The notes beneath the pieces were generated by a model that saw only the letters and a list, made by a program, of their open reading frames with translations, had not been told where the DNA came from and did no database searches. A stretch of 64,000 nucleotides of DNA, taken from Chryseobacterium geocarposphaerae (lineage in GTDB: Bacteria; Bacteroidota; Bacteroidia; Flavobacteriales; Weeksellaceae). A program made the translations under genes and the position numbers. Positions 1 to 64,000 of the stretch are shown here, piece after piece; position 1 is the stretch's first letter; each line of letters begins with the position of its first letter. The stretch spans positions 868,001-932,000 of the forward strand of contig NZ_PGFD01000001.1 in the NCBI RefSeq assembly GCF_002797535.1, read 5' to 3'.

Positions 1-377
1 ACCTTCCTTTTGCTGATGAAAGCTTTGATGTTATTTTCTGTAACCATGTTCTGGAACATATTGAAGATGATGCAAAAGCGATGAGTGAATTATACCGGGT
101 TTTAAGGCCGGGAGGATGGGGGATTTTACAGGTTCCGATGAAGAATTCTTTAGAAAAAACCTATGAAGATTTCTCCATAAAAGATCCTAAAGAACGTCAG
201 AAACATTTCGGACAATATGATCATGTTCGTTGGTACGGGATGGATTATTTTGACCGCTTGCGAAAAGCTGGTTTTGTAGTAGAAGCTAATTTTTACTCTC
301 AAAAATTCTCAGAAGAAGAAATTAAAAAATACGGATTAAGACACAATGAAATCTTACCTGTAGTTTCTAAAAAATAA
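1..377 (+). CDS. Class I SAM-dependent methyltransferase, C-terminal part (5' end outside window)
   Basis: The frame is open from the left edge (codons in phase from base 3), so the N-terminal part with the SAM-binding GxGxG loop is missing. The visible part begins with DESFDVIFCNHVLEHI, the acidic motif and hydrophobic strand typical of Methyltransf_11 proteins, followed by RVLRPGGW, the standard post-III turn. A later W-Y-G-M-D-Y-F-D-R-L segment is common in small-molecule or lipid methyltransferases of Bacteroidota. The substrate cannot be told from this piece. An internal ATG at 81 is not the real start because the methyltransferase motif continues upstream of it. A hairpin terminator follows directly. 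Confidence 0.85.
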   Translation, partial: LPFADESFDVIFCNHVLEHIEDDAKAMSELYRVLRPGGWGILQVPMKNSLEKTYEDFSIKDPKERQKHFGQYDHVRWYGMDYFDRLRKAGFVVEANFYSQKFSEEEIKKYGLRHNEILPVVSKK

Positions 378-382
378 AAAAC

Positions 383-401
383 GGCTTCAAATTTTGAAGC
401 C
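383..401. terminator. Bidirectional intrinsic terminator
   Basis: GGCTTCAA / TTGAAGCC stem with a short loop. It is followed by a T-rich tract on the plus strand and by a longer T tract on the minus strand. It separates the convergent methyltransferase (+) and the broken T9SS gene (-). Confidence 0.85.
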
Positions 402-427
402 ACTTTTTATTGACTGAAGCTGAAAAT

Positions 428-1131
428 CTATTTCTTGATAAACAATTCAGGTTTGAAATTCTCCACACTTAAAATATAATGTCCCTTTTGAAAATCGGTC
501 GTATTTACTTTTAAGGCTTTATCAGGAGATAATGTTTCAAACAGGAGCTTTCCAGACATATCATAAATTTTAACCTTTAAATTTTTTTCTAAATTTTCAA
601 TGATTAAAAAATCGTTCACAGGATTGGGGTAGATGGTAAATGTTTTCTTAAGAGTAGTTTCTTTTATTCCTAAAAATAAAGAGTTGTTATAAATACCTGA
701 GTTCCGGAAGGGTTTGTGACAATAAGAGTTTTTGAGGTTCCGTTAGTTAAAATCTGATAAGTATAAATTGTTCCTGGTAGAGCATAACTTATATAAAAAT
801 CGCAGTTTTTTTGGTCATATTCCTGAACGGCTGTCATATTTACTCCCCAATAATCGGCTAATGTACAGCCTCCGCCGATTTTAGTGAAGCTATTTACTGT
901 AGCGGAAAATGTAATATTTATTTGTGCGGTATTAAAATATCTAGATGCAAAGTAATAATTAGGGTTATTTTGAATAAATGCTGATGGAGAAAGGGCATTT
1001 GCCATGGAAGGAGTCGTTACCGTCTGTCCATTGGTTACAATCTGTGAAATGTACCAATCATTGGTAAAAAGCTCCGAGTTTTGAGCAGATAAAAATATAC
1101 TGCAAAATAAAAGGAATAAAGTTTTTTTCAT
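428..1131 (-). pseudogene. T9SS-exported secreted protein, split by a 1-nt frameshift
   Basis: The first part (1131 down to about 691) starts with a signal peptide (MKKTLFLLFCSIFLSAQ) and a roughly 140-residue lipocalin-like domain (N-D-W-Y-I-S-Q-I at the start) of the kind common in Flavobacteriia. Its frame stops at 670 just after P-S-G-T-Q-V-F. The second frame, open across the same place and ending at 428, reads N-N-S-L-F-L-G-I-K-E, then Y-P-N-P-V-N-D-F and K-I-Y-D-M-S-G-K, which is the canonical type A T9SS C-terminal sorting domain. Adding one T in the TTT run at 691-693 (minus strand) joins both halves as G-T-Q-V-F-Y-N-N-S-L-F-L-G. Without it the protein keeps its signal peptide but loses the sorting signal. 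It is either a real frameshift or a homopolymer sequencing error. The start at 1131 is preferred over 1149 because it gives a normal signal peptide. Confidence 0.8.
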
Positions 1132-1183
1132 GGTTAATAATTTTATCAAATTTAGAATAAAAAATGCATCTGATCAATAAAAA

Positions 1184-1208
1184 ACCGCTTTCATAGACTG
1201 AAAACGGT
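1184..1208 (-). terminator. Intrinsic terminator of the SMR transporter gene
   Basis: Ten-base-pair stem with one mismatch (ACCGCTTTCA / TGAAAACGGT), followed on the minus strand by six T. It lies about 40 bases after the transporter stop codon. Confidence 0.75.
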
Positions 1209-1245
1209 CGTATTTTACTTTAATTATGGAAAATCATCTTTAAAT

Positions 1246-1572
1246 TTAATGAGAAACTGCTTTCAGTCCGACCACAGAGCCGATTAAGGTAACAATAAAG
1301 AAAACCCTCCAGAAGCTTACCGGGTCTTTAAAAAAGAAAATCCCCATTAATGCGGTTCCTACAGCTCCAATTCCGGTCCATACAGCGTATGCGGTTCCAA
1401 TAGGCAGAGTTTGTGAAGCTTTGATCAATAATACCATACTGATGGTCATCGTGATCAAAAATCCTGTAAACCAAAGATACATGGGAGTTCCTGTTGTTTC
1501 TTTTACCTTACCTAAACATGAGGCAAATGCAACTTCAAATAATCCTGCGATAATTAAAATAATCCAATTCAT
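1246..1572 (-). CDS. SMR-family exporter, SugE/Gdx type
   Basis: A 108-residue protein with four predicted membrane helices, the normal size for small multidrug resistance transporters that work as antiparallel dimers in the inner membrane. It has the conserved membrane glutamate in helix 1 (W-I-I-L-I-I-A-G-L-F-E) and the LPIGTAYAVWTGIGAVGTA motif that is shared with guanidinium exporters (Gdx/SugE). Exchange of guanidinium or small quaternary ammonium ions for protons is inferred from family. ATGs lie at 1578 and 1572; 1572 gives the usual family N-terminus. It follows a Crp-like regulator gene on the same strand after 100 bases, suggesting joint transcription. No guanidine riboswitch was recognised upstream. 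Confidence 0.9.
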   Translation of the reverse strand: MNWIILIIAGLFEVAFASCLGKVKETTGTPMYLWFTGFLITMTISMVLLIKASQTLPIGTAYAVWTGIGAVGTALMGIFFFKDPVSFWRVFFIVTLIGSVVGLKAVSH

Positions 1573-1672
1573 TTTCATTGTTTTCTGCTGCAAAGTTCAG
1601 GATTTCATCAGAGTTTACATTTTACATTTGTTAAAAAACAAAATAAATTTAAGCTACATTTTATTAAAAATC

Positions 1673-2239
1673 CTATTTGATTTCAGCCCGGATACGGCTC
1701 AGACTGACCTGGGTGATTCCGAGATAAGAAGCAATATAACCAAGTTGAACACGTTTTAAAAGATGGGGCTTGTCCCTCATAAGATCTTTATAGCGTTCTA
1801 ATGCCGTTTTAAATTGTCTGGAAATAATTAACTCCTCAGTTTTTACTAGTTCTTTTTCTGCAAATCTTCTTCCCCAGTTGGCAATATGAATATCCTGGTT
1901 AAACAGCTCTTTTAAACGAATGGTTTCCAGCTTATATAAATCGCAATTCTCCAATGATTCTATATTTTCATATCCCGGCTTATCTTCCACATAGCTTTTC
2001 ATCGAAATAACAGTTTCTCCTTCACTTCCGAACCAAAAAGTAATATCATTATTATCTTCAGTAGATGCATAGGCACGTACAATTCCCTTTTTAACAAAAT
2101 AAATATAGGGAACGATTTTTTGCGCTTCCATTAAGCAGGTTCCTTTTGAATGGGAGACTTCTGTAATATTTTTTTTTAAGTTTTCCCGGGAAGAATCTGG
2201 AAGAGGATAGATGTTGTTTAGGATTTCATCAATATTCAT
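1673..2239 (-). CDS. Crp/Fnr-family transcriptional regulator
   Basis: A 188-residue protein with an N-terminal cyclic-nucleotide-binding-like jelly roll (Y-F-V-K-K-G-I-V-R-A-Y, about residues 47-57) and a C-terminal helix-turn-helix ending Y-L-G-I-T-Q-V-S-L-S-R-I-R. The pattern matches the many small Bacteroidota Crp-like regulators whose ligand is unknown; the Arg/Glu pair that binds cAMP in E. coli Crp is not evident. It lies upstream of the SMR exporter in the same direction and probably controls it. A minus-strand -7 element (TATTTTTG, 2260-2267) lies just upstream, giving a leader of about 14 bases. Confidence 0.88.
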   Translation of the reverse strand: MNIDEILNNIYPLPDSSRENLKKNITEVSHSKGTCLMEAQKIVPYIYFVKKGIVRAYASTEDNNDITFWFGSEGETVISMKSYVEDKPGYENIESLENCDLYKLETIRLKELFNQDIHIANWGRRFAEKELVKTEELIISRQFKTALERYKDLMRDKPHLLKRVQLGYIASYLGITQVSLSRIRAEIK

Positions 2240-2549
2240 AATAAGGACTTCAATATCATCAAAAATATTAGTTTTTAAAAAGAATTAAAAAAAATATTTA
2301 CAATAATTGAAGATAAACGTTTAAGGTAAATTAGACATTTTAAAAATACGGATGTCGCCTTCTGGCTTATTATCAAAATAATGATTTTTTATTATATTTG
2401 TAAATAGGTGTTTATTAAGTATTTAATTGTGGGGAAGGAGAGGTTTTTAAAATTTGCGAAAGTACAATTATTTATTAAATACTCAAAGAAAATTCCTGTT
2501 GTTTATTAATAATTTAATCGAATATTTTTGTTTTTCCTTAAACTATATA
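2240..2549. other. Divergent regulatory region between Crp-like and LacI-like genes
   Basis: About 310 AT-rich bases with no convincing gene. It holds the minus-strand -7 box of the Crp-like gene (2260-2267), a plus-strand TATATTTG at 2393-2400 without a clear -33 partner, a GGGGAAGGAGAGG stretch near 2430-2442, and the better plus-strand promoter at 2499-2530. An in-frame TTG at 2454 would extend the LacI gene, but the extension has no LacI-family similarity. Confidence 0.5.
2499..2530 (+). promoter_or_regulatory. Flavobacterial promoter of the LacI-type regulator gene
   Basis: TTG (2499-2501), 21-base spacer, then TATTTTTG (2523-2530) matches the Bacteroidota consensus TTTG-N17-23-TAnnTTTG. 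Transcription would start near 2537, about 13 bases before the ATG at 2550. Confidence 0.6.
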
Positions 2550-3548
2550 ATGAAAAGAGCTTCCATAAAAGATATCGCTAGAATCGCAGGTGTTTCTGTT
2601 GCAACAGTTTCTTATGTCCTTAATAAAAAAGAAGGCAGTAGAATAAGCCAACAAACTAAAGAAAAAATCTTAGAAATTGCAGATTCTATCAATTATGTTC
2701 CTAATAAAATTGCTAAAAGCTTAAAAATGAGCCGAAGCAAACTGATAGGACTAATTTTAGCCGATATTTCAAATGGATTTTATTCTACAATGGCTCGATG
2801 CATTGAAGATGAAGCCATAAAACTGGGATATACTCTTCTTATCGGAAGTTCCGATGAAAACCCTGAAAAATTCAAACAATTAACGGAACTTTTTGCTGAG
2901 CACCAGGTTGACGGAATGATTGTAGCTCCAATTATAGATTCTAATGATACTCTGAAAAAACTAATTAAAGATGAATATCCTGTGGTTACCATTGACCGTT
3001 ATCTTAAGGATATTCATTTACCGGGTGTTCTGGTGAATAATTTTGAAGTCTCCGAGCAGGTTTTTGATTTTCTGAAAGCTAAAAATTTTGAGGAAATCCT
3101 TTATGTAGGATACAATACTGAGGTTCCCCATCTTCTGGACAGACAATACGGCTTTGAAAAACATTTTCCGGAAAGCGGAATCAGCTACAAAAAGGTTTTG
3201 GTAGGAATGGAGAACAGAAAAGAAGAAATACATAATGCTCTTGAAAAGCAGCTCGATCTTTCTAAGCGAACAGCCGTTTACTTTACAAGTAATAAGCTTG
3301 GAATTGCTGGAATGAGCTATTTTATTAAACATCACATTAAAGTGCCTGAAGATCTTTCGATGATTACCTTTGATGAAGCAGAAGCTTATGAGCTTTTCCC
3401 GATCGAGCTTACTTACGTTAAGCAACCATTAAAAGATATGGCAAAAACAATCATAAAATTGATTGATGATGAAATCACCTGTTATAAAAAAAATAGTGAA
3501 AGAGTTACCTTTAAAGCCAAGCTCATTCATAAAGATTCGGTGAAATAG
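2550..3548 (+). CDS. LacI-family transcriptional regulator
   Basis: A 332-residue protein starting MKRASIKDIARIAGVS, the classic LacI helix-turn-helix (residues 3-25, A-T-V-S-Y-V-L-N as recognition helix), then the hinge helix Y-V-P-N-K-I-A-K-S-L and a periplasmic-binding-protein-like effector domain (L-I-G-L-I-L-A-D-I-S-N-G-F-Y, about residue 63 onward). Such proteins sense sugars or nucleosides, but no sugar-use genes are next to it: era follows after 93 bases and the upstream gene points the other way. The effector therefore cannot be predicted, and a target elsewhere on the chromosome is likely. The start at 2550 places the DNA-binding domain at the N-terminus as in the family. Confidence 0.9.
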   Translation: MKRASIKDIARIAGVSVATVSYVLNKKEGSRISQQTKEKILEIADSINYVPNKIAKSLKMSRSKLIGLILADISNGFYSTMARCIEDEAIKLGYTLLIGSSDENPEKFKQLTELFAEHQVDGMIVAPIIDSNDTLKKLIKDEYPVVTIDRYLKDIHLPGVLVNNFEVSEQVFDFLKAKNFEEILYVGYNTEVPHLLDRQYGFEKHFPESGISYKKVLVGMENRKEEIHNALEKQLDLSKRTAVYFTSNKLGIAGMSYFIKHHIKVPEDLSMITFDEAEAYELFPIELTYVKQPLKDMAKTIIKLIDDEITCYKKNSERVTFKAKLIHKDSVK

Positions 3549-3641
3549 AATAATTATTTAACAGTTTTTACAGAGAAGTTTTCTATTAATCGGGAAAGAC
3601 GGTTTTGTTTTAGTAACTTTGCAGTCCGTAATATAATTTTT

Positions 3642-4517
3642 ATGCACAAAGCAGGATTTGTAAATATAGTTGGAAAGCCCAATGCCGGAAAATCTACACT
3701 GCTCAACCAGTTAATGGGAGAGAAGCTGGCAATTGTTACCCAAAAGGCTCAGACAACACGTCACAGAATTTTTGGAATTTATAACGAAGAAGACCTTCAG
3801 ATCGTATTTTCAGATACTCCCGGAGTTCTGGATCCTAAATATGGCTTACAGGAAAAAATGATGGATTTTGTGAAAGATTCTTTACAGGATGCCGATGTTT
3901 TCCTTTTTATTGTTGATGTAACGGATAAAGCAGAACCTTCAGAATTCTTAATTGATAAGCTGAATAAAATTCCAGTGCCTGTTCTATTATTATTAAATAA
4001 AGTAGACCAGACCAATCAGGAAGGATTGGAAAAACTGGTTTCAGAATGGCATGAAAGAATTCCTAAAGCCGAAATCTTACCTATTTCTGCATTGAATGCC
4101 TTTAATACAGATGTTATTCTTCCGAAATTAAAATCAATGCTGCCGGAAAACCCTGCGTATTATGATAAAGATATGTACACAGACAAACCGGAGCGTTTCT
4201 TTGTAAACGAAGCCATCAGAGAGAAAATTCTTTTGAATTATGAAAAAGAGATTCCATACTCAGTAGAAGTGGTCACAGAAATGTTCAAGGAAAAAGAAGG
4301 CATTATTTTCATTGATTCGATTATATATGTAGAAAGGGATACTCAGAAAGGGATTATCATCGGCCATAAAGGGGAAGCTATAAAAAAAGTGGGAACGGAA
4401 GCCAGGCTGGATCTTGAAAAGTTCTTTGCCAAAAAAATCCACCTGAATCTTTTTGTAAAAGTGAAAAAAGATTGGCGAAAAAACGACAGGGATCTTAAAA
4501 ACTTCGGATACAGATAG
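3642..4517 (+). CDS. era: GTPase Era
   Basis: A 291-residue protein, the usual size for Era, the GTPase that binds the 3' end of 16S rRNA and assists 30S maturation. G1 GKPNAGKST is at residues 11-19, Q-T-T-R as G2, D-T-P-G as G3, N-K-V-D as G4 and the S-A-L loop as G5. The C-terminal KH RNA-binding domain is present (I-I-I-G-H-K-G-E-A-I-K-K-V-G). A -7 box TAACTTTG at 3614-3621 suggests its own promoter with a leader of about 14 bases. Confidence 0.97.
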   Translation: MHKAGFVNIVGKPNAGKSTLLNQLMGEKLAIVTQKAQTTRHRIFGIYNEEDLQIVFSDTPGVLDPKYGLQEKMMDFVKDSLQDADVFLFIVDVTDKAEPSEFLIDKLNKIPVPVLLLLNKVDQTNQEGLEKLVSEWHERIPKAEILPISALNAFNTDVILPKLKSMLPENPAYYDKDMYTDKPERFFVNEAIREKILLNYEKEIPYSVEVVTEMFKEKEGIIFIDSIIYVERDTQKGIIIGHKGEAIKKVGTEARLDLEKFFAKKIHLNLFVKVKKDWRKNDRDLKNFGYR

Positions 4518-4584
4518 ACTAAAAATTCAATATTCATCGTTATATTAGAAGATTTTTATTATCTTTAAATTAAATTAATATTGA

Positions 4585-5013
4585 ATGAGCTACTCAAACT
4601 CGAAAACTACTCCTATCTATGTAGACTTAGTTTTATTAGTTGTAAGAATATTTATCGGTTTTGCAATGCTATCTCATGGTTTTCCCAAACTTCAGCAATT
4701 GTTGGAAGGTGGCGAAATAAAGTTTTTTGACTTCATAGGACTTGGACCTAAAATTTCGTTAATTTTAACCGTATTTGCAGAGTTTGTTTGTTCCATTCTT
4801 ATAATTTTAGGACTTTTTACAAGATTTGCTACCGGTTTTTTAATTTTTACAATGGCCATTGCAGCTTTTATTGTACACGGAGCAGATTTATTTGAGAAAA
4901 GAGAATTAAGCTTATTATATCTTTCTGTCTATTTATTGATTATTTCTTTTGGAGCCGGTAAAATCTCCGTAGATTATATGATCGAAAAAAGAAAAAGGTC
5001 TTCAGATTGGTAA
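4585..5013 (+). CDS. DoxX-family membrane protein
   Basis: A 142-residue protein with four predicted membrane helices. The first helix carries R-I-F-I-G-F-A-M-L-S-H-G-F-P-K-L, the DoxX signature, and there is a central G-L-F-T-R-F-A-T-G loop. Family members are linked to thiosulfate oxidation or thiol redox balance in other organisms, but the role here is unknown. It lies 67 bases after era and 89 bases before the S9 peptidase, in the same direction. Confidence 0.85.
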   Translation: MSYSNSKTTPIYVDLVLLVVRIFIGFAMLSHGFPKLQQLLEGGEIKFFDFIGLGPKISLILTVFAEFVCSILIILGLFTRFATGFLIFTMAIAAFIVHGADLFEKRELSLLYLSVYLLIISFGAGKISVDYMIEKRKRSSDW

Positions 5014-5102
5014 TCTTTAGTATAAAAATAGCAGAAGCAGGAAATCTTTCCTGCTTTTTTTATCTCATTAAATTCATTAAATTCGTGAAAAATGAAATTA
5101 TA

Positions 5103-7505
5103 ATGAAGATAAAGCTAACAATCTGTCTTCTTGCGTTTCTTAATTTCTATAATGCGCAGGAAAATATTACCTATCAAAAACCTTCACCGGAAATTTTAAA
5201 ACTGGCTGATTATGAAAGACCACCAAGTGTTTTAATGAACAGCAAAAAAGACTGGATTGTTTTCACCTACCGTCCGACTTATAAAACTCTTGAAGATTTA
5301 AGCCAGCAGGAAATGAAATTGGGAGGACTGAGAATTAATCCAGTTACCAATATTTCAAGCAGTATTACGTATCTGAATAACCTTAAAGTAAGAAAAACGG
5401 CTGAGAAAAATGAAATTCAGGTAAAGAACCTGCCTTCGAATGCTAAAATTGCTTATACTTCTTTCTCTCCGGATGAAAAGAAATTTGCTTTTACCAATAC
5501 AACCGGCAAAGGAGTAGAGCTTTGGATTGTTGATCTGGAAACAGCTACTGCAAAAAAAATCACAACAGATAATCTGAATGCTAATTTAGGTTCGCCATAT
5601 GTTTGGTATAAAGATTCTCAGTATCTACTGATCAAAACGTTGCCACAGAATAGGGGAACTTTAATTGATTCCAGCAAAGATCTGCCAACCGGTCCCATTG
5701 TTTCTACTTCAGATGGAAAAGTTTCTCAGAACAGAACCTATCAGGATCTTCTGAAAAACCCTCAGGATGAAAAGAATTTTGAAATCCTTACATCCTCGGA
5801 TATTTATAAAGTTGACCTTAATGGAAACCTGAATAAAATAAAAGAAAAAGATATGTACGCCGGATTGAGCTTTTCACCGGACGGGAACTACTTAATGACA
5901 ACAACGATTAAAAAACCGTTCTCTTATATCGTTCCTTTAAGCAGGTTTCCAATGACTACAACGGTTTATGATAGCAATGGAAATGTGGTTAAAATAGTTA
6001 ATGAAACTCCATTGAACGAAATTATGCCGAAAGGATTTTCTTCAGTAAGAACAGGAAAAAGAGATATGGGGTGGAGAAGCGATATGCCTGCAACTTTGGT
6101 ATATGCAGAAGCTTTGGATGGAGGAGATCAGTCAAAAACTGCAGAATACAGAGACGAAATTTTCACTTGGGAAGCGCCATTCAGTGCCGCTCCGAAGTCT
6201 TTCTTCAAAACAAAACAACGATATGAAGATGTAAGCTGGACGAATGATCATTATGCAATTGTTCATGAATCTTGGTACGATACCAGAAATACCAAATCTT
6301 TCTTGGTAGATCTTAATACCAATGAATCTAAAGTGATTGATGACCGAAATTATCAGGATGTTTACAGTGATCCGGGGAATTTTAACACCACTAAAAATCA
6401 ATTTGGAAGGACAGTTCTGGACTTAAAAGGCGGTAAAGCCTATTTAATTGGAGCCGGCTTTACAAAAGACGGACAGCATCCCTTCATTGATGAAATGGAT
6501 ATTAAAACTTTGCAGAAAAAACGATTATATACTTCCAATCTAAAGAATGAAAAAGAAGAAATAGTTGATATCTTGAACCCGTCCAAAGGTGAAATCCTTA
6601 CGGTACAACAATCCGCGAGTCAATATCCGAACTATTTTAGACGTAATATCAAATCTAATAAAACAGAATCGGTAACCAACTTTGCCAATCCTTTTGAAAG
6701 CATAAAAGATGTCTATAAGGAAGTGATTACCTATAAGAGAAATGACGGTGTGACCCTTTCAGGAACGCTTTATTTGCCCGCAAATTATGACAGAAAAGCT
6801 AAGAAAGAAAAACTTCCTTTATTGATTTGGGCGTATCCTACAGAATATAAAGACAAAAACACAGCAGGACAGAGCACGCAAAACCCGAATGACTTTACTT
6901 TCCCATATTACGGCTCGTTTGTGTATTGGACCACAAAAGGATATGCTGTGTTGGACGATGCCGCTTTCCCGATTATCGGAGAAGGCAAAACAGAACCGAA
7001 TGACACCTTCATTCCTCAATTGGTAGCGAATGGAAGGGCAGCAATAGACGCAGTAGATAAGTTAGGATATATTGACAGAAATAAAGTGGCAGTAGGAGGT
7101 CATTCTTATGGTGCATTTATGACAGCCAATCTTTTGACCCATTCTAAAGATTATGCCTGCGGAATCGCAAGAAGTGGAGCCTATAACAGAACACTCACTC
7201 CATTTGGGTTCCAAAGCGAGCAAAGAAATTACTGGGATATTCCTGAAATATACAATGCTATGTCTCCATTTATGAATGCCGATAAAATGAAAACGCCATT
7301 ATTGTTGGTTCATGGGGATGCAGATAACAATCCCGGAACTTTTACTTTGCAAACGGAAAGATATTTCCAGGCACTGAAAAATTTGGGAGCTCCTGTAAAG
7401 ATGGTTCTTCTTCCAAAAGAAGCTCACGGATATGCTGCCAAAGAAAATATTTTACATTTGCTTTGGGAACAGGATCAGTTCTTGGAAAAATGTCTGAAGA
7501 AATAA
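5103..7505 (+). CDS. S9-family exported serine peptidase (prolyl oligopeptidase fold)
   Basis: An 800-residue protein with an N-terminal signal peptide (MKIKLTICLLAFLNFYNAQ), a large beta-propeller region with Y-T-S-F-S-P-D-E-K-K-F-A-F and L-S-F-S-P-D-G-N-Y blades, and a C-terminal alpha/beta-hydrolase domain. The nucleophile is Ser668 in G-G-H-S-Y-G-A-F, the acid is Asp741 in H-G-D-A-D-N-N, and the base is His775 in K-E-A-H-G-Y. The organisation resembles the glutamyl-endopeptidase/dipeptidyl-peptidase side of S9. It probably degrades peptides in the periplasm. ATG 5103 is chosen because it starts the signal peptide; an upstream in-frame start at 5007 overlaps the DoxX gene and adds no recognisable sequence. 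Confidence 0.92.
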   Translation: MKIKLTICLLAFLNFYNAQENITYQKPSPEILKLADYERPPSVLMNSKKDWIVFTYRPTYKTLEDLSQQEMKLGGLRINPVTNISSSITYLNNLKVRKTAEKNEIQVKNLPSNAKIAYTSFSPDEKKFAFTNTTGKGVELWIVDLETATAKKITTDNLNANLGSPYVWYKDSQYLLIKTLPQNRGTLIDSSKDLPTGPIVSTSDGKVSQNRTYQDLLKNPQDEKNFEILTSSDIYKVDLNGNLNKIKEKDMYAGLSFSPDGNYLMTTTIKKPFSYIVPLSRFPMTTTVYDSNGNVVKIVNETPLNEIMPKGFSSVRTGKRDMGWRSDMPATLVYAEALDGGDQSKTAEYRDEIFTWEAPFSAAPKSFFKTKQRYEDVSWTNDHYAIVHESWYDTRNTKSFLVDLNTNESKVIDDRNYQDVYSDPGNFNTTKNQFGRTVLDLKGGKAYLIGAGFTKDGQHPFIDEMDIKTLQKKRLYTSNLKNEKEEIVDILNPSKGEILTVQQSASQYPNYFRRNIKSNKTESVTNFANPFESIKDVYKEVITYKRNDGVTLSGTLYLPANYDRKAKKEKLPLLIWAYPTEYKDKNTAGQSTQNPNDFTFPYYGSFVYWTTKGYAVLDDAAFPIIGEGKTEPNDTFIPQLVANGRAAIDAVDKLGYIDRNKVAVGGHSYGAFMTANLLTHSKDYACGIARSGAYNRTLTPFGFQSEQRNYWDIPEIYNAMSPFMNADKMKTPLLLVHGDADNNPGTFTLQTERYFQALKNLGAPVKMVLLPKEAHGYAAKENILHLLWEQDQFLEKCLKK

Positions 7506-7522
7506 TATAAATCATAATAAAA

Positions 7523-7545
7523 AACTCGTTCTTTTTGAGCGAGTT
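7523..7545. terminator. Bidirectional intrinsic terminator
   Basis: Nine-base-pair stem (AACTCGTTC / GAGCGAGTT with one G-T pair), a TTTTT loop and a T run after it. It lies between the convergent S9 peptidase and HAD genes. Confidence 0.85.
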
Positions 7546-7548
7546 TTT

Positions 7549-8238
7549 TTATAAATAATCCAAAATATCATTAAGCTTTTCCAGTTCCATAAAATTGGAA
7601 TGTTCTATATTAAGATCATGCTGTTCATGCACCCAGGTTACGTGATACGGAATATGAGCGGCAGATCCTCCAATTTCTAAAACGGGCAAAATATCAGATT
7701 TAATAGAATTCCCGAGCATTAAAAAGTTTTCAGGTTTACAATCGAGATGTTTCAAAAGCTTTTGATAATCACTTTCTTTTTTATCGCTCATAATTTCAAT
7801 ATGATGAAAATACTCTTGTAACCCTGATTTCTTTAACTTACGTTCCTGATCCAGTAAATCTCCTTTTGTGGCAACAACCAATCTGTAATTACCTTTTAAA
7901 TGTTCTAAAGTTTCAGTAACTCCATCTAAAAGCTCAATGGGTTTTTGAAGAAGTTTGTGACCGATCTCAATCGTTTTATTAATCAGTGATAAAGGAGCTG
8001 TACCATTAGAAACTTTGCTTACCGTTTCAATCATGCACAGCATAAATCCTTTTACCCCATATCCGTATAAATGAAGATTATTCATTTCTGTTTTCAATAA
8101 TTCCTGGGAAACGGAATGTTGTGGAAGATAGTCTTCCAATAAGATGCAAAATTCCTTTTCAGCCTCCTGAAAATAGGGCTCGTTGATCCAAAGAGTATCA
8201 TCTGCATCAAAAGCAATAACAGTTATATTATTATTCAT
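7549..8238 (-). CDS. HAD-family hydrolase
   Basis: A 229-residue protein with HAD motif I F-D-A-D-D-T-L-W near the N-terminus (two catalytic aspartates), motif II in V-V-A-T-K-G-D, a lysine in the K-K-E-S-D-Y region as motif III, and motif IV L-G-N-S-I-K-S-D. The cap between motifs I and II is alpha-helical, so it is a subclass I phosphatase. The likely activity is a phosphomonoesterase on a small metabolite; the substrate is unknown. It is transcribed away from the neighbouring Crp-like gene across an 87-base gap. Confidence 0.88.
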   Translation of the reverse strand: MNNNITVIAFDADDTLWINEPYFQEAEKEFCILLEDYLPQHSVSQELLKTEMNNLHLYGYGVKGFMLCMIETVSKVSNGTAPLSLINKTIEIGHKLLQKPIELLDGVTETLEHLKGNYRLVVATKGDLLDQERKLKKSGLQEYFHHIEIMSDKKESDYQKLLKHLDCKPENFLMLGNSIKSDILPVLEIGGSAAHIPYHVTWVHEQHDLNIEHSNFMELEKLNDILDYL

Positions 8239-8304
8239 ATTTAGTTTACTTTAGTTTTTGTAATTTTCGCTCACAAAAATCAGTATAAAAAACAAAACAG
8301 AAAA

Positions 8305-8316
8305 GGACATTTGTCC
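8305..8316. promoter_or_regulatory. Small palindrome, possible Crp-type operator
   Basis: GGACA-TT-TGTCC lies 10 bases before the ATG of the Crp-like gene and inside the divergent HAD/Crp interval. An additional 7-bp inverted repeat (TTTTTGT/ACAAAAA, 8255-8279) lies just upstream. Autoregulation is an inference. Confidence 0.35.
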
Positions 8317-8325
8317 CGGCAAAAT

Positions 8326-8904
8326 ATGTTACGTACCAACCAACCCTTTTTAGATTATTTAGAAAAGCTTTATGAGAATCAGGATCATAAAGATAAGATT
8401 GTGTTAAAGTCTTTTGAAAAAGGAGAAAAGATCTTAACGCAAAATGAAGTTTCCACTAAAATAATGCTTATCAAAAGTGGAATTACGAAATGTTTTTTTG
8501 TTGAAGAAAACGATAAGGAATACATTGTAGAATTTTTGGGAAAAGGAGAAATTATTGGGGAAATAGAGGTTATTAAAAACGTTCCCTGTCTTTGCAGTAT
8601 TGAAGCCATTACAGAAGTTACCGTCTATTCGATGACGATTCCATATTTCCAGTCTTTAATTAAAAATGATCTGACGCTGAATAATTTATTACTTGATGTT
8701 TTTGCAGACCGCATCTTCAATACATCAAGCAGAGCTTCTTACCAGCAGTTGCATACTACAGAACATACTCTGTCCCAACTTCTCGAAGTAAAGTCCAAAG
8801 AAATGAAAATTTCAAAAGAGGATATGGCGGCTTATCTGGGAATTACTGTAAGAAGTTTAAACAGGGCTTTTAAAGAATTAAAGGAGAAAGAACGCGATGA
8901 ATAA
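8326..8904 (+). CDS. Crp/Fnr-family transcriptional regulator
   Basis: A 192-residue protein. The cNMP-binding-like domain shows G-E-K-I-L-T-Q-N-E, I-K-S-G-I-T-K and E-F-L-G-K-G-E-I-I-G-E. A winged helix-turn-helix closes the protein (M-A-A-Y-L-G-I-T-V-R-S-L-N-R-A-F-K-E-L). ATG 8326 is chosen; an in-frame TTG at 8311 overlaps the palindrome and is less likely. It is not closely related by eye to the Crp-like protein at 1673-2239. The ligand is unknown. The GNAT gene follows after 54 bases. Confidence 0.88.
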   Translation: MLRTNQPFLDYLEKLYENQDHKDKIVLKSFEKGEKILTQNEVSTKIMLIKSGITKCFFVEENDKEYIVEFLGKGEIIGEIEVIKNVPCLCSIEAITEVTVYSMTIPYFQSLIKNDLTLNNLLLDVFADRIFNTSSRASYQQLHTTEHTLSQLLEVKSKEMKISKEDMAAYLGITVRSLNRAFKELKEKERDE

Positions 8905-8958
8905 TTGGCTGCAATAGAACTCAAATCTTCGCGTATCTTTGCAAAAAAGGATCGTAGA

Positions 8959-9465
8959 ATGGAAGAATTAACGTTCAGAAATGCAGCCATTGAAGATTTA
9001 CCAAGAATCGTAGACATCTATAATTCAACGATTGCATCCAGAATGGTGACAGCAGATACGGAAGAGATTTCTGTAGAAAGCCGTTATAAGTGGTTTTATG
9101 AACATTCTCCTGAAAAAAGGCCTCTATGGATGATTGAAGATGATAAAAATAATGTGGTGGGCTGGGTAAGCTTTTCTTCATTTTATGGAAGACCTGCTTA
9201 CAACGGAACTGTGGAAATAAGCATTTATATGGATGAAAGCAGCAGAGGAAAAGGCTTTGGTAAGAAAGTTCTTCAACATTGTATTGATAATGCCGGAAAA
9301 TTGGGAGTTAAAACTTTGTTAGGCTTTATTTTCCTGCATAATGAGCCGAGTTTAAAATTATTCCGACATTTTGGCTTTGAAGATTGGGGAACACTTCCTA
9401 ATGTAGCTGTATTGGATGGAGTAGAACGAACGTTGAAAATATTAGGAAAAAGGATTAGTGATTAG
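8959..9465 (+). CDS. GNAT-family N-acetyltransferase, phosphinothricin-acetyltransferase-like
   Basis: A 168-residue protein with the GNAT acetyl-CoA-binding loop (S-S-R-G-K-G-F-G-K-K-V-L) and the PAT-type C-terminus with H-N-E-P-S-L-K-L-F-R-H-F-G-F-E. The N-terminal R-N-A-A-I-E-D-L-P-R-I-V-D-I-Y-N matches PAT-like enzymes that acetylate amino-acid-like compounds such as phosphinothricin or methionine sulfoximine. The natural substrate is not known. A TATCTTTG -7 box (8934-8941) lies 17 bases upstream of the ATG, so it may have its own promoter as well as read-through from the regulator gene. Confidence 0.88.
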   Translation: MEELTFRNAAIEDLPRIVDIYNSTIASRMVTADTEEISVESRYKWFYEHSPEKRPLWMIEDDKNNVVGWVSFSSFYGRPAYNGTVEISIYMDESSRGKGFGKKVLQHCIDNAGKLGVKTLLGFIFLHNEPSLKLFRHFGFEDWGTLPNVAVLDGVERTLKILGKRISD

Positions 9466-9608
9466 AATAATGGAAAAATTAATTCAAAAATAAAAGCTGA
9501 TGCAAACACCAGCTTTGAAGATTTGTAAGATGCGCTCTTAACTTATTTAGGTCACGGTGGAATTCAGCTTTAAAATTGCTAAAATCTTTTTAAAAAAATA
9601 TATAAATC

Positions 9609-10907
9609 TTAAGGTCGCGTTGTAAATTCTATTTTATATTCAGCAGTTCCAAATTGATATCCGTCTTCAGACTCAGTATTTCGATTGGTGATATAAAAAT
9701 CATATGTTGTATTCGGTTTAAGAGCAACGGTTTCCAGAATAAGTGTGGTTTTATCATTTTCAAAACCAAGTTCTTTCTGAAGCGGAAAATGTTCTTTACC
9801 ATTCTTTGAAAAGTTTAAAGAAACATTTTTCATTTTCTTCGAAAAAGTAATCTTAATTTGCTTAATTTCAGGATCTACATTTTTGCTCTGATTATCAAAA
9901 GGCTCAATTTTTACAACCTTTGGCATATTCGCCTCGTATTTTTTGATAATTTCGCCTTTATTGATTGTATTGCCAAAGAATTTAGACTTTTCCACAAATT
10001 CATCAATGGCTTTTTCACTGCCAAAATCTAATTCAATAATATCTTTTACTGCCTGTTTTTTATCGGGATGATTTTGATAATATGATTTTGAAATTTCATA
10101 CCCTATAAAATACCCCAAATCAGGATTTTCCGATATTTTACCATTATAAAGCCATTTATCACTACGGTTAGAATACATTTCAGCTTTAAAATCTTCTTTT
10201 ACCTTAGATAAATTCGATTTTCCGTATTCAATATAAGATGTTTTAATAGGCTTTCCCAAAACAAGTTCAGCAATAAAATCACACGACCCCTCTCTTATTG
10301 AATGTCCTAAAAGATTCACATAGCCGTCTTTCTGATTTGTATGAACGTATTCATGTACAGTAAGAAAAACAACATCTAAATATTTCCTATGCTTAAAAGT
10401 ATTTTTAAGCCAAGCAGAACTTAATTCAGAAGTATCCGTATTAGGATTACCAACTAAAATTTCAGAACCGATTAATACCATATCAGAATTGGTTGTTCCG
10501 CCTGATGTTAATCCTCCAATGATAAAATAAATGTTGGCAGGCTTGAGTTCAGGATAAATTTTCTTGAGCTTTCTGATGTGCTTTTCAATCTTTTTTTGCT
10601 CGCCATTTATCTGTAGGGTTGAATTTCGTATTGAACTCCAGAATTTAGGCAATTTTTCAATATTTTTAACAAAGAGACTGTCGGTAAGGTCTCTCTTTTT
10701 CATGAAAGATTTTAAACCGTCAGAAGCTTTATCTATGTATAAAGTATTGATTAATTGATGTTTTTTATTGTTGTCATCAGTTTTTTTGATTTGGTCGTAT
10801 GCTTCCCAATAATGGTCAATATCACTTGTAAAAATGTAATTGTTTTTCTGAGAATAAACTTTTGAAATACTTAAAATAAGTAGTGCAGAAATAATTTTAG
10901 ATTTCAT
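9609..10907 (-). CDS. Secreted zinc-metallopeptidase-like protein with C-terminal Ig-like domain
   Basis: A 432-residue protein with a signal peptide (start MKSKIISALLILSISKVYS). The middle contains T-V-H-E-Y-V-H-T, an HExxH zinc-binding motif, followed by R-E-G-S-C-D-F-I-A-E, a plausible third ligand, as in DUF2268-like predicted proteases. The last 100 residues (V-K-I-E-P-F-D-N ... I-K-I-T-F-S-K-K-M) look like a bacterial Ig-like domain of the SbsA type. Protein substrate and location (periplasm or outer face) are not known. No T9SS sorting signal is visible at the C-terminus. Confidence 0.7.
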   Translation of the reverse strand: MKSKIISALLILSISKVYSQKNNYIFTSDIDHYWEAYDQIKKTDDNNKKHQLINTLYIDKASDGLKSFMKKRDLTDSLFVKNIEKLPKFWSSIRNSTLQINGEQKKIEKHIRKLKKIYPELKPANIYFIIGGLTSGGTTNSDMVLIGSEILVGNPNTDTSELSSAWLKNTFKHRKYLDVVFLTVHEYVHTNQKDGYVNLLGHSIREGSCDFIAELVLGKPIKTSYIEYGKSNLSKVKEDFKAEMYSNRSDKWLYNGKISENPDLGYFIGYEISKSYYQNHPDKKQAVKDIIELDFGSEKAIDEFVEKSKFFGNTINKGEIIKKYEANMPKVVKIEPFDNQSKNVDPEIKQIKITFSKKMKNVSLNFSKNGKEHFPLQKELGFENDKTTLILETVALKPNTTYDFYITNRNTESEDGYQFGTAEYKIEFTTRP

Positions 10908-11114
10908 TTAAATACTTGTAAATAATTTCTGTAAAATTAATCTAAACCTCGGTGAAAATCATACAATATTTCCAATTAATTCAATAAATATTGATTTTTA
11001 AAATTTAAACTTTCCTTTATTGATCGCCATTAACAAAATAATTTTGATTCATCAACAACTACTAATCTTTCGTAGTATTTTTTAATCCTCTGAATAATAA
11101 TGGGTTTTAATTAA

Positions 11115-11138
11115 AAACGATCCTTAAAAGGACCGTTT
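11115..11138 (-). terminator. Intrinsic terminator of the MATE gene
   Basis: AAACGGTCC / GGATCGTTT stem (one G-T pair, small loop) followed by five T on the minus strand, right after the MATE stop codon. Confidence 0.8.
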
Positions 11139-11145
11139 ATTATTT

Positions 11146-12507
11146 TTATGGATTTAATTTTATTTTTTTTGCAGACATATTTAGGAATCGTTTTACGAGA
11201 AACAATGCTGAAATAGTAAGTCCTAATCCTAAAGCGATCCACATTCCGAATGCTCCCATTTTTAAGGTCACACAAAGAAAATACCCCAAAGGAATTGTAA
11301 TCAGCCAATACGCAATAAATGTGTATATAGAAGGTATTTTTACATCCTGTAACCCTCTCAGTGTTCCTAATGCAGTTACCTGAATTCCATCTGACAATTG
11401 AAATAATGCTGCAATAATCATAAGTTTCGAAGCCAGACTAATCACTTCAATCTCTTCCTTTTTAGTAAAAAAAGTAGGAAGAATATTTCTGCCTAAGATA
11501 AAGACGATCCCACAAATACACATGAAAATAAAAGCTATTTTCAGGTTATTGATCCCGACTTTCCTTAGCTCTACATAGTTCTGTTCACCCAGCTTTCTCC
11601 CGATCATTACCGTGGAGGCAACACTAAACCCTACACATAAGTTAAAAGTAAATGAAGCCATGCTCAAAGCAATCTGATGAGAAGCAATATCATGTGCCGA
11701 AATCAATCCGCATATAAAGGCTGCTCCTGCAAAAGCAGTAACTTCAAAAAACATCTGAAGTGCAGTAGGAAGTCCCAATCTCACCATTTTATCAAACATT
11801 TTCTTTGAAAAAACTTCAACTTTTAAAGAAAAGGCTTTAATATACTGCTTTGTTTTAGGTTCTTTCAACAAGACAATATAAAGAAATACCACCATAAAAA
11901 TACGGGCAATTAAACTTGCCAGTGCAGATCCTTTTACTCCCATCTCCGGAAATATCCAAAGCCCTTTGATAAAAACGTAATTAAGAACAATATTAATGAC
12001 ATTGGCAATAATAGTAGCCTTTGTTACTCCGATGGTATAGGATAAACCTTCAGAAACCTCTCTTAAGGTCTGAAACGCCATAAACGGAACAATACTGATC
12101 GCCATAATCGTTAAGAAATCTACTGTATCAGGAATAATTTTAGCAGGTTGCCCAGAATGATAGAGTAGTGGCATTCCCAAAAACAAAATTCCCATTAAAA
12201 TAATCCCCACAGACATATTAATAACAAAGCCATGGCTGAAAACCGAATTGATAGTCTTATGATCATGCTGTGAATGGGCTTCGGAAACCAATGGAGGAAT
12301 TGCAAATGAAAACCCCAATGCCAGAACAAACATGGAGAAAAAAACCGCATTTCCTAAAGATACGGAAGCTAATGCATCTGCTCCCAATAGTTTTCCTACA
12401 ATGATGTTGTCAAATAAATTGACCGAGACCTGTCCTACCTGGGTCAACATTACGGGTAAGGCAAGTGCTAAAGTTTCTTTCGTATATTTTTTATTTAAAA
12501 AGCTCAT
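11146..12507 (-). CDS. MATE-family multidrug efflux transporter
   Basis: A 453-residue protein with about twelve predicted membrane helices, the normal size for MATE. The N-terminal A-L-P-V-M-L-T-Q-V-G-Q and D-N-I-I-V-G-K-L-L-G-A segments match the NorM branch, which exports cationic drugs in exchange for Na+ or H+. The second half repeats the fold (L-G-L-P-T-A-L-Q-M-F-F-E). It stands alone between two minus-strand terminators, so it is a single transcription unit. Substrate is not predictable. Confidence 0.92.
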   Translation of the reverse strand: MSFLNKKYTKETLALALPVMLTQVGQVSVNLFDNIIVGKLLGADALASVSLGNAVFFSMFVLALGFSFAIPPLVSEAHSQHDHKTINSVFSHGFVINMSVGIILMGILFLGMPLLYHSGQPAKIIPDTVDFLTIMAISIVPFMAFQTLREVSEGLSYTIGVTKATIIANVINIVLNYVFIKGLWIFPEMGVKGSALASLIARIFMVVFLYIVLLKEPKTKQYIKAFSLKVEVFSKKMFDKMVRLGLPTALQMFFEVTAFAGAAFICGLISAHDIASHQIALSMASFTFNLCVGFSVASTVMIGRKLGEQNYVELRKVGINNLKIAFIFMCICGIVFILGRNILPTFFTKKEEIEVISLASKLMIIAALFQLSDGIQVTALGTLRGLQDVKIPSIYTFIAYWLITIPLGYFLCVTLKMGAFGMWIALGLGLTISALFLVKRFLNMSAKKIKLNP

Positions 12508-12547
12508 AATTTAAAATTCATATAGTTTGTAGTTTGAGTTCAAAAAA

Positions 12548-12577
12548 AAATTGCAGTAACAAATGATACTGCAATTT
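12548..12577 (-). terminator. Intrinsic terminator of the response regulator gene
   Basis: Perfect 11-bp stem (AAATTGCAGTA / TACTGCAATTT) with an eight-base loop and a run of nine T on the minus strand. Confidence 0.88.
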
Positions 12578-12606
12578 TTATAATTTATATTAAGTAATAA
12601 TCTACA

Positions 12607-13791
12607 TTATTTCCTTACAAAACTTGCAACGTCTTCGGCAGACACAGTGCTTCCACCTAAAATAATTAACCTTTCTACAACATTTCTTAATTCTCTGATG
12701 TTTCCTGTCCATGAAAGCGCTTTTAGGGCTTCAATCGCTTTATCATCGAATTTTTTTGTTGCGGTACCGTGCTCATCGGCGATCATTCCTGAGAAATGTT
12801 CAACCAGTAATTTGATGTCTTCTTTTCTTTCATCTAATGGCGGTACATAAATTTCGATCACAGAAAGTCTGTGGTAAAGGTCTTCTCTGAATCTTCCTGC
12901 TTCTATTTCCTTCTGCATATTTTTATTGGTTGCTGCCAATACTCTTACATCAACTTTTATTTCTTTGTCACTTCCTACAGGAGAAACTTTGCTTTCCTGT
13001 AATGCTCTCAATACTTTTGCCTGAGCAATAAGGCTCATATCACCAATTTCATCCAGGAAAATAGTACCTCCATTAGCCTGTTCAAATTTTCCTTGTTTAT
13101 CCTTGATAGCCCCTGTAAAAGATCCCTTTACGTGGCCAAAAAGCTCAGACTCTATAAGTTCAGAAGGAATGGCAGCACAGTTTACTTCAATCATCGGGCC
13201 TTTTGCTCTCTCACTTTGATTGTGAATAGCATGCGCTACAAGCTCTTTTCCGGCCCCGTTGGGACCTGTGATTAAAACTCTGGCATCAGAAACAGCAACT
13301 TTATCAATCATGTCCTGAATCTTCTGTAATTCTGCAGACTGGCCGATCATTTGATATTTTTTGCTTACTTTTTTCTTAAGCGTTTTATTTTCGGTTTGAA
13401 GGTTTTTATTTTCTTTCTTCAGAGACTCTTTCGTTAAAGCATTTTTAACGCTTGTAATCAGTCTGTTGATGTCTATAGGCTTGGAAATAAAATCATAAGC
13501 ACCCTCCTTTAAACAGGAAACTGCAGAATCAATATCTGCGTGCCCTGAAATCATAATGAAAGTAGTTTCAGGCTTTAGTGCTAAACTTTGCTTTAAAAGC
13601 TCAGTTCCCGAAAGTTTGGGCATTTTGATGTCAGAAATTACCAATGCAAAGTCTTCTTTCTCTACCTGTTTATAGCCTTCAAGGCCATCTTCAGCGATTA
13701 CAAATTCATAATCAGTAAGTTCATCTGAGAGGATACTGTGAAGAACTCCCGATATTGCTTTTTCGTCTTCTACGATAAGGATTTTTTGCAT
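12607..13791 (-). CDS. Sigma-54-type response regulator lacking a DNA-binding domain
   Basis: A 394-residue protein. The receiver domain (residues 1-120) has D8/E9, the phospho-acceptor Asp54 and Lys104. A coiled linker (120-145) leads to the AAA+ domain: Walker A G-P-N-G-A-G-K-E (176-183), G-S-F-T-G-A (223-228) in place of the consensus GAFTGA that contacts sigma-54, and Walker B G-G-T-I-F-L-D-E-I-G. The protein ends shortly after W-T-G-N-I-R-E-L-R-N and a last helix; no Fis-type helix-turn-helix follows. It therefore may act on RpoN from solution, as described for FlgR of Helicobacter. No sensor kinase gene is adjacent. ATG 13791 is the start of the receiver domain. Confidence 0.9.
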   Translation of the reverse strand: MQKILIVEDEKAISGVLHSILSDELTDYEFVIAEDGLEGYKQVEKEDFALVISDIKMPKLSGTELLKQSLALKPETTFIMISGHADIDSAVSCLKEGAYDFISKPIDINRLITSVKNALTKESLKKENKNLQTENKTLKKKVSKKYQMIGQSAELQKIQDMIDKVAVSDARVLITGPNGAGKELVAHAIHNQSERAKGPMIEVNCAAIPSELIESELFGHVKGSFTGAIKDKQGKFEQANGGTIFLDEIGDMSLIAQAKVLRALQESKVSPVGSDKEIKVDVRVLAATNKNMQKEIEAGRFREDLYHRLSVIEIYVPPLDERKEDIKLLVEHFSGMIADEHGTATKKFDDKAIEALKALSWTGNIRELRNVVERLIILGGSTVSAEDVASFVRK

Positions 13792-13848
13792 AGTTGCAAA
13801 TTTAGAAATTTTTGATTGAATTATTAGCAAAAACCATACCTAAATGAT

Positions 13849-14508
13849 CTATTTTGTATAATCTCTTCTTCCGAAAATGGCAGAACCGACTCTTACCGAA
13901 TTAGCGCCACATTCTATCGCAATAGGGAAGTCATCACTCATTCCCATTGATAATGTTTGTAAAGATTTTTGCTTATCCAGCTCATCAAAAAGACTTTTTA
14001 ATATTGAAAATTCTTTTCTGATCTGCTGTTCATCATCGGTGAATGTTGCCATTCCCATTAATCCTGTAATTTTTATATTTGAAAATGCTCCGTCGGTATA
14101 TTTTTGGAATAAAGCTCTGGCTTCATTAGTTTCTAATCCAAATTTGCTTTCTTCTTCAGCAATTTTTACCTGAAGTAAAACTTTAATTTTTCTATCGTAC
14201 TTTGCTGCCTCTTTGTTGATTTCTAACATTAATTTTTCAGAATCAACACTTTGGATTGTATCTATAAACTCGGCAATATATTTTACCTTATTGGTTTGCA
14301 GATGCCCGATCAGATGCCATTGAATATCTTTAGGAAGAAGCGGATATTTTTCCATTACTTCCTGAACTTTATTCTCACCAAAGACTCTTTGACCTAAATC
14401 GTAGACTTCCTGAATTGCTGAAACCGGATGTGTTTTGGATACAGCAACCAACTGTACATGTGCCGGAAGCTGGCTTTTTATTGTATTATAATATTCCTGA
14501 ATGCTCAT
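13849..14508 (-). CDS. YggS-family PLP homeostasis protein
   Basis: A 219-residue single-domain alanine-racemase-like TIM barrel, the usual size. Lys25 in A-V-S-K-T-H-P is the PLP-binding lysine. F-G-E-N-K-V-Q-E, W-H-L-I-G-H-L-Q-T-N-K and the C-terminal S-M-G-M-S-D-D-F-P-I-A-I are family signatures. It binds PLP and buffers vitamin B6 and amino acid metabolism in the cytoplasm. It lies 57 bases upstream of the sigma-54-type regulator in the same direction. Confidence 0.95.
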   Translation of the reverse strand: MSIQEYYNTIKSQLPAHVQLVAVSKTHPVSAIQEVYDLGQRVFGENKVQEVMEKYPLLPKDIQWHLIGHLQTNKVKYIAEFIDTIQSVDSEKLMLEINKEAAKYDRKIKVLLQVKIAEEESKFGLETNEARALFQKYTDGAFSNIKITGLMGMATFTDDEQQIRKEFSILKSLFDELDKQKSLQTLSMGMSDDFPIAIECGANSVRVGSAIFGRRDYTK

Positions 14509-14598
14509 GATTGCAAATTTCTGAATTTTAAAAGCAAAAAACGAATTAATTTATAAATTTTAGAATCAGTTTAACGAATAAAAAAGTCAAAAAAATGA

Positions 14599-14686
14599 TT
14601 GTCTGTCATTCTGAACGAAACTAATAGCAATGAAGAATCTATTTTGAATAAAGCTGAGATCCTTCCTTCGTCAGAATGGCAGACAA
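14599..14686. repeat. Palindromic intergenic element (REP-like), copy 1
   Basis: Outer arms TTGTCTGTCATTCTGA (14599-14614) and TCAGAATGGCAGACAA (14671-14686) pair with one mismatch, and the inner parts (ACGAA, GAAGAATCT / AGATCCTTC, TTCG) extend the pairing. It lies just after the polysaccharide deacetylase stop codon and could also end its transcript. Related copies are at 25056-25158, 54023-54050 and 55679-55737. Confidence 0.75.
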
Positions 14687-14701
14687 CCAAGAATATTTAT
14701 A

Positions 14702-15568
14702 TTAATTCAACACTTCATTAATCTTAGGATATTCCGAAATTTTTCTGAAAACAAATCGATTGCTTTTCTGGAGCTTTTCAATAAACAAATCAAGTTCATT
14801 GATAGAATCAGCATCTGTTAGATACTGATCATGAGTAAGAAAAACAAGATGTCTTGAAGTCTTTTCCAGGTCATTGAAAAAAATACTGTCCACTTTTTTC
14901 AGCATAGCTTCATGATTGCCTTTCAGCGCCATTTTCTGACCGGGTTTCCATTCCAGATCCCAACCAATTACTTTATAGCCGGCTTCTTTAAGTTTATTGG
15001 CAGCTTCCGTAGAACTTTTAAGATCGGTTACATTCGTATGATTAAGTCTCCAAATATTCCTTCCTGGTGTTCTGGCTATTTTATCGTATAATTTTAAGCT
15101 GTCTTTAGCTGTATCAAAATCATGAACAACACCTGCCGGATTTTTATAAAAATCGGTATATTTATTATTGGCATGTGTAAAGCTGTGATTTGCAAGCTCT
15201 ATCAGCGGGTCTTTTTTCAGGAGCTCAAAATCATTTTTCTGTGTTTTGCTCCCATATACATGTTTTCCAACTATAAAAGCGGTTGCGCAAACATTTCTTT
15301 TGTTCAGGATTTTCAGAAGATTTTTTGTTCCTTGATTCGGACCATCATCAAAGGTAAGATAGATTACTCTTTTGTCGGAGGCTACGTCTTCATCATCAAT
15401 TTTAGGAACTGTTTTTGCGACGGGATGTTCCTGTGAAATCAGTTTTTCTGATTCTTTCTTGTCGTTTTTACGGTTGCAACCATGGAATAAAATTGAAGTT
15501 GCACTCACCAATGCAAACATCCCAAGAAAAGTCTTGTTTCTAGACTTTTCCGCAAAAGTTTTTTTCAT
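14702..15568 (-). CDS. Polysaccharide deacetylase (CE4, NodB homology) lipoprotein
   Basis: A 288-residue protein with an N-terminal hydrophobic segment ending in H-G-C31, a plausible but atypical lipobox. The NodB domain shows motif 1 T-F-D-D-G-P-N (residues 72-78, Asp74 catalytic base, Asp75 metal ligand), motif 2 H-S-F-T-H (His128, His132 metal ligands) and motif 3 R-T-P-G-R-N-I-W (166-173). L-T-H-D-Q near the C-terminus supplies the catalytic histidine. It removes acetyl groups from a sugar polymer at the envelope, perhaps peptidoglycan or an exopolysaccharide. There are no glycan synthesis genes beside it. Confidence 0.88.
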   Translation of the reverse strand: MKKTFAEKSRNKTFLGMFALVSATSILFHGCNRKNDKKESEKLISQEHPVAKTVPKIDDEDVASDKRVIYLTFDDGPNQGTKNLLKILNKRNVCATAFIVGKHVYGSKTQKNDFELLKKDPLIELANHSFTHANNKYTDFYKNPAGVVHDFDTAKDSLKLYDKIARTPGRNIWRLNHTNVTDLKSSTEAANKLKEAGYKVIGWDLEWKPGQKMALKGNHEAMLKKVDSIFFNDLEKTSRHLVFLTHDQYLTDADSINELDLFIEKLQKSNRFVFRKISEYPKINEVLN

Positions 15569-15687
15569 AAAATCAAAAAGGAATTTAAATTGTTAAAAAG
15601 AGTTAATTTTTCAAAATTATTCTTAACAAATTATGTGCCGAATTTTGATTAAATTCTGTTTTTTAAGGATATTTTAATAACTTAATT

Positions 15688-16416
15688 TTACTCAAGTAAT
15701 TCTTTTAAATATAAAGCGTTATTAATGGCCGCTGTTCCCCATGTATTATTGAAAAAGATAAATGTTTTCTTTTTCATATTTACAATATTTTCAGCAAGAT
15801 CTTTAAGGAATTCTAAACTATATTCGGATTTGTAAAGGACAGGTTTCCCATGAAGTCTGTAATATAGAATTTCAGGATGATTAATGATAATCTCTTCAGG
15901 TAGATTTCCCGGGAAACTTACTCCGGAAAAAATGATATTATGATCTTTTAGAATTTTAAAAATCTCATTGTTCCACCAAGACTCATGACGGAATTCAATA
16001 ACATTCAAACAGACAAGATTGATATTGTTAAGGATGAGATCAATATTTTCCTGTGTATTTTTGAAAGAAGGAGGGAACTGGTAGAGAAAGCCGGAAAGCT
16101 TTTCTTTTAAGTGATCCTGAATATGAGTACAAAATGCTGTAATATCCTCTTTACAGTCTTTCAGGCGTTTTTCGTGAGAAATTATTTTCGGAATTTTAAT
16201 AAAAAACTTAAAATCTTCAGGAGTTTCATTTCTCCATTTCAGAAGGGTTTTAGCTGTTGGATTCCTGTAAAATGTTGAATTGATTTCTACACAGTTGAAT
16301 TTTTGGCAATATAAAGAAAGAAAGTCTTTACTTTTTGCATCTTCAGGGTATAATGATCCTTTCCAATCATTATTGTAAAAGCCTGAGCAACCAATATAAA
16401 GACTTTCTTTCTTCAT
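15688..16416 (-). CDS. DUF72 (YecE-like) protein
   Basis: A 242-residue TIM-barrel-like protein with the family signatures I-G-C-S-G-F-Y-N-N-D-W-K-G at the N-terminus, C-V-E-I-N-S-T-F-Y-R in the second strand and Y-Y-R-L-H-G near the C-terminus. Its biochemical function is not established. It starts only two bases after the CopA stop codon, so it is the last gene of the metal-export operon. Confidence 0.88.
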   Translation of the reverse strand: MKKESLYIGCSGFYNNDWKGSLYPEDAKSKDFLSLYCQKFNCVEINSTFYRNPTAKTLLKWRNETPEDFKFFIKIPKIISHEKRLKDCKEDITAFCTHIQDHLKEKLSGFLYQFPPSFKNTQENIDLILNNINLVCLNVIEFRHESWWNNEIFKILKDHNIIFSGVSFPGNLPEEIIINHPEILYYRLHGKPVLYKSEYSLEFLKDLAENIVNMKKKTFIFFNNTWGTAAINNALYLKELLE

Positions 16417-16418
16417 GT

Positions 16419-19265
16419 TTATTTAATATCTAAGTCGACCGAATTCAACCGGAGTGAATTCAAAATCACCGATAGTGAACTGAAGCTCATCGCTGCGGCT
16501 GCAATCATTGGTGATAAAAGAATTCCAAAAAAAGGATACAATAATCCTGCCGCAATTGGAACACCTAACACGTTATAAATAAAAGCAAAAAACAAATTCT
16601 CCTTAATGTTTCTCAATAGTTTTTCACTGAGTAATTTTGCTTTGGCAACCCCTAAGATATCACCTTTTAACAAAGTTATTTCTGCGCTTTCGATAGCGAC
16701 ATCGGTTCCTGTCCCCATCGCAATTCCGATATTAGCTTGAGCCAGAGCAGGAGAGTCATTGATACCGTCACCGGTCATGGCAACGATTTTACCTTGCTGC
16801 TGAAGTTTTTTGACTTCATTCAATTTATCTTCAGGATGACAGTTGGCTTTAAAATGTTTAATGCCCAGCTCTGCAGCAACCGCTTTTGCAGTATGTTCAT
16901 TATCTCCGGTCATCATCATTACATCTACACCCTCGCTTAATAACTGCTGAACTGCTTTTTTAGAACTTTCTTTAATCTTATCTGTAAAACTAATAAACCC
17001 TAAAGCCTGATTTTCCTGAGCAATATAAGAGATGGTATGAGCTTTTGACTGTATTTCAATAGCTTTTTGTTTTAAGTTTTCTGGAACTGATATTTGACTG
17101 GAAGTTAATAAGCTTTCATTCCCCAAATAAACAGTTTTCCCATTAATAATTCCTTTCACCCCTTTTCCTGAAACATTTTCAAATTTTTCTACTTTTTCAG
17201 GAGAGATATTTTCATCTTTTGCTTTTTTAATTACCGCATTTGATAGAGGATGTTCAGAATTCTGGTTTAATGAATACGCCAGTTTCAGGATTGAATTTTT
17301 ATCTGCATTAAGAGTTTCAATATATTTTACAGATGGTTTTCCTTCTGTTAAAGTGCCTGTTTTATCAGTAATTAGAACATTTACCTTATTCATTTCTTCA
17401 AGTGCTTCTGCATTTTTTATAAGAATTCCGTTTTTAGCACCTTTCCCGATTCCCACCATTAAAGACATAGGAGTAGCCAAACCTAACGCACAAGGACAGG
17501 CAACAATTAAAACAGCTACAGCATTCACAAAAGCAAACAGACTTCTTTTACCTTCCGGTCCGAAAAACTGCCATAGAATGAATGTTAAAACCGCAATTAA
17601 AATAACAGCAGGAACAAAAACTTTTGAAACTTTATCTGTCAGTTTTTGAATCGGAGCTTTACTTCGGCTGGCTTCATTCACCATTTTAATGATCTGTGAA
17701 AGTAGAGTTTCATCGCCCACTTTTTCAGCTTTCATAATGAAAACCTGGTTGCCGTTGATGGTTCCTGAAGATACTTTATCATTAATGCTTTTTTCAACAG
17801 GAATAGGCTCTCCCGTGATCATACTCTCATCTATATAAGAACTCCCTTCCGTTATTTTTCCGTCGACAGGAATTTTTTCTCCAGGCTTTACTTTTAATAA
17901 ATCTCCGATTTTCACCTGTGAAAGCAGCACTTTCTTTTCTTCTCCGTTTACGATAAGATTAGCTTCATCCGGTGAAAGATTCATCAGTTCACGAATGGCG
18001 TTCCCTGTTTTTTTATGAGCGGCAGCTTCCATAAGTTGTCCTAAGATCACCAATGTTAAAATAACACATACCGCTTCAAAATATAAGGGTACTCCATGAT
18101 TGTGACCCCGAATTTCATGAGGAATCATATTCGGAAAGGCCAAAGCGACAATACTGAAAATAAATGCTGCGGCAACCCCCAAAGCAATTAAGCTGAACAT
18201 ATTCAAATTCCAGGTTTTAAAAGAAACCCAGCCTCTTTTCATCAAAAACCAACCTGAATACAACAGGACAGGAAGGGTTAAAATAAGCTCAATAACACCC
18301 TGAACTTGATGTGAAAAGGGGAAATCAATAAACATTCCACCCATCGAAAGTATAAAAACAGGAATAGTAAAGGCTAAAGAAATAATGAATTTTCTTTTCA
18401 GAATGGTATATGTTTCATCTTCCTCATCGTCATTTGTATCAGGCATTCTTACTAAGTCCATTCCACAAATAGGACAGCTCCCGGGTTCATCTCTTATGAT
18501 TTCGGGATGCATCGGGCAGGTATATTTTGCCGCTTTTTTTTCGGGATATTTCACCAAATCCATACCACAGACCGGACAGCCTACATTAGTATCGTATACT
18601 TTATCTCCCTCACAGTACATCGGGCAGTAATATTTACCTGCCATTTCATCTGTAACCTTCGGAGCTTGATGATGATGATGATGATGATCATGGGTATGGT
18701 GATGCGAATGAGTTTCTGCATTTTTTACCAAATCATCCGTAATTTCTTCCAAATGCATATGACAAACAGGACAATCGTCTTTCTCATTATACATCTTATC
18801 TCCTTCGCAGAACATAGGACAATAATATTTTCCGATATTATCTTTAAAATTTTCAGGTAAATGAGTAGAAGAGTAGGTAGGCTTATGATTAGGATCTTTT
18901 GCTAACTTTTCTTCGATAGGAACCAGATACATATTACAAACCGGACATCTTTTCCCCTGCTGGAAATAAACTTTATCCCCTTCACATTCCATGGGACAAT
19001 AATAAACTGATGAGGGAGAAACTCTGTCTTGTGGTTTGACAAAAGCTTTTTCGGGATTATCCGGATCGTCTAATTTGTAGTTTCCTATTTCTTCCAATGC
19101 CCTATTTAAGGTATTTAATTCAATATCTTTTCCGGAAGTGATGGTAACCGTATTCGTTTCTAGGTTAACATCAGCTTTTACATCTTCAATACTGTTCAGT
19201 TTTTCAGAAATCTTTTTCTGGCAACCGGAGCAGGTCATTCCGAGTATTTTATATTGTTTTTCCAT
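16419..19265 (-). CDS. copA: Copper-type P1B ATPase with HMA, four metal ribbons and a His-rich linker
   Basis: A 948-residue protein, about 200 residues longer than simple CopA. It starts with an HMA domain (M-T-C-S-G-C, Cys12/Cys15). Next come four tandem heavy-metal-binding ribbons with CPM near the start and C-P-x-C at the end, at about residues 88-117, 147-176, 212-240 and 248-274. A run rich in histidine (186-199) lies between ribbons two and three. The pump core has eight predicted helices, T-G-E-P (484-487, actuator), C-P-C (590-592, membrane site for Cu+ or Ag+), D-K-T-G-T (phosphorylated Asp634) and G-D-G-I-N-D. The CPC motif supports Cu+/Ag+ export at the inner membrane; the extra ribbons may take other metals. 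The HMA-AraC regulator gene lies upstream. Confidence 0.95.
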   Translation of the reverse strand: MEKQYKILGMTCSGCQKKISEKLNSIEDVKADVNLETNTVTITSGKDIELNTLNRALEEIGNYKLDDPDNPEKAFVKPQDRVSPSSVYYCPMECEGDKVYFQQGKRCPVCNMYLVPIEEKLAKDPNHKPTYSSTHLPENFKDNIGKYYCPMFCEGDKMYNEKDDCPVCHMHLEEITDDLVKNAETHSHHHTHDHHHHHHQAPKVTDEMAGKYYCPMYCEGDKVYDTNVGCPVCGMDLVKYPEKKAAKYTCPMHPEIIRDEPGSCPICGMDLVRMPDTNDDEEDETYTILKRKFIISLAFTIPVFILSMGGMFIDFPFSHQVQGVIELILTLPVLLYSGWFLMKRGWVSFKTWNLNMFSLIALGVAAAFIFSIVALAFPNMIPHEIRGHNHGVPLYFEAVCVILTLVILGQLMEAAAHKKTGNAIRELMNLSPDEANLIVNGEEKKVLLSQVKIGDLLKVKPGEKIPVDGKITEGSSYIDESMITGEPIPVEKSINDKVSSGTINGNQVFIMKAEKVGDETLLSQIIKMVNEASRSKAPIQKLTDKVSKVFVPAVILIAVLTFILWQFFGPEGKRSLFAFVNAVAVLIVACPCALGLATPMSLMVGIGKGAKNGILIKNAEALEEMNKVNVLITDKTGTLTEGKPSVKYIETLNADKNSILKLAYSLNQNSEHPLSNAVIKKAKDENISPEKVEKFENVSGKGVKGIINGKTVYLGNESLLTSSQISVPENLKQKAIEIQSKAHTISYIAQENQALGFISFTDKIKESSKKAVQQLLSEGVDVMMMTGDNEHTAKAVAAELGIKHFKANCHPEDKLNEVKKLQQQGKIVAMTGDGINDSPALAQANIGIAMGTGTDVAIESAEITLLKGDILGVAKAKLLSEKLLRNIKENLFFAFIYNVLGVPIAAGLLYPFFGILLSPMIAAAAMSFSSLSVILNSLRLNSVDLDIK

Positions 19266-19353
19266 GATCCTTTATTTATAGTACAAATTTCCAACATGCA
19301 GCAGAAAGGTTGTTATAAATTTAAGGATAATGTTTATAGAATTTGGAAGAGAA

Positions 19354-19392
19354 ATTAGAGTTTTGAAATTCATTTATAATCAAAACTCTAAT
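19354..19392. terminator. Perfect 13-bp hairpin between the AraC-type sensor and copA
   Basis: Arms ATTAGAGTTTTGA (19354-19366) and TCAAAACTCTAAT (19380-19392) are fully complementary with a 13-base loop. A run of eight T follows on the plus strand, but on the minus strand, the direction of the operon, only TTCTCTT follows. It may be a weak terminator or attenuator that lowers copA expression relative to the genes before it. Confidence 0.6.
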
Positions 19393-19404
19393 GTTTTTTT
19401 ATTT

Positions 19405-19965
19405 TCAGATAAGATCCAGCGGTTTTCGGTTGTGAACTTTCAGCTTTTTGAATTCTGTAGGAGTGAATCCTGAACTGTTTCTGAATTGTGATGACAGGTG
19501 CTGCACACTTTTATAACCGAGCTTTCCAGCTATTTCCGTCAATGTAAATTCATTGTATAAAAGTAATTCTTTCACTTTTTCAATTTTTTGAAGAATAAAG
19601 AACTGCTCTAATGTAACATTCTCATTTTGAGAAAAAGTTTTTGAAAGAGAACTGTAATCTTTATGGATTTTTGATGTTAAAAACTCGGAAAGGAGAAAAT
19701 TTTCATCAATATCAAGCTCACTGATTTTTGTAATGATCAGGTTTTTAATCTTTTCAATAAGCTGATGAGCTGAGTCTTTTATTCTTTCAAAACCTGTTTC
19801 TGAAAGATGTTTTTCTATATTCTCAAGATCCTGTTCCGAAACATCAGATTCTGTCTCCACTTCACCAAGATTAATGGACTTAATTTTCACCTGAGCTTCA
19901 TTGAAAATACTGGTAACCGCAGAAATACACCTGCCACAAACCATATTTTTTATGAAAATCTTCAT
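19405..19965 (-). CDS. AraC-type regulator with an N-terminal HMA-like metal-binding segment
   Basis: A 186-residue protein. Its first about 70 residues (start I-K-N-M-V-C-G-R-C-I-S-A-V, Cys10 and Cys13 as CxxC) follow the HMA metallochaperone pattern. The last about 80 residues are an AraC-type helix-turn-helix pair (F-T-L-T-E-I-A-G-K-L-G-Y-K-S near 140-153, then S-S-Q-F-R-N-S-S-G-F-T-P-T-E-F). It is much shorter than ordinary AraC proteins because there is no cupin domain. Sensing of Cu+ or a similar soft metal is inferred from the CxxC and from copA next door. Its start overlaps the thioesterase stop by four bases, so the two are translationally coupled. Confidence 0.88.
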   Translation of the reverse strand: MKIFIKNMVCGRCISAVTSIFNEAQVKIKSINLGEVETESDVSEQDLENIEKHLSETGFERIKDSAHQLIEKIKNLIITKISELDIDENFLLSEFLTSKIHKDYSSLSKTFSQNENVTLEQFFILQKIEKVKELLLYNEFTLTEIAGKLGYKSVQHLSSQFRNSSGFTPTEFKKLKVHNRKPLDLI

Positions 19966-20366
19966 TGCTGATCCTGATTGTTTAGCAATCTGTCTTTTAC
20001 GAATTCAACTTTTGTTTTTCCGTGTGGAGCGGGATTTCCGTCCTCGTCTAAATTCACCATTACAATTCGGTCAACAGTAATAATGGTTTGATGCGTCATT
20101 TTATTTCGTACTTCACATCTTAAGGTAAGAGAGGTAGAGCCGAAAGCTGAAACTTCAATACCAATTTCTATAATATCACCTTGTTTTGCTGAGCTCACAA
20201 AGTTGATTTCTGATATGAATTTTGTAACTACTTTTTTATTTTCCAGCTGAATCACGGCATACAATGCGGCTTCTTCATCAATCCACTGTAATAGCCTTCC
20301 TCCGAAAAGTGACTGGTTTGGATTTAAATCTTCGGGTTTTACCCATTTTCTCGTATGGTAGTTCAT
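19962..20366 (-). CDS. Acyl-CoA thioesterase, hotdog fold (YciA/BACH type)
   Basis: A 134-residue single hotdog domain with L-N-P-N-Q-S-L-F-G-G-R-L-L-Q-W-I-D-E-E-A-A (catalytic Asp/Glu region and central helix) and V-S-S-A-K-Q-G-D. These match cytoplasmic acyl-CoA thioesterases of the YciA group that hydrolyse acyl-CoA thioesters. Its place at the head of a metal-export operon is unusual. A minus-strand -7 box (TAAATTTG, 20387-20394) lies upstream with a leader of about 13 bases and should drive the whole operon. Confidence 0.9.
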   Translation of the reverse strand: MNYHTRKWVKPEDLNPNQSLFGGRLLQWIDEEAALYAVIQLENKKVVTKFISEINFVSSAKQGDIIEIGIEVSAFGSTSLTLRCEVRNKMTHQTIITVDRIVMVNLDEDGNPAPHGKTKVEFVKDRLLNNQDQQ

Positions 20367-20673
20367 ATTTTTAATAATTTACAGCACAAATTTAGGGCTA
20401 AAAACTTGTATTTACAGCGAATTAACATATAGTTATCAAAAAACAATAATTTGTTTTCTCAATTACTAATAAAAGCCTGATAAATATTATTTTATAAGAA
20501 TTAGATTTAACAAATTCAATATTAAGTGATAATTAATTATAAAAAAGCTTTGATTTGTGATTTTTAATTGTAACTTGCAATCGTTTATATTTGGAATCAA
20601 TATTTGTTCATTAAATTTATGTTGTTTTTCTTTTATATGCCAAATTTTTATTAATTTTTTAATTTTATTTAAA
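20367..20673. other. Divergent intergenic region between thioesterase and RRM genes
   Basis: About 307 very AT-rich bases. It holds the -7 box of the minus-strand operon (20387-20394) and a TATATTTG -7 box (20586-20593) for the RRM gene, which would give that mRNA a U-rich leader of about 75 bases. No conserved RNA structure was recognised. Reading frames here are low-complexity and not supported as genes. Confidence 0.45.
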
Positions 20674-21033
20674 ATGAACATTTTTGTTTCAAACATCAAT
20701 TACGCAACTAAAGAATATGAGTTGCATGACTTATTCGCTGAATTTGGCGATGTAACATCTGCTAAGATTGTAACAGACAGAGAAACTGGCCGTTCTAGAG
20801 GTTTCGGTTTCATCGAAATGGGTGACGAAGAAGGAGCTCAAGCTATTGAAGCTCTTAACCAAAAAGAACTTAACGGGAAAGTCCTTAATGTATCTGAAGC
20901 TAAGCCTAGAGAAGAAAAACCAAGAAGAAGTTTCGATAACAACAGAAGTGGAGGTTATGGAAACAACCGTGGAGGTAACGGTGGTGGTTACGGAAACAAC
21001 AGAGGAGGTAACGGCGGTGGAAACCGTTGGTAA
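20674..21033 (+). CDS. RRM-domain RNA-binding protein with a glycine-rich tail
   Basis: A 119-residue protein. One RRM fills residues 1-78, with RNP2 I-F-V-S-N-I (3-8) and RNP1 R-G-F-G-F-I-E-M (42-49). The tail (88-119) is two near-identical copies of G-Y-G-N-N-R-G-G-N-G-G-G, like cold-inducible RNA-binding proteins of cyanobacteria and Bacteroidota. It probably binds single-stranded RNA and acts as an RNA chaperone. The long U-rich leader fits a cold- or stress-controlled mRNA, which is inference. ATG 20674 is chosen because it gives the normal RRM N-terminus; upstream in-frame codons lie in the leader. Confidence 0.92.
   Translation: MNIFVSNINYATKEYELHDLFAEFGDVTSAKIVTDRETGRSRGFGFIEMGDEEGAQAIEALNQKELNGKVLNVSEAKPREEKPRRSFDNNRSGGYGNNRGGNGGGYGNNRGGNGGGNRW
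20953..21024 (+). repeat. Tandem 36-bp repeat within the RRM gene
   Basis: Two imperfect copies of a 36-base unit encode the Gly/Asn-rich 12-residue repeat. The synonymous differences between copies suggest an old duplication kept at the protein level. Confidence 0.6.
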
Positions 21034-21041
21034 AAAAATAT

Positions 21042-21062
21042 AAGCGGCTTTTCGGAGCCGCT
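21042..21062. terminator. Bidirectional intrinsic terminator
   Basis: AAGCGGCT / AGCCGCTT stem followed by seven T on the plus strand and ATATTTTTTT on the minus strand, between the convergent RRM and BlaI-like genes. Confidence 0.9.
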
Positions 21063-21085
21063 TTTTTTATGTCTTACTTTCGGAA

Positions 21086-21553
21086 TTAATCTTTTTTCTT
21101 CTTCTTTTTCTTTTCTTTGCCCTTCTTATCTTTTTTAGGATTCAGAATTTCTTCTGCATATTCTAATTTGGGTCCTTTTACTTTTGCAGGCTTCAGTTCT
21201 ATTTTCAGATCAAAATACCCTTTCAGATCATTTTGAGAGATCAGATTCTCATTAAATAAAAAGTCTAAAACTTCTTTTCCTGAATTATTAAAGAAATTAC
21301 GGGAAAGTTCTCTCAACAAAAATTTCCTGTATTCTTCCAATGGAACAAGAACAGTATATTTAAAAATTCTTCCTTCCTTTTCTGTAGATAAGTAACCTTT
21401 TTCAACCAATATTTTCAGGTAAGTAGAAACCGTATTCTGATGAGGTTTGGGTTCCGGATGCTGTTCCATAACATCTTTTAAATAAAAAGATTCCAGCTTC
21501 CAGAATAGCTTCATTAAGTTTTCTTCTGCAGCAGTAAAATGATTTATTTTCAT
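21086..21553 (-). CDS. BlaI/MecI/CopY-family transcriptional repressor
   Basis: A 155-residue protein with the penicillinase-repressor winged helix (N-T-V-S-T-Y-L-K-I-L-V-E-K-G-Y-L at the recognition helix and wing). The C-terminus is a highly charged lysine-rich tail (about the last 30 residues) that typical BlaI lacks. No M56 sensor peptidase (BlaR1) or beta-lactamase gene is adjacent, so the usual beta-lactam circuit cannot be claimed. It starts nine bases after the PAP2 gene, so the two form an operon. Confidence 0.85.
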   Translation of the reverse strand: MKINHFTAAEENLMKLFWKLESFYLKDVMEQHPEPKPHQNTVSTYLKILVEKGYLSTEKEGRIFKYTVLVPLEEYRKFLLRELSRNFFNNSGKEVLDFLFNENLISQNDLKGYFDLKIELKPAKVKGPKLEYAEEILNPKKDKKGKEKKKKKKKD

Positions 21554-21562
21554 AGTAGAGTC

Positions 21563-22165
21563 TTAATGTTGAAATTGTATATTGCAATATAGGTAAATAA
21601 AAGACACGATAAAAGCGATAAGAGCTCCCATGAATACTTCTTTAGGACTATGTCTTTTTAAAACAACCCTTGTAATCCCGACTAGAGCTGCAATTCCGAG
21701 CCATATAAGTCCTGCAACTGGATTGATCGCAAAAAACAAAGCTGCAACAAATATATTGAAGGCAGTATGCATAGAACTTTTAATAAAAAAATTACTGATC
21801 TGCAGGGCAAAAAGAAGAATCAGAATAAACAGCATAACAAAATCAAGATAGCCGTTTTTCACATAATTAAAAACAATATAAGTAATAATACAAGTCGCAA
21901 TAAATATATAGAGAGTCTTCCTCTGCACCCTATTCGAAACATCCATATTGGTATATCTGCCGGTTTTTACATTCCAGACCAGCCAAACAATGACAGGGAT
22001 CATTATGATCAACAGTATTGGCAAAAAGTAATATAAAGAATCTTTCAGTGAATAATTCTTTATGCTCATATATAGAAAGAATATAAATAAAGAAAGTAAG
22101 GGATTAAAGAAATCTGAGATTATTTTTGATGCTTTAAGGATAATTGAAGGCTGTTTTTCTTCCAT
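21563..22165 (-). CDS. PAP2-superfamily membrane phosphatase-like protein
   Basis: A 200-residue protein with about five predicted membrane helices. The PAP2 pattern is partly visible: S-S-M-H in the second motif and T-R-V-V-L-K-R-H-S-P-K-E-V in the third (R and H conserved, but the final D replaced by V or E). It belongs to the phosphatidic acid or undecaprenyl-pyrophosphate phosphatase superfamily; the degraded first motif makes catalytic activity uncertain. It heads a two-gene unit with the BlaI-like regulator. Confidence 0.7.
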   Translation of the reverse strand: MEEKQPSIILKASKIISDFFNPLLSLFIFFLYMSIKNYSLKDSLYYFLPILLIIMIPVIVWLVWNVKTGRYTNMDVSNRVQRKTLYIFIATCIITYIVFNYVKNGYLDFVMLFILILLFALQISNFFIKSSMHTAFNIFVAALFFAINPVAGLIWLGIAALVGITRVVLKRHSPKEVFMGALIAFIVSFIYLYCNIQFQH

Positions 22166-22292
22166 ATTTCAGTTTGATAATGTAAATATAATATTATAAG
22201 TAAAAAAACAATTGGTATGTATACAATAAAAACAAAGTTTTTTTTATAATTTTGCTCAACTATTTCATAATAAATAAGCAAGAGCTCAACAC

Positions 22293-23294
22293 ATGAAAGA
22301 ATTTTCTAAAGAGGTATACCTGAAGTGGTATGAAGATATGACTATGTGGAGAAGGTTTGAAGACAAATGCCGTTCTCTTTATCTAAAACAAAAAATCAGA
22401 GGTTTTTTACATTTGTATAACGGTCAGGAAGCTATCCCTGCAGGTTTTACGCATGCAATGGATTTAACTAAAGATAGTATGATCACTGCTTACAGATGTC
22501 ACATCCATCCGATGGCGATGGGAGTAGATCCTAAAAGAATCATGGCAGAACTTTGTGGTAAAGCTACAGGTACGTCAGGAGGTATGGGTGGATCTATGCA
22601 CATTTTCAGTAAAGAGCACAGATTTTACGGAGGTCACGGTATTGTAGGAGGACAAATTCCTTTGGGAGCTGGTATTGCTTTCGCAGATAAATACTTCGAC
22701 AGAAAAGCGGTAAACATTTGTTTCTTCGGAGACGGTGCTGCCAGACAAGGCTCATTACATGAAACGTTTAACATGGCTATGAACTGGAAGCTACCTGTAA
22801 TTTTTGTTGTTGAAAACAATCAATATGCAATGGGTACTTCTGTTAAAAGAACAGCCAACCACGAAGATATCTACAAACTAGGATTAGGGTACGAAATGCC
22901 TTGTCTTGCTGTAGATGCTATGGATCCTGAAAAAGTAGCTGAGGCTGCTTATGAAGCTATTGAAAGAGCTAGAAGAGGAGACGGGCCAACTTTCATCGAA
23001 GCAAGAACATACCGTTTCAGAGGGCATTCAATGTCTGATGCAGAACCATACAGATCTAAAGAGGAAGTAGCGATTCACAAAAATGATGATCCTATTGAAT
23101 TGGTAAAACAAAGAATTTTATCAAACGGATGGGCTACAGAAGAAGAATTGGATGCTATGGATAACAAATCCAGAGACTTCGTTGAAGAGTGTGTGGAATT
23201 CATGGAAAACTCTCCATATCCGGATGCAGAAAAAATCTACGAGTATGTTTACGCTCAGGAAGATTATCCATTCTTAGATAAATTAGAAAACTAA
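22293..23294 (+). CDS. pdhA: Pyruvate dehydrogenase E1 component, alpha subunit
   Basis: A 333-residue protein with the thiamine pyrophosphate motif (F-F-G-D-G-A-A-R-Q-G about residues 146-155, N-N-Q-Y-A-M-G downstream) and E1-alpha signatures G-G-M-G-G-S-M-H and R-F-R-G-H-S-M-S-D. With E1-beta it decarboxylates pyruvate and passes acetyl to the lipoyl group of E2. A TAATTTTG -7 box lies at 22247-22254. The E2 gene follows after 81 bases; no E1-beta or E3 gene lies in the window. Confidence 0.97.
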   Translation: MKEFSKEVYLKWYEDMTMWRRFEDKCRSLYLKQKIRGFLHLYNGQEAIPAGFTHAMDLTKDSMITAYRCHIHPMAMGVDPKRIMAELCGKATGTSGGMGGSMHIFSKEHRFYGGHGIVGGQIPLGAGIAFADKYFDRKAVNICFFGDGAARQGSLHETFNMAMNWKLPVIFVVENNQYAMGTSVKRTANHEDIYKLGLGYEMPCLAVDAMDPEKVAEAAYEAIERARRGDGPTFIEARTYRFRGHSMSDAEPYRSKEEVAIHKNDDPIELVKQRILSNGWATEEELDAMDNKSRDFVEECVEFMENSPYPDAEKIYEYVYAQEDYPFLDKLEN

Positions 23295-23319
23295 AATTAA
23301 TAATTAATTTGACATTTGA

Positions 23320-23365
23320 ATTTGAGTTTCCCTAATCTCAAATCTCGAATCTCGAATATCAAATC
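23320..23365 (+). repeat. Short AATCTCG-type direct repeats in the pdhA-pdhC gap
   Basis: Four degenerate copies of A-A-T-C-T-C-(G/A)-A stand between the two genes. It looks like simple-sequence filler that also occurs between other flavobacterial genes; no function is evident. Confidence 0.4.
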
Positions 23366-23375
23366 AATATATATT

Positions 23376-24983
23376 ATGGCAGAAGTGATTACAATGCCAC
23401 GTCTTTCTGATACAATGACGGAAGGAAAAGTGGCTAAATGGCATAAAAAAGTAGGAGATAAAGTAAAGGAAGGTGATATTTTAGCCGAAATTGAAACAGA
23501 CAAAGCAGTTCAGGATTTCGAATCTGAAGTAGAAGGTACTCTTCTATATGTAGGTGTAGAGGAAGGCAATGCAGCAACTGTAGATTCTGTTTTGGCAATT
23601 ATCGGTAATGAAGGAGAAGATATTTCAGGATTAACAGGTGGAGGTGGAGCTGCTGCTCCTGCTGCAACTTCTGAAGAGAAAAAAGAAGAGCCCAAAGCAG
23701 AAACACCTGCAGCTCCGGAACAGGCATCCGCTGAAGTTCCTGCAGGAGTGGAGGTGATTACAATGCCTAGACTTTCTGATACAATGACGGAAGGTAAAGT
23801 GGCTAAATGGCACAAAAACGTAGGAGATACAGTAAAAGAAGGAGATCTTCTTGCTGAGATCGAAACAGATAAAGCGGTTCAGGATTTTGAATCCGAATTC
23901 AACGGAGTATTACTGAAACAAGGCGTAGAAGAAGGAGGTGCTGCTCCGGTTGATAGTGTTTTAGCGATTATTGGCCCTGCTGGAACAGATATTACAGGAG
24001 TGGGTGCTGCAAAATCCGCGACTCCATCATCAGAAAAGTCTGCTGAACAAAAAACTGAGGCTAAAGCAGAAGAAAAAGCTGCTCCGGTTGTAAGTTCTTC
24101 ATCTACAGACAGAGTTGCAATTTCTCCATTAGCAAAGAAAATGGCTCAGGATAAAGGTGTTGACATCAACAGCATCCAGGGTTCAGGCGAAAATGGAAGA
24201 ATCGTTAAAAAAGATATTGAAAATTATCAGCCGTCTGCAAAACCAGCAGCTTCGGCTCCGTCCGCAAGTCCTGCCGCACAGGTTGCATTAAGTTTTGTAC
24301 AAGGTGAAGATACAGAAACTCCAAATTCACAAGTAAGAAACGTTATCGCAAAACGTCTTTCTGAAAGTAAGTTCTCTGCACCTCACTACTATCTGATGGT
24401 AGAAATCAATATGGATAAAGCGATTGAGGCCAGAAAAGAAATCAATTCTTTACCGGATACTAAAATTTCTTTCAATGATATGATTATTAAGGCAACAGCC
24501 GTTGCTTTAAGAAAACACCCTCAGGTAAATTCAAGCTGGGCAGGTGATAAGATCATCCACAGAGGAAACATCAATATTGGTGTAGCCGTTGCAATTCCTG
24601 ACGGATTGGTAGTTCCTGTACTTAAAAATACAGATCAAATGAACTACACTCAAATTTCTGCTGCGGTGAAAGATATGGCTTCCAGAGCAAAATCTAAAGG
24701 TCTTAAAGCGAACGAAATGGAAGGTTCCACATTCTCAATTTCAAACTTGGGTATGTTCGGAATTGAAACTTTCACAAGTATCATCAACCAGCCAAACTCC
24801 GCTATCCTTTCAGTAGGTGCAATCATCGAGAAGCCTGTTGTGAAAAACGGTCAGATTGTAGTTGGAAACATCATGAAGCTTTCATTAGCTTGTGATCACA
24901 GAGTGGTAGACGGTGCTACTGGTGCTCAGTTCTTACAAACCTTAAAAACGTATTTAGAGAATCCATTAACTTTGTTACTGTAA
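23376..24983 (+). CDS. pdhC: Pyruvate dehydrogenase E2 (dihydrolipoyl acetyltransferase) with two lipoyl domains
   Basis: A 535-residue protein. Two lipoyl domains (residues 1-78 and 125-202) share the motif E-T-D-K-A-V-Q-D-F, with Lys43 and Lys166 as lipoylation sites. Ala/Pro-rich linkers separate them. A peripheral subunit-binding domain (I-S-P-L-A-K-K-M-A-Q-D-K-G, about 248-283) and the catalytic acyltransferase domain (D-H-R-V-V-D-G near the C-terminus, His and Asp catalytic) follow. The ATG at 23376 begins MAEVITMPRLSDTMTEG, the correct lipoyl N-terminus. It transfers acetyl groups to CoA in the cytoplasmic complex. Confidence 0.97.
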   Translation: MAEVITMPRLSDTMTEGKVAKWHKKVGDKVKEGDILAEIETDKAVQDFESEVEGTLLYVGVEEGNAATVDSVLAIIGNEGEDISGLTGGGGAAAPAATSEEKKEEPKAETPAAPEQASAEVPAGVEVITMPRLSDTMTEGKVAKWHKNVGDTVKEGDLLAEIETDKAVQDFESEFNGVLLKQGVEEGGAAPVDSVLAIIGPAGTDITGVGAAKSATPSSEKSAEQKTEAKAEEKAAPVVSSSSTDRVAISPLAKKMAQDKGVDINSIQGSGENGRIVKKDIENYQPSAKPAASAPSASPAAQVALSFVQGEDTETPNSQVRNVIAKRLSESKFSAPHYYLMVEINMDKAIEARKEINSLPDTKISFNDMIIKATAVALRKHPQVNSSWAGDKIIHRGNINIGVAVAIPDGLVVPVLKNTDQMNYTQISAAVKDMASRAKSKGLKANEMEGSTFSISNLGMFGIETFTSIINQPNSAILSVGAIIEKPVVKNGQIVVGNIMKLSLACDHRVVDGATGAQFLQTLKTYLENPLTLLL

Positions 24984-25004
24984 TTTTCTAAAGGTATAAA
25001 TAAG

Positions 25005-25031
25005 AAACGCTTCTCAATTTGAGAAGCGTTT
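25005..25031 (+). terminator. Intrinsic terminator of pdhA-pdhC
   Basis: AAACGCTTCTCAA / TGAGAAGCGTTT stem with a tiny loop followed by a T run. Confidence 0.9.
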
Positions 25032-25055
25032 TTTTATAATATCACAGTTTAGATA

Positions 25056-25158
25056 AGAATGCTTTCGACGAGGCTCAACATGACACTGCAAATATTCAGA
25101 GTAATCATTTTACTATTGTTAGAGAATTACTGTCATGCTGAGCGAAGGAGAAGTATTT
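25056..25158. repeat. Palindromic intergenic element (REP-like), copy 2
   Basis: The left arm (GGCTCAACATGACA near 25073-25086) pairs imperfectly with the right arm (TGTCATGCTGAGCGAAGG near 25132-25149). The core GTCAT-C-TGA-CGAAG is shared with the other copies. It lies between the pdhC terminator and lolD. Confidence 0.65.
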
Positions 25159-25266
25159 CAAAGACACGAAATTTAACGGTATGAATAATCTTGAAATGGA
25201 ATTTATCATATTATAATTCACTTTAAAATTATCTTATATCTCAAATCAATTTACTATTTTTGAATC

Positions 25267-25935
25267 ATGATTAAAGCAAGAAATATCCATAAATCATATG
25301 GAAATTTAGAAGTATTAAAGGGAGTTGATATCCATATAAAAGTTGGAGAAGTTGTTTCTATTGTTGGAGAATCGGGAGCCGGAAAATCTACACTTTTGCA
25401 GATTTTAGGAACCTTGGATCTTCCTACCAATTCGAAAGGTTTTGATACGGAAATAACGATTGCTGGGGAGTCTTTTATTAATATGAATGATAAACAGCTT
25501 TCTAAATTCAGAAACCAAAATATTGGTTTTGTTTTTCAGTTTCACCAATTGCTTCCTGAATTTACGGCTTTGGAAAATGTGTTGCTTCCTACAAAAATTG
25601 CAGGCGCCAGTGAAAAAGAAGCGATAGAGAAAGCCTATGCTTTATTTGAAGATTTGAAAATAGAGCAGAGGTTACATCATAAACCCAATCAATTATCTGG
25701 AGGTGAAGCACAGAGGGTAGCTGTAGCAAGGGCTTTAATCAATTCCCCGAAAATTATTTTTGCAGATGAGCCTACAGGGAATTTAGATTCAAAAAATGCG
25801 GATGATCTTCACCGTCTTTTTTTTGATTTAAGAGATAAATATAACCAGACTTTCGTGATTGTAACCCATAATCCCGGTCTTGCTGAGATTACCGACAGAA
25901 AATTAGTGATGAAAGACGGAATGATTATCGAATAA
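25267..25935 (+). CDS. lolD: ABC transporter ATPase, LolD type
   Basis: A 222-residue ATPase with Walker [11 protein letters not shown]-loop [10 protein letters not shown] (the LolD/MacB pattern), signature L-S-G-G-E-A-Q-R and Walker [13 protein letters not shown]. It should power release of lipoproteins from the inner membrane for outer-membrane delivery with LolC/E partners, which are not in the window. It is followed at 13 bases by a lipoprotein gene. Confidence 0.92.
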
Positions 25936-25947
25936 ACTTTCCAGCAA

Positions 25948-26529
25948 ATGATGAAACCTTTTATTTTTTTATTTTTTCTTATTATTTCCTGTTCAAAATT
26001 TGAGTCTCAGGCTAGTCATGCTATTGATTATTTGCCAAAATCAAGAATTCTGGAAATCAAGAACTATATTAAAGGTAAGGATTACAATCAGGATTTAGCC
26101 GTTTTTATCAATTTCAAAATTCACTCAGGAAAGTACAGGTATTTCGTTTATGATCTGAAGAACGATAAGGTACTGCAAAAAGCAATTGTTGCTCATGGTG
26201 ACGGTTCGGTTATTAAAAACTCACAAAGCCTTCAATTTAGCAATACAGATGGTTCTCATCAGTCATCTTTAGGAAAATACGAAATAAAGGAAAGTTATAC
26301 TGGAAAATTTGGTAAAGCTTACCGACTGGACGGTTTGGATGAAAGCAATAGTAATGCAAGATCAAGAGCCATTGTTCTTCATTCTTACTACTGCATTCCG
26401 GATCATGAATCTAACAACCCTGCCTGTTTAAGTTTTGGCTGTCCGATGCTTTCAAAAAATGCGTTTAATAAAACTGCCACATACATCGATCAGTCAGAAC
26501 AACCGGTTATTTTGTATGCTTTTTACTAA
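25948..26529 (+). CDS. L,D-transpeptidase-like (YkuD_2) lipoprotein
   Basis: A 193-residue protein with a lipobox (L-I-I-S-C15). The C-terminal domain has His145 (I-V-L-H-S-Y) and Cys165 in L-S-F-G-C-P-M-L, equal to the catalytic pair of the murein L,D-transpeptidase catalytic-domain family. The usual S-x-G-C is here S-F-G-C, so the key Cys is kept. Cross-linking or editing of peptidoglycan at the outer-membrane side is likely but not proven. It follows lolD closely, so they share a transcript. Confidence 0.85.
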   Translation: MMKPFIFLFFLIISCSKFESQASHAIDYLPKSRILEIKNYIKGKDYNQDLAVFINFKIHSGKYRYFVYDLKNDKVLQKAIVAHGDGSVIKNSQSLQFSNTDGSHQSSLGKYEIKESYTGKFGKAYRLDGLDESNSNARSRAIVLHSYYCIPDHESNNPACLSFGCPMLSKNAFNKTATYIDQSEQPVILYAFY

Positions 26530-26560
26530 TTTTATAATTCATATATAATTTAATTCTCAA

Positions 26561-27238
26561 ATGTCTATTAAATTTCTTGCTGAGGACGACAGACCACGTG
26601 AAAAGTTTTTATCAAAAGGTAAGAACTCGCTTTCTGATTCAGAATTATTAGCCATTATTATGGGAAGTGGAAATAAAGATGAAACAGCAGTTGAATTAGC
26701 CAGAAAAATATTAGCATCCGTTAATAATAACTGGCATCAGCTAAGTTTACTTTCTTTAAAAGATTTAATGAAATTTAAAGGAATTGGAGAAGTTAAAGCC
26801 ATTTCTATAGTAACCGCTTTGGAAATCGGAAGACGACGAGCCGAACAGCAGCTTCCTGAAAAACGTATAATTTCAGGAAGTAACGATGCATATCTTATTT
26901 TAAAAAATCACTTATCAGATCTGAGAACTGAAGAATTTTGGGCCATATTTCTGAATCAAAGCAATAAAGTTATTCATCTTACACAGTTGACACAAGGAGG
27001 AATAAACCAGTCTATCGTAGATATAAGAATTTTATTCAGAACGGCTCTTGATCATTATTCCACTGGAATAATCATTGCTCATAATCATCCTTCAGGAAAC
27101 TTAAAACCCAGTACAGATGATCTTGATATCACACAAAAAATAAAAGAAGCTGGAAATATGTTAAGTATTCAGTTACTGGATCATTTAATTATTACACAAA
27201 ATTCATATCTAAGTTTTTCAGACGAAGGATTACTATGA
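26561..27238 (+). CDS. radC: RadC family JAB-domain protein
   Basis: A 225-residue protein. The N-terminus has a UPF0758-type helix-hairpin-helix (K-F-K-G-I-G-E-V-K-A, residues 71-80). The C-terminal JAMM domain has H174-N-H176-P-S178 and Asp187, the zinc ligands and catalytic serine. It is named RadC for a DNA repair link, though the true activity of the family is unsettled. It overlaps the next gene by four bases (ATGA), so the two are translationally coupled. Confidence 0.93.
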   Translation: MSIKFLAEDDRPREKFLSKGKNSLSDSELLAIIMGSGNKDETAVELARKILASVNNNWHQLSLLSLKDLMKFKGIGEVKAISIVTALEIGRRRAEQQLPEKRIISGSNDAYLILKNHLSDLRTEEFWAIFLNQSNKVIHLTQLTQGGINQSIVDIRILFRTALDHYSTGIIIAHNHPSGNLKPSTDDLDITQKIKEAGNMLSIQLLDHLIITQNSYLSFSDEGLL

Positions 27239-28101
27239 TTAGAAAATTAAAGTATGAAAGTATCGATTTTGATAAATATACTCAATGTTTAGAGAATTCT
27301 GAGCAGAAAAACTGGCATGCTAAAAAAGAAATCCTGGACGAACTTTCAGGAAACTGGGAAATTTTGGTATATAAGGATTATGAAGCTGTTCTCCCTGTTC
27401 CATTAGTAAAAAAAATGGGAATCAGGCTTGTCATTATGCCGCTTTTTTGCCAGCAGCTGGGAGTTTTTTCATCAAGTGATAATCCGGAGATCAATGATCA
27501 GTTTTTAAAAGCTTTAAAGAAAAATTATAAAATATTATATTATTCTTTCAATCAGTATAACTTATTCTCTTCTGACACTGAAAAAAGAAAAAATTATATC
27601 ATCCCAATTTCCGATTATGAGATTTTAAGAAGGAAAAAATATTTCAAAGGGAGGAAGTCTACAGTTAAATGTGCACAACATCTTACTTACCATGAAATAG
27701 AACTAAATGCTGCTCATATTTCATTTATTGAAAATAATTTTAAAGGGCTTTCGAAGATAAGTGATATCAAAAAATTTAAAGATTATCTCAACTTTCTTGA
27801 CACTAACAATTCACTGAAGCTCTGTGCAGCGTATCTGGATCAACAATTAATAAATATTGCCGTTTTAGTTTCAGAAAAAGATGAATTTTCATTATTAGCT
27901 TTGATTAATGATGAAGCTTATAAAAAAGAAGACGGGGCCTCTTTTTTAATAGACAAAATTCTTAGTCATTATATTCATGAGAAAAGTTTTAATTTTATGG
28001 GAAGCAATATCCGGGGAATTGAAATTTTCTTTAAAAGTTTTGGCGCAGAGCTTTATGATTACAGCTTTATTCAGAGTAAAATACTGAAGAAATTTTTATA
28101 A
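27235..28101 (+). CDS. FemAB/GNAT-fold protein, function unknown
   Basis: A 288-residue protein conserved in related flavobacteria. The layout (L-V-Y-K-D-Y-E-A-V-L-P-V-P near the start, a central W-C-like basic segment, and D-G-A-S-F-L-I-D-K-I then F-N-F-M-G-S-N-I-R-G-I-E-I-F-F-K-S-F-G-A near the C-terminus) is that of the FemAB/BioF2-like acetyltransferase fold. These transfer acyl or aminoacyl groups, sometimes to cell-wall precursors; here the substrate is unknown. Coupling to radC has no obvious meaning and may just be shared transcription. Confidence 0.6.
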   Translation: MIRKLKYESIDFDKYTQCLENSEQKNWHAKKEILDELSGNWEILVYKDYEAVLPVPLVKKMGIRLVIMPLFCQQLGVFSSSDNPEINDQFLKALKKNYKILYYSFNQYNLFSSDTEKRKNYIIPISDYEILRRKKYFKGRKSTVKCAQHLTYHEIELNAAHISFIENNFKGLSKISDIKKFKDYLNFLDTNNSLKLCAAYLDQQLINIAVLVSEKDEFSLLALINDEAYKKEDGASFLIDKILSHYIHEKSFNFMGSNIRGIEIFFKSFGAELYDYSFIQSKILKKFL

Positions 28102-28188
28102 AAATAAAATGTCTTTGTTCTTACTGCACAATCCTGTGTTTTTCAGAGATAAATTCAGAAAATATTAGTAATTTTGCTACCTCAAATT

Positions 28189-28701
28189 ATGACAAATTTT
28201 TCAGGATATCTTCCGTATGCATTTGCATTAATTATTGCAATACCTTTCTTGGTTTTACTAAGACAGTTTGTATTTACTTATATCAGACTTAAAGAACAGG
28301 AAATCAAACTACTTTCTGTAAAATCAAATTCTGAAAATAAAACGCAGGCTTATGAAAGGATGACCTTATTTTTGGAGAGAATAAAGCCTTCAAACCTTGT
28401 TCAGAGGTTTAATAAAGACTTGGCCAGTCATGAGTTTATTTTCCTTACAGAAAAAACAATCAACGAAGAATTCGAATATAATTCTTCTCAACAATTATAT
28501 ATTACAAAAAATTCATGGCAAAACATTGTTGAGTCTAAAAATGCTGTAATAGATTTGCTTCATAAAACATATGCCGGATTGAATGGAAATACTAATCTTG
28601 AAGAATTTAAGACCATTTTTATCATGAATTATATGGAAAATGAAGACTATATTTCAATAACCATTGAAGATTTAAGAAGAGAAATTCTAATAATAGCTTA
28701 A
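28189..28701 (+). CDS. Conserved membrane-anchored protein of unknown function
   Basis: A 170-residue protein. One N-terminal membrane helix (A-F-A-L-I-I-A-I-P-F-L-V-L-L) is followed by a mostly helical cytoplasmic part with a basic stretch. I do not recognise a domain. ATG 28189 is chosen because a TAATTTTG -7 box (28169-28176) sits just ahead, so a TTG at 28174 would lie inside the promoter. It is 21 bases upstream of ppa and may be co-transcribed. Confidence 0.65.
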   Translation: MTNFSGYLPYAFALIIAIPFLVLLRQFVFTYIRLKEQEIKLLSVKSNSENKTQAYERMTLFLERIKPSNLVQRFNKDLASHEFIFLTEKTINEEFEYNSSQQLYITKNSWQNIVESKNAVIDLLHKTYAGLNGNTNLEEFKTIFIMNYMENEDYISITIEDLRREILIIA

Positions 28702-28722
28702 CTAAAATAAAAATTTTAATAA

Positions 28723-29334
28723 ATGATTCCAAATTTTAAAGCACATCCATGGCATGGGATTTCTGCGGGAGAAGATGCGCCAAATGTTGTAAATGTTTTC
28801 GTGGAGATCGTTCCTTCAGATACTATTAAATATGAAGTAGATAAAGAAACCGGATTTTTAAAGGTTGACAGGCCTCAAAAATTCTCAAATATTATTCCTG
28901 CATTATATGGTTTTGTTCCTAGGACTTACTGTGACCAGGCTGTAATGAATTTAGCGGTTGAAAGAGGAGCAGACGATGTTACCATGGGAGATCATGACCC
29001 GCTTGATATCTGTGTTTTGAGCTCTCACAATATTCATTCAGGAGGTTTATTGATGGAAGCTATTCCAATTGGTGGATTCAAAATGATTGACGGAGGAGAA
29101 GCGGATGACAAGATTGTTGCTGTAATGATTGGAGATCACGCTTTCGGACACTACAGAGATATTTCTGAATTGCCTGAAGCGGAAGTAAAAAGATTAATGC
29201 ACTATTTCTTAACGTATAAAAACTTACCGGATGAACCTGCAAAATGCAGAATTCAGGAAGTTTACGGAGCAGATCATGCGAAAAAAGTGATTAAAGCTTC
29301 TCAGGAGGATTATGCCAATAAATACGGAGGATAA
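28723..29334 (+). CDS. ppa: Family I inorganic pyrophosphatase
   Basis: A 203-residue soluble pyrophosphatase with the signature G-D-H-D-P-L-D-I-C (the aspartate-rich metal site) and F-G-H-Y-R-D-I. It splits PPi to two phosphates with Mg2+ in the cytoplasm. The membrane pyrophosphatase gene lies 158 bases downstream on the same strand, past a terminator, so both ways of using PPi are encoded side by side. Confidence 0.96.
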   Translation: MIPNFKAHPWHGISAGEDAPNVVNVFVEIVPSDTIKYEVDKETGFLKVDRPQKFSNIIPALYGFVPRTYCDQAVMNLAVERGADDVTMGDHDPLDICVLSSHNIHSGGLLMEAIPIGGFKMIDGGEADDKIVAVMIGDHAFGHYRDISELPEAEVKRLMHYFLTYKNLPDEPAKCRIQEVYGADHAKKVIKASQEDYANKYGG

Positions 29335-29360
29335 AATTTCTCTTGTTTAATTATAAATTA

Positions 29361-29385
29361 AGGATAAATGAATTTCATTTATCCT
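29361..29385 (+). terminator. Intrinsic terminator of ppa
   Basis: Arms AGGATAAATGA and TCATTTATCCT with a short loop and six T after it, between ppa and the membrane pyrophosphatase gene. Confidence 0.85.
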
Positions 29386-29492
29386 TTTTTATTGAGGTTC
29401 CATTAATATTTTCATCCGGCAACATTATTTTCTTAAAATCCTTAGGAATTATTTATTATATTTAATTCTCTATTACCAAAAAATATTAAACT

Positions 29493-32225
29493 ATGGACTT
29501 ATTTGTGTTAGTACCAATTTTTGGTGTCATTGCTTTGCTCTATACCTTTATTCAAAGCAATTGGGTGAGTAAGCAGGATGCCGGAAATGACAAAATGAAA
29601 GTTATCAGCGGACATATCGCTGACGGTGCAATGGCTTTTCTAAAGGCTGAGTACAAGATTTTAACTTATTTCGTAGTAATTGTAGCTATTCTTTTAGCGG
29701 TGATGGGAATGAGCAATGCCAACTCCCACTGGAGTATCGGGATTGCTTTTGTTGTTGGAGCTATATTTTCAGCATCTGCAGGCTTTATCGGGATGAAAAT
29801 CGCAACGAAAGCCAATGTAAGAACAGCAGAAGCTGCGAGAACTTCGCTTTCAAAAGCTCTTAAAGTTTCTTTTACAGGAGGTTCTGTAATGGGAATGGGC
29901 GTTGCCGGATTGGCCGTTTTAGGATTAGGTGCTTTATTTTTAATTATTAAACAGATTTTTGCAGCAAATGCGCCTGTAGATTCCCACGAAATGGAAAGAA
30001 CCATCGAGATCTTAACGGGGTTTTCTTTGGGAGCAGAATCCATTGCTCTTTTTGCAAGAGTAGGAGGCGGAATTTATACTAAGGCTGCTGATGTGGGAGC
30101 TGATTTGGTGGGAAAGGTAGAAGCAGGAATTCCGGAAGATGATCCCCGAAATCCGGCGACAATTGCAGATAACGTAGGAGACAATGTAGGGGATGTTGCA
30201 GGAATGGGAGCCGATTTATTCGGATCTTACGTTGCTACGGTTTTAGCAACCATGGTTTTAGGAAGAGAAACCATATCTGAAGATTCTTTTGGAGGTTTTG
30301 CACCCATTCTTTTACCCATGCTGATTGCAGGGACCGGGATTATATTTTCTATTATAGGAACTTTATTTGTCAGAATTAATGATAACGAAGGTTCGTCTAC
30401 TTCAAGCGTACAAAATGCACTCAATCTGGGAAACTGGGGAAGTATCGTTATTACGGCTATAGCTTCTTATTTTTTGGTGACTTATATCTTGCCTGATAAA
30501 ATGGTTCTTAGAGGTCAGGAATTCTCTAAAATGGGCGTTTTCGGAGCAATTATGGTAGGATTGGTTGTCGGTACATTAATGAGTATCATCACGGAATATT
30601 ATACCGCAATGGGGAAAAGACCGGTTTCCAGTATTGTAAGACAATCTTCGACAGGTCATGCCACCAATATTATCGGCGGACTTTCAGTGGGTATGGAATC
30701 AACATTATTACCTATTATTGTTTTAGCAGGCGGAATTTATGGCTCTTATCTATGTGCAGGATTATATGGCGTTGCTATTGCTGCGGCAGGTATGATGGCA
30801 ACAACAGCGATGCAATTGGCCATTGACGCTTTCGGTCCTATTGCGGACAATGCAGGAGGAATCGCTGAAATGAGTGAATTGCCAAAAGAAGTCCGTGAAA
30901 AAACAGATATTTTAGATGCTGTCGGAAACACTACGGCAGCAACGGGAAAAGGATTTGCTATTGCTTCTGCAGCATTGACTGCTTTAGCTTTATTTGCTGC
31001 TTTCGTAGGGATTGCAGGTATCGATGGGATTGATATTTACAGAGCCGATGTTTTGGCCGGATTATTTGTAGGAGGTATGATTCCGTTTATATTTTCTTCC
31101 TTAGCTATTACAGCGGTAGGACAGGCTGCAATGGCAATGGTGGAAGAAGTCCGCAGACAGTTTCGTGAGATTCCGGGGATTTTGGAAGGAAAAGCACAGC
31201 CAGAATATGAAAAATGTGTTGCTATTTCTACGGATGCTTCCATTAGGAAAATGATGCTTCCGGGAGCAATCGCTATTATTTCACCTTTATTAATCGGATT
31301 TATTTTCGGACCTGAAGTATTAGGCGGTTTTTTAGCCGGAGCAACCGTAAGTGGGGTATTAATGGGAATGTTCCAGAATAATGCAGGCGGAGCATGGGAT
31401 AATGCTAAAAAATCATTTGAAAAAGGAGTAGACATCAACGGACAGACGTATTATAAAGGATCAGAACCTCATAAAGCTTCGGTTACCGGAGATACAGTAG
31501 GAGATCCGTTCAAAGATACTTCGGGACCGTCCATGAATATTCTTATTAAATTGATGTCCATCGTTTCACTGGTTATTGCACCGACTTTGGCAACTTTACA
31601 CAAAGATAAAATCGAAGCGAACCGAAAAGCAAAAATTGAAGCTTTAACGGGGATTTCAGGTCCGGGTTCTTCAATCGATACTCATAATAGTGCACTTATA
31701 TTAGCTCCAAAAGAAATTAAAGGCTATGTAAATGAAAATGGTGATTTTGTATATGATACAGGAAATATCAAAGAAATTGAATTGAAAGGAGGAAAGAAAA
31801 TTTCAATAGGAGAAGGAAGCCAATTATATCAGCTGTATAATTCTGTGAAACAAAAAGATCAGAAAGTTTTAGATCCCAATAATTGGTACACCATTGAAAA
31901 CCTTTATTTTGAAACAGGCTCAAGTGATTTAAAAGCAGGTTCAGAAGCTCAATTATTAAATTTGGTTGAAATTATGACCGCTTATCCGGATTTGAAAATA
32001 AAACTGGGAGGATATACAGATAATTCAGGGAATGATGAAAGTAATCAAAAGCTATCCAATTTAAGAGCTCAAACTGCAAAACTAAAATTATTAGAATTAG
32101 GAATCGCTGCTGATAGAGTGGAAGCGGAAGGATATGGTTCTCAGCATCCGGTTTGTGCAGCTAACGATACTGATGAGTGTAAGGCGAAAAACAGACGAAT
32201 TGATGTAAGGGTTCTCTCTTTATAA
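29493..32225 (+). CDS. hppA: Membrane ion-pumping pyrophosphatase fused to a C-terminal OmpA-like domain
   Basis: A 910-residue protein; ordinary membrane pyrophosphatases have about 650-770. Residues 1-700 have about 16 predicted helices with [11 protein letters not shown] (about 199-209) and D-N-V-G-D-N-V-G-D (about 226-234), the PPi-Mg binding motifs. G-N-T-T-A-A-T-G-K (478-486) has Ala482 where K+-independent pumps have Lys, so it is probably K+-dependent; Na+ versus H+ cannot be decided here. After a linker, residues about 797-909 form an OmpA-like peptidoglycan-binding domain ([29 protein letters not shown]). Family topology puts the C-terminus in the periplasm, so this domain could hold the pump to the cell wall. 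Confidence 0.95.
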
Positions 32226-32242
32226 TTAAACAATAAAAAAAT

Positions 32243-32270
32243 AAAAAGCACTGCGATTGCAGTGCTTTTT
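32243..32270. terminator. Bidirectional intrinsic terminator
   Basis: Perfect 12-bp stem AAAAAGCACTGC / GCAGTGCTTTTT with a GATT loop, between hppA and the convergent aminotransferase gene. Confidence 0.92.
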
Positions 32271-32290
32271 ATATATAATCCTGAGAATAT

Positions 32291-33430
32291 TTAAAGGTTT
32301 TTTCTCAAATGCTCTAAGGCATCAATGATCAAATCATCTTTTTTGGCAAAACTGAATCTTATATAATCAGAATTTGTTTTGGAATTGTAAAACGCTGAAA
32401 CCGGCAGACAGGATACTTTTTTCTCTACAGTCAGCCATTTTGAGAATTCTACATCTGTCATCGATTTGGAAATATTTCTGAAATTAACGATCTGAAAGAA
32501 GCTTCCCTGCGCTTTTTGCTCAACCTGCAATGGTGTATACTGAATAAGATCATTAAAAATATCCCTTTTATTTTCCATTGCTTTTCGGTTTTCTTCAGGA
32601 TCAAATACCTCGAGATATTTGGCAACTGCATACTGAGCAGGAGCATTAGTACTAAAAGAAATGTACTGTTGATAGCTTCTGAAGTTTTTCAGCAAATCTT
32701 CTGCTGCAAGCAGGTAACTTACTTTCCAGCCGGTTGCATGAAACATTTTTCCGAAAGAAAATATACAAAAGGTCCTTTTTTTCAAATCCGGATGAAGAAA
32801 TGAACTGTAATGTTCAATATCATCGTAACAGTAAATATCATAGATCTCTTCTGAAATCAAATAAATTTCCCGGTCTTTGATTAAATCATACAATTGATCC
32901 CAATCATTTTGAGTCCAAATTTTCCCGGTAGGATTTTGAGGGGAATTTACGATAATCGCTTTTGTTTTTTCTGAAATACAGCTCTTAAGATTTTCCCAGT
33001 TAATGGTAAAATTACATTCCAGATCATAATAAACCGGCACACCTCCGTTAAGAACAATTGACGGCGCATAGGTATAATAAGAGGGCTGTATTACAATAAC
33101 TTCATCCCCCTGATTAAGAATAGATTTCAAAGAAGTATATAAAGCAAAAGTTGAACAGGGAACAATATTTACTTCTTCTCTTTTTACCATAATGCTATTC
33201 TTTCTTTTGGCATTGAATTTAATAATATTATCAATCAGTAAGGCATTTCCTTCAAGCGATTCGTAGCTGTGACTGATGCGGTCTGCAGATTCTTTAAGAT
33301 AGTATCGTAACCTGCCGTCTATTTCAAAATCAGGTAACCCTAAAGACAGGTCGAAGCTTCCGTGCTTTCTGGAAAGCTCAGACATTTCTGTAAAAAAAGA
33401 ATAATGATTAAATCCGTAAATTTCTACCAT
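32291..33430 (-). CDS. Class I/II aminotransferase, methionine-aminotransferase (YbdL) type
   Basis: A 379-residue fold-type I PLP enzyme. Lys228 in F-S-F-G-K-M-F-H-A-T-G-W-K forms the Schiff base. N-S-P-Q-N-P-T-G-K and Q-Q-Y-I-S-F-S-T-N-A-P-A-Q match the YbdL/kynurenine-aminotransferase branch, which moves amino groups from Met, Phe or kynurenine. Methionine is the probable main substrate by similarity. It stands alone, divergent from the M28 peptidase gene. Confidence 0.9.
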   Translation of the reverse strand: MVEIYGFNHYSFFTEMSELSRKHGSFDLSLGLPDFEIDGRLRYYLKESADRISHSYESLEGNALLIDNIIKFNAKRKNSIMVKREEVNIVPCSTFALYTSLKSILNQGDEVIVIQPSYYTYAPSIVLNGGVPVYYDLECNFTINWENLKSCISEKTKAIIVNSPQNPTGKIWTQNDWDQLYDLIKDREIYLISEEIYDIYCYDDIEHYSSFLHPDLKKRTFCIFSFGKMFHATGWKVSYLLAAEDLLKNFRSYQQYISFSTNAPAQYAVAKYLEVFDPEENRKAMENKRDIFNDLIQYTPLQVEQKAQGSFFQIVNFRNISKSMTDVEFSKWLTVEKKVSCLPVSAFYNSKTNSDYIRFSFAKKDDLIIDALEHLRKNL

Positions 33431-33517
33431 TCAGTTTCCATTTAAATCAAATATAATAAATTTTACATTTCAGCAAAGAATAAATATATTTTGCTATTTT
33501 TAAGAAAATTATTTTAC

Positions 33518-34564
33518 ATGAAAAAGTTAATCATTCCGGTGCTAGCTGCAGTTTTCCTTACAAGTTGCGGAGCTTCTAAAGTTTCTACGGAAACGTCCGG
33601 CTCATCTGTTGTTTCCCCTAAAACATATAATAAAGCCTTTCAGACTGCTTATAAGGAGATTAAGGCAGAAGATCTAAAGAAAAACTTATATGTAATCGCT
33701 TCCGATGAAATGGAGGGAAGAGATACAGGAAGTCCCGGACAGAAAAAAGCGGGTGAATACATGATAAATTATTATAAAAACTTAGGGATTTCTTATCCAA
33801 AAGCTTTAGGTTCATATTATCAGAAGGTTCCGGCTGATTTTATGAAGCAGAGAGGAGGAGGAAACCTTCCTGATTCTGAAAATATCCTGGCTTTTATTGA
33901 AGGAAGTGAAAAACCGGAGGAGATTGTTGTGATCTCCGGACATTATGATCATGTAGGAACAAGAAATGGAATCGTATATAATGGTGCGGATGATGACGGA
34001 AGCGGAACTGTAGCCGTAATGGAAATCGCAAAGGCTTTTCAGAGTGCTAAAAAAGCAGGAAAAGGGCCTAAAAGATCGATTTTATTTCTTCATGTGACCG
34101 GAGAAGAACATGGCTTGTTTGGTTCAGAATATTATACGGATAATCCGGTGTTTCCTTTGGCCAATACAGTAGTAGATTTAAATATCGATATGATCGGGCG
34201 TGATGATCCTGAAAACAGAGGGAAACAATACGTTTATGTAATCGGTTCAGATATGTTAAGCTCACAGTTAAAGGTCATTAATGAAGCCGCCAATAAGACA
34301 ACAAATAATCTGGAGCTCAACTATAAATACGATGATCCGAATGATCCTCAAAGATTGTATTACAGGTCCGATCATTATAATTTTGCTAAAAATAATATTC
34401 CGGTAGCGTTTTTCTTTGACGGAATTCATGAAGATTACCATAAACCAACGGATGATGTTGAAAAAATTGATTACAACTTACTGGCAAAAAGAACGCAGCT
34501 TGTCTTTGCAACAGCCTGGGAACTGGCCAACAGAAAAGAAAGAATTGTAGTAGATAAAAAATAA
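33518..34564 (+). CDS. M28-family metallopeptidase lipoprotein
   Basis: A 348-residue protein with a lipobox (F-L-T-S-C17-G). The M28 zinc site is visible: G-H-Y-D-H-V-G (His and Asp), N-G-A-D-D-D-G-S-G (bridging Asp), T-G-E-E-H-G-L-F-G-S (catalytic Glu and ligand Glu), N-I-D-M-I-G-R-D (Asp) and the late H-E-D-Y-H-K-P-T-D-D histidine. It is an aminopeptidase that works on peptides in the envelope. ATG 33518 begins the lipoprotein signal; the earlier in-frame codon at 33491 does not. Confidence 0.92.
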   Translation: MKKLIIPVLAAVFLTSCGASKVSTETSGSSVVSPKTYNKAFQTAYKEIKAEDLKKNLYVIASDEMEGRDTGSPGQKKAGEYMINYYKNLGISYPKALGSYYQKVPADFMKQRGGGNLPDSENILAFIEGSEKPEEIVVISGHYDHVGTRNGIVYNGADDDGSGTVAVMEIAKAFQSAKKAGKGPKRSILFLHVTGEEHGLFGSEYYTDNPVFPLANTVVDLNIDMIGRDDPENRGKQYVYVIGSDMLSSQLKVINEAANKTTNNLELNYKYDDPNDPQRLYYRSDHYNFAKNNIPVAFFFDGIHEDYHKPTDDVEKIDYNLLAKRTQLVFATAWELANRKERIVVDKK

Positions 34565-34581
34565 TCTACGGTCAGAAAAAG

Positions 34582-34614
34582 AGGACAAATTTGTTGAATA
34601 ATACAGTTTGTCCT
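34582..34614 (+). terminator. Probable terminator of the M28 gene
   Basis: AGGACAAA / TTTGTCCT stem with a 17-base loop followed by TTTATTTT, starting 17 bases after the stop codon. Confidence 0.6.
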
Positions 34615-34640
34615 TTTATTTTAATGTAATACTATTAATT

Positions 34641-35006
34641 ATGAAACAGGAAATCAAATCAATACGTCCTTTCATAGGTTCCGAAAACTTTGAGATCAGC
34701 CGTAGTTTTTACCGGGATCTGGGATTTGAAGAAATTATTTTAGAACCTAAATTATCCCTCTTCACATGGGATGACATAGGATTTTATTTACAGGACGCCT
34801 ATGTAAAAGACTGGATTGATAATACCATGCTTTTTATAGAAGTAGGGAATGTTGAGAAATTTTGGGAAAATCTTCAGCAATTAAATCTTGAAAAGTATGA
34901 AGGAGTGAGATTAACACCGATCCGGACCATGACATGGGGAAAAGAATGTTTTGTTCATGATCCCTGCGGTGTATTATGGCATTTCGGGGAATTCTTCACT
35001 CAATAA
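34641..35006 (+). CDS. VOC-superfamily (glyoxalase/bleomycin-resistance-like) protein
   Basis: A 121-residue protein of the vicinal oxygen chelate fold: beta-alpha-beta-beta-beta units starting at I-R-P-F-I-G-S-E-N-F-E-I-S-R-S-F-Y-R-D-L-G-F and ending W-G-K-E-C-F-V-H-D-P-C-G-V-L-W-H-F. Such proteins bind small molecules or metals; some sequester antibiotics. No specific ligand can be named. ATG 34641 gives the family N-terminus. Confidence 0.8.
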   Translation: MKQEIKSIRPFIGSENFEISRSFYRDLGFEEIILEPKLSLFTWDDIGFYLQDAYVKDWIDNTMLFIEVGNVEKFWENLQQLNLEKYEGVRLTPIRTMTWGKECFVHDPCGVLWHFGEFFTQ

Positions 35007-35043
35007 CATTATTTTAATTATGATTTAGATTCAAACTTTAGTA

Positions 35044-35063
35044 ATCCTGACAAATGTCAGGAT
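35044..35063 (+). terminator. Intrinsic terminator of the VOC gene
   Basis: ATCCTGACA / TGTCAGGAT stem with a two-base loop, then GTTTTTATTTTT. Confidence 0.85.
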
Positions 35064-35162
35064 GTTTTTATTTTTATTAATTCTAAATAAACATAATTTT
35101 GTATCAACAAAAAAATATTAAAACACATATCTAATCATATCCATATCAATTTTTGTTTTTTG

Positions 35163-35185
35163 AACCGACATCCTATTTGTCGGTT
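35163..35185. terminator. Second hairpin, terminator-like on the plus strand
   Basis: AACCGACA / TGTCGGTT stem, seven-base loop, then TTTATTTATTT on the plus strand. It lies just past the HxlR stop codon, but its T tract faces the other way. A plus-strand -7 box (TAATTTTG, 35094-35101) upstream makes a small transcript possible (see findings). Confidence 0.5.
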
Positions 35186-35190
35186 TTTAT

Positions 35191-35550
35191 TTATTTCTGA
35201 TAAAGGGATCTTCGATATTCGAGGCCCCACTTAGCAATTTCATCAATAATAGGTTCAATAGTTCTGCCGTATTCGGTAACTTCATATTCCACCGTTACAG
35301 GTTTTGTATCCAGTACGGTACGTTTAATAAGATGATTGATTTCCATGTCCTGAAGCTCTTTGGAAAGCATTTTGGCGGCAATACCGTCAATTTCCCTCAA
35401 GAGGTCCATAAAACGCATATTTCCTCCCTGCAGTAAGGTTCCTAAAATATGAAATTTCCATTTGCCAGATAGAATTTCCATCGCATCTTTAATGGCATTC
35501 ATCCTGTTTTTGCAAACTAATGTGGTATTTAGATTGGCTACTTTTTTCAT
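35191..35550 (-). CDS. HxlR-family transcriptional regulator
   Basis: A 119-residue winged-helix protein. L-S-G-K-W-K-F-H-I-L-G-T-L begins the HxlR signature, followed by G-I-A-A-K-M-L-S-K-E-L-Q-D-M-E (recognition helix) and Y-E-V-T-E-Y-G-R-T-I. Cys13 matches the cysteine that senses reactive electrophiles or redox in characterised relatives (YodB, HypR). It is divergent from a DsbA-like lipoprotein gene, with a palindromic operator between them, and is likely to control that gene and itself. Confidence 0.9.
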   Translation of the reverse strand: MKKVANLNTTLVCKNRMNAIKDAMEILSGKWKFHILGTLLQGGNMRFMDLLREIDGIAAKMLSKELQDMEINHLIKRTVLDTKPVTVEYEVTEYGRTIEPIIDEIAKWGLEYRRSLYQK

Positions 35551-35614
35551 TCCTTAAGTTTATTAAAAATCCTATTAAAAGATTAGAAGTTGTAAATGTA
35601 TAAAAATAATCAGG

Positions 35615-35640
35615 TAGTTTCCTAGAGGAAACTAGTTTCC
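35615..35640. promoter_or_regulatory. HxlR operator: three TAGTTTCC half-sites
   Basis: TAGTTTCC (35615-35622), its inverse GGAAACTA (35627-35634) after a four-base spacer, and a third TAGTTTCC (35633-35640) that overlaps the second by two bases. The site lies in the divergent region, 13 bases upstream of the -33 box for the DsbA-like gene. Binding by the adjacent HxlR protein is inferred. Confidence 0.7.
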
Positions 35641-35653
35641 AAAATGAAATTTA

Positions 35654-35686
35654 TTGTGAAAATGTAATGATTAAATGTTAGCTTTG
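35654..35686 (+). promoter_or_regulatory. Promoter of the DsbA-like lipoprotein gene
   Basis: TTG (35654-35656), 22-base spacer, TAGCTTTG (35679-35686). Transcription would start near 35693, about 26 bases before the ATG. Confidence 0.6.
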
Positions 35687-35718
35687 CACTCAATAGTAAA
35701 TCTGTATAAAATATTATC

Positions 35719-36726
35719 ATGATTAAAAAAATGATAAACTACAAAATACTAACATTCTTGTTCCTTACTATGACTTTAGGCAGTTGCAAAGGACAGAACG
35801 ATAAAAGTAAAAAAATGGAAAACAAAACTACTAACCCATTATTATGTGATCCTGCAACAGGGATCTGTGAAACACCAGGAGAAAAAAAGAACAATGGGCA
35901 TGCTAAAACCAATGAAAAGCCAGTGAAAGTTATTTATTTTACCGATCCTATCTGCTCTTCTTGCTGGGGGATCGAACCTCAATTGAGAAAATTAAAGTTA
36001 GAATACGGAAACAGCGTAGAAATAGAATACAGAATGGGAGGTCTTCTTCCGGACTGGAGTTACAACAGCGGAGGAATCAGCAAGCCTTCGGATGTTGCCC
36101 AACATTGGGATGAGGTAAGCGGATATTACGATATGCCCATTGACGGAGATGTGTGGCTAAAAGATCCGTTGGATTCTTCTTACCCACCTTCCATTGCCTT
36201 TAAAGCAGCACAGCTTCAGGATAAATCGAAAGCATTGGATTTTATGAGAGAGCTTCGTGAAATGGTATTTTTAAAGAAAAAAAATATCGCAAAATGGGAA
36301 CATATTGCTGTGGCAGCTGAAAAAGTTGGATTAGATACCAATAAACTAAAAGCAGATTTTGAAGGGAAAGCAAAAGACCTTTTCCAGGAAGATCTGAAAT
36401 TAGCCCGAGAATTGGGCGTTCGTGGTTTCCCTACGATGTTCTTTACCAACGGAAACGGAAACAGAGAAACAGTATACGGTTCAAAACCATATGCATTCTA
36501 TGAAACTGCCATCTTAAAAATAAATTCGGATACAAAAAAATCTGAATATTCTAAAAACTGGGAGAGCTTATTTGCAAAATATCCTTCTCTTACCGCAAAA
36601 GAATTTTCAGAATTATCAGGAACACCAAGAGTTGAGAGCGAGAGACTCTTAAATGACCTTGCCGCTAAAGGAACTCTTGAAAAATTTACGACAAAGAATG
36701 GTTCAATCTGGACCTTGAAATCGTAA
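35719..36726 (+). CDS. DsbA/YjbH-like thioredoxin-fold lipoprotein
   Basis: A 335-residue protein. A lipobox ends at Cys23 (T-L-G-S-C). After it comes N-P-L-L-C43-D-P-A-T-G-I-C50 and then a DsbA/FrnE-type domain with C79-S-S-C82-W in D-P-I-C-S-S-C-W-G-I-E-P and the cis-proline in R-G-F-P-T-M-F-F. This domain resembles YjbH/SpxH, a cytoplasmic adaptor in Firmicutes, yet here it is exported. The C-terminal 60 residues (L-T-A-K-E-F-S-E-L-S-G-T-P-R) resemble a small winged-helix fold. A second ATG at 35815 (residue 33) would yield a cytosolic form. It is probably controlled by the HxlR protein next door. Confidence 0.8.
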   Translation: MIKKMINYKILTFLFLTMTLGSCKGQNDKSKKMENKTTNPLLCDPATGICETPGEKKNNGHAKTNEKPVKVIYFTDPICSSCWGIEPQLRKLKLEYGNSVEIEYRMGGLLPDWSYNSGGISKPSDVAQHWDEVSGYYDMPIDGDVWLKDPLDSSYPPSIAFKAAQLQDKSKALDFMRELREMVFLKKKNIAKWEHIAVAAEKVGLDTNKLKADFEGKAKDLFQEDLKLARELGVRGFPTMFFTNGNGNRETVYGSKPYAFYETAILKINSDTKKSEYSKNWESLFAKYPSLTAKEFSELSGTPRVESERLLNDLAAKGTLEKFTTKNGSIWTLKS

Positions 36727-36754
36727 TTCACAATAATCATATTTAGCAAATTTT

Positions 36755-36782
36755 TACCGAAGGTTCTTATGGATCTTCGGTA
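36755..36782. terminator. Bidirectional intrinsic terminator
   Basis: TACCGAAG / CTTCGGTA stem with T-rich tails on both sides, between the DsbA-like gene and the convergent VOC gene. Confidence 0.85.
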
Positions 36783-36791
36783 TTTTTATGA

Positions 36792-37190
36792 TTACATTCC
36801 TGGCCAATACAGCACATTGAATGCATGTCCGTCGGGATCGGAAAATCCAAATGTATATCCTTCTTCTATTGTATAAGGTTCCGTAGAAATAGTACCACCA
36901 GCTTTCTCAACCATCTTTACCCATTCATCAACATCTTCTTTACTTGCCGCAGAAAGACTGAAAATGATTTCATTTCCGGATTTTACATCAGAAAACTTCA
37001 TTTTAGTATTATTTTCAAGAATATCTTTCAGGAAAAAATTAATGATAAAGCTATTTTCTCCAAAAGAAAAACTTATCAGTTCATCAGATTTTACAGAACC
37101 GTTTAATGTAAAACCTAATTGCTCATAAAATTTTGCAGTTCTTTCAAGGTTAGAAACGGGTAAGTTTGCCCAAATTTGTTTTGTTTTCAT
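36792..37190 (-). CDS. VOC-superfamily protein, bleomycin-resistance-like
   Basis: A 132-residue protein starting W-A-N-L-P-V-S-N-L-E-R-T-A-K-F-Y-E-Q-L-G-F, the first VOC beta-alpha unit, and ending G-F-S-D-P-D-G-H-A-F-N-V-L-Y, the typical last strand with a His/Asp pair. It is distinct from the VOC protein at 34641-35006. The ligand is unknown. It is divergent from the SDR gene, with an inverted repeat between them. Confidence 0.85.
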   Translation of the reverse strand: MKTKQIWANLPVSNLERTAKFYEQLGFTLNGSVKSDELISFSFGENSFIINFFLKDILENNTKMKFSDVKSGNEIIFSLSAASKEDVDEWVKMVEKAGGTISTEPYTIEEGYTFGFSDPDGHAFNVLYWPGM

Positions 37191-37223
37191 ATGATTTAAA
37201 TTAGGATAAGGATGTAATGATAG

Positions 37224-37249
37224 AATGAAATTTTCAGACCAATTTCATT
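37224..37249. promoter_or_regulatory. Inverted repeat in the divergent VOC/SDR region
   Basis: AATGAAATT (37224-37232), eight-base spacer, AATTTCATT (37241-37249). It fits a dimeric regulator site; the nearby AraC-family gene (38205-39119) or the HxlR protein is a possible binder, but this is inference. Confidence 0.4.
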
Positions 37250-37333
37250 TTGGCTACATCAATATCCGTTTTGGCAACTTTAATCTTTTTATAAGTCCGG
37301 AATTTTGTCATGTAATTTTAAAACAATAAAAAA

Positions 37334-38131
37334 ATGAAAACAATTTTCATAACTGGTGCCTCAACAGGACTAGGAAAAACAACGGCAAAATTATTTCAGA
37401 GCAGAGGATGGAACGTGATTGCAACCATGAGAAATCCGGAAGCGGAAACAGAATTGAATCAATTGGAAAACCTTACGCTTCTTCCACTGGATGTTACCAA
37501 TTTAGAACAAATTCAGACCACAGTAAAAAAAGCATTAGAATTGAGTGATATTGATCTGGTATTCAATAATGCAGGGTATGGACTAATCGGACCTTTAGAA
37601 GCTTTAAATGATGATCAGATCTTAAAACAATTAGATACTAATTTATTAGGGGTTATTCGTGTTACCAAAGAATTCATTCCTTATTTCAGAGAAAGAAAAA
37701 GCGGAATGTTCATTACAACCACATCCATCGGAGGATTAATTGCTTTCCCATTAGGCTCAACGTATCATGCTACAAAATGGGCACTGGAAGGATGGAGCGA
37801 AAGTTTGGCGTATGAACTGAACACATTCGGAATCGATATAAAAACAGTCTCTCCCGGAGGAATCAAAACCGATTTCATCAGCCGTTCTTTGGATATGGGA
37901 ACTCAACCTGAATATCAAACGATGATAGATACCATGTTTTCAAATACAGAAGCCATGATGGAAGGAGCCTCCGAACCTGAACTCATTGCTGAAGTCGTGT
38001 ACGAAGCTGCTACAGATGGTAAAAGCCAGTTGAGATATGTAGCGGGAGAAGATGCCAAGGCATTATATGCGCAGCGTCTGGAAATGGGAGCTGAAGCATT
38101 CAGAGAACAATTCGGTAAGCAGTTTATTTAA
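37334..38131 (+). CDS. Short-chain dehydrogenase/reductase
   Basis: A 265-residue classical SDR: cofactor loop T-G-A-S-T-G-L-G (residues 6-13), N-N-A-G after strand 4, catalytic Ser in T-S-I-G-G, Tyr and Lys in Y-H-A-T-K. The S-P-G-G loop is also present. A dehydrogenase or reductase using NADP(H) or NAD(H); substrate unknown. An AraC-type regulator gene follows in the same direction after a strong hairpin, so the two may be functionally linked. Confidence 0.9.
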   Translation: MKTIFITGASTGLGKTTAKLFQSRGWNVIATMRNPEAETELNQLENLTLLPLDVTNLEQIQTTVKKALELSDIDLVFNNAGYGLIGPLEALNDDQILKQLDTNLLGVIRVTKEFIPYFRERKSGMFITTTSIGGLIAFPLGSTYHATKWALEGWSESLAYELNTFGIDIKTVSPGGIKTDFISRSLDMGTQPEYQTMIDTMFSNTEAMMEGASEPELIAEVVYEAATDGKSQLRYVAGEDAKALYAQRLEMGAEAFREQFGKQFI

Positions 38132-38138
38132 TTTTTAC

Positions 38139-38178
38139 AGTTTGAGTATATCATTTGAAAACCTGATATACTCAAACT
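38139..38178 (+). terminator. Strong hairpin between SDR and AraC genes
   Basis: Perfect 15-bp stem (arms 38139-38153 and 38164-38178, AGTTTGAG...CTCAAACT) with a ten-base loop, then TAATTTTCTTTTT. A likely terminator for the SDR, though regulator binding at the palindrome cannot be excluded. Confidence 0.75.
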
Positions 38179-38204
38179 TAATTTTCTTTTTAATACCTTT
38201 AACT

Positions 38205-39119
38205 ATGGAAAAGAAAGATAATTCTCCTTTAAAAATCTCATCAATTTCAGAACTTCATCAGATACTAAATGTTCCGAAACCGCTTCATCCGCTAATAAGT
38301 TTAGTAGATAATACAAAAATGAGTGTCAATAAGTATTATCTTGACCGAAGTTTCACACTAAGCTTTTATAAGATTTCTTACAAATTTTCAGAAAACGGAA
38401 AGATGGGATATGGACAGGGATATTATGACTTTAATGAAGGAGGCATGATGTTTACAGCACCAAACCAGGTTCTGGCAACGGATGAAAATGCCGAATATTT
38501 TGGATATACCTTATTCATTCATCCTGATTTTTTAAGAAATTATCCTTTGGCAAAAAGCATCAAAAAATATGGTTTCTTTTCTTATGATACGAATGAAGCT
38601 CTGCATTTATCCGAAAAAGAAAAGACTCTGATTGTTGGGATACTGGATAATATCAATGAGGAACTGAATACGGCTATTGACGAAATCAGTCAGGACGTTA
38701 TTATTTCTTACCTGGAAGTTCTATTGAACTATAGCAACCGATTTTATAAAAGACAGTTCATTACCCGAAAAGTCGTGAACCATGATCTGCTCTCTAAAAT
38801 GGAAGATGTTCTGGAAAGTTATTTTAATAAGCAGGAAACGCTAACAAAAGGGCTTCCTACAGTAGAATTCCTAGCCTCAGAGTTAAATTTATCTACCCAT
38901 TATTTAAGCGACATGCTTCGAAATCTGACAGGGCAAAACACTCAGCAACATATCCATGAAAAACTGATCGAAAAAGCAAAGGAATATCTTACTACAACTA
39001 ATTTTTCAGTTTCTGAAGTAGCATACCAATTGGGATTTGAGCATTCTCAGTCTTTTAATAAGCTGTTTAAGAAAAAAATGAATGTAACACCTTTGAGTTA
39101 TAAACAGTCATTCAACTAG
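38205..39119 (+). CDS. AraC-family transcriptional regulator
   Basis: A 304-residue protein. An N-terminal cupin-like part (to about residue 190) precedes the C-terminal HTH pair: V-E-F-L-A-S-E-L-N-L-S-T-H-Y-L-S-D-M-L-R for the first and F-S-V-S-E-V-A-Y-Q-L-G-F-E-H-S-Q-S-F-N-K-L-F-K-K for the second. This is the pattern of AraC regulators that often control a neighbouring SDR or oxidoreductase gene. The ATG at 38205 is chosen; an earlier in-frame start would run into the SDR gene. Confidence 0.9.
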   Translation: MEKKDNSPLKISSISELHQILNVPKPLHPLISLVDNTKMSVNKYYLDRSFTLSFYKISYKFSENGKMGYGQGYYDFNEGGMMFTAPNQVLATDENAEYFGYTLFIHPDFLRNYPLAKSIKKYGFFSYDTNEALHLSEKEKTLIVGILDNINEELNTAIDEISQDVIISYLEVLLNYSNRFYKRQFITRKVVNHDLLSKMEDVLESYFNKQETLTKGLPTVEFLASELNLSTHYLSDMLRNLTGQNTQQHIHEKLIEKAKEYLTTTNFSVSEVAYQLGFEHSQSFNKLFKKKMNVTPLSYKQSFN

Positions 39120-39196
39120 TTATAAAAGAATCCGCTCTTTAGGAACGGATTCAGTAGATAAATACATCTCATTTTTTTAATTAGACAACAATAAAA

Positions 39197-39221
39197 AAGC
39201 ACAGCCGACAATGCTGTGCTT
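39197..39221 (+). terminator. Intrinsic terminator after the AraC gene
   Basis: Perfect nine-bp stem AAGCACAGC / GCTGTGCTT followed by AAATTTTTAT. Confidence 0.7.
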
Positions 39222-39603
39222 AAATTTTTATAAATTTAATTGCAATTTCAAAACTGAAAAAAGCAAAATATGTTTCCACTTTGGTAGTATTACATAGTAA
39301 ATGTAGTAATAATTTTAATACGAAACATTAATTTAATGTTAAAATTAACAAATAACTAACAATTTATTGTGGATAATTTTCTCTTCTTTTTCCCAGGTAC
39401 TTTTCAGGGTAAATTACTACAATGAAATTATAGGCACTAAAAAAATAATTTTAAGTTGAAATTTTTATATCTTTATTTCATTAAAATCTCTTTATAAATA
39501 GTATCCCAAATTTCAGAACAATTTGTATGGTCTGAAAACGTAAGGTTCAAATTCTTTGGACCCTATAATCTTTTATTTTACTGCAAAGCAACAAGATTAA
39601 CCA

Positions 39604-39635
39604 TATTGGTTTTTCTTATGTTTTGTAAACCAATA
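39604..39635. promoter_or_regulatory. Inverted repeat upstream of the NAD(P)H-binding gene
   Basis: TATTGGTTT (39604-39612) and AAACCAATA (39627-39635), 14-base spacer, ending 16 bases before the ATG. It could be an operator or a leader hairpin. Confidence 0.4.
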
Positions 39636-39651
39636 ACTTTAAAGAAGTACT

Positions 39652-40287
39652 ATGAAAAAAGATATGATCGCTGTAATCGGCGGAACAGGAAAATCAGGAA
39701 AATATCTTGTTCAACAACTTTTAGAAAATAATTATCACCTTAAGCTATTATTAAGAAATCCTGAGAATTTTACGCTTCAAAACCATTTGATAGAAGCCGT
39801 AAAAGGGGATGCGAGAGATTACTATTCCATTCTGAATTTAATTAAAGACTGTAATGCAGTGATCAGCACTTTAGGACAGCCTGCCGGAGAAGAATCAATC
39901 TTCAGTGATGCCACGAAAAACATCATTAAGGCAATGCAATTTCACGGAATTAAAAGATATATCGTCACAACAGGACTGAACGTCAATACACCTTTTGACC
40001 GCAAAAATGAAAAGGTGAAAATGGCCACCGAATGGATGTATCAACATTATCCGGAAACAACTGCAGACAAACAAAAAGAATATGAACTTCTCGCAGAAAG
40101 TGATCTGGACTGGACTTTAGTGAGACTTCCTTTAATTAATTTGACAGATGAGAGTTTCATGACAGAAACATCTTTGGAAGATTGTAAAGGAGAAAATATC
40201 TCAGCAACAGATTTAGGAAAATTTTTAGTTTCTCAGATTGATGATGAGACTTTTATTAAGCAAAGTCCATTTTTATATAATGTTTAA
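39652..40287 (+). CDS. NAD(P)H-binding atypical SDR (NmrA/BVR-B-like)
   Basis: A 211-residue protein with the Rossmann start I-A-V-I-G-G-T-G-K-S-G-K-Y-L-V, an atypical SDR glycine motif, and L-L-L-R-N-P as a possible NADPH-selecting arginine. It keeps I-S-T-L-G and T-T-G-L-N but lacks the usual Tyr-x3-Lys pair, so it may be a sensor or a flavin/NADPH-dependent reductase like biliverdin reductase B. Substrate unknown. Its upstream region is long and structured. Confidence 0.85.
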   Translation: MKKDMIAVIGGTGKSGKYLVQQLLENNYHLKLLLRNPENFTLQNHLIEAVKGDARDYYSILNLIKDCNAVISTLGQPAGEESIFSDATKNIIKAMQFHGIKRYIVTTGLNVNTPFDRKNEKVKMATEWMYQHYPETTADKQKEYELLAESDLDWTLVRLPLINLTDESFMTETSLEDCKGENISATDLGKFLVSQIDDETFIKQSPFLYNV

Positions 40288-40410
40288 CTTAATCATTAAT
40301 TTTTAATGGTTATTTTAGAAGATTAAGTCAACTTTATATTTCGCTTAAAATTAGAATGCTCTTCTCTTAATTGAGCTTAATATCTTAAATTTCTTAATGG
40401 TTTAAATAAA

Positions 40411-40437
40411 AACAGAGAGTAAAAATTACTCTCTGTT
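40411..40437 (-). terminator. Intrinsic terminator of uvrA
   Basis: Perfect 12-bp stem AACAGAGAGTAA / TTACTCTCTGTT with a three-base loop and a T-rich tail on the minus strand. Confidence 0.85.
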
Positions 40438-40442
40438 CTATT

Positions 40443-43235
40443 TTAGTTTTCCAGCTTTTCCTTAATGTATTTCGCTGTATGTGATTTCTTATTTTTTGCC
40501 AAATCTTCCGGGGTTCCCGCAAAAACGACTTCACCACCGTATTTTCCTGCTTCCGGGCCAATATCAATGATGTAATCTGCACATTTAATGATATCCGGCT
40601 GATGCTCAATAACGATTACTGAATGTCCTAAATCAATTAATGCCTGTAAGGATTTTAATAATTTCTGAATATCATGGAAATGAAGCCCTGTAGAAGGTTC
40701 ATCGAAAATAAATAATGTTTTGTCTGTAGTAACTCCTTTTACAAGGAATGAAGCCAACTTTACACGCTGTGCCTCACCACCGGAAAGGGTAGAAGAGCTT
40801 TGTCCCAACTGTAAATACCCTAAACCAACGTCCTGTAAAGGTCTTAATTTAGTAACGATTTTATCTTCATGATTATCTTTGAAAAATTCCAAAGCTTCAT
40901 CAACGGTCATGTGAAGAATATCTGAAATGTTCTTCTCGTCGTATTTCACTTCAAGAATTTCATTCTTAAAACGAGTTCCTTTACAAACCTCACATTCCAG
41001 CTCAATATCTGCCATGAACTGCATGGAAACATTAATGACACCTTCTCCTTTACATTCATCACATCTTCCGCCGTCTACGTTAAACGAAAAATGTTTAGGT
41101 TTATACCCCATCATTTTTGCTACTTTTTGCTTAGCAAACAAATCTCTGATATCATCATACGCTTTCAGGTAGGTTACAGGGTTGGATCTTGAAGATTTCC
41201 CGATAGGGTTCTGATCGATCAGTTCAATATGCTTGATAAGCTTTTTAGGAAATTCCACTGAATCATAATCTCCTTTTTTGCCGCCCATTCCTAACTGGAC
41301 CTGGATATCGTTGGTAAGAATTTCTTTCATTAAGGTAGATTTACCGCTTCCCGAAACTCCCGAAATCACAACAAGACTTTCTAACGGAACATCTACATCA
41401 ATATTTTTAAGGTTATTCTGACGCGCCCCTTTAATATGGATCCATTCTTTGGCTTTTCTACGTTTCGCAGGAACCTCAATTTCCAGTCTGCCCGTCAGAT
41501 ATTTTGAGGTTAAAGTATCTGCATCTTTCAGCTCTTTATAGTCACCGGCGAAAACAAGTTCACCTCCTAAATATCCTGCTTCCGGACCAATATCAATAAT
41601 ATAATCGGCTGCTCTCATCACATCTTCATCGTGTTCTACTACAATTACCGTATTTCCCAAATCACGAAGATTTTGCAATACTTCAATCAGATTCTCCGTA
41701 TCTCTTGAGTGCAGTCCAATTGATGGTTCATCCAGAATATAAATTGATCCTACCAAAGAGCTTCCCAAGCTTGTAGCCAGGTTGATTCTCTGACTTTCTC
41801 CTCCCGAAAGAGTATTGGAGGTTCTGTTCAACGTTAAATATCCTAATCCCACTTTTAATAAGAATTCAAGTCGGGTAGTGATTTCATATAATAGTCTTTT
41901 CGCTACCTCCTGATCGTGATCGGATAGCTTTAAGCCTTTTATTAACGGAAAAAGCTCATCTAAAGGAAGTTCAATCATCGACTGGATATTGTGTCCATCA
42001 ATTTTCACCCAGCTTGTTTCTTCACGTAATCTTAACCCTTCACAAGTCGGGCAAAGTGTTTTACCACGGTACCTGGAAAGCATTACACGATACTGGATTT
42101 TATATAAGTTTTCCTCCAGCATCTGGAAGAAGTTGTTTACTGATGGAAATGTTTTGCTTCCGTCACCTTTCCAAAGATAAGCTCTCTGCTCTTTAGTAAG
42201 CTGATGGTAAGGTTTATGAATAGGAAAGTCTTTCGCTTTTTTTATAAAATCTTTTTTCCATTCGCTCATACTTTCTCCTTTCCAGGAAGCAACGGCATCT
42301 TCAAAAATGGATAATGTCTTATTCGGAATGACTAAATCTTCATCTATCCCGATTACTTTTCCATAACCTTCACAGGTAGGACAGGCTCCGTATGGATTAT
42401 TAAAACTAAAGAAATGGACATTCGGTTCTAAAAATTCGATTCCATCAAGCTCAAACTTATTTGAAAATTCTTTAATTTTTCCGGTCTCAATATTCTTTAG
42501 AGCACAATAGCCTCGACCTTCATAGAATGCCATCTGGATGGAATCTGCTAATCGCTGAAGAAAACTTTCATCTTCTTCGTAAGAAAAACGGTCGATTACG
42601 AGATTGATCTCCATTCCTTTTTCAGGGGTAAAGCCAAAACTTTCCAAATCTTCAATTCCGGCAACATTCCCGTTGATTTCCAGTCTTGTGAATCCAGCCA
42701 GTTTTAAAACATTTAAGTTTTCTCCAAAATTTGCAATGTCATATTCATAGGGAGCCGTTAGTAAAAAAGAAGTATCTTTCTTAGAAGCTTTAATAAAATC
42801 CACTACATCAGAAACCGAATCTTTTTTCACTTCTTCACCGGAAACAGGAGAAAATGTTTTACCGATTCTTGCAAAGAGAAGCTTCATATAATCGTAAATC
42901 TCCGTTGAAGTTCCGACCGTTGAACGGGGGTTTGAAGAAATTACCTTCTGCTGAATGGCAATGGAAGGAGCCAATCCTTTAATGTCATCAACTTTCGGTT
43001 TTTCAAGTTTTCCCAAAAACTGACGTGCATAAGAGCTTAAACTCTCAACATAGCGTCTCTGTCCTTCTGCATAAATGGTATCAAAAGCCAGTGAGGATTT
43101 TCCGCTTCCGGAAACTCCTGTGATGACAATTAATTTATTTTTAGGAATGATTACATCTATGTGTTTCAGATTATTAAGGTGTGCATTCTTAACAAAAATC
43201 TGTTTTTTAATATCTATATCTGTAGTTGAAGCCAT
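40443..43235 (-). CDS. uvrA: Excinuclease ABC subunit A
   Basis: A 930-residue protein, the usual UvrA size, with two ABC modules. Each has a Walker A (G-V-S-G-S-G-K-S), a signature (T-L-S-G-G-E-S/A-Q-R) and a Walker B (I-L/F-D-E-P-S). Zinc modules are seen at C-P-T-C-E-G and C-D-E-C-K-G. It finds DNA lesions with UvrB in nucleotide excision repair. The ATG at 43235 is chosen because a TAATTTTG -7 box lies at 43253-43260 (minus strand). An upstream in-frame start at 43313 would lie within the promoter. Confidence 0.97.
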   Translation of the reverse strand: MASTTDIDIKKQIFVKNAHLNNLKHIDVIIPKNKLIVITGVSGSGKSSLAFDTIYAEGQRRYVESLSSYARQFLGKLEKPKVDDIKGLAPSIAIQQKVISSNPRSTVGTSTEIYDYMKLLFARIGKTFSPVSGEEVKKDSVSDVVDFIKASKKDTSFLLTAPYEYDIANFGENLNVLKLAGFTRLEINGNVAGIEDLESFGFTPEKGMEINLVIDRFSYEEDESFLQRLADSIQMAFYEGRGYCALKNIETGKIKEFSNKFELDGIEFLEPNVHFFSFNNPYGACPTCEGYGKVIGIDEDLVIPNKTLSIFEDAVASWKGESMSEWKKDFIKKAKDFPIHKPYHQLTKEQRAYLWKGDGSKTFPSVNNFFQMLEENLYKIQYRVMLSRYRGKTLCPTCEGLRLREETSWVKIDGHNIQSMIELPLDELFPLIKGLKLSDHDQEVAKRLLYEITTRLEFLLKVGLGYLTLNRTSNTLSGGESQRINLATSLGSSLVGSIYILDEPSIGLHSRDTENLIEVLQNLRDLGNTVIVVEHDEDVMRAADYIIDIGPEAGYLGGELVFAGDYKELKDADTLTSKYLTGRLEIEVPAKRRKAKEWIHIKGARQNNLKNIDVDVPLESLVVISGVSGSGKSTLMKEILTNDIQVQLGMGGKKGDYDSVEFPKKLIKHIELIDQNPIGKSSRSNPVTYLKAYDDIRDLFAKQKVAKMMGYKPKHFSFNVDGGRCDECKGEGVINVSMQFMADIELECEVCKGTRFKNEILEVKYDEKNISDILHMTVDEALEFFKDNHEDKIVTKLRPLQDVGLGYLQLGQSSSTLSGGEAQRVKLASFLVKGVTTDKTLFIFDEPSTGLHFHDIQKLLKSLQALIDLGHSVIVIEHQPDIIKCADYIIDIGPEAGKYGGEVVFAGTPEDLAKNKKSHTAKYIKEKLEN

Positions 43236-43380
43236 AGTAAAATTAAGACTAACAAAATTACGAATTTTTACGGGAATATCGTAACCACAAAGCGGATCTA
43301 TTTTTTGTTTCAATTTTAAGATTTCTATAGCTTAAATAGTTTAATTTTAAATGGTTTTAAAGCCGTATGACAACAATCAT

Positions 43381-43411
43381 TTTGTGGTGTAAGTAAACTC
43401 CGCTACTTTTG
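43381..43411 (+). promoter_or_regulatory. Promoter of the TonB-dependent receptor gene
   Basis: TTTG (43381-43384), 19-base spacer, TACTTTTG (43404-43411): a full match to the Bacteroidota consensus. Transcription would start near 43418, 36 bases before the ATG. Confidence 0.75.
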
Positions 43412-43453
43412 GGAACTTTTAAAAATGACCAAAAACTAAAAGTAAATACCGTT

Positions 43454-45265
43454 ATGATTAAGAAAATAGGCAGTCTTTTCCTTATTGGATCTGTGTTTTT
43501 TGTAAAAGCTCAGGAAAAAACTTCTGATATTGAAACGATTGAAATTCAGGGGAAATTCATTTCTACACCTTATAAATCAGCCAATCAGAATATTACTGTC
43601 ATTACGAAAGAAGAAATTACAAATTCACCCGCAAAAAGCATTGATGAAGTCCTGCAGCAGGTTGCCGGAATGGATATCAGAAGGAGAGGAGCGAATGGAG
43701 TGCAGAGTGATGTTTCTTTTAGAGGAAGCTCTTTTGAACAGGTGCTTCTTCTTATCAACGGGATCCGGATGAATGATTCTCAAACCGGTCACAATTCCCT
43801 GAATATTCCGGTGGATTTGGCAGATGTAGAAAGAATTGAAGTGATCAAGGGACCTGCAGCGAGAAGATTCGGACAGAATGCCTATGCAGGAGCTATTAAT
43901 ATTATTACAAAAATCAATCCCGGCAAAAAAGTAAAGATTAATGCCGAGGCAGGAGATTTTGAAACGTATGGATTAGGACTTAGTGCCCATTCAGGAGGGG
44001 AAAAGTTCTCAAATTCATTAAATATGAGTTCAAATTCTTCTCAGGGATATATGCATAATACAGATTATGATATCAGGAATATTTTTTATCAGAGTCAATT
44101 AAAAATAAAGGACGGAGATATAAGATTACAGGCAGGTTTTTCAGAGAAAAAATTTGGAGCTAATGGGTTTTACTCCTCCGCAGCTGCGACAGAACAGTAT
44201 GAAGAACTTCAGGCTTCTATTATCAGCTTAGCCCACAGACAGAGCTTTGGGAAGTTTAAACTGAATTCTAATGTATATTGGAGAAGAGGGCAGGATATGT
44301 ATCTATTTAACCGTCAGAAACCTGAAATCTATAGAAATATGCACATTGGTAATAATGTAGGTGGGGAAGTAAATTCCAGCTACGATTGGGGATTGGGAAC
44401 AACCGGTATAGGAGTGGAATTAAGAAAAGAATTTTTGGCAAGCAATAATCTGGGAAACAGAGAACGATTTGTATCTCAGGTTTTCTTTGAGCATTATTTC
44501 TCATTCTTCGATAAAAAACTGAATATTTCCCCCGGAATTTCATGGGCCAATTATTCTAATGCCGGCAACTTTTTTTATCCAGGTTTAGACGTAGGATATA
44601 ACTTCAACAGCAATAACAAAATCTACGGAAACATTTCAAAAGTTCATAGAGTTCCGACCTTTACCGATCTGTATTATGTGAGTAAAACAGAGCATGGAAA
44701 TCCTGATCTGAAACCCGAAAATGCCTTGTATGCAGAAATAGGATATCAGTATCAGACAAGAGATATTTTAGCCAAAGTAAGTGGATTTCTAAGGAATTCC
44801 AGCAATTCAATTGACTGGACAAAAATCTCTTTAAATGACCTTATTTGGAATGCTCAGAATGTGGGAGATATGGAAATAAAAGGAATAGAAGTTGAAGTAA
44901 ATCATCAGTTGTTAAAATGGTTGAAATATTCAGCAGGATATACCTATCTTGATAATGATTTTAAACAGCCTAAAGATCTTGTTTCAAGATATACTTTAGA
45001 CAACCTGAAACATCAATTTATCGGAAAACTGGAAACCAAATTCCTGAAAAATTTTACCAATGAGCTTGTTTACAGATACAATGAGAGATTAAACAATAGA
45101 AGCTACAATCTACTGGACGAAAAAATAAGTTTTGCTAAAAAAGACTTTTCCGTGTACGTTTTAATCAATAACATCACCAATACAGAATATACTGAAACTT
45201 TTGGAGTGAAAATGCCAAAAAGATGGTTTCATCTAGGATTTACCTACAACATCAATATTAAGTAA
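43454..45265 (+). CDS. TonB-dependent outer-membrane receptor, BtuB-like
   Basis: A 603-residue protein with a signal peptide (start MIKKIGSLFLIGSVFFVKAQ), a plug domain (I-T-V-I-T-K-E-E-I, V-A-G-M-D-I-R-R-R-G, V-S-F-R-G-S-S-F-E, I-E-V-I-K-G-P-A-A-R-R-F-G-Q-N-A-Y-A-G-A-I-N) and a beta-barrel ending in an aromatic residue-rich strand. Plug and size are like BtuB, but no cobalamin riboswitch is visible upstream and no B12 genes are near. It has its own promoter. The substrate could be a metal chelate, a vitamin or another compound. DUF2490 follows in the same direction. Confidence 0.92.
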   Translation: MIKKIGSLFLIGSVFFVKAQEKTSDIETIEIQGKFISTPYKSANQNITVITKEEITNSPAKSIDEVLQQVAGMDIRRRGANGVQSDVSFRGSSFEQVLLLINGIRMNDSQTGHNSLNIPVDLADVERIEVIKGPAARRFGQNAYAGAINIITKINPGKKVKINAEAGDFETYGLGLSAHSGGEKFSNSLNMSSNSSQGYMHNTDYDIRNIFYQSQLKIKDGDIRLQAGFSEKKFGANGFYSSAAATEQYEELQASIISLAHRQSFGKFKLNSNVYWRRGQDMYLFNRQKPEIYRNMHIGNNVGGEVNSSYDWGLGTTGIGVELRKEFLASNNLGNRERFVSQVFFEHYFSFFDKKLNISPGISWANYSNAGNFFYPGLDVGYNFNSNNKIYGNISKVHRVPTFTDLYYVSKTEHGNPDLKPENALYAEIGYQYQTRDILAKVSGFLRNSSNSIDWTKISLNDLIWNAQNVGDMEIKGIEVEVNHQLLKWLKYSAGYTYLDNDFKQPKDLVSRYTLDNLKHQFIGKLETKFLKNFTNELVYRYNERLNNRSYNLLDEKISFAKKDFSVYVLINNITNTEYTETFGVKMPKRWFHLGFTYNINIK

Positions 45266-45340
45266 ATGTTAATTCATGATGAATTAAAGTTAATATTACG
45301 AAATTGTTAATTCAGTTACATTTGCAAAAATTTTTTCAAG

Positions 45341-46057
45341 ATGAAACTTTTTCTAAGTCTTAGTTTATTTTTAAGTCTTACTTTTATTAAAGCCCAGGAA
45401 CACATTTCCGGATTTGGTGCACTGACATTAACCTACAAGTTTCATCCGAAATTTTTTCTTTATGCAGAAGGTCAGGTGAGAAGTATTAATGAATTCACTT
45501 ACCCTGATTATTACGAAATAAAAGGAGGAGTAGGATATAATCTTACTAAAAATCACAAGCCTTTCATTGGTTTAGGAAGATATGCAACATACACTGATCA
45601 TGCGATCAACAAAGAAGAATTCAGAGTTTGGCTACAGGACGTTATTGACATTAAAAAAGGAATTGTAAAATTTGAAAACCGATTTCGTGCAGAGAAAAGC
45701 TGGTTTTATGAACCCCAGACTGATAAAAGCTCACAAAGAATGCGTTACCGTTACCGTTTGAATGTGAGTGTCCCTTTAAATGCTAAAGAGGTGAAAAAAG
45801 GAACTGTATTTGCCAATGCATATGATGAAGTATTCTTTGTAACACCTATGAAACCTACATTTGCAAGAAACAGGGTTTACGGAGGATTTGGTTACCAGAT
45901 CGACAATAATTTGGGAGTCGCAGCAGGATACCTTTGGCAACGTGAATTTGAAGCAAAAGGAAATAAGAACTTACATTTTCTTTACCTTGCTTTAAATATC
46001 AATATAGACGGCACCAATCACCCTGTAAAAACGTTTGATTATCCCGGAGCAGACTAA
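45341..46057 (+). CDS. DUF2490 outer-membrane protein
   Basis: A 238-residue protein with a signal peptide and a string of amphipathic strands (F-F-L-Y-A-E-G-Q-V-R-S, N-R-F-R-A-E-K-S-W-F-Y, R-M-R-Y-R-Y-R-L-N-V) that fit a small outer-membrane beta-barrel. DUF2490 is widespread in Bacteroidota with no known function. A TACATTTG -7 box (45317-45324) precedes the ATG by 16 bases, so it may be transcribed apart from the TonB receptor. Confidence 0.85.
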   Translation: MKLFLSLSLFLSLTFIKAQEHISGFGALTLTYKFHPKFFLYAEGQVRSINEFTYPDYYEIKGGVGYNLTKNHKPFIGLGRYATYTDHAINKEEFRVWLQDVIDIKKGIVKFENRFRAEKSWFYEPQTDKSSQRMRYRYRLNVSVPLNAKEVKKGTVFANAYDEVFFVTPMKPTFARNRVYGGFGYQIDNNLGVAAGYLWQREFEAKGNKNLHFLYLALNINIDGTNHPVKTFDYPGAD

Positions 46058-46085
46058 TTGTCTAAAATCTTACAATAAAATTATG

Positions 46086-46117
46086 AAGGCATTAAGAAAA
46101 TTACTTCTTAATGCCTT
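46086..46117. terminator. Bidirectional intrinsic terminator
   Basis: Perfect 13-bp stem AAGGCATTAAGAA / TTCTTAATGCCTT with a six-base loop, between DUF2490 and the convergent HD-domain gene. Confidence 0.85.
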
Positions 46118-46150
46118 TATAATTTAAAACTCTACCTTATCCAAAAAAGT

Positions 46151-46597
46151 TTAATACTTGTCAGTAAGATAGCGGTAAGCTTTCAGATATTTATTAAATC
46201 TCTTAATATCTTTGGGAGTAAGCTCTCTGTTCACTCTCCTCAGATCCATATTGTCCCGGAGATCATTCATTTTTACAGCTACAGCCAAAGGAGATCTTTC
46301 GGTTCTTTTAATAAATTCATCGTAATCTTCTTCCGGATCATATTTTGTCAGGCAGCTTATTGCGAAAATTATGTATTCGGGAAAGCCTTCATTCCTTAAA
46401 TAATCCAGACTGAATTCTGATGGATGATCTTCGACAACATCATGCAAAACACCTACTATTTTTTCGTCGGTTGTTTTACCGTATTCCATTACACGCATTA
46501 CGTGAGCTATGTAGGGAGCGTGATATTTATCGGTTTGTCCTTTATGTGCTTTAGTTGCTATTTTAATTGCTTTATGAAGCAGTTCTTCTTTTGTCAT
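46151..46597 (-). CDS. Single-domain HD hydrolase, RelA/SpoT-HD-like
   Basis: A 148-residue protein. H-D pair His52-Asp53 in V-G-V-L-H-D-V-V-E-D, with upstream His in Y-I-A-H-V-M-R-V-M and a late N-D-L-R-D-N region, follow the metal-dependent HD fold that hydrolyses (p)ppGpp in SpoT. Single-domain relatives (Mesh1-like) hydrolyse (p)ppGpp or NADPH. The exact substrate here is a guess. The ATG at 46597 gives the normal fold start. Confidence 0.8.
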   Translation of the reverse strand: MTKEELLHKAIKIATKAHKGQTDKYHAPYIAHVMRVMEYGKTTDEKIVGVLHDVVEDHPSEFSLDYLRNEGFPEYIIFAISCLTKYDPEEDYDEFIKRTERSPLAVAVKMNDLRDNMDLRRVNRELTPKDIKRFNKYLKAYRYLTDKY

Positions 46598-46889
46598 TTC
46601 GATGAAATAGAGTACAAAAATAAAAAATGCTTTAACATGTCGAAACATTTATGTTTAATTTTTTTCTCGGTTTTTCTACAATTTTTATAATGAATTTTTC
46701 AGTTTATATTTAATGTGAAAATTTCAAAATTGCTTATGTAGATTAAAGCAGAAAATATATTCATCTTCCCATAAAATACCAATCGTAATAATTAACAAAT
46801 TCGTAATCTTAAAAACAATTTATTAAATGAAATATGTTAATTTTAGTTTTATATCCAAATTTTAATTATTTTTATATAAAACTTAGCCT
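46598..46889. other. Divergent gap between HD and LuxR genes
   Basis: About 290 AT-rich bases. I see no convincing TAnnTTTG box for the LuxR gene and no clear repeat. A reading frame antisense to the HD gene is not supported. Confidence 0.35.
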
Positions 46890-47660
46890 ATGGAGCCTGT
46901 AAAACATATCCTGAACGATATTTGGGATAAGTATCCGGAAGTTTTATCTAATCAGCATGTGGTAGAAACTATTCCTGAAATAGAGCGAATTATTGCCGAA
47001 CTATTTACTTTAGGGCCGTTTTACTACTATACCTTGCATGTAGAAAATAGTACCCTGAGCAATTTCAGCGAGAGTATTTTACCTATGCACAGCCTGAATA
47101 AATATCCTCAACATTTAAAAGATATTATAGATCTGATCCATCCTGATGATCTTGCTTTTGTAATGGAAGCCGAAGCCTGGACCCTGGAAATGTATAAGGA
47201 AATCGGTTTTGAGCATCAAATGAGTTTAAAATCCGGGTATTGCTTCCGGATGAAAACAAAAGAAAACACCTACGAACTATTTCATCACCAAGCGATTCAT
47301 ACCTTAAAAGACAAAAATGGAAAACTATTGCAGACCATAAACATTCATACGAACATTCAGCATCTTTCCCATGAAAATAATTATGTTGTAACCGTTTCCG
47401 GCATTGGAACAAGACACGATTTTTATCAGAAAACCTTACGTCCTGAATGGTTTGCTTTAAATATAACCGACCGGCTTACCAAAAGAGAACTGGAAGTGTT
47501 TGTTTTATTAATAAAAGGGTACAGCGATAAAGAAATAGCGGAAACCATAGTAATTTCTTATCATACGGTTCGTACCCATCACAAAAATATTCTCAAAAAG
47601 ACCAAAAGCAAAAACAGCAAAGAACTTATTAAAAAAGGCCTAATTCAAGGCTTTCTGTAA
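46890..47660 (+). CDS. LuxR-type (GerE HTH) transcriptional regulator with PAS-like N-terminus
   Basis: A 256-residue protein. The last about 65 residues (L-T-K-R-E-L-E-V-F-V-L-L-I-K-G-Y-S-D-K-E-I-A-E-T) are the LuxR/GerE helix-turn-helix. The N-terminal about 190 residues look like a PAS-type fold (H-P-D-D-L-A-F-V-M near the middle, F-R-M-K-T-K). There is no receiver domain, so it is a one-component regulator with unknown signal. It stands alone on the plus strand. Confidence 0.85.
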   Translation: MEPVKHILNDIWDKYPEVLSNQHVVETIPEIERIIAELFTLGPFYYYTLHVENSTLSNFSESILPMHSLNKYPQHLKDIIDLIHPDDLAFVMEAEAWTLEMYKEIGFEHQMSLKSGYCFRMKTKENTYELFHHQAIHTLKDKNGKLLQTINIHTNIQHLSHENNYVVTVSGIGTRHDFYQKTLRPEWFALNITDRLTKRELEVFVLLIKGYSDKEIAETIVISYHTVRTHHKNILKKTKSKNSKELIKKGLIQGFL

Positions 47661-47687
47661 TCTTTCAGTTTCATTTATAATTGAAAA

Positions 47688-47981
47688 TTATTTCTTTTTT
47701 GAAAGAAGTTTTATTTTTTCAGGCGGTGTAGAATTTAAAATTTTATATTCTGTCGTATCCTTTCTCTTATCCTTCAGACAAGCATATATCTCAGGATTTT
47801 TCGGCTTTAGAACAAGCATTTTATACAAATCTTTTTGTTTGTTTTTTTTCGATGTGTTAAGATCAGCAATCTTTATATCTAAAGTATCTTTCTTCAGTTT
47901 AAGAGAAGGAACTTTTTTCTCAGTATTTTGGGCTGATAACGAAACAGAAATAAATATAATGGGAATCAAAAATAATTTCAT
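47688..47981 (-). CDS. Small secreted lysine-rich protein, unknown
   Basis: A 97-residue protein with a clear signal peptide (start MKLFLIPIIFISVSLSAQ) and a short, basic, hydrophilic mature part (L-K-L-K-K-D-T-L-D). I do not recognise a domain, and it has no lipobox or sorting signal. It is convergent with the LuxR gene at a 27-base gap. A real small exported protein is likely because of the signal peptide. Confidence 0.6.
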   Translation of the reverse strand: MKLFLIPIIFISVSLSAQNTEKKVPSLKLKKDTLDIKIADLNTSKKNKQKDLYKMLVLKPKNPEIYACLKDKRKDTTEYKILNSTPPEKIKLLSKKK

Positions 47982-48094
47982 GAGTTATGTTTTAAATAAG
48001 TTTTTGAATTATATTTTTTATAATTCAGCAGTTTTTATATAAGACAACTCGCACAATCTATTTATTACATTCAAAACTAATTTTTAACAATAGA

Positions 48095-48118
48095 AAACGT
48101 CCCATTTCTGGGACGTTT
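48095..48118 (-). terminator. Intrinsic terminator of the beta-oxidation operon
   Basis: Perfect ten-bp stem AAACGTCCCA / TGGGACGTTT with a four-base loop, after the acyl-CoA dehydrogenase stop codon. Confidence 0.75.
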
Positions 48119-48145
48119 AAGAAATCAAATTTATATATTAAAAGA

Positions 48146-49933
48146 CTAGTAAGCTCCTTTGTCAATATAATGAGCAGCAACTTTTTCTGTTAATGCCACT
48201 ACATTCGGATGATTTGTATATTTCGTGAATCTTCTCAATCCTGAAAGCATCATTCTCTGCTCGTCGCCTTCAGCAAAAGAAATAATTCCTTCTTTTGCCG
48301 CTACGATGATTTTTTCAACTGCTTTGTAAAGGTTCAATTGAGCCATTGCAGCTTCCACAGAATCAGGAGAGAAGTGTTTTTCAGCTCTCAATACGGCAGA
48401 CTCTGCCATGTAGATCTGGTTAAGGATTTCAGAAGCATTCAACAATAAATGTTGCTGTTTTTCAATATCCATCATATATTTTTGAAGAGCAGCTCCTGAA
48501 ACCATTAAGAACACCTTCTTAAGATTGGCAATGATTGCTTTTTCTTCACTCATGAATGCAGAATAATCAGGAACTTCAAATGACGGAATTCCCATAAGTT
48601 CTTTGCTGATGGCCATTGCCGGAGATAATAAGTCTAATTCTCCTTTCATCGCTCTCTTGATCAACATTCCAACTGCTAAAAGTCTGTTGATTTCGTTAGT
48701 TCCTTCATAAATTCTTGAAATTCTTGAGTCTCTCCAAGCCGCTTCCATTGGCGTATCTTCTGAGAATCCCATTCCTCCGTATACCTGAATTCCTTCATCA
48801 GCTGTATGTTGAGCCAAATCTGAAACGAAAACTTTAAGAATTGAACATTCTACTGCAAATTCTTCAACACCTTTTAATTCTGCTGCCTGATGATCAAGTC
48901 CTCCTGCAACCAGTTCTTCGATTTTGTCTTCAATATTTTTTGCTGCTCTGTAAGAACCAGCCTCACTTACGAAAACTCCGGTCGCCATTTCAGCAATTTT
49001 CTTTCTGATCGCTCCGAAAGTCGAGATAGAAACCCCAAACTGTTTTCTCTCGTTTGAATATTGAATAGAGTGGTTTAAAATTCTTCTCTGAGCATCCAGA
49101 CAAGCCGCTGCCAATTTGATACGACCAACGTTCAATGCATTTAAAGCGATTTTAAATCCGTTATTTCTTTCTCCTAAAAGGTTTTCAACAGGGATTTTCA
49201 TATCGTTGAAGAAAACCTGGCGGGTTGAAGAGGCACGAATACCTAGTTTGTGTTCTTCCTCACCAAAAGTCAAGCTTCCAGGATTTTCCAGTTCCGAACG
49301 GTTGATTACAAAACCAGTAATGTTTTTATCATCATCAATTTTTGCAAATAAAGTGAATGTATCTGCAAATCCTGCATTGGAAATCCACATTTTCTGCCCG
49401 TTAATGATATAATGTTTCCCGTCTTCAGACAATTTTGCTCTGGTTTTTCCTGAGTTAGCATCAGAACCTGCATCCGGTTCAGTCAAGCAATACGCTCCGA
49501 ATTTTGTTCCTGTTGCCAGATCCGGAAGATATTTTTGTTTTTGAGCTTCCGTTCCATAAAGAACGATCGGCAAAGTACCGATTCCTGTATGCGCCCCGTA
49601 AGCCGTTGCCAATGACCCTGTAACACCGGAAATATAGTCGCAAGCTAACATCGTTGTCACAAATCCCATTCCAAGACCTCCATAATTTTCAGGAACAGCA
49701 ATTCCTAAAAGCCCCATTTCTCCAAGTTTGCGCATTGTTTCTTCCGTAAATGCATAATCTTTTTTCTCGAAACGTTCTTTCTGAGGTACCACCTCTCTAT
49801 CTATAAATTCTTTCGCCGAATCACGAAGCATTTTTTGCTCTTCAGAAAGTTCTTCCAAAGAGAAGATATCATTAGCCTGAATTTCTTTTATTAAAAACTC
49901 ACCTCCTTTCAGTGTTTTATTAAGTGTAGTCAT
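48146..49933 (-). CDS. Acyl-CoA dehydrogenase
   Basis: A 595-residue protein, larger than the usual 380-400 residue ACADs; the extra about 190 residues at the C-terminus form a helical extension as in very-long-chain ACADs. The FAD and acyl-CoA domains show Y-C-L-T-E-P-D-A-G-S-D (substrate binding), W-I-S-N-A-G, Q-V-Y-G-G-M-G-F-S-E-D-T-P and R-I-Y-E-G-T-N-E-I-N-R. The catalytic glutamate is in the I-Y-E-G-T-N-E-I-N-R region. It oxidises fatty acyl-CoA to trans-2-enoyl-CoA and is the last gene in the fad operon. Confidence 0.93.
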   Translation of the reverse strand: MTTLNKTLKGGEFLIKEIQANDIFSLEELSEEQKMLRDSAKEFIDREVVPQKERFEKKDYAFTEETMRKLGEMGLLGIAVPENYGGLGMGFVTTMLACDYISGVTGSLATAYGAHTGIGTLPIVLYGTEAQKQKYLPDLATGTKFGAYCLTEPDAGSDANSGKTRAKLSEDGKHYIINGQKMWISNAGFADTFTLFAKIDDDKNITGFVINRSELENPGSLTFGEEEHKLGIRASSTRQVFFNDMKIPVENLLGERNNGFKIALNALNVGRIKLAAACLDAQRRILNHSIQYSNERKQFGVSISTFGAIRKKIAEMATGVFVSEAGSYRAAKNIEDKIEELVAGGLDHQAAELKGVEEFAVECSILKVFVSDLAQHTADEGIQVYGGMGFSEDTPMEAAWRDSRISRIYEGTNEINRLLAVGMLIKRAMKGELDLLSPAMAISKELMGIPSFEVPDYSAFMSEEKAIIANLKKVFLMVSGAALQKYMMDIEKQQHLLLNASEILNQIYMAESAVLRAEKHFSPDSVEAAMAQLNLYKAVEKIIVAAKEGIISFAEGDEQRMMLSGLRRFTKYTNHPNVVALTEKVAAHYIDKGAY

Positions 49934-49941
49934 TATTTTAT

Positions 49942-49969
49942 GATTTTAAATTTTAGATTATAAATTTTA
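49942..49969. repeat. Left AT-rich flank of the four-helix-bundle cassette
   Basis: Reads GATTTTAAATT, seven extra bases (TTAGATT), then ATAAATTTTA. The reverse complement of the right flank (50347-50367) reads the same without the seven-base insert. The low complexity of these flanks limits certainty. Confidence 0.5.
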
Positions 49970-49985
49970 AATTATTGATTCCCTG

Positions 49986-50345
49986 TTATAAATTTTTAGA
50001 TGAAGTTTTAATGATTTTAGTCAGAATATTGATGATGCTTTCAATCTCTATTAAATAAGAATCAATTTCGATTTGAACCAAATTTGAAGATTGGTAAAGT
50101 CTTAACCAATATCTAGTCTCTCTTGCTTCTTTGTTTGCAATTGAAAGCTTTGAAATAAAATCCTTTTTTGATTGGGCTGCTATTGCTTCTTCAATATTTG
50201 CTCCAATTGAAGTTCCACATCGAAGAATTTGTTTAGATAAAATAAATTCATTCTGGGCTTTACATTGAGTATAAAACTGAATAATTCTTAATGCAAAATC
50301 GAATGTTTTTAATTGAATCAAATTATCTTCTTTGTAGCTATTCAT
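49986..50345 (-). CDS. Four-helix-bundle protein (S23/IVP family)
   Basis: A 119-residue, all-helical protein of the four-helix-bundle family first known as intervening-sequence protein (IVP) from 23S rRNA genes, related in fold to the Avd factor of diversity-generating retroelements. Signatures: S-K-Q-I-L-R-C-G-T-S-I-G-A-N-I-E-E-A-I-A-A-Q-S and N-K-E-A-R-E-T-R-Y-W-L-R-L. Function is unknown. It lies within the beta-oxidation operon between thiolase and acyl-CoA dehydrogenase genes, and its AT-rich flanks (49942-49969 and 50347-50367) are inverted copies of each other. It looks like a small insertion cassette. Confidence 0.88.
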   Translation of the reverse strand: MNSYKEDNLIQLKTFDFALRIIQFYTQCKAQNEFILSKQILRCGTSIGANIEEAIAAQSKKDFISKLSIANKEARETRYWLRLYQSSNLVQIEIDSYLIEIESIINILTKIIKTSSKNL

Positions 50346-50346
50346 C

Positions 50347-50367
50347 TAAAATTTATAATTTAAAATC
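50347..50367. repeat. Right AT-rich flank of the four-helix-bundle cassette
   Basis: Inverse of the left flank (TAAAATTTAT-AATTTAAAATC). See the left flank entry for the comparison. Confidence 0.5.
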
Positions 50368-50376
50368 TATAATTAA

Positions 50377-51558
50377 TTAAAGTAATTCAAAAATTGAAGC
50401 AGCACCTTGTCCTGTTCCAACGCACATGGAAACCATTCCGTATTTATTTCCGCGTTTTCTCATTTCGTCAAGAAGCTGAACGGTTAATTTTGTTCCGGTA
50501 CATCCAAGCGGGTGCCCCAAAGCGATTGCACCTCCATTTACATTTAGAATATCCGGGTTTAAACCTAATTCTTTTTTAATAGCAACCGATTGAGAGGCAA
50601 AGGCTTCGTTCAATTCTATCAGCTCAATATCTTTTAATTCTAAGCCAGCCTGTTTCAATGCTTTTGGAATCGCATAAATCGGTCCCATCCCCATGATTCT
50701 TGGCTCTAATCCAGCTGCAGCATAAGCGACTAATCTTGCTTCCGGTTGTAATCCTAGTTCTTTTACCATTTCTTCGCTCATCACCATTACGAAAGCAGCA
50801 CCATCACTCATTTGCGATGAATTTCCGGCAGTTACACTTCCTCCATTCGCGAAAACTGGTCTTAATTTAGCCAGACCTTCCAAAGAAGTATCTGCTCTAG
50901 GACCTTCATCAACTGAGAAATCAAACTTTTTCGTCTGCATTTTCTGGTTTTCATCCAGGAAATTATATTCAACAGGAATCGGAACGATCTGGCTGGCAAA
51001 TCTGCCTTCCTGATTTGCTTTTAAAGCTTTCATATGAGATTCAAAAGCAAACTGATCCTGTTCTTCCCTTGTAATTTTGTATTGTTTTGCAACTTCTTCT
51101 GCAGTATAACCCATTCCCCAATAGTAATCAGGGTTTGTTTTGGCAATATCCGTTTCAGGAACTGGTTTGTACCCACCCATCGGAATGTAAGACATTGATT
51201 CTGTACCTCCTGCAATGATACAATCTGCCATTCCTGCCTGAATTTTTGCAGATGCAATCGCAATTGCTTCGCTTCCCGATGCGCAATATCTGTTCACCGT
51301 TACTCCGGGAACTTTATCAGTATTTAAACCCATTAAGGAAATAAGACGTGCCACATTTAAGCCCTGTTCAGCTTCCGGCATTGCATTTCCTACGATAAGG
51401 TCATCGATTCTGTTTTTATCTAATTGCGGAAGCTCAGCCATTAATTTTTCAATTACGGTTGCCGCCATTACATCGGGACGAGTAAAACGAAGGGAACCTT
51501 TAGGCGCTTTTCCTACCGCTGTTCTAAATCCTTTTACTATATATGCTTGTTTTGACAT
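50377..51558 (-). CDS. fadA: Acetyl-CoA C-acyltransferase (3-ketoacyl-CoA thiolase)
   Basis: A 393-residue thiolase with Cys92 (N-R-Y-C-A-S-G-S) as nucleophile, His349 (G-H-P-L-G) and Cys379 (M-C-V-G-T-G-Q-G) as the other catalytic residues. It splits 3-ketoacyl-CoA to acetyl-CoA and a shortened acyl-CoA. It follows the FadN-type gene on the same strand after 23 bases. Fatty acid degradation is the supported role. Confidence 0.95.
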   Translation of the reverse strand: MSKQAYIVKGFRTAVGKAPKGSLRFTRPDVMAATVIEKLMAELPQLDKNRIDDLIVGNAMPEAEQGLNVARLISLMGLNTDKVPGVTVNRYCASGSEAIAIASAKIQAGMADCIIAGGTESMSYIPMGGYKPVPETDIAKTNPDYYWGMGYTAEEVAKQYKITREEQDQFAFESHMKALKANQEGRFASQIVPIPVEYNFLDENQKMQTKKFDFSVDEGPRADTSLEGLAKLRPVFANGGSVTAGNSSQMSDGAAFVMVMSEEMVKELGLQPEARLVAYAAAGLEPRIMGMGPIYAIPKALKQAGLELKDIELIELNEAFASQSVAIKKELGLNPDILNVNGGAIALGHPLGCTGTKLTVQLLDEMRKRGNKYGMVSMCVGTGQGAASIFELL

Positions 51559-51581
51559 TTTAATTCTTAATTATTAGATTA

Positions 51582-53975
51582 TTAATTTCTAAGCGGTTTA
51601 CCATTCTGTAACATATACTGAATTCTCTCCAACGTTTTTCTTTCCCCGCAAAGCTGTAAGAAAGTTTCTCTTTCTAAATTCAATAAATATTGCTCAGTAA
51701 CAACTGTAGGCTCAGAAAGATTTCCTCCCACCATTACATTAGCTAATTTATCTGCAATTTTCTTGTCGTGTTCAGAGATATAGTTTCCGGTTAGCATCTG
51801 GTCGGTTCCAACGTAGAACATACCTAATGCATCTTTACCTAAAACTTTTACTTTCTGCTCGATAGGTTGCGTATAACCCTGTTCAGCTAATAGTTTTGCT
51901 ACTTTTTTAGCCTCTGCAATCTGTCTGTTTTTACTTACAGAAACGATGTCCTTACCTTTTTCAAGAATTCCCATGTCGTAGGCTTCATAAGCGGAAGTTG
52001 CCACTTTACCCATCGCAATGTTCATGAAAGCATCACGAAGTCTGTTGTTTTTCACATCGTCGTTATGGAATTCTCTTGAAGTTCTCAATGTCAACTCTTT
52101 CGTTCCGCCACCACCAGGAATTACTCCGACTCCGGTTTCAACTAATCCAATATAGGTTTCTGCTGCAGCAACCACTCGGTCGGCGTGCATTGTCATTTCG
52201 CAACCGCCACCAAGCGTCATTCCGTGAGGTGCAACAACAACTGGAATAGAAGAGTAGCGGACTCTCATCATCGATTTCTGGAAGTAAGCAATGGCCATAT
52301 TCAAATCATCCCAATCCTGTTCGATCGCCATCATTAAGATCATTGCTAAATTGGCTCCCACAGAGAAATTTGCACCCTGATTTCCGATTACTAAACCGTC
52401 ATATTCTTTTTCAGCTAAATCGATCGCTCTGTTTAATCCATCCAACACTTCACCTCCCAAAGAATTCATTTTAGAACGGATCTCAAAGTTGATAATTCCG
52501 TCACCTAAATCTTCGATTGCAGCCCCTGAATTGCTCCAAAGCGTTTTATTTTTTCTGATATTATCTAAAATAATGAAAGCATCCTGGCCCGGGATTTTGT
52601 TGTATTCACCTGAATTTTTATCAACATAAATGCTTTGTCCTTCCTCATTCACTTTATAGAAAGTCTCCACATTTTTTACCCAGTCTGAAACCTGATAACC
52701 TGCTTCTGTTGCCAATTCAATACCTTTTTGAACTCCAACAGCATCCCAAATTTCAAATGGTCCGTTTTCCCAACCGAAACCGGCTCTCATGGCATCGTCG
52801 ATTTTGTAAACTTCATCAGAAATCTCCGGAACTTTATGCGAAACATAAGCGAATAATGCTCCCAAAGATTTTCTGTACAATTCTCCGGCCTTATCTTTTC
52901 CGCCAATCAACACTTTAAATCTATCAATCGGCTTGTCAATATTTTTAGTTAATTCTAAAGTTGGGAAAGAAGATTTTCCTTGAAGCTCATATTCTAAAGT
53001 ATCAAGATTTAACCCATGAATTTCAGATTTTCCTTCCGCATTTTTCACTTTTTTGTAGAAACCTTGCTCTGTTTTTGAACCTAACCATTTATTATCAACC
53101 ATCTTTTGGATATAGTCAGGAAGCGCAAAAACATCATTGAAATCATTTGCTTCGGCACCACTTTGGCGAACGCCGTTTGCCACCATCACCAAAGTATCCA
53201 GACCAACAACATCAGCAGTTCTGAATGTTGCAGATTTTGGACGACCGATAACAGGACCTGTCAATTTATCAACCTCAGAAACCGTCAAACCTAATTTCTG
53301 AACGTTATGAAGCAAATCCATCATGGAGAAAACTCCGATTCTGTTGGCGATAAATGCAGGAGTATCTTTTGCCAAAACGGTTGTTTTCCCTAAGAATTTT
53401 GCTCCGTAATTCATATAGAAGTCTATAACTTCCGGAAGCGTATCGTTGGTTGGGATAATCTCTAAAAGAGGAAGGTATCTTACAGGATTAAAGAAGTGTG
53501 TTCCTGCAAAATAGTGTTTAAAATCATCACTTCTTCCTTCCGTCAAAAGATGAATAGGAATTCCTGATGTATTGGAAGAAATCAATGTTCCCGGTTTTCT
53601 GAACTGTTCGATTTTTTCGTAAACGGACTTTTTGATGTCAAGTCTTTCAACCACAACTTCAATAATCCAGTCTGTATTTTTTATTTTTGGTAAATCGTCA
53701 TCAAAGTTTCCAACCTTTATTCTATCCGCAAATTTGGGTGAATAGAGTAGAGCCGGACTGGCTTTTTTCAGTTTTTCAAAGTTTTCAGAAGCGATTCTGT
53801 TCCTTACCGCTTTATCCTCTTTGGTCAAACCTTTTTTCTGTTCTGCTTCAGTGAGTTCAAAAGGAACGATATCCAGGAGCGAAACTTCTACGCCAATATT
53901 GGCAAAGTGAGCCGCAATACCGCTTCCCATAATTCCTGAACCAAGAACTGTAACGTGTTTGATTCTTCTTTTCAT
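51582..53975 (-). CDS. fadN: 3-hydroxyacyl-CoA dehydrogenase/enoyl-CoA hydratase (FadN type)
   Basis: A 797-residue bifunctional enzyme with domain order reversed from E. coli FadB. The N-terminal NAD-binding dehydrogenase part has G-S-G-I-M-G-S-G-I-A (residues 9-18), and H-F-F-N-P-V-R-Y-L-P. The C-terminal enoyl-CoA hydratase part has G-A-N-F-S-V-G-A-N-L and L-G-G-G-C-E-M-T (oxyanion hole) plus V-E-T-G-V-G-V-I-P-G-G-G-G. This is the order of B. subtilis FadN. The ATG at 53975 begins the dinucleotide fold; an upstream in-frame start at 54014 adds no family sequence. Confidence 0.95.
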   Translation of the reverse strand: MKRRIKHVTVLGSGIMGSGIAAHFANIGVEVSLLDIVPFELTEAEQKKGLTKEDKAVRNRIASENFEKLKKASPALLYSPKFADRIKVGNFDDDLPKIKNTDWIIEVVVERLDIKKSVYEKIEQFRKPGTLISSNTSGIPIHLLTEGRSDDFKHYFAGTHFFNPVRYLPLLEIIPTNDTLPEVIDFYMNYGAKFLGKTTVLAKDTPAFIANRIGVFSMMDLLHNVQKLGLTVSEVDKLTGPVIGRPKSATFRTADVVGLDTLVMVANGVRQSGAEANDFNDVFALPDYIQKMVDNKWLGSKTEQGFYKKVKNAEGKSEIHGLNLDTLEYELQGKSSFPTLELTKNIDKPIDRFKVLIGGKDKAGELYRKSLGALFAYVSHKVPEISDEVYKIDDAMRAGFGWENGPFEIWDAVGVQKGIELATEAGYQVSDWVKNVETFYKVNEEGQSIYVDKNSGEYNKIPGQDAFIILDNIRKNKTLWSNSGAAIEDLGDGIINFEIRSKMNSLGGEVLDGLNRAIDLAEKEYDGLVIGNQGANFSVGANLAMILMMAIEQDWDDLNMAIAYFQKSMMRVRYSSIPVVVAPHGMTLGGGCEMTMHADRVVAAAETYIGLVETGVGVIPGGGGTKELTLRTSREFHNDDVKNNRLRDAFMNIAMGKVATSAYEAYDMGILEKGKDIVSVSKNRQIAEAKKVAKLLAEQGYTQPIEQKVKVLGKDALGMFYVGTDQMLTGNYISEHDKKIADKLANVMVGGNLSEPTVVTEQYLLNLERETFLQLCGERKTLERIQYMLQNGKPLRN

Positions 53976-54022
53976 TTGATTTATTATTTGTAATTGTTTT
54001 AATTCTTTTGGCATTCTGAAAA

Positions 54023-54050
54023 ATTCTTCCTTCGTCTGAATGACATGACG
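54023..54050. repeat. Palindromic intergenic element (REP-like), partial copy 3
   Basis: A half-element (ATTCTTCCTTCGTCTGAATG, then ACATGACG) lies in the gap between the MarR and fadN genes. Only one arm is visible. Confidence 0.5.
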
Positions 54051-54056
54051 TAAAAT

Positions 54057-54503
54057 TTATTTCCTGTTGTTTAAGTCCGTGGCTATTTTCATGATTTCAC
54101 ACATTACTTCTTTAAATGTTTCCATTTTTTCCGGCGAAATCTTTTCCATCACTCTTTTATTAAAGTTTACAACAACCTCTTTAGATATATTTCTGGAATT
54201 AAGACCTTTATCTGTAAGTTTAATAATAACTTCACGCTTATCAGTAGTTGTTTTTTCCTTATAGATATATCCGTTGTCTTCCAAAAGTTTGATAATTCTT
54301 GTAAGAGAAGTTGGTTCAATAGCCATTTTAGGACCCAGATTCGTACTTCTTGTTCCTTCTTTAGGATCTATTTTAAGAAGAGTAAGGGCTTGTACAGCCG
54401 TAGAATCATGCTCTTGGGCCAATTCTGTGTACATTTTAGAAACAGCTAACCAGGTCTGTTTTAAAATTAAGTCTACATTTTCTATTTTATCCTTATTATC
54501 CAT
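54057..54503 (-). CDS. MarR-family transcriptional regulator of the fad operon
   Basis: A 148-residue MarR protein with the winged helix (M-A-I-E-P-T-S-L-T-R-I-I-K-L-L-E-D-N-G-Y-I, D-K-R-E-V-I-I-K-L-T-D-K-G). It lies 81 bases upstream of fadN in the same direction and probably senses an acyl-CoA or fatty acid. A -7 box (TAAATTTG, 54530-54537) precedes it, with two TATGCATGCATA palindromes at 54540-54563 and 54629-54640, the first of them covering the -33 region. So it should repress itself and the fad genes. ATG 54503 is chosen over a TTG one codon upstream. Confidence 0.9.
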   Translation of the reverse strand: MDNKDKIENVDLILKQTWLAVSKMYTELAQEHDSTAVQALTLLKIDPKEGTRSTNLGPKMAIEPTSLTRIIKLLEDNGYIYKEKTTTDKREVIIKLTDKGLNSRNISKEVVVNFNKRVMEKISPEKMETFKEVMCEIMKIATDLNNRK

Positions 54504-54539
54504 CAATATTTTTTTGTAATGGTTTTACCCAAATTTAGC

Positions 54540-54563
54540 AAATATTATGCATGCATAATATTT
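54540..54563. promoter_or_regulatory. MarR operator site 1 (24-bp perfect palindrome)
   Basis: A perfect 24-base palindrome (centre 54551/54552) whose core is TATTATGCATGCATAATA. It sits 3 bases upstream of the MarR -7 box, where the -33 box would be, so protein bound here would block transcription. Confidence 0.7.
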
Positions 54564-54628
54564 ATTAACGTTAAAATTTGTTAATGCACTGAAAATAAAA
54601 GGGTTAAATTGTATGACAAGCATAATAC

Positions 54629-54640
54629 TATGCATGCATA
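54629..54640. promoter_or_regulatory. MarR operator site 2 (TATGCATGCATA)
   Basis: A second TATGCATGCATA, about 77 bases beyond the first one when measured from core start to core start, between the MarR gene and the ABC ATPase gene. The same 12 bases occur in site 1. Confidence 0.6.
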
Positions 54641-54670
54641 ACATATGGATTTTATAAAGAAAAAGGGAGA

Positions 54671-55594
54671 TTAGTAAATGGTTTTCACGAAATTAACGAT
54701 TTCCTGGAAAGATTCGCATTGACATTGTAATGAGCTACCGGAAATCAACCAAAAGTTGTTTTGAAATTCAAAATTTAGAGCCGAAAGATCTTTTTGAAAG
54801 TTTTTTTGAAGTAAAGAATACAACATTTCTTTATAAAAATCAGGGGCAATGATTTTCGGAGCCACAAACTGATCGTTAATTTGAAATAGAGAAGCGTTCG
54901 TCAATTCTTCATGCTGCAGCAAAATATCCTCAACAACTCCTGAGTATAAATGTCCGTCTTTAATATACCAGATTTTGTCTGCAAACTCCTTCGCCAAACG
55001 CCAGTCGTGAGAAGAGAAGAGGATTAATTTATTCTGTTCCTGAGCTAATTTCCGAAGCGTTTTGAGAATAATAATCTTATTTTTTTCGTCTAAATGTGTT
55101 GTAGGTTCATCCAGAATAATAACCGAAGAATTCTGCGTTAAAGCTCTTCCAATAAAAGCTTTCTGAAGATTACCGTCTGAAAGGTTCTTAAGTAATGTGT
55201 TTTTGTACTGTACCAGATCAAGCTTTTCGATAATATGAAAAACTTCTTCCCGGTCTTTTTTACTGAGCTCAAAATAAAACGGATAATAGATATATTTTCC
55301 TAAAGAGATCAAATCTTCAACCGTGTAATTCTGCGGAACAATAGATTTCGAAAAAACAACTGCTATATTTTCAGCAATTTCTTTAACAGAAAGACTTTTT
55401 ACATTTTTATTATTGATAGAAATCTCTCCGTTTAAAAGTGGAATCTGATGTAAAATAGATTTGATTAAAGTAGTTTTTCCCACACCATTATTGCCAATTA
55501 ACAAGCATACCTCTCCCAAATTCAAATGAGCGTCTGCGTTTGAAATTAAGGTTTTGTTGTAGCCTATTTTTGCTTGGTTGATTTTTAGATGCAT
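54671..55594 (-). CDS. ABC transporter ATPase, FecE/BtuD (iron-siderophore/cobalamin) type
   Basis: A 307-residue protein. Walker A G-N-N-G-V-G-K-T, signature L-S-D-G-N-L-Q-K-A (a deviation from LSGG, as in some heme or B12 ATPases), Walker B V-I-I-L-D-E-P-T-T-H-L-D. About 60 extra residues at the C-terminus. With the FecCD-type permease upstream it should import an iron chelate, heme or cobalamin. No substrate-binding protein gene lies next to them. The start at 55594 is the one that begins the domain. Confidence 0.88.
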   Translation of the reverse strand: MHLKINQAKIGYNKTLISNADAHLNLGEVCLLIGNNGVGKTTLIKSILHQIPLLNGEISINNKNVKSLSVKEIAENIAVVFSKSIVPQNYTVEDLISLGKYIYYPFYFELSKKDREEVFHIIEKLDLVQYKNTLLKNLSDGNLQKAFIGRALTQNSSVIILDEPTTHLDEKNKIIILKTLRKLAQEQNKLILFSSHDWRLAKEFADKIWYIKDGHLYSGVVEDILLQHEELTNASLFQINDQFVAPKIIAPDFYKEMLYSLLQKNFQKDLSALNFEFQNNFWLISGSSLQCQCESFQEIVNFVKTIY

Positions 55595-55678
55595 TTTCTT
55601 TTTTATTTCTCGCAAATTTTGGAGATTACGCAGATTTTTATTCTGTTGCTAAATTATATGTTTAAATTTTGCATTTAG

Positions 55679-55737
55679 TTTGTCAATGCTGGAAGCATCT
55701 CTACAAAATTAGTTTAGATTCCTGTGGAATGACAAAC
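55679..55737. repeat. Palindromic intergenic element (REP-like), copy 4
   Basis: Left arm TTTGTCAATGCTGGAAGCAT (55679-55698, then CT) pairs imperfectly with right arm AGATTCCTGTGGAATGACAA (then A) ending near 55736. It lies between the ATPase and permease genes and shares the family core in shorter form. Confidence 0.55.
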
Positions 55738-55843
55738 TGAGCGTTTTAAATTTAATAATAAAAATTATTCTCAATCATTTGCACAATCTGCCAAATCAGC
55801 GAGAGATTTTAAAATTAACAATTTACTCATTCAAAATTAACTT

Positions 55844-56815
55844 TCATACTTTATTCTGTCTTAAAAGCATCATCAAAATTACAGGAATTCCGAAAACGGA
55901 GCTTATTACATTTAAAGGAATCTGTGTTTTTTCTGCAATAATGGAAAAGAACAACATAATCAGCATTCCTAAAAACATATTTAAAATCCATTGTTGCCAA
56001 AGTTTAGCAGGATTATAAATTAATCTACAAAAATGGGGAACAATAATTCCTATAAATAAAATAGGACCTAAAAAAGCTGTGACTGATGCCGAAAGCAATG
56101 AAGAAGCAACAATGATGAATATTTTCAACTGATTCAAATTGACTCCTAAACTTTGTGCATATGAACTGCCTAATGAATTCCCAATTAAGGGTTTTATGCT
56201 TTTAAAACATACAAATAAGCCAAACAATACTAAAACAGATAACACATAGATCTGATTTCTTGTAACCATATTATTAGCTCCGAAAGACCATAAAATATAG
56301 TTTTTTAAACTTTGATTTTCAGCATAAAACTGAAGCAGAGAAACTATAGCTCCTGCAAAAGCCGAAATCAGAAACCCAAATATAATGAGATATGATTTAT
56401 CCTGAAATTTATTAGACATTGATAATAAGATCAGCATCAATAATAAACTTCCTCCAATTGCGGCTAAACTTAAAAAACTGTTTTGAAGAAATTCAGGAAT
56501 AAGAATGTCATGTGAAAAAAAGATATAAAAAGCGACGGATAAACTTGCTACTGAAGTGATTCCCAAAATATCCGGCCCTGCTAAAGGATTCTGAAAATAT
56601 TCTTGCATCAGAAATCCTGAAGTAGGAATGGAAATTCCAGCCAAAAGCATTACCAATACCCGATTGACTCGGATTTCTGCAATTTGGCTATTGGCCGAAT
56701 CCTGAAAAAAATCATGGAGATGTAAACTTAAAAATCCTGTGTTAAGATTGATGATCGCGGTTAATACAATTGCGACTATTAAAATTAAACACAGGATCTT
56801 AAACTTATTGGACAT
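55844..56815 (-). CDS. FecCD/BtuC-type ABC transporter permease
   Basis: A 323-residue protein with about nine to ten predicted membrane helices. N-P-L-A-G-P-D-I-L-G-I and G-P-I-L-F-I-G-I-I-V-P-H-F-C-R are the signatures of the FecCD family. It forms the inner-membrane channel for iron chelates, heme or cobalamin. It pairs with the ATPase gene downstream; 249 bases with a REP-like element separate them. The TlpA-like gene lies just upstream (17 bases), so these may be one transcript. Confidence 0.9.
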   Translation of the reverse strand: MSNKFKILCLILIVAIVLTAIINLNTGFLSLHLHDFFQDSANSQIAEIRVNRVLVMLLAGISIPTSGFLMQEYFQNPLAGPDILGITSVASLSVAFYIFFSHDILIPEFLQNSFLSLAAIGGSLLLMLILLSMSNKFQDKSYLIIFGFLISAFAGAIVSLLQFYAENQSLKNYILWSFGANNMVTRNQIYVLSVLVLFGLFVCFKSIKPLIGNSLGSSYAQSLGVNLNQLKIFIIVASSLLSASVTAFLGPILFIGIIVPHFCRLIYNPAKLWQQWILNMFLGMLIMLFFSIIAEKTQIPLNVISSVFGIPVILMMLLRQNKV

Positions 56816-56832
56816 TATAAAAGTCTAAAGTT

Positions 56833-57387
56833 TTATTTTAATAAAGAATTGATCTTCTCGTTTAATTGTTCTTCACTGATCATTCCTAATGTTTCATCAG
56901 TCTTTTCACCTTTTCTCATAAATGTAAAAGGAATAGCATTGCCAGTCCACTGCTTAAAATTATTTTTGAAGAAATTTCCGTCCATAAGCTGTCCATCCAC
57001 AAGAACTGTATGATCCTGAATTCCATGTTCAGCTACAAAACGGGGAACTTCTGTATTCCATGCTTCTTTCTGGTCTAAGCTTATAAAGGTAATTTTTATT
57101 GGTTTTCCTTTTAATTCGTCGATCTTATTTTTAAAATGTGGTATTTCTTTCACACAAGGTCCGCACCAAGTGGCAAAAAAATTGGTTACGTATAATGTAT
57201 CATTTTTTTTGTTTAAATATTCTGAAACTTTATCCAGTGTAAGCATTTTCAATGGAGCAACCGCAGAAGCTGGTTCTGGAGCTGAAATAGAATCTGTTAC
57301 CATAGCAGTTTCATCATTTTTCTGACTTTCCTTTTTGCAGCTTGCCAAAGCAAATAGAACAAGCGTGGATAAAATTATCTTCTTCAT
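56833..57387 (-). CDS. TlpA-like thioredoxin-fold lipoprotein
   Basis: A 184-residue protein with lipobox A-L-A-S-C17 and a thioredoxin domain with W-C75-G-P-C78-V-K-E-I-P-H. T-F-I-S-L-D precedes the usual cis-proline region (A-I-P-F-T-F). It is a reductant that keeps cysteines reduced in the periplasm, as in cytochrome maturation. It starts 33 bases from the divergent reductase gene and lies 17 bases before the permease gene. Confidence 0.9.
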   Translation of the reverse strand: MKKIILSTLVLFALASCKKESQKNDETAMVTDSISAPEPASAVAPLKMLTLDKVSEYLNKKNDTLYVTNFFATWCGPCVKEIPHFKNKIDELKGKPIKITFISLDQKEAWNTEVPRFVAEHGIQDHTVLVDGQLMDGNFFKNNFKQWTGNAIPFTFMRKGEKTDETLGMISEEQLNEKINSLLK

Positions 57388-57420
57388 AAATTATTTTTTA
57401 TCTATTTTTGATATTGAAGT

Positions 57421-58545
57421 ATGGAACAACAAATCTATAAGGGGAAACTGACACAGTTTCATTGGTTAAAAATAGCGAAAAAGGTAGAACTTACCAAAAA
57501 TACTTTCTCTCTGGAGTTTGAAATTCCCGAGAATTTAAAAGCAAATTTTAAGTTTGAAGCAGGACAGTTTGTGAGCTTAAAATTTCAGTCTCATGGCGAG
57601 GATGTTATTAATGATTATTCAATGACTTCTGCACCTTATGAGGAAAAAATATCTTTAGGAATAAAAGTAAATTCTCCCAATGGGGCAACTTCTCAATTAT
57701 TCCAAAACTATAATGTAGGTGATGAATTGCTGGTAAGCGAACCAAGTGGAAGATTTACATTGGTTTCTAAACCCAGTGAGTTCAGAACAATTGTCGGTTT
57801 TGCTGCCGGAATAGGGATTACCCCAATTTTAAGTCATTTCAAGAATATTCTTCATAATGAGCCCAGAACAAGGTTATTTTTATTTTTTGGAAATAAAAGT
57901 TCGGAAGATTTAATTTACAGGGAACAATTGGACAGTCTGGCCAGAACTTGTGGTGACAGGCTACAGATTTTCTATTTTTTCTCACAGGAAAAAACTTCTA
58001 ACAGCTTTTTTTATGGAAGACTGGATGAAAAGAAATTAGCCTTAATTATTAATCAAATTCTGCATTTGGATGATACAGATGAAGAATCAACGATTTGGGA
58101 TGCCGTAGATGATGTTTTGATCTGTGGAAAGGGAGAGATGATTAAAACCTTAGCCAATGCCTGTTATCATCACGGGATTCCGAAAAAAAATATTCATTTT
58201 GAACTTTTCGAAGAGTTTAATGACGATATTTATCCTGTAGAAAAAGAGTTTCCGCTTATCGAAAATGTAGAAATGGAATTCAAAATATTAGGACAAAAAT
58301 ATGAAACTGAACTCCCTACCAATAAAGAAAAGATTCTGCAGCAGTTGCTTATTCAGAAATTCCCTGTACCTTATTCCTGTAAATCGGGAATCTGCGGAAG
58401 CTGCGAATGTATTTTGGAAGAAGGAGAAGTTGAACTGCTTGAGAACGAATATTTAACGGAAAAGGAAGAAGAAAAAGGGCATATTTTAGCCTGTATGTCT
58501 ATTGCTAAAAGTAAAAAAATAAAGCTTAACTTTGATTTTAGTTGA
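57421..58545 (+). CDS. Ferredoxin-NAD(P)H reductase-like protein with C-terminal 2Fe-2S domain (PaaE-like)
   Basis: A 374-residue protein: FAD-binding domain (R/N-D-Y-S-M-T-S-A-P, about 62-70), NAD(P)-binding domain (G-F-A-A-G-I-G-I-T-P-I-L-S, C-G-K-G-E-M) and a plant-type 2Fe-2S ferredoxin domain with C-K-S-G-I-C-G-S-C and the last Cys in L-A-C-M-S. The order matches PaaE, the electron-transfer part of phenylacetyl-CoA epoxidase, but no paaABCD genes are near, so another oxygenase partner is likely. The next gene overlaps its stop codon. Confidence 0.9.
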   Translation: MEQQIYKGKLTQFHWLKIAKKVELTKNTFSLEFEIPENLKANFKFEAGQFVSLKFQSHGEDVINDYSMTSAPYEEKISLGIKVNSPNGATSQLFQNYNVGDELLVSEPSGRFTLVSKPSEFRTIVGFAAGIGITPILSHFKNILHNEPRTRLFLFFGNKSSEDLIYREQLDSLARTCGDRLQIFYFFSQEKTSNSFFYGRLDEKKLALIINQILHLDDTDEESTIWDAVDDVLICGKGEMIKTLANACYHHGIPKKNIHFELFEEFNDDIYPVEKEFPLIENVEMEFKILGQKYETELPTNKEKILQQLLIQKFPVPYSCKSGICGSCECILEEGEVELLENEYLTEKEEEKGHILACMSIAKSKKIKLNFDFS

Positions 58546-59159
58546 GAATTTTAAAAAACATATATAAACTTTTTGTTGCGTCAATAGAACTTGGTGTTTT
58601 ATTGATTATTTTAGCGAATGCCTGGGTTTTTGCTCTTACCAACGGAAGAACGTACACCAAAATTTCCAAAATACCACCAAGGGAAATCGCTCTAGTATTG
58701 GGAACTTCACCTAAGATGAGATCAGGAGTTTCCAATCCGTATTTTACGAAAAGAATGGATGCGGCGGCTTTACTTTATCATCATGGTAAAATAAAGAAAA
58801 TAATCGTAAGTGGAGAAAAAAGTAAAGGATATAATGAACCTGGTGCTATGAAAAATTATCTGGTATACGAAGAGGGGGTTCCTGAAGAAATTATTATCGA
58901 AGACCCTAAAGGATTCAACACTTACAAAAGTATTTTACGCTGTAAAAATGTTTATAAAGGCAAACATGTAATCATTGTGTCACAGGGCTTTCATAACCTT
59001 CGTGCTTTATTTTTTGCAAGAAATAATAATATGAATGCACTGGGATTTGATGCTCAGGATGTAAATAAGCCGGAAAGCTACTACAGAAACCAGTTTAGAG
59101 AGGTTTTCGCTCGAACGGCTGCTGTAGTATATTATATTTTAGGAATCTCTCCGGATTAG
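58542..59159 (+). CDS. SanA/YdcF-like (DUF218) membrane protein
   Basis: A 205-residue protein with one N-terminal membrane helix and a DUF218 domain (I-A-L-V-L-G-T-S-P, I-I-V-S-G-E-K-S-K-G-Y-N-E-P, V-S-Q-G-F-H-N-L-R-A-L-F). SanA is tied to vancomycin tolerance and envelope barrier function in enterics. It starts with TTG overlapping the reductase stop (TTGA), so the two genes are coupled. It ends four bases inside the end of the convergent TamL gene. Confidence 0.85.
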   Translation: MRILKNIYKLFVASIELGVLLIILANAWVFALTNGRTYTKISKIPPREIALVLGTSPKMRSGVSNPYFTKRMDAAALLYHHGKIKKIIVSGEKSKGYNEPGAMKNYLVYEEGVPEEIIIEDPKGFNTYKSILRCKNVYKGKHVIIVSQGFHNLRALFFARNNNMNALGFDAQDVNKPESYYRNQFREVFARTAAVVYYILGISPD

Positions 59160-61729
59160 AAAGGATACCCGAAACCAATATTAAATGTAGGCTTCAAAGG
59201 GTTAAATTCCTTAAATCTCCATTTTTCTCCCTGAGGTTTATTCGGATCATAAATTTTGTAGGCAAAGTCAAATCTAAGTTTGATATAAGCGATATTTAGC
59301 CTTATCCCGACACCGCTACCTACACCAACCTGTCCCAAAAATTTATTGAACTTAAACTGATCATTAAATCCGTTATCTCTTAGACTCCAGATGTTACCGA
59401 TATCGGTAAAAACAGCTCCTTCATACATATCATTAAAAGGAACCCGGTATTCTATATTGGTAGTCAGTTTCAGGTTATCCATAACGTAAGTACGTACTTT
59501 TTCATCCACCTGAGAATCTGCAGGTCCTAAACCTCCGAAAACAGTCCAGGCTCTGATATCATTCGGACCTCCGTTAATATATGAACGAATCACCGGCATT
59601 GAAGAAGAGTTTCCATAAGGAATTCCTATTCCTACAAATTGTCTTAGTACCAATGTTTGCTCTCCAAACTTGAAATATTTTCTTATATCAAAATCAAATT
59701 TTACAAATTGAGAGTAAGGTACTCCAAATATGGTGCGTTGAGGGTTGGATGCCACAACACTTTCTTCTCTTTTCTGGTTAAAAATACTAGGAATGTTACC
59801 TGCCAATTCTACCTTCCCATTAAAATAGAATGGATTCTCATAGTCTTTTTTTGCAATTTCATTATAAATAAAATTATAAATCATTGAAGAAATGATCACA
59901 TCCTGTGTCTGTCTGTCTTTATTGATCAAAGACTGATGGAAGCTGTTCAGATTATTTGCCTGCTCTGTACCAAGACTGTTTTTATAGTCGTTATTATTAA
60001 TGATCATTCCCGAAACTTCATCCCCTGAAAGTAAGCCATTATCATACTTTTGTTTAGTATCGGGGTCAAATAAAAAGTAATCCTTAAATACTTCGTCTCT
60101 GATTATGGCATCATTTACGAAGTAATCGTAATAAGCACTTTTATTCTTGGTTAAACTCAATTGCAGATTAAATAATGTCAGTTTATGGGTAACCCTGTCA
60201 TTCACATTGGCTGCATAATTAAGCCCTGTATTAAAGTTGATTCTACCCAATCCAATATTATTCTGAATAGATGATCCTAAAAGAATAGAAGTAGTAGGAG
60301 TGTAACGTTTAGGAATCAGCTTGTAATAATTGAAAGGAAGTAACAATCTGGGGAAATTAAGAGCAACCTGGGCCGTCAATTCATAAGCTAAAATTCTTTT
60401 ATCCAGGTTTTTAGGATTTTTAACCGAACCGAAAGTTCCTGCCACACTGGTCGATAAGTTTTCTGCTCCTCCAAAAACATTCCGGGTGGTTAAATCTACA
60501 GATGGGGCAACCCCAAAATTCAAAATCGGTGAATAATTAACGTCTGTAGCTACTTTTATATCATATTTGTCAAGTGGTTTTAAAACATACAGAACATCAA
60601 CTATACTATCATTCGGAGCAGTTCCGCCACCACGCCTTAAGGAATCCTTCGCTTTCAGAATACTGAAGTTGTTCATTGACAGGATATTCCTTTTTGTTAC
60701 ATCAAGCTGTTTCTGATCATAAATAGACTTCGGGGCTACAATAATTGATCTCCATAATGCAGGAGTTTTATACTGCTCATTTATTTTATGAAATCTTATT
60801 CTTCGTAAACTGTCTTTTTTTGTATTCTTGGGAAAATCGCTCATTCTGTCTACGATGGCTACATCTACATTTCCTATAGTTGCAATTTTATAAGGTGTAT
60901 TTACAGAATCTTTATGAATTTCCAAGGTTAAAGGTACATTTTTAGTGCTCTTCAAAGAGTCTGCTACAAAGCTGACTTCTTCTCCCGAAACATTAAATTT
61001 ATAATATCCCTGACTTCTCATTAGATCATTAATCCTATTGACTTCCTTTTCCAATATGGTCTGGTCAAGAATTTGTCCTGATCTGATAAGGCTTTTATTT
61101 ATATTCAGCTGATAATTTGCTTTTATTCCCGGATCAGGAATGTTATAGTAATATTCTTTAATGAATGTAGGATCATTATGTTTAATATAATAGATTGTCT
61201 GAGCCTTTTTGGAAGTGGAGTCAGTTACATTTTTAAAGTTCACTTTTGCATCCCAATATCCTCTGTATCCCATTCTGTTTTCAATGGATTCCGCTCCTTT
61301 TTCCGTTTTTGTAGGATCTAAAATTACGGGCGCAGATCCCCATTTATGATATAATCTATCCCAAAATAAGCTTTTCCCGACACTGCTTTTCATATCATAT
61401 TTCAAGAAAAGAGAATCTCTGAGTTTTTGATTTCTCATTTCATTGGGATAACTCATATATTCATTAAAAAACTCGTCATATTTCGGATCAGCAGCATTAT
61501 ACAGCCATAAACTCAACGGCATAAAAAGAAACTGCTTTTTATTAGGCTTTTGCTGTACATATCCCTTTAATTCACTATCAAAAGGCTGTTTTTCATCTTC
61601 AAACTCAAATGAATTTTTAGTAAGCAAATATTCTCCATCCGGAACTTTTTTGGTGGTACTACAAGCATAAAGCAACCCTACAAATGTTGCAAATGATATA
61701 ATTTTATAATATTTTTGAGGAGAATTCAT
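59156..61729 (-). CDS. tamL: TamL: TamA-like outer-membrane assembly lipoprotein
   Basis: An 857-residue protein with a lipobox (L-L-Y-A-C23-S-T-T), two or three POTRA-like domains in the first half (D-S-T-S-K-K-A-Q-T-I-Y-Y and V-F-Y/K-I-A-T-I-G-N-V-D-V segments) and a C-terminal 16-strand barrel of the BamA/TamA type (D-I-R-A-W-T-V-F-G-G-L-G, G-V-G-S-G-V-G-I-R-L-N, ending F-N-I-G-F-G-Y-P-F). The lipidated form is the one known in Bacteroidota as TamL, which assists outer-membrane protein insertion. The ATG at 61729 begins the lipoprotein signal and lies three bases from the divergent trmH start. Confidence 0.93.
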   Translation of the reverse strand: MNSPQKYYKIISFATFVGLLYACSTTKKVPDGEYLLTKNSFEFEDEKQPFDSELKGYVQQKPNKKQFLFMPLSLWLYNAADPKYDEFFNEYMSYPNEMRNQKLRDSLFLKYDMKSSVGKSLFWDRLYHKWGSAPVILDPTKTEKGAESIENRMGYRGYWDAKVNFKNVTDSTSKKAQTIYYIKHNDPTFIKEYYYNIPDPGIKANYQLNINKSLIRSGQILDQTILEKEVNRINDLMRSQGYYKFNVSGEEVSFVADSLKSTKNVPLTLEIHKDSVNTPYKIATIGNVDVAIVDRMSDFPKNTKKDSLRRIRFHKINEQYKTPALWRSIIVAPKSIYDQKQLDVTKRNILSMNNFSILKAKDSLRRGGGTAPNDSIVDVLYVLKPLDKYDIKVATDVNYSPILNFGVAPSVDLTTRNVFGGAENLSTSVAGTFGSVKNPKNLDKRILAYELTAQVALNFPRLLLPFNYYKLIPKRYTPTTSILLGSSIQNNIGLGRINFNTGLNYAANVNDRVTHKLTLFNLQLSLTKNKSAYYDYFVNDAIIRDEVFKDYFLFDPDTKQKYDNGLLSGDEVSGMIINNNDYKNSLGTEQANNLNSFHQSLINKDRQTQDVIISSMIYNFIYNEIAKKDYENPFYFNGKVELAGNIPSIFNQKREESVVASNPQRTIFGVPYSQFVKFDFDIRKYFKFGEQTLVLRQFVGIGIPYGNSSSMPVIRSYINGGPNDIRAWTVFGGLGPADSQVDEKVRTYVMDNLKLTTNIEYRVPFNDMYEGAVFTDIGNIWSLRDNGFNDQFKFNKFLGQVGVGSGVGIRLNIAYIKLRFDFAYKIYDPNKPQGEKWRFKEFNPLKPTFNIGFGYPF
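61687..61717 (+). promoter_or_regulatory. Promoter of the TrmH/SpoU gene inside the tamL coding region
   Basis: TTG (61687-61689), 20-base spacer, TATTTTTG (61710-61717), a full consensus match. The start site near 61724 leaves a leader of only nine bases. The tamL promoter has a matching TATTTTTG on the minus strand at 61790-61797, inside the trmH coding region. Confidence 0.7.
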
Positions 61730-61732
61730 AAA

Positions 61733-62461
61733 ATGCTTACAGCTCATACAATAAAAATTTTACAGTCTTTAGATAAAAAGAAGTTCAGACAAAAATACAA
61801 TTTGTTTTTGGTTGAAGGTAATAAAACCATTCGAGAACTCTTCAATTCTAACTTTAAAATTAAAGAAATATTCTCTACCGATCCGCAAAAATTAGACCAC
61901 GTCAATGTCCCTGTTACTCATATCTCTGAAAATGAATTGAAAAAAATAAGTTTTCTGATGAATCCTAAAGATTCTGTAGCTGTTTGTTATCTGAATGAAG
62001 AGCAAAATGAAATAAAAGATCAAAAAATTCAGCTGGTTTTAGATGGTATTCAGGATCCAGGCAATTTAGGAACCATTATCCGTTTAGCAGATTGGTTTGG
62101 GATAGAACAGATCATTTGCAGTGAGGATACGGTAGATTTTTATAATCCTAAGGTAATCCAGGCTACAATGGGCTCATTTACGAGAGTGAATGTTGTTTAT
62201 ACCGCTCTTACACCATACCTTTCCAATACCAAAAACATCAACGTAGGAACAGATATGATAGGAGAGAACCTTTATACTTTTGAAAAACCTGAACATTTAA
62301 ATTTAATTTTAGGAAATGAAGGAAACGGGATGCGCCCGGAAACCGAAAAATTACTTCAAAAAAACATCACTATTCCAAGATTCGGAAAATCTCAGTCTAC
62401 GGAAAGTCTGAATGTCTCTATGGCTGCAGGAATTATTTTAGGTCAATTATTCTCAAAATAA
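61733..62461 (+). CDS. TrmH/SpoU-family RNA 2'-O-methyltransferase
   Basis: A 242-residue SPOUT protein. N-terminal substrate-binding part (F-L-V-E-G-N-K-T-I-R-E-L), then the knot domain with D-G-I-Q-D-P-G-N-L-G-T-I-I-R, L-I-L-G-N-E-G-N-G-M and L-N-V-S-M-A-A-G-I-I-L-G (motifs 1 to 3, SAM binding). It methylates a ribose 2'-OH in rRNA or tRNA; the exact site is not predictable. It starts just three bases from the divergent TamL start. Confidence 0.93.
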   Translation: MLTAHTIKILQSLDKKKFRQKYNLFLVEGNKTIRELFNSNFKIKEIFSTDPQKLDHVNVPVTHISENELKKISFLMNPKDSVAVCYLNEEQNEIKDQKIQLVLDGIQDPGNLGTIIRLADWFGIEQIICSEDTVDFYNPKVIQATMGSFTRVNVVYTALTPYLSNTKNINVGTDMIGENLYTFEKPEHLNLILGNEGNGMRPETEKLLQKNITIPRFGKSQSTESLNVSMAAGIILGQLFSK

Positions 62462-62498
62462 AAAAGAGGTCAGAAAATAGCATTTCTGACCTCTTTTT
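62461..62498. terminator. Bidirectional intrinsic terminator
   Basis: Perfect 16-bp stem (AAAAAGAGGTCAGAAA and its complement) with a six-base loop and T tracts. The outer bases overlap the end of the convergent gene by one base. Confidence 0.9.
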
Positions 62499-62995
62499 TA
62501 AATCAACTGTTCCAGACTTGAAACACTTTTATTTTTCTGGTATTCTTCCAGTTTTTTTCTTACCATTTTTAATGCAATAGGAGCAATATAGATTAGAGCC
62601 GCACCTATTAATTTTTTCTTCCAATTGGAACTTCCCATATTCTTTTTTGCGTAATTTCCTACAAGAGCGGTTACTCCCAGTTTTACCACACTATCCAAAG
62701 CGTTTCCTTTAAATGCAGAAGTAGCAATTCCTAAAGCTGTATTCTTATTCATAAATACATCTTTCACTTCAGTAGCAAGTTGCTTGGCAATTACATCTTT
62801 TCTTAAAACGATTTTCTCATCTCCATCTTCATCTACTTTCTCCTGCAGATACTGATCCGTAAGTCCGTTCGTAAATGCACTTAAACTTTCTTTTGTATTT
62901 TTAAAAGTTAATAGTCCTTCTAAATCATTAATTTCGTTTTTTAATAATTTTTTCTTGATTCTTAACTCCTGTATGCTCTCATATTTTGCACTCAT
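62498..62995 (-). CDS. Conserved protein of unknown function, last gene of the YtxH/holin-like cluster
   Basis: A 165-residue protein with an N-terminal helical part (M-S-A-K-Y-E-S-I-Q-E-L-R-I-K-K-K), a central region with a possible membrane segment (L-G-V-T-A-L-V-G-N-Y) and a second hydrophobic stretch (L-I-G-A-A-L-I-Y-I-A-P-I-A-L), then a basic tail. I do not recognise a domain. It starts four bases after the holin-like gene stop, so the two are co-transcribed and probably act together in the envelope. Confidence 0.6.
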   Translation of the reverse strand: MSAKYESIQELRIKKKLLKNEINDLEGLLTFKNTKESLSAFTNGLTDQYLQEKVDEDGDEKIVLRKDVIAKQLATEVKDVFMNKNTALGIATSAFKGNALDSVVKLGVTALVGNYAKKNMGSSNWKKKLIGAALIYIAPIALKMVRKKLEEYQKNKSVSSLEQLI

Positions 62996-62998
62996 GGT

Positions 62999-63307
62999 CT
63001 AATGATTTAAAAATTTTATTACCTTATCTGCTACAGAATATACTATTTTTTGTTTGAAAACTGCAATGAAGATCATAATAACAAAATAAAATGCAGCAAC
63101 AATTAAAAAACCGTAAGAAGTATTATCCAGTGCTTTTCCTATAAGAAATGCTATTCCAAAATTAAAAAGAATAATGAAAAATGCAAAAGCAACCAGCATG
63201 ATGACAAGATAAGTAATAATACCCGCGGAAAGCGAAGATTTCTCCGTAGCTTCCAGTTTCAGCAGATCTATCCTTTTCGATGCATATTCTTTAATAGTTT
63301 CTATCAT
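62999..63307 (-). CDS. Holin-like (Phage_holin_3_6-type) small membrane protein
   Basis: A 102-residue protein with two membrane helices (L-V-I-M-L-V-A-F-A-F-F-I-I-L-F and F-L-I-V-A-A-F-Y-F-V-I-M-I-F) and charged ends. The Pfam name refers to phage holins, but this version is found in bacterial envelope clusters with YtxH, and no phage genes are near. It likely aids membrane stress tolerance. It follows the YtxH gene across a terminator. Confidence 0.75.
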   Translation of the reverse strand: MIETIKEYASKRIDLLKLEATEKSSLSAGIITYLVIMLVAFAFFIILFNFGIAFLIGKALDNTSYGFLIVAAFYFVIMIFIAVFKQKIVYSVADKVIKFLNH

Positions 63308-63331
63308 TGTTTTTGTTTAAAGTTACAAAAA

Positions 63332-63358
63332 AAGGAACTTTAGTTCACAAAGTTCCTT
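63332..63358 (-). terminator. Intrinsic terminator between YtxH and the holin-like gene
   Basis: AAGGAACTTT / AAAGTTCCTT stem with a short loop and seven T on the minus strand. Part of the transcripts from the YtxH gene would end here. Confidence 0.8.
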
Positions 63359-63386
63359 CTTATAATTTACTCAAAAAATAAATTAT

Positions 63387-63737
63387 TTATGATTTCAGAT
63401 CATTCAATTCTGCTTCTACATCTTTTACAACATCTGTAGTTTTAGCAACTATCTGATCTTTATATTTATCATAGCCATCCTTTACAGTATGAGCTACACT
63501 ATTTGCTGTTTCTTTAAAAGTAGACGAGATACTGCTATACTGATCTTTTACCTTTTCAGAAACTTCTCCGTACTTATTTTTAGCCTGATCTTTCAGATCA
63601 TTTGCTTTATTTTTAATTTTCTTTCTTGTTTCTTTACCTTCTTCCGGAGCATAAAGCATTCCTAAAATAACTCCTGCAGCAGCTCCTGCAAGAAGTCCTG
63701 CTAAAATTCCAGCTGTATTGTTTCCTTTTCTAGACAT
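63387..63737 (-). CDS. YtxH-domain protein
   Basis: A 116-residue protein. The N-terminal G-L-L-A-G-A-A-A-G-V-I-L-G-M-L-Y-A-P-E-E-G-K-E-T-R is the YtxH hallmark: a glycine-rich membrane helix followed by A-P-x-x-G-x-x-x-R. The rest is an alternating Lys/Glu helical region that may be a coiled coil. YtxH proteins are linked to general stress in Firmicutes. It leads a small envelope cluster. Confidence 0.88.
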   Translation of the reverse strand: MSRKGNNTAGILAGLLAGAAAGVILGMLYAPEEGKETRKKIKNKANDLKDQAKNKYGEVSEKVKDQYSSISSTFKETANSVAHTVKDGYDKYKDQIVAKTTDVVKDVEAELNDLKS

Positions 63738-63830
63738 TTCTTGTTTTTTTAATAGTTAATAAATTAGTTTTTACGATAAAAATAATTACAATTAACATAC
63801 CAAAGGAAGGAAAAAGGCTATTAAAAATTG

Positions 63831-64000
63831 TTAAATCTTCTGAATATAAGCCAGTATACTTTCTATGGTCTGTTCTTTAGTAAGAAGACTGTTGTCTATG
63901 ACAATGGCATCATCGGCCTGCCTTAATGGCGCAATTTCTCTTTCACTGTCTATTCTGTCACGTTCAATCAGATTGTCTTTTACCTGCTGCTCTTCAGCCT
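63831..64000 (-). CDS. cmk: Cytidylate kinase, C-terminal part (5' end outside window)
   Basis: The frame is open to the right edge. It reads R-D-R-I-D-S-E-R-E-I-A-P-L-R-Q-A-D-D-A-I-V-I-D and ends L-A-Y-I-Q-K-I before the TAA at 63831-63833. The R-x-x-x-D-S-x-R motif followed by A-P-L-x-x-A-x-D-A is the C-terminal signature of CMP kinase, which phosphorylates CMP and dCMP with ATP. The phosphate-binding N-terminal loop is outside the window. It is followed by the YtxH gene on the same strand. Confidence 0.9.
   Translation of the reverse strand, partial: AEEQQVKDNLIERDRIDSEREIAPLRQADDAIVIDNSLLTKEQTIESILAYIQKI

Follow-up and report, generated by a model that had tools for sequence, protein, structure and literature searches.

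A membrane pyrophosphatase with a putative wall-binding OmpA domain in Chryseobacterium and other Bacteroidota

Flagellar stators containing MotB or PomB are ion-conducting complexes of the inner membrane in which one subunit ends in a periplasmic OmpA_C domain. MotB spans the membrane with only one helix and is not an enzyme. It tethers the stator to the cell wall, and binding to the wall alters stator activity. Stators are tethered but conduct ions instead of pumping them, and we know of no primary ion pump that is tethered to peptidoglycan. Here we describe a candidate for such a pump, encoded in a 64,000-nucleotide stretch of Chryseobacterium geocarposphaerae DNA (the window). In contrast to the stators, it comes without a rotor partner and a plug is not evident.

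For the coupling of a membrane pyrophosphatase to a C-terminal OmpA-like domain, there is one described precedent. According to the accessible part of a 2024 review (PMC11210485), membrane pyrophosphatases from Paucibacter and further members of the Burkholderiales/Pseudomonadota end in OmpA-like domains, whose role 'remains to be elucidated'. For the fusion itself, the novelty suggested in the original prediction is thus not supported. Five table rows in that part list proteins of 571-818 aa (Burkholderiaceae, Betaproteobacteria, Pseudomonadota), whereas the Bacteroidota frames comprise approx. 870-1000 aa. The Burkholderiales type protein is described there as K+-insensitive, whereas the Bacteroidota fusions have a K+-dependent signature. 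Moreover, the latter contain an extra segment before the OmpA domain, a difference drawn against Burkholderiales tails known here by description alone. A plasmid search for the Burkholderiales fusion gave 395 matching records, none of which spanned 80% of the query among the matches listed. For fusions in Bacteroidota, no paper was found in a literature search covering few subscription journals; the available text of PMC4602150 mentions pyrophosphatase and OmpA in unrelated places. What is added here is the fusion in another phylum and another ion subfamily, together with binding-residue and topology evidence for a tether.

Within Bacteroidota, the OmpA_C domain of PorE from the type IX secretion system of Porphyromonas gingivalis has been solved with a bound peptidoglycan fragment. 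As given in the available part of that study (PMC7192894), Asp576, Asn584 and Arg591 hold the peptide with their side chains. Unlike the protein presented here, PorE is a periplasmic, outer-membrane-associated lipoprotein without a pump. AbOmpA binds diaminopimelate (DAP) with Asp271 and Arg286, as excerpted from PMC5974059.

The hppA-ompA fusion gene is a single intact open frame from ATG to stop encoding 910 aa (Table 1), with exactly the coordinates, frame and length originally proposed. Residues 12-695 match the entire Pfam profile H_PPase (PF03030; 1-645 of 645, E 2.3e-272, 905.8 bits). The OmpA-like domain is complete, as had been claimed from the motifs T-D-N-S-G (residues 842-846) and L-S-N-L-R-A (854-859): residues 805-901 cover the Pfam OmpA profile (PF00691) from 1 to 98 of 98 (E 4.5e-16, 59.4 bits against a cut-off of 27.2). 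No third Pfam domain was detected at E 0.001. The nearest named relatives belong to Chryseobacterium and are 85-93% identical (best segment) across residues 1-910; a single membrane pyrophosphatase is encoded in the genome of the window. As the same single open frame occurs in many genomes, a sequencing, assembly or frameshift artefact is ruled out. The fusion of pump and OmpA domain is real and conserved. The notion that the usual pump ends at about residue 700 is true for many relatives but not for others, since the C-termini of OmpA-less related pumps range from immediately behind the last helix to approx. 135 residues further on, and some of these pumps bear other extensions. A Pfam scan of one OmpA-less pump (L101) returned H_PPase only.

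Table 1. Features of the fusion gene and its upstream neighbourhood (window coordinates)
Feature	Position	Strand	Evidence or remarks
Soluble family I inorganic pyrophosphatase (neighbour, outside the fusion)	28723..29334	+	PF00719, NCBIfam PRK00642
Terminator-like hairpin between both pyrophosphatase genes	29360..29386	+	12 pairs, loop 3, T-rich tail; consensus match only
hppA-ompA fusion gene	29493..32225	+	Open frame; Pfam H_PPase + OmpA; architecture recurs in related genomes
Membrane pyrophosphatase core, residues 1-702, 16 predicted membrane helices; E182 (5.43), G244 (6.53), A482 (12.46)	29493..31598	+	
Charged helix and flexible linker, residues ~703-742	31599..31718	+	Helix 704-718; low pLDDT in both models
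Conserved strand-rich small segment, residues ~744-793 (G-D-F-V-Y...)	31722..31871	+	Tail model; no Pfam match
OmpA_C domain, residues 805-901; D843, N851, R858, Cys888, Cys896	31905..32195	+	Pfam; fold matches; conservation

The ion-gate residues point to a K+-dependent H+ pump. Positions 5.43, 6.53, 6.57 and 12.46 were assigned by alignment of 207 membrane pyrophosphatase ORFs, and the assignment of these columns is justified because the patterns E/G/A, S/E/x and S/G/E separate cleanly among them. The window protein has E182, G244, A248 and A482, so that glutamate occupies 5.43 but neither 6.53 nor 6.57, and alanine occupies 12.46, which places it in the E5.43 (Flavobacterium johnsoniae) type. 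In the available parts of PMC6882861 and PMC10897367, 5.43 is the position in the K+-dependent H+-PPase of F. johnsoniae, whereas the Thermotoga maritima type has E6.53. The top NCBIfam model, covering residues 3-711, is an equivalog named 'sodium-translocating pyrophosphatase'; a Na+ pump was nevertheless set aside because the E5.43 pattern is the one given for an H+ pump. The window protein is most likely a K+-dependent H+ pump, K+ dependence being assigned by pattern, and we infer its specificity for H+. The E182/G244/A482 pattern is present in 57 of the 58 fusions but also in 81 of 149 OmpA-less pumps, one of which has serine at 6.57. This subfamily is therefore not peculiar to fusions. 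Sixteen order-level relatives (L109, L110, L113, L114, L117-L123, L125 and L127-L130) have other C-terminal extensions, none of them OmpA.

The predicted topology places the tail in the periplasm. A hydrophobicity scan with 19-residue windows and a cut-off of 1.1 chosen by us yielded 16 hydrophobic segments in the pump core and no membrane-helix candidate past residue 715 (maximum 0.72). Lysine and arginine residues number 36 in the eight presumed cytoplasmic loops versus 7 in the seven presumed periplasmic loops. The AlphaFold2 model of the fusion protein contains 16 long helices, and residues 1-710 match solved pumps; it was built from a shallow alignment of 41 rows with moderate pLDDT in the core (mean 75.7). 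Residues 192-217 and 219-249 are nearly all invariant in this alignment. Together with the full-length profile match, the predicted helix number and fold are those of solved H_PPase enzymes. In membrane pyrophosphatases, even-numbered helices have their N-termini facing the cytoplasm (PMC8657866, in the part available), so helix 16 is expected to end outside. The periplasmic C-terminus assumed in the original prediction is thus supported by helix number, charge bias and published helix orientation.

The conserved residues of the tail suggest that its OmpA domain should grip the cell wall. D843, N851 and R858 are kept in all 58 fusion ORFs counted among the 207 (56 different tails; L001, the copy in the window, is counted), as the proposed wall binding demanded, and their spacing equals that of the PorE triad in the accessible description. 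Modelled alone from a shallow alignment of 24 rows, the tail reached a mean pLDDT of 85.3, with blocks of 88-98 across the OmpA part. Across the full and the tail model, the OmpA domain matched the folds of PAL, OprF, the AbOmpA-pentapeptide complex (3td5) and PorE (6top), and further those of Pal-TolB and YfiB-YfiR complexes and of Helicobacter pylori MotB domains. Whole-profile match, fold and the Asp/Asn/Arg peptide-binding side chains are all those of an OmpA_C domain, and a degenerate domain is ruled out by the kept binding residues. Cys888 and Cys896 occur together in 45 of the 58 fusion ORFs and are both absent from 13, a single one being found in none. This both-or-neither distribution is what a disulfide, and hence an oxidising compartment, would lead one to expect.

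Between pump and OmpA domain, a helix (704-718) is predicted right after the core, followed by a stretch with pLDDT below 50 at residues 716-739 in the full model and, matching it, 720-737 in the tail model. Residues 744-793 form predicted strands, for which the tail model has a block pLDDT of 89-95. At E 5, residues 701-799 gave no hit in Pfam, so no family in Pfam accounts for the strand-rich segment at this threshold. All 50 Foldseek matches listed for the tail are OmpA-type or OmpA-containing by title. Homologous counterparts of the strand-rich segment, likewise coupled to an OmpA domain, are present in short lipoprotein-like proteins (L092, L093, L094 and L098; N-termini judged by eye), where a signal-peptide-like N-terminus takes the place of the pyrophosphatase, and behind DUF937 and one apparent membrane helix in L095-L097 (Pfam run on L096). 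The latter are possibly another candidate for a wall-tethered inner-membrane protein.

We consider it quite probable that the fusion is a proton-pumping pyrophosphatase with a periplasmic wall-binding tail. The K+-dependent E5.43-subfamily pump would hydrolyse cytoplasmic pyrophosphate and export H+. Its C-terminus would leave helix 16 on the periplasmic side and lead via the short helix, approx. 25 flexible residues and the strand-rich segment to the OmpA_C domain, which would bind the diaminopimelate of peptidoglycan stem peptides non-covalently. As a homodimer, the pump would carry two wall-binding domains and could thereby be tethered to the wall in a MotB-like manner. We infer actual wall binding and what would follow from it, namely that the pump diffuses less or stays in a fixed position; the models, from alignments of 41 and 24 rows, do not define where the OmpA domain lies with respect to the pump. 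Counting against a tether, the tail is dispensable to many relatives, being absent from 51 of 80 loci and from eight or nine of 36 family pumps. If the tether is real, pyrophosphate-driven proton export would be spatially restricted in a sizeable group of Bacteroidota, deliberate placement of a bacterial pump would become directly testable, and the OmpA tails noted in Burkholderiales would gain a testable function.

OmpA-fold domains bind proteins too, as illustrated by Pal-TolB and YfiB-YfiR among the fold matches, and the strand-rich segment at 744-793 is conserved and unexplained. The periplasmic domain might therefore mainly contact an outer-membrane or other periplasmic protein, or tune half-of-the-sites behaviour within the pump dimer. 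We regard this as unlikely, because an invariant peptidoglycan-contacting triad would not be expected from contacts to proteins only.

A more far-reaching version of the wall-binding tail, which we put forward as a rather unlikely extension, is a wall-responsive pump. Here, the two OmpA domains would bind peptidoglycan, fix the pump and change its activity. Pyrophosphate left over from biosynthesis would thus feed the proton motive force at particular places along the wall, such as those next to wall synthesis or to the motors of gliding and type IX secretion. That the tail was gained recurrently, once as a BON-OmpA version in a different ion subfamily (L164, see below), would then be convergent selection.

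The fusion recurs in other genomes, which answers the search that had been proposed as a check. Among the best 80 of 591 related loci, a sample therefore biased to close relatives, 29 have an OmpA tail. These belong to Chryseobacterium, Kaistella, Cloacibacterium, Taibaiella and an uncultured member of the Chitinophagaceae, and to Spirosoma, Runella, Emticicia, Jiulongibacter, a Cytophagaceae genome and one contig binned as Phycisphaerales. This last contig (L019) looks like Bacteroidota contamination, and so does a protein labelled Lupinus albus (P0061). In the window's family, 36 of 60 sampled genomes have a membrane pyrophosphatase. For 27 of these pumps, the open frame spans 906-959 aa and the tail matches next to the pump, the rest being eight frames of 693-777 aa and one contig-edge fragment. 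In one genome (G406, L196), the 693-aa pump stops inside its last helix, and an OmpA fragment 78% identical to the window tail is found on another contig, so this may be a fusion split by contig ends. Across the phylum sample, at least 381 of 395 genomes have a membrane pyrophosphatase. Ninety genomes, hand-picked to cover 54 other family codes of this sample with one pump locus each, provided four additional fusions: L141, L145 and L150 (family code f10) and L164 (f44). The ORF, tail and tree counts leave out second copies of two-pump genomes and three divergent pumps below the phmmer threshold (L159, L187 and L188), which were inspected individually and have no OmpA tail.

The tail has been gained or lost repeatedly. 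On the pump tree (FastTree, 178 rows), the OmpA label requires at least 10 changes, 8 of which are forced by starred branches. Two OmpA-less pumps (L024 and L025) fall inside the Chryseobacterium-group fusion clade (support for the inner placement 84, not starred), and the absence of their tails is most simply read as loss. In the module tree, the fusion L099 clusters with two lipoprotein-like proteins from its family, of which L098 is encoded in the same genome. A single clade for the 35 fusion tails other than L164 was not rejected (p-AU 0.339), and a separate origin is therefore claimed only for L164. This fusion apparently arose separately because it has both a different linker and a different ion-gate pattern: a BON-like segment precedes OmpA (L164:1408-4401; 26.8 bits, slightly short of the cut-off at 27), and the pattern S/E/G/A (E6.53) is that also found in the T. 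maritima type. In the pump tree, the Chryseobacterium-group pumps (L001-L018, L021 and L022) fall among Chitinophagales pumps and away from L099 and L100, which share their family code; by this FastTree placement, horizontal transfer is possible.

Such mobility would also suit a tail that is a mere passenger, an exported module with little effect on the pump or one cleaved after export into a free wall-binder. That the module also exists in free proteins and behind the DUF937 domain of membrane proteins fits this idea, as do at least two other, different C-terminal extensions on related pumps. We consider it very unlikely, since tail and binding residues have been retained across both the Chryseobacterium group and the Spirosoma-Runella-Emticicia group. 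A cytoplasmic C-terminus with a misplaced or non-functional OmpA domain is hardly credible and was ruled out on the predicted topology, as the even helix number, positive-inside bias and published helix orientation all oppose it, and so do the paired cysteines and the homologues with export signals; nothing in its favour was found.

The periplasmic end of the pump seems to be a hot spot for added segments. OmpA-less pumps often have a different conserved end of approx. 60 residues with the pattern ...ALKxDGL...VxxKDGKLxINGKxQS... and no convincing Pfam match, as in L031 (8098-8421), L055, L056, L062, L073 and other Chitinophagaceae. In the window's order, a conserved C-terminal segment ...F-x-G-T-E-x-E-V... 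is found in L109 (3589-3888), L117, L120, L123, L125 and L128; it has no Pfam match. Cysteine-rich C-terminal extensions are present on the pumps of the order-level relatives L127, L129 and L130.

The soluble pyrophosphatase gene is indeed the next gene upstream, as originally noted, at a distance of 158 bp that includes the terminator-like hairpin. In 14 of the 29 fusion loci, all Chryseobacterium or Kaistella, such a gene ends at most 1.5 kb upstream; in 3 further loci the distance is 1.9-3 kb, and in the remaining 12 none was detected within flanks of up to 6 kb, shorter at contig ends. Only one of the 51 OmpA-less loci (L025) has it within 1.5 kb. These counts refer to relatives of the window's family I pyrophosphatase, the only type detected by the neighbour search. 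The soluble gene therefore marks one lineage and not the fusion. A pyrophosphate 'operon' of soluble and membrane enzyme was set aside as part of the finding, being lineage-limited and having a terminator-like hairpin between the genes. Farther upstream lie genes for a DUF7935 protein, a protein without Pfam match, RadC, an L,D-transpeptidase domain protein and an ABC ATPase. The L,D-transpeptidase gene (YkuD_2; window 25948-26529), approx. 3 kb upstream of the fusion, likely encodes a wall enzyme.
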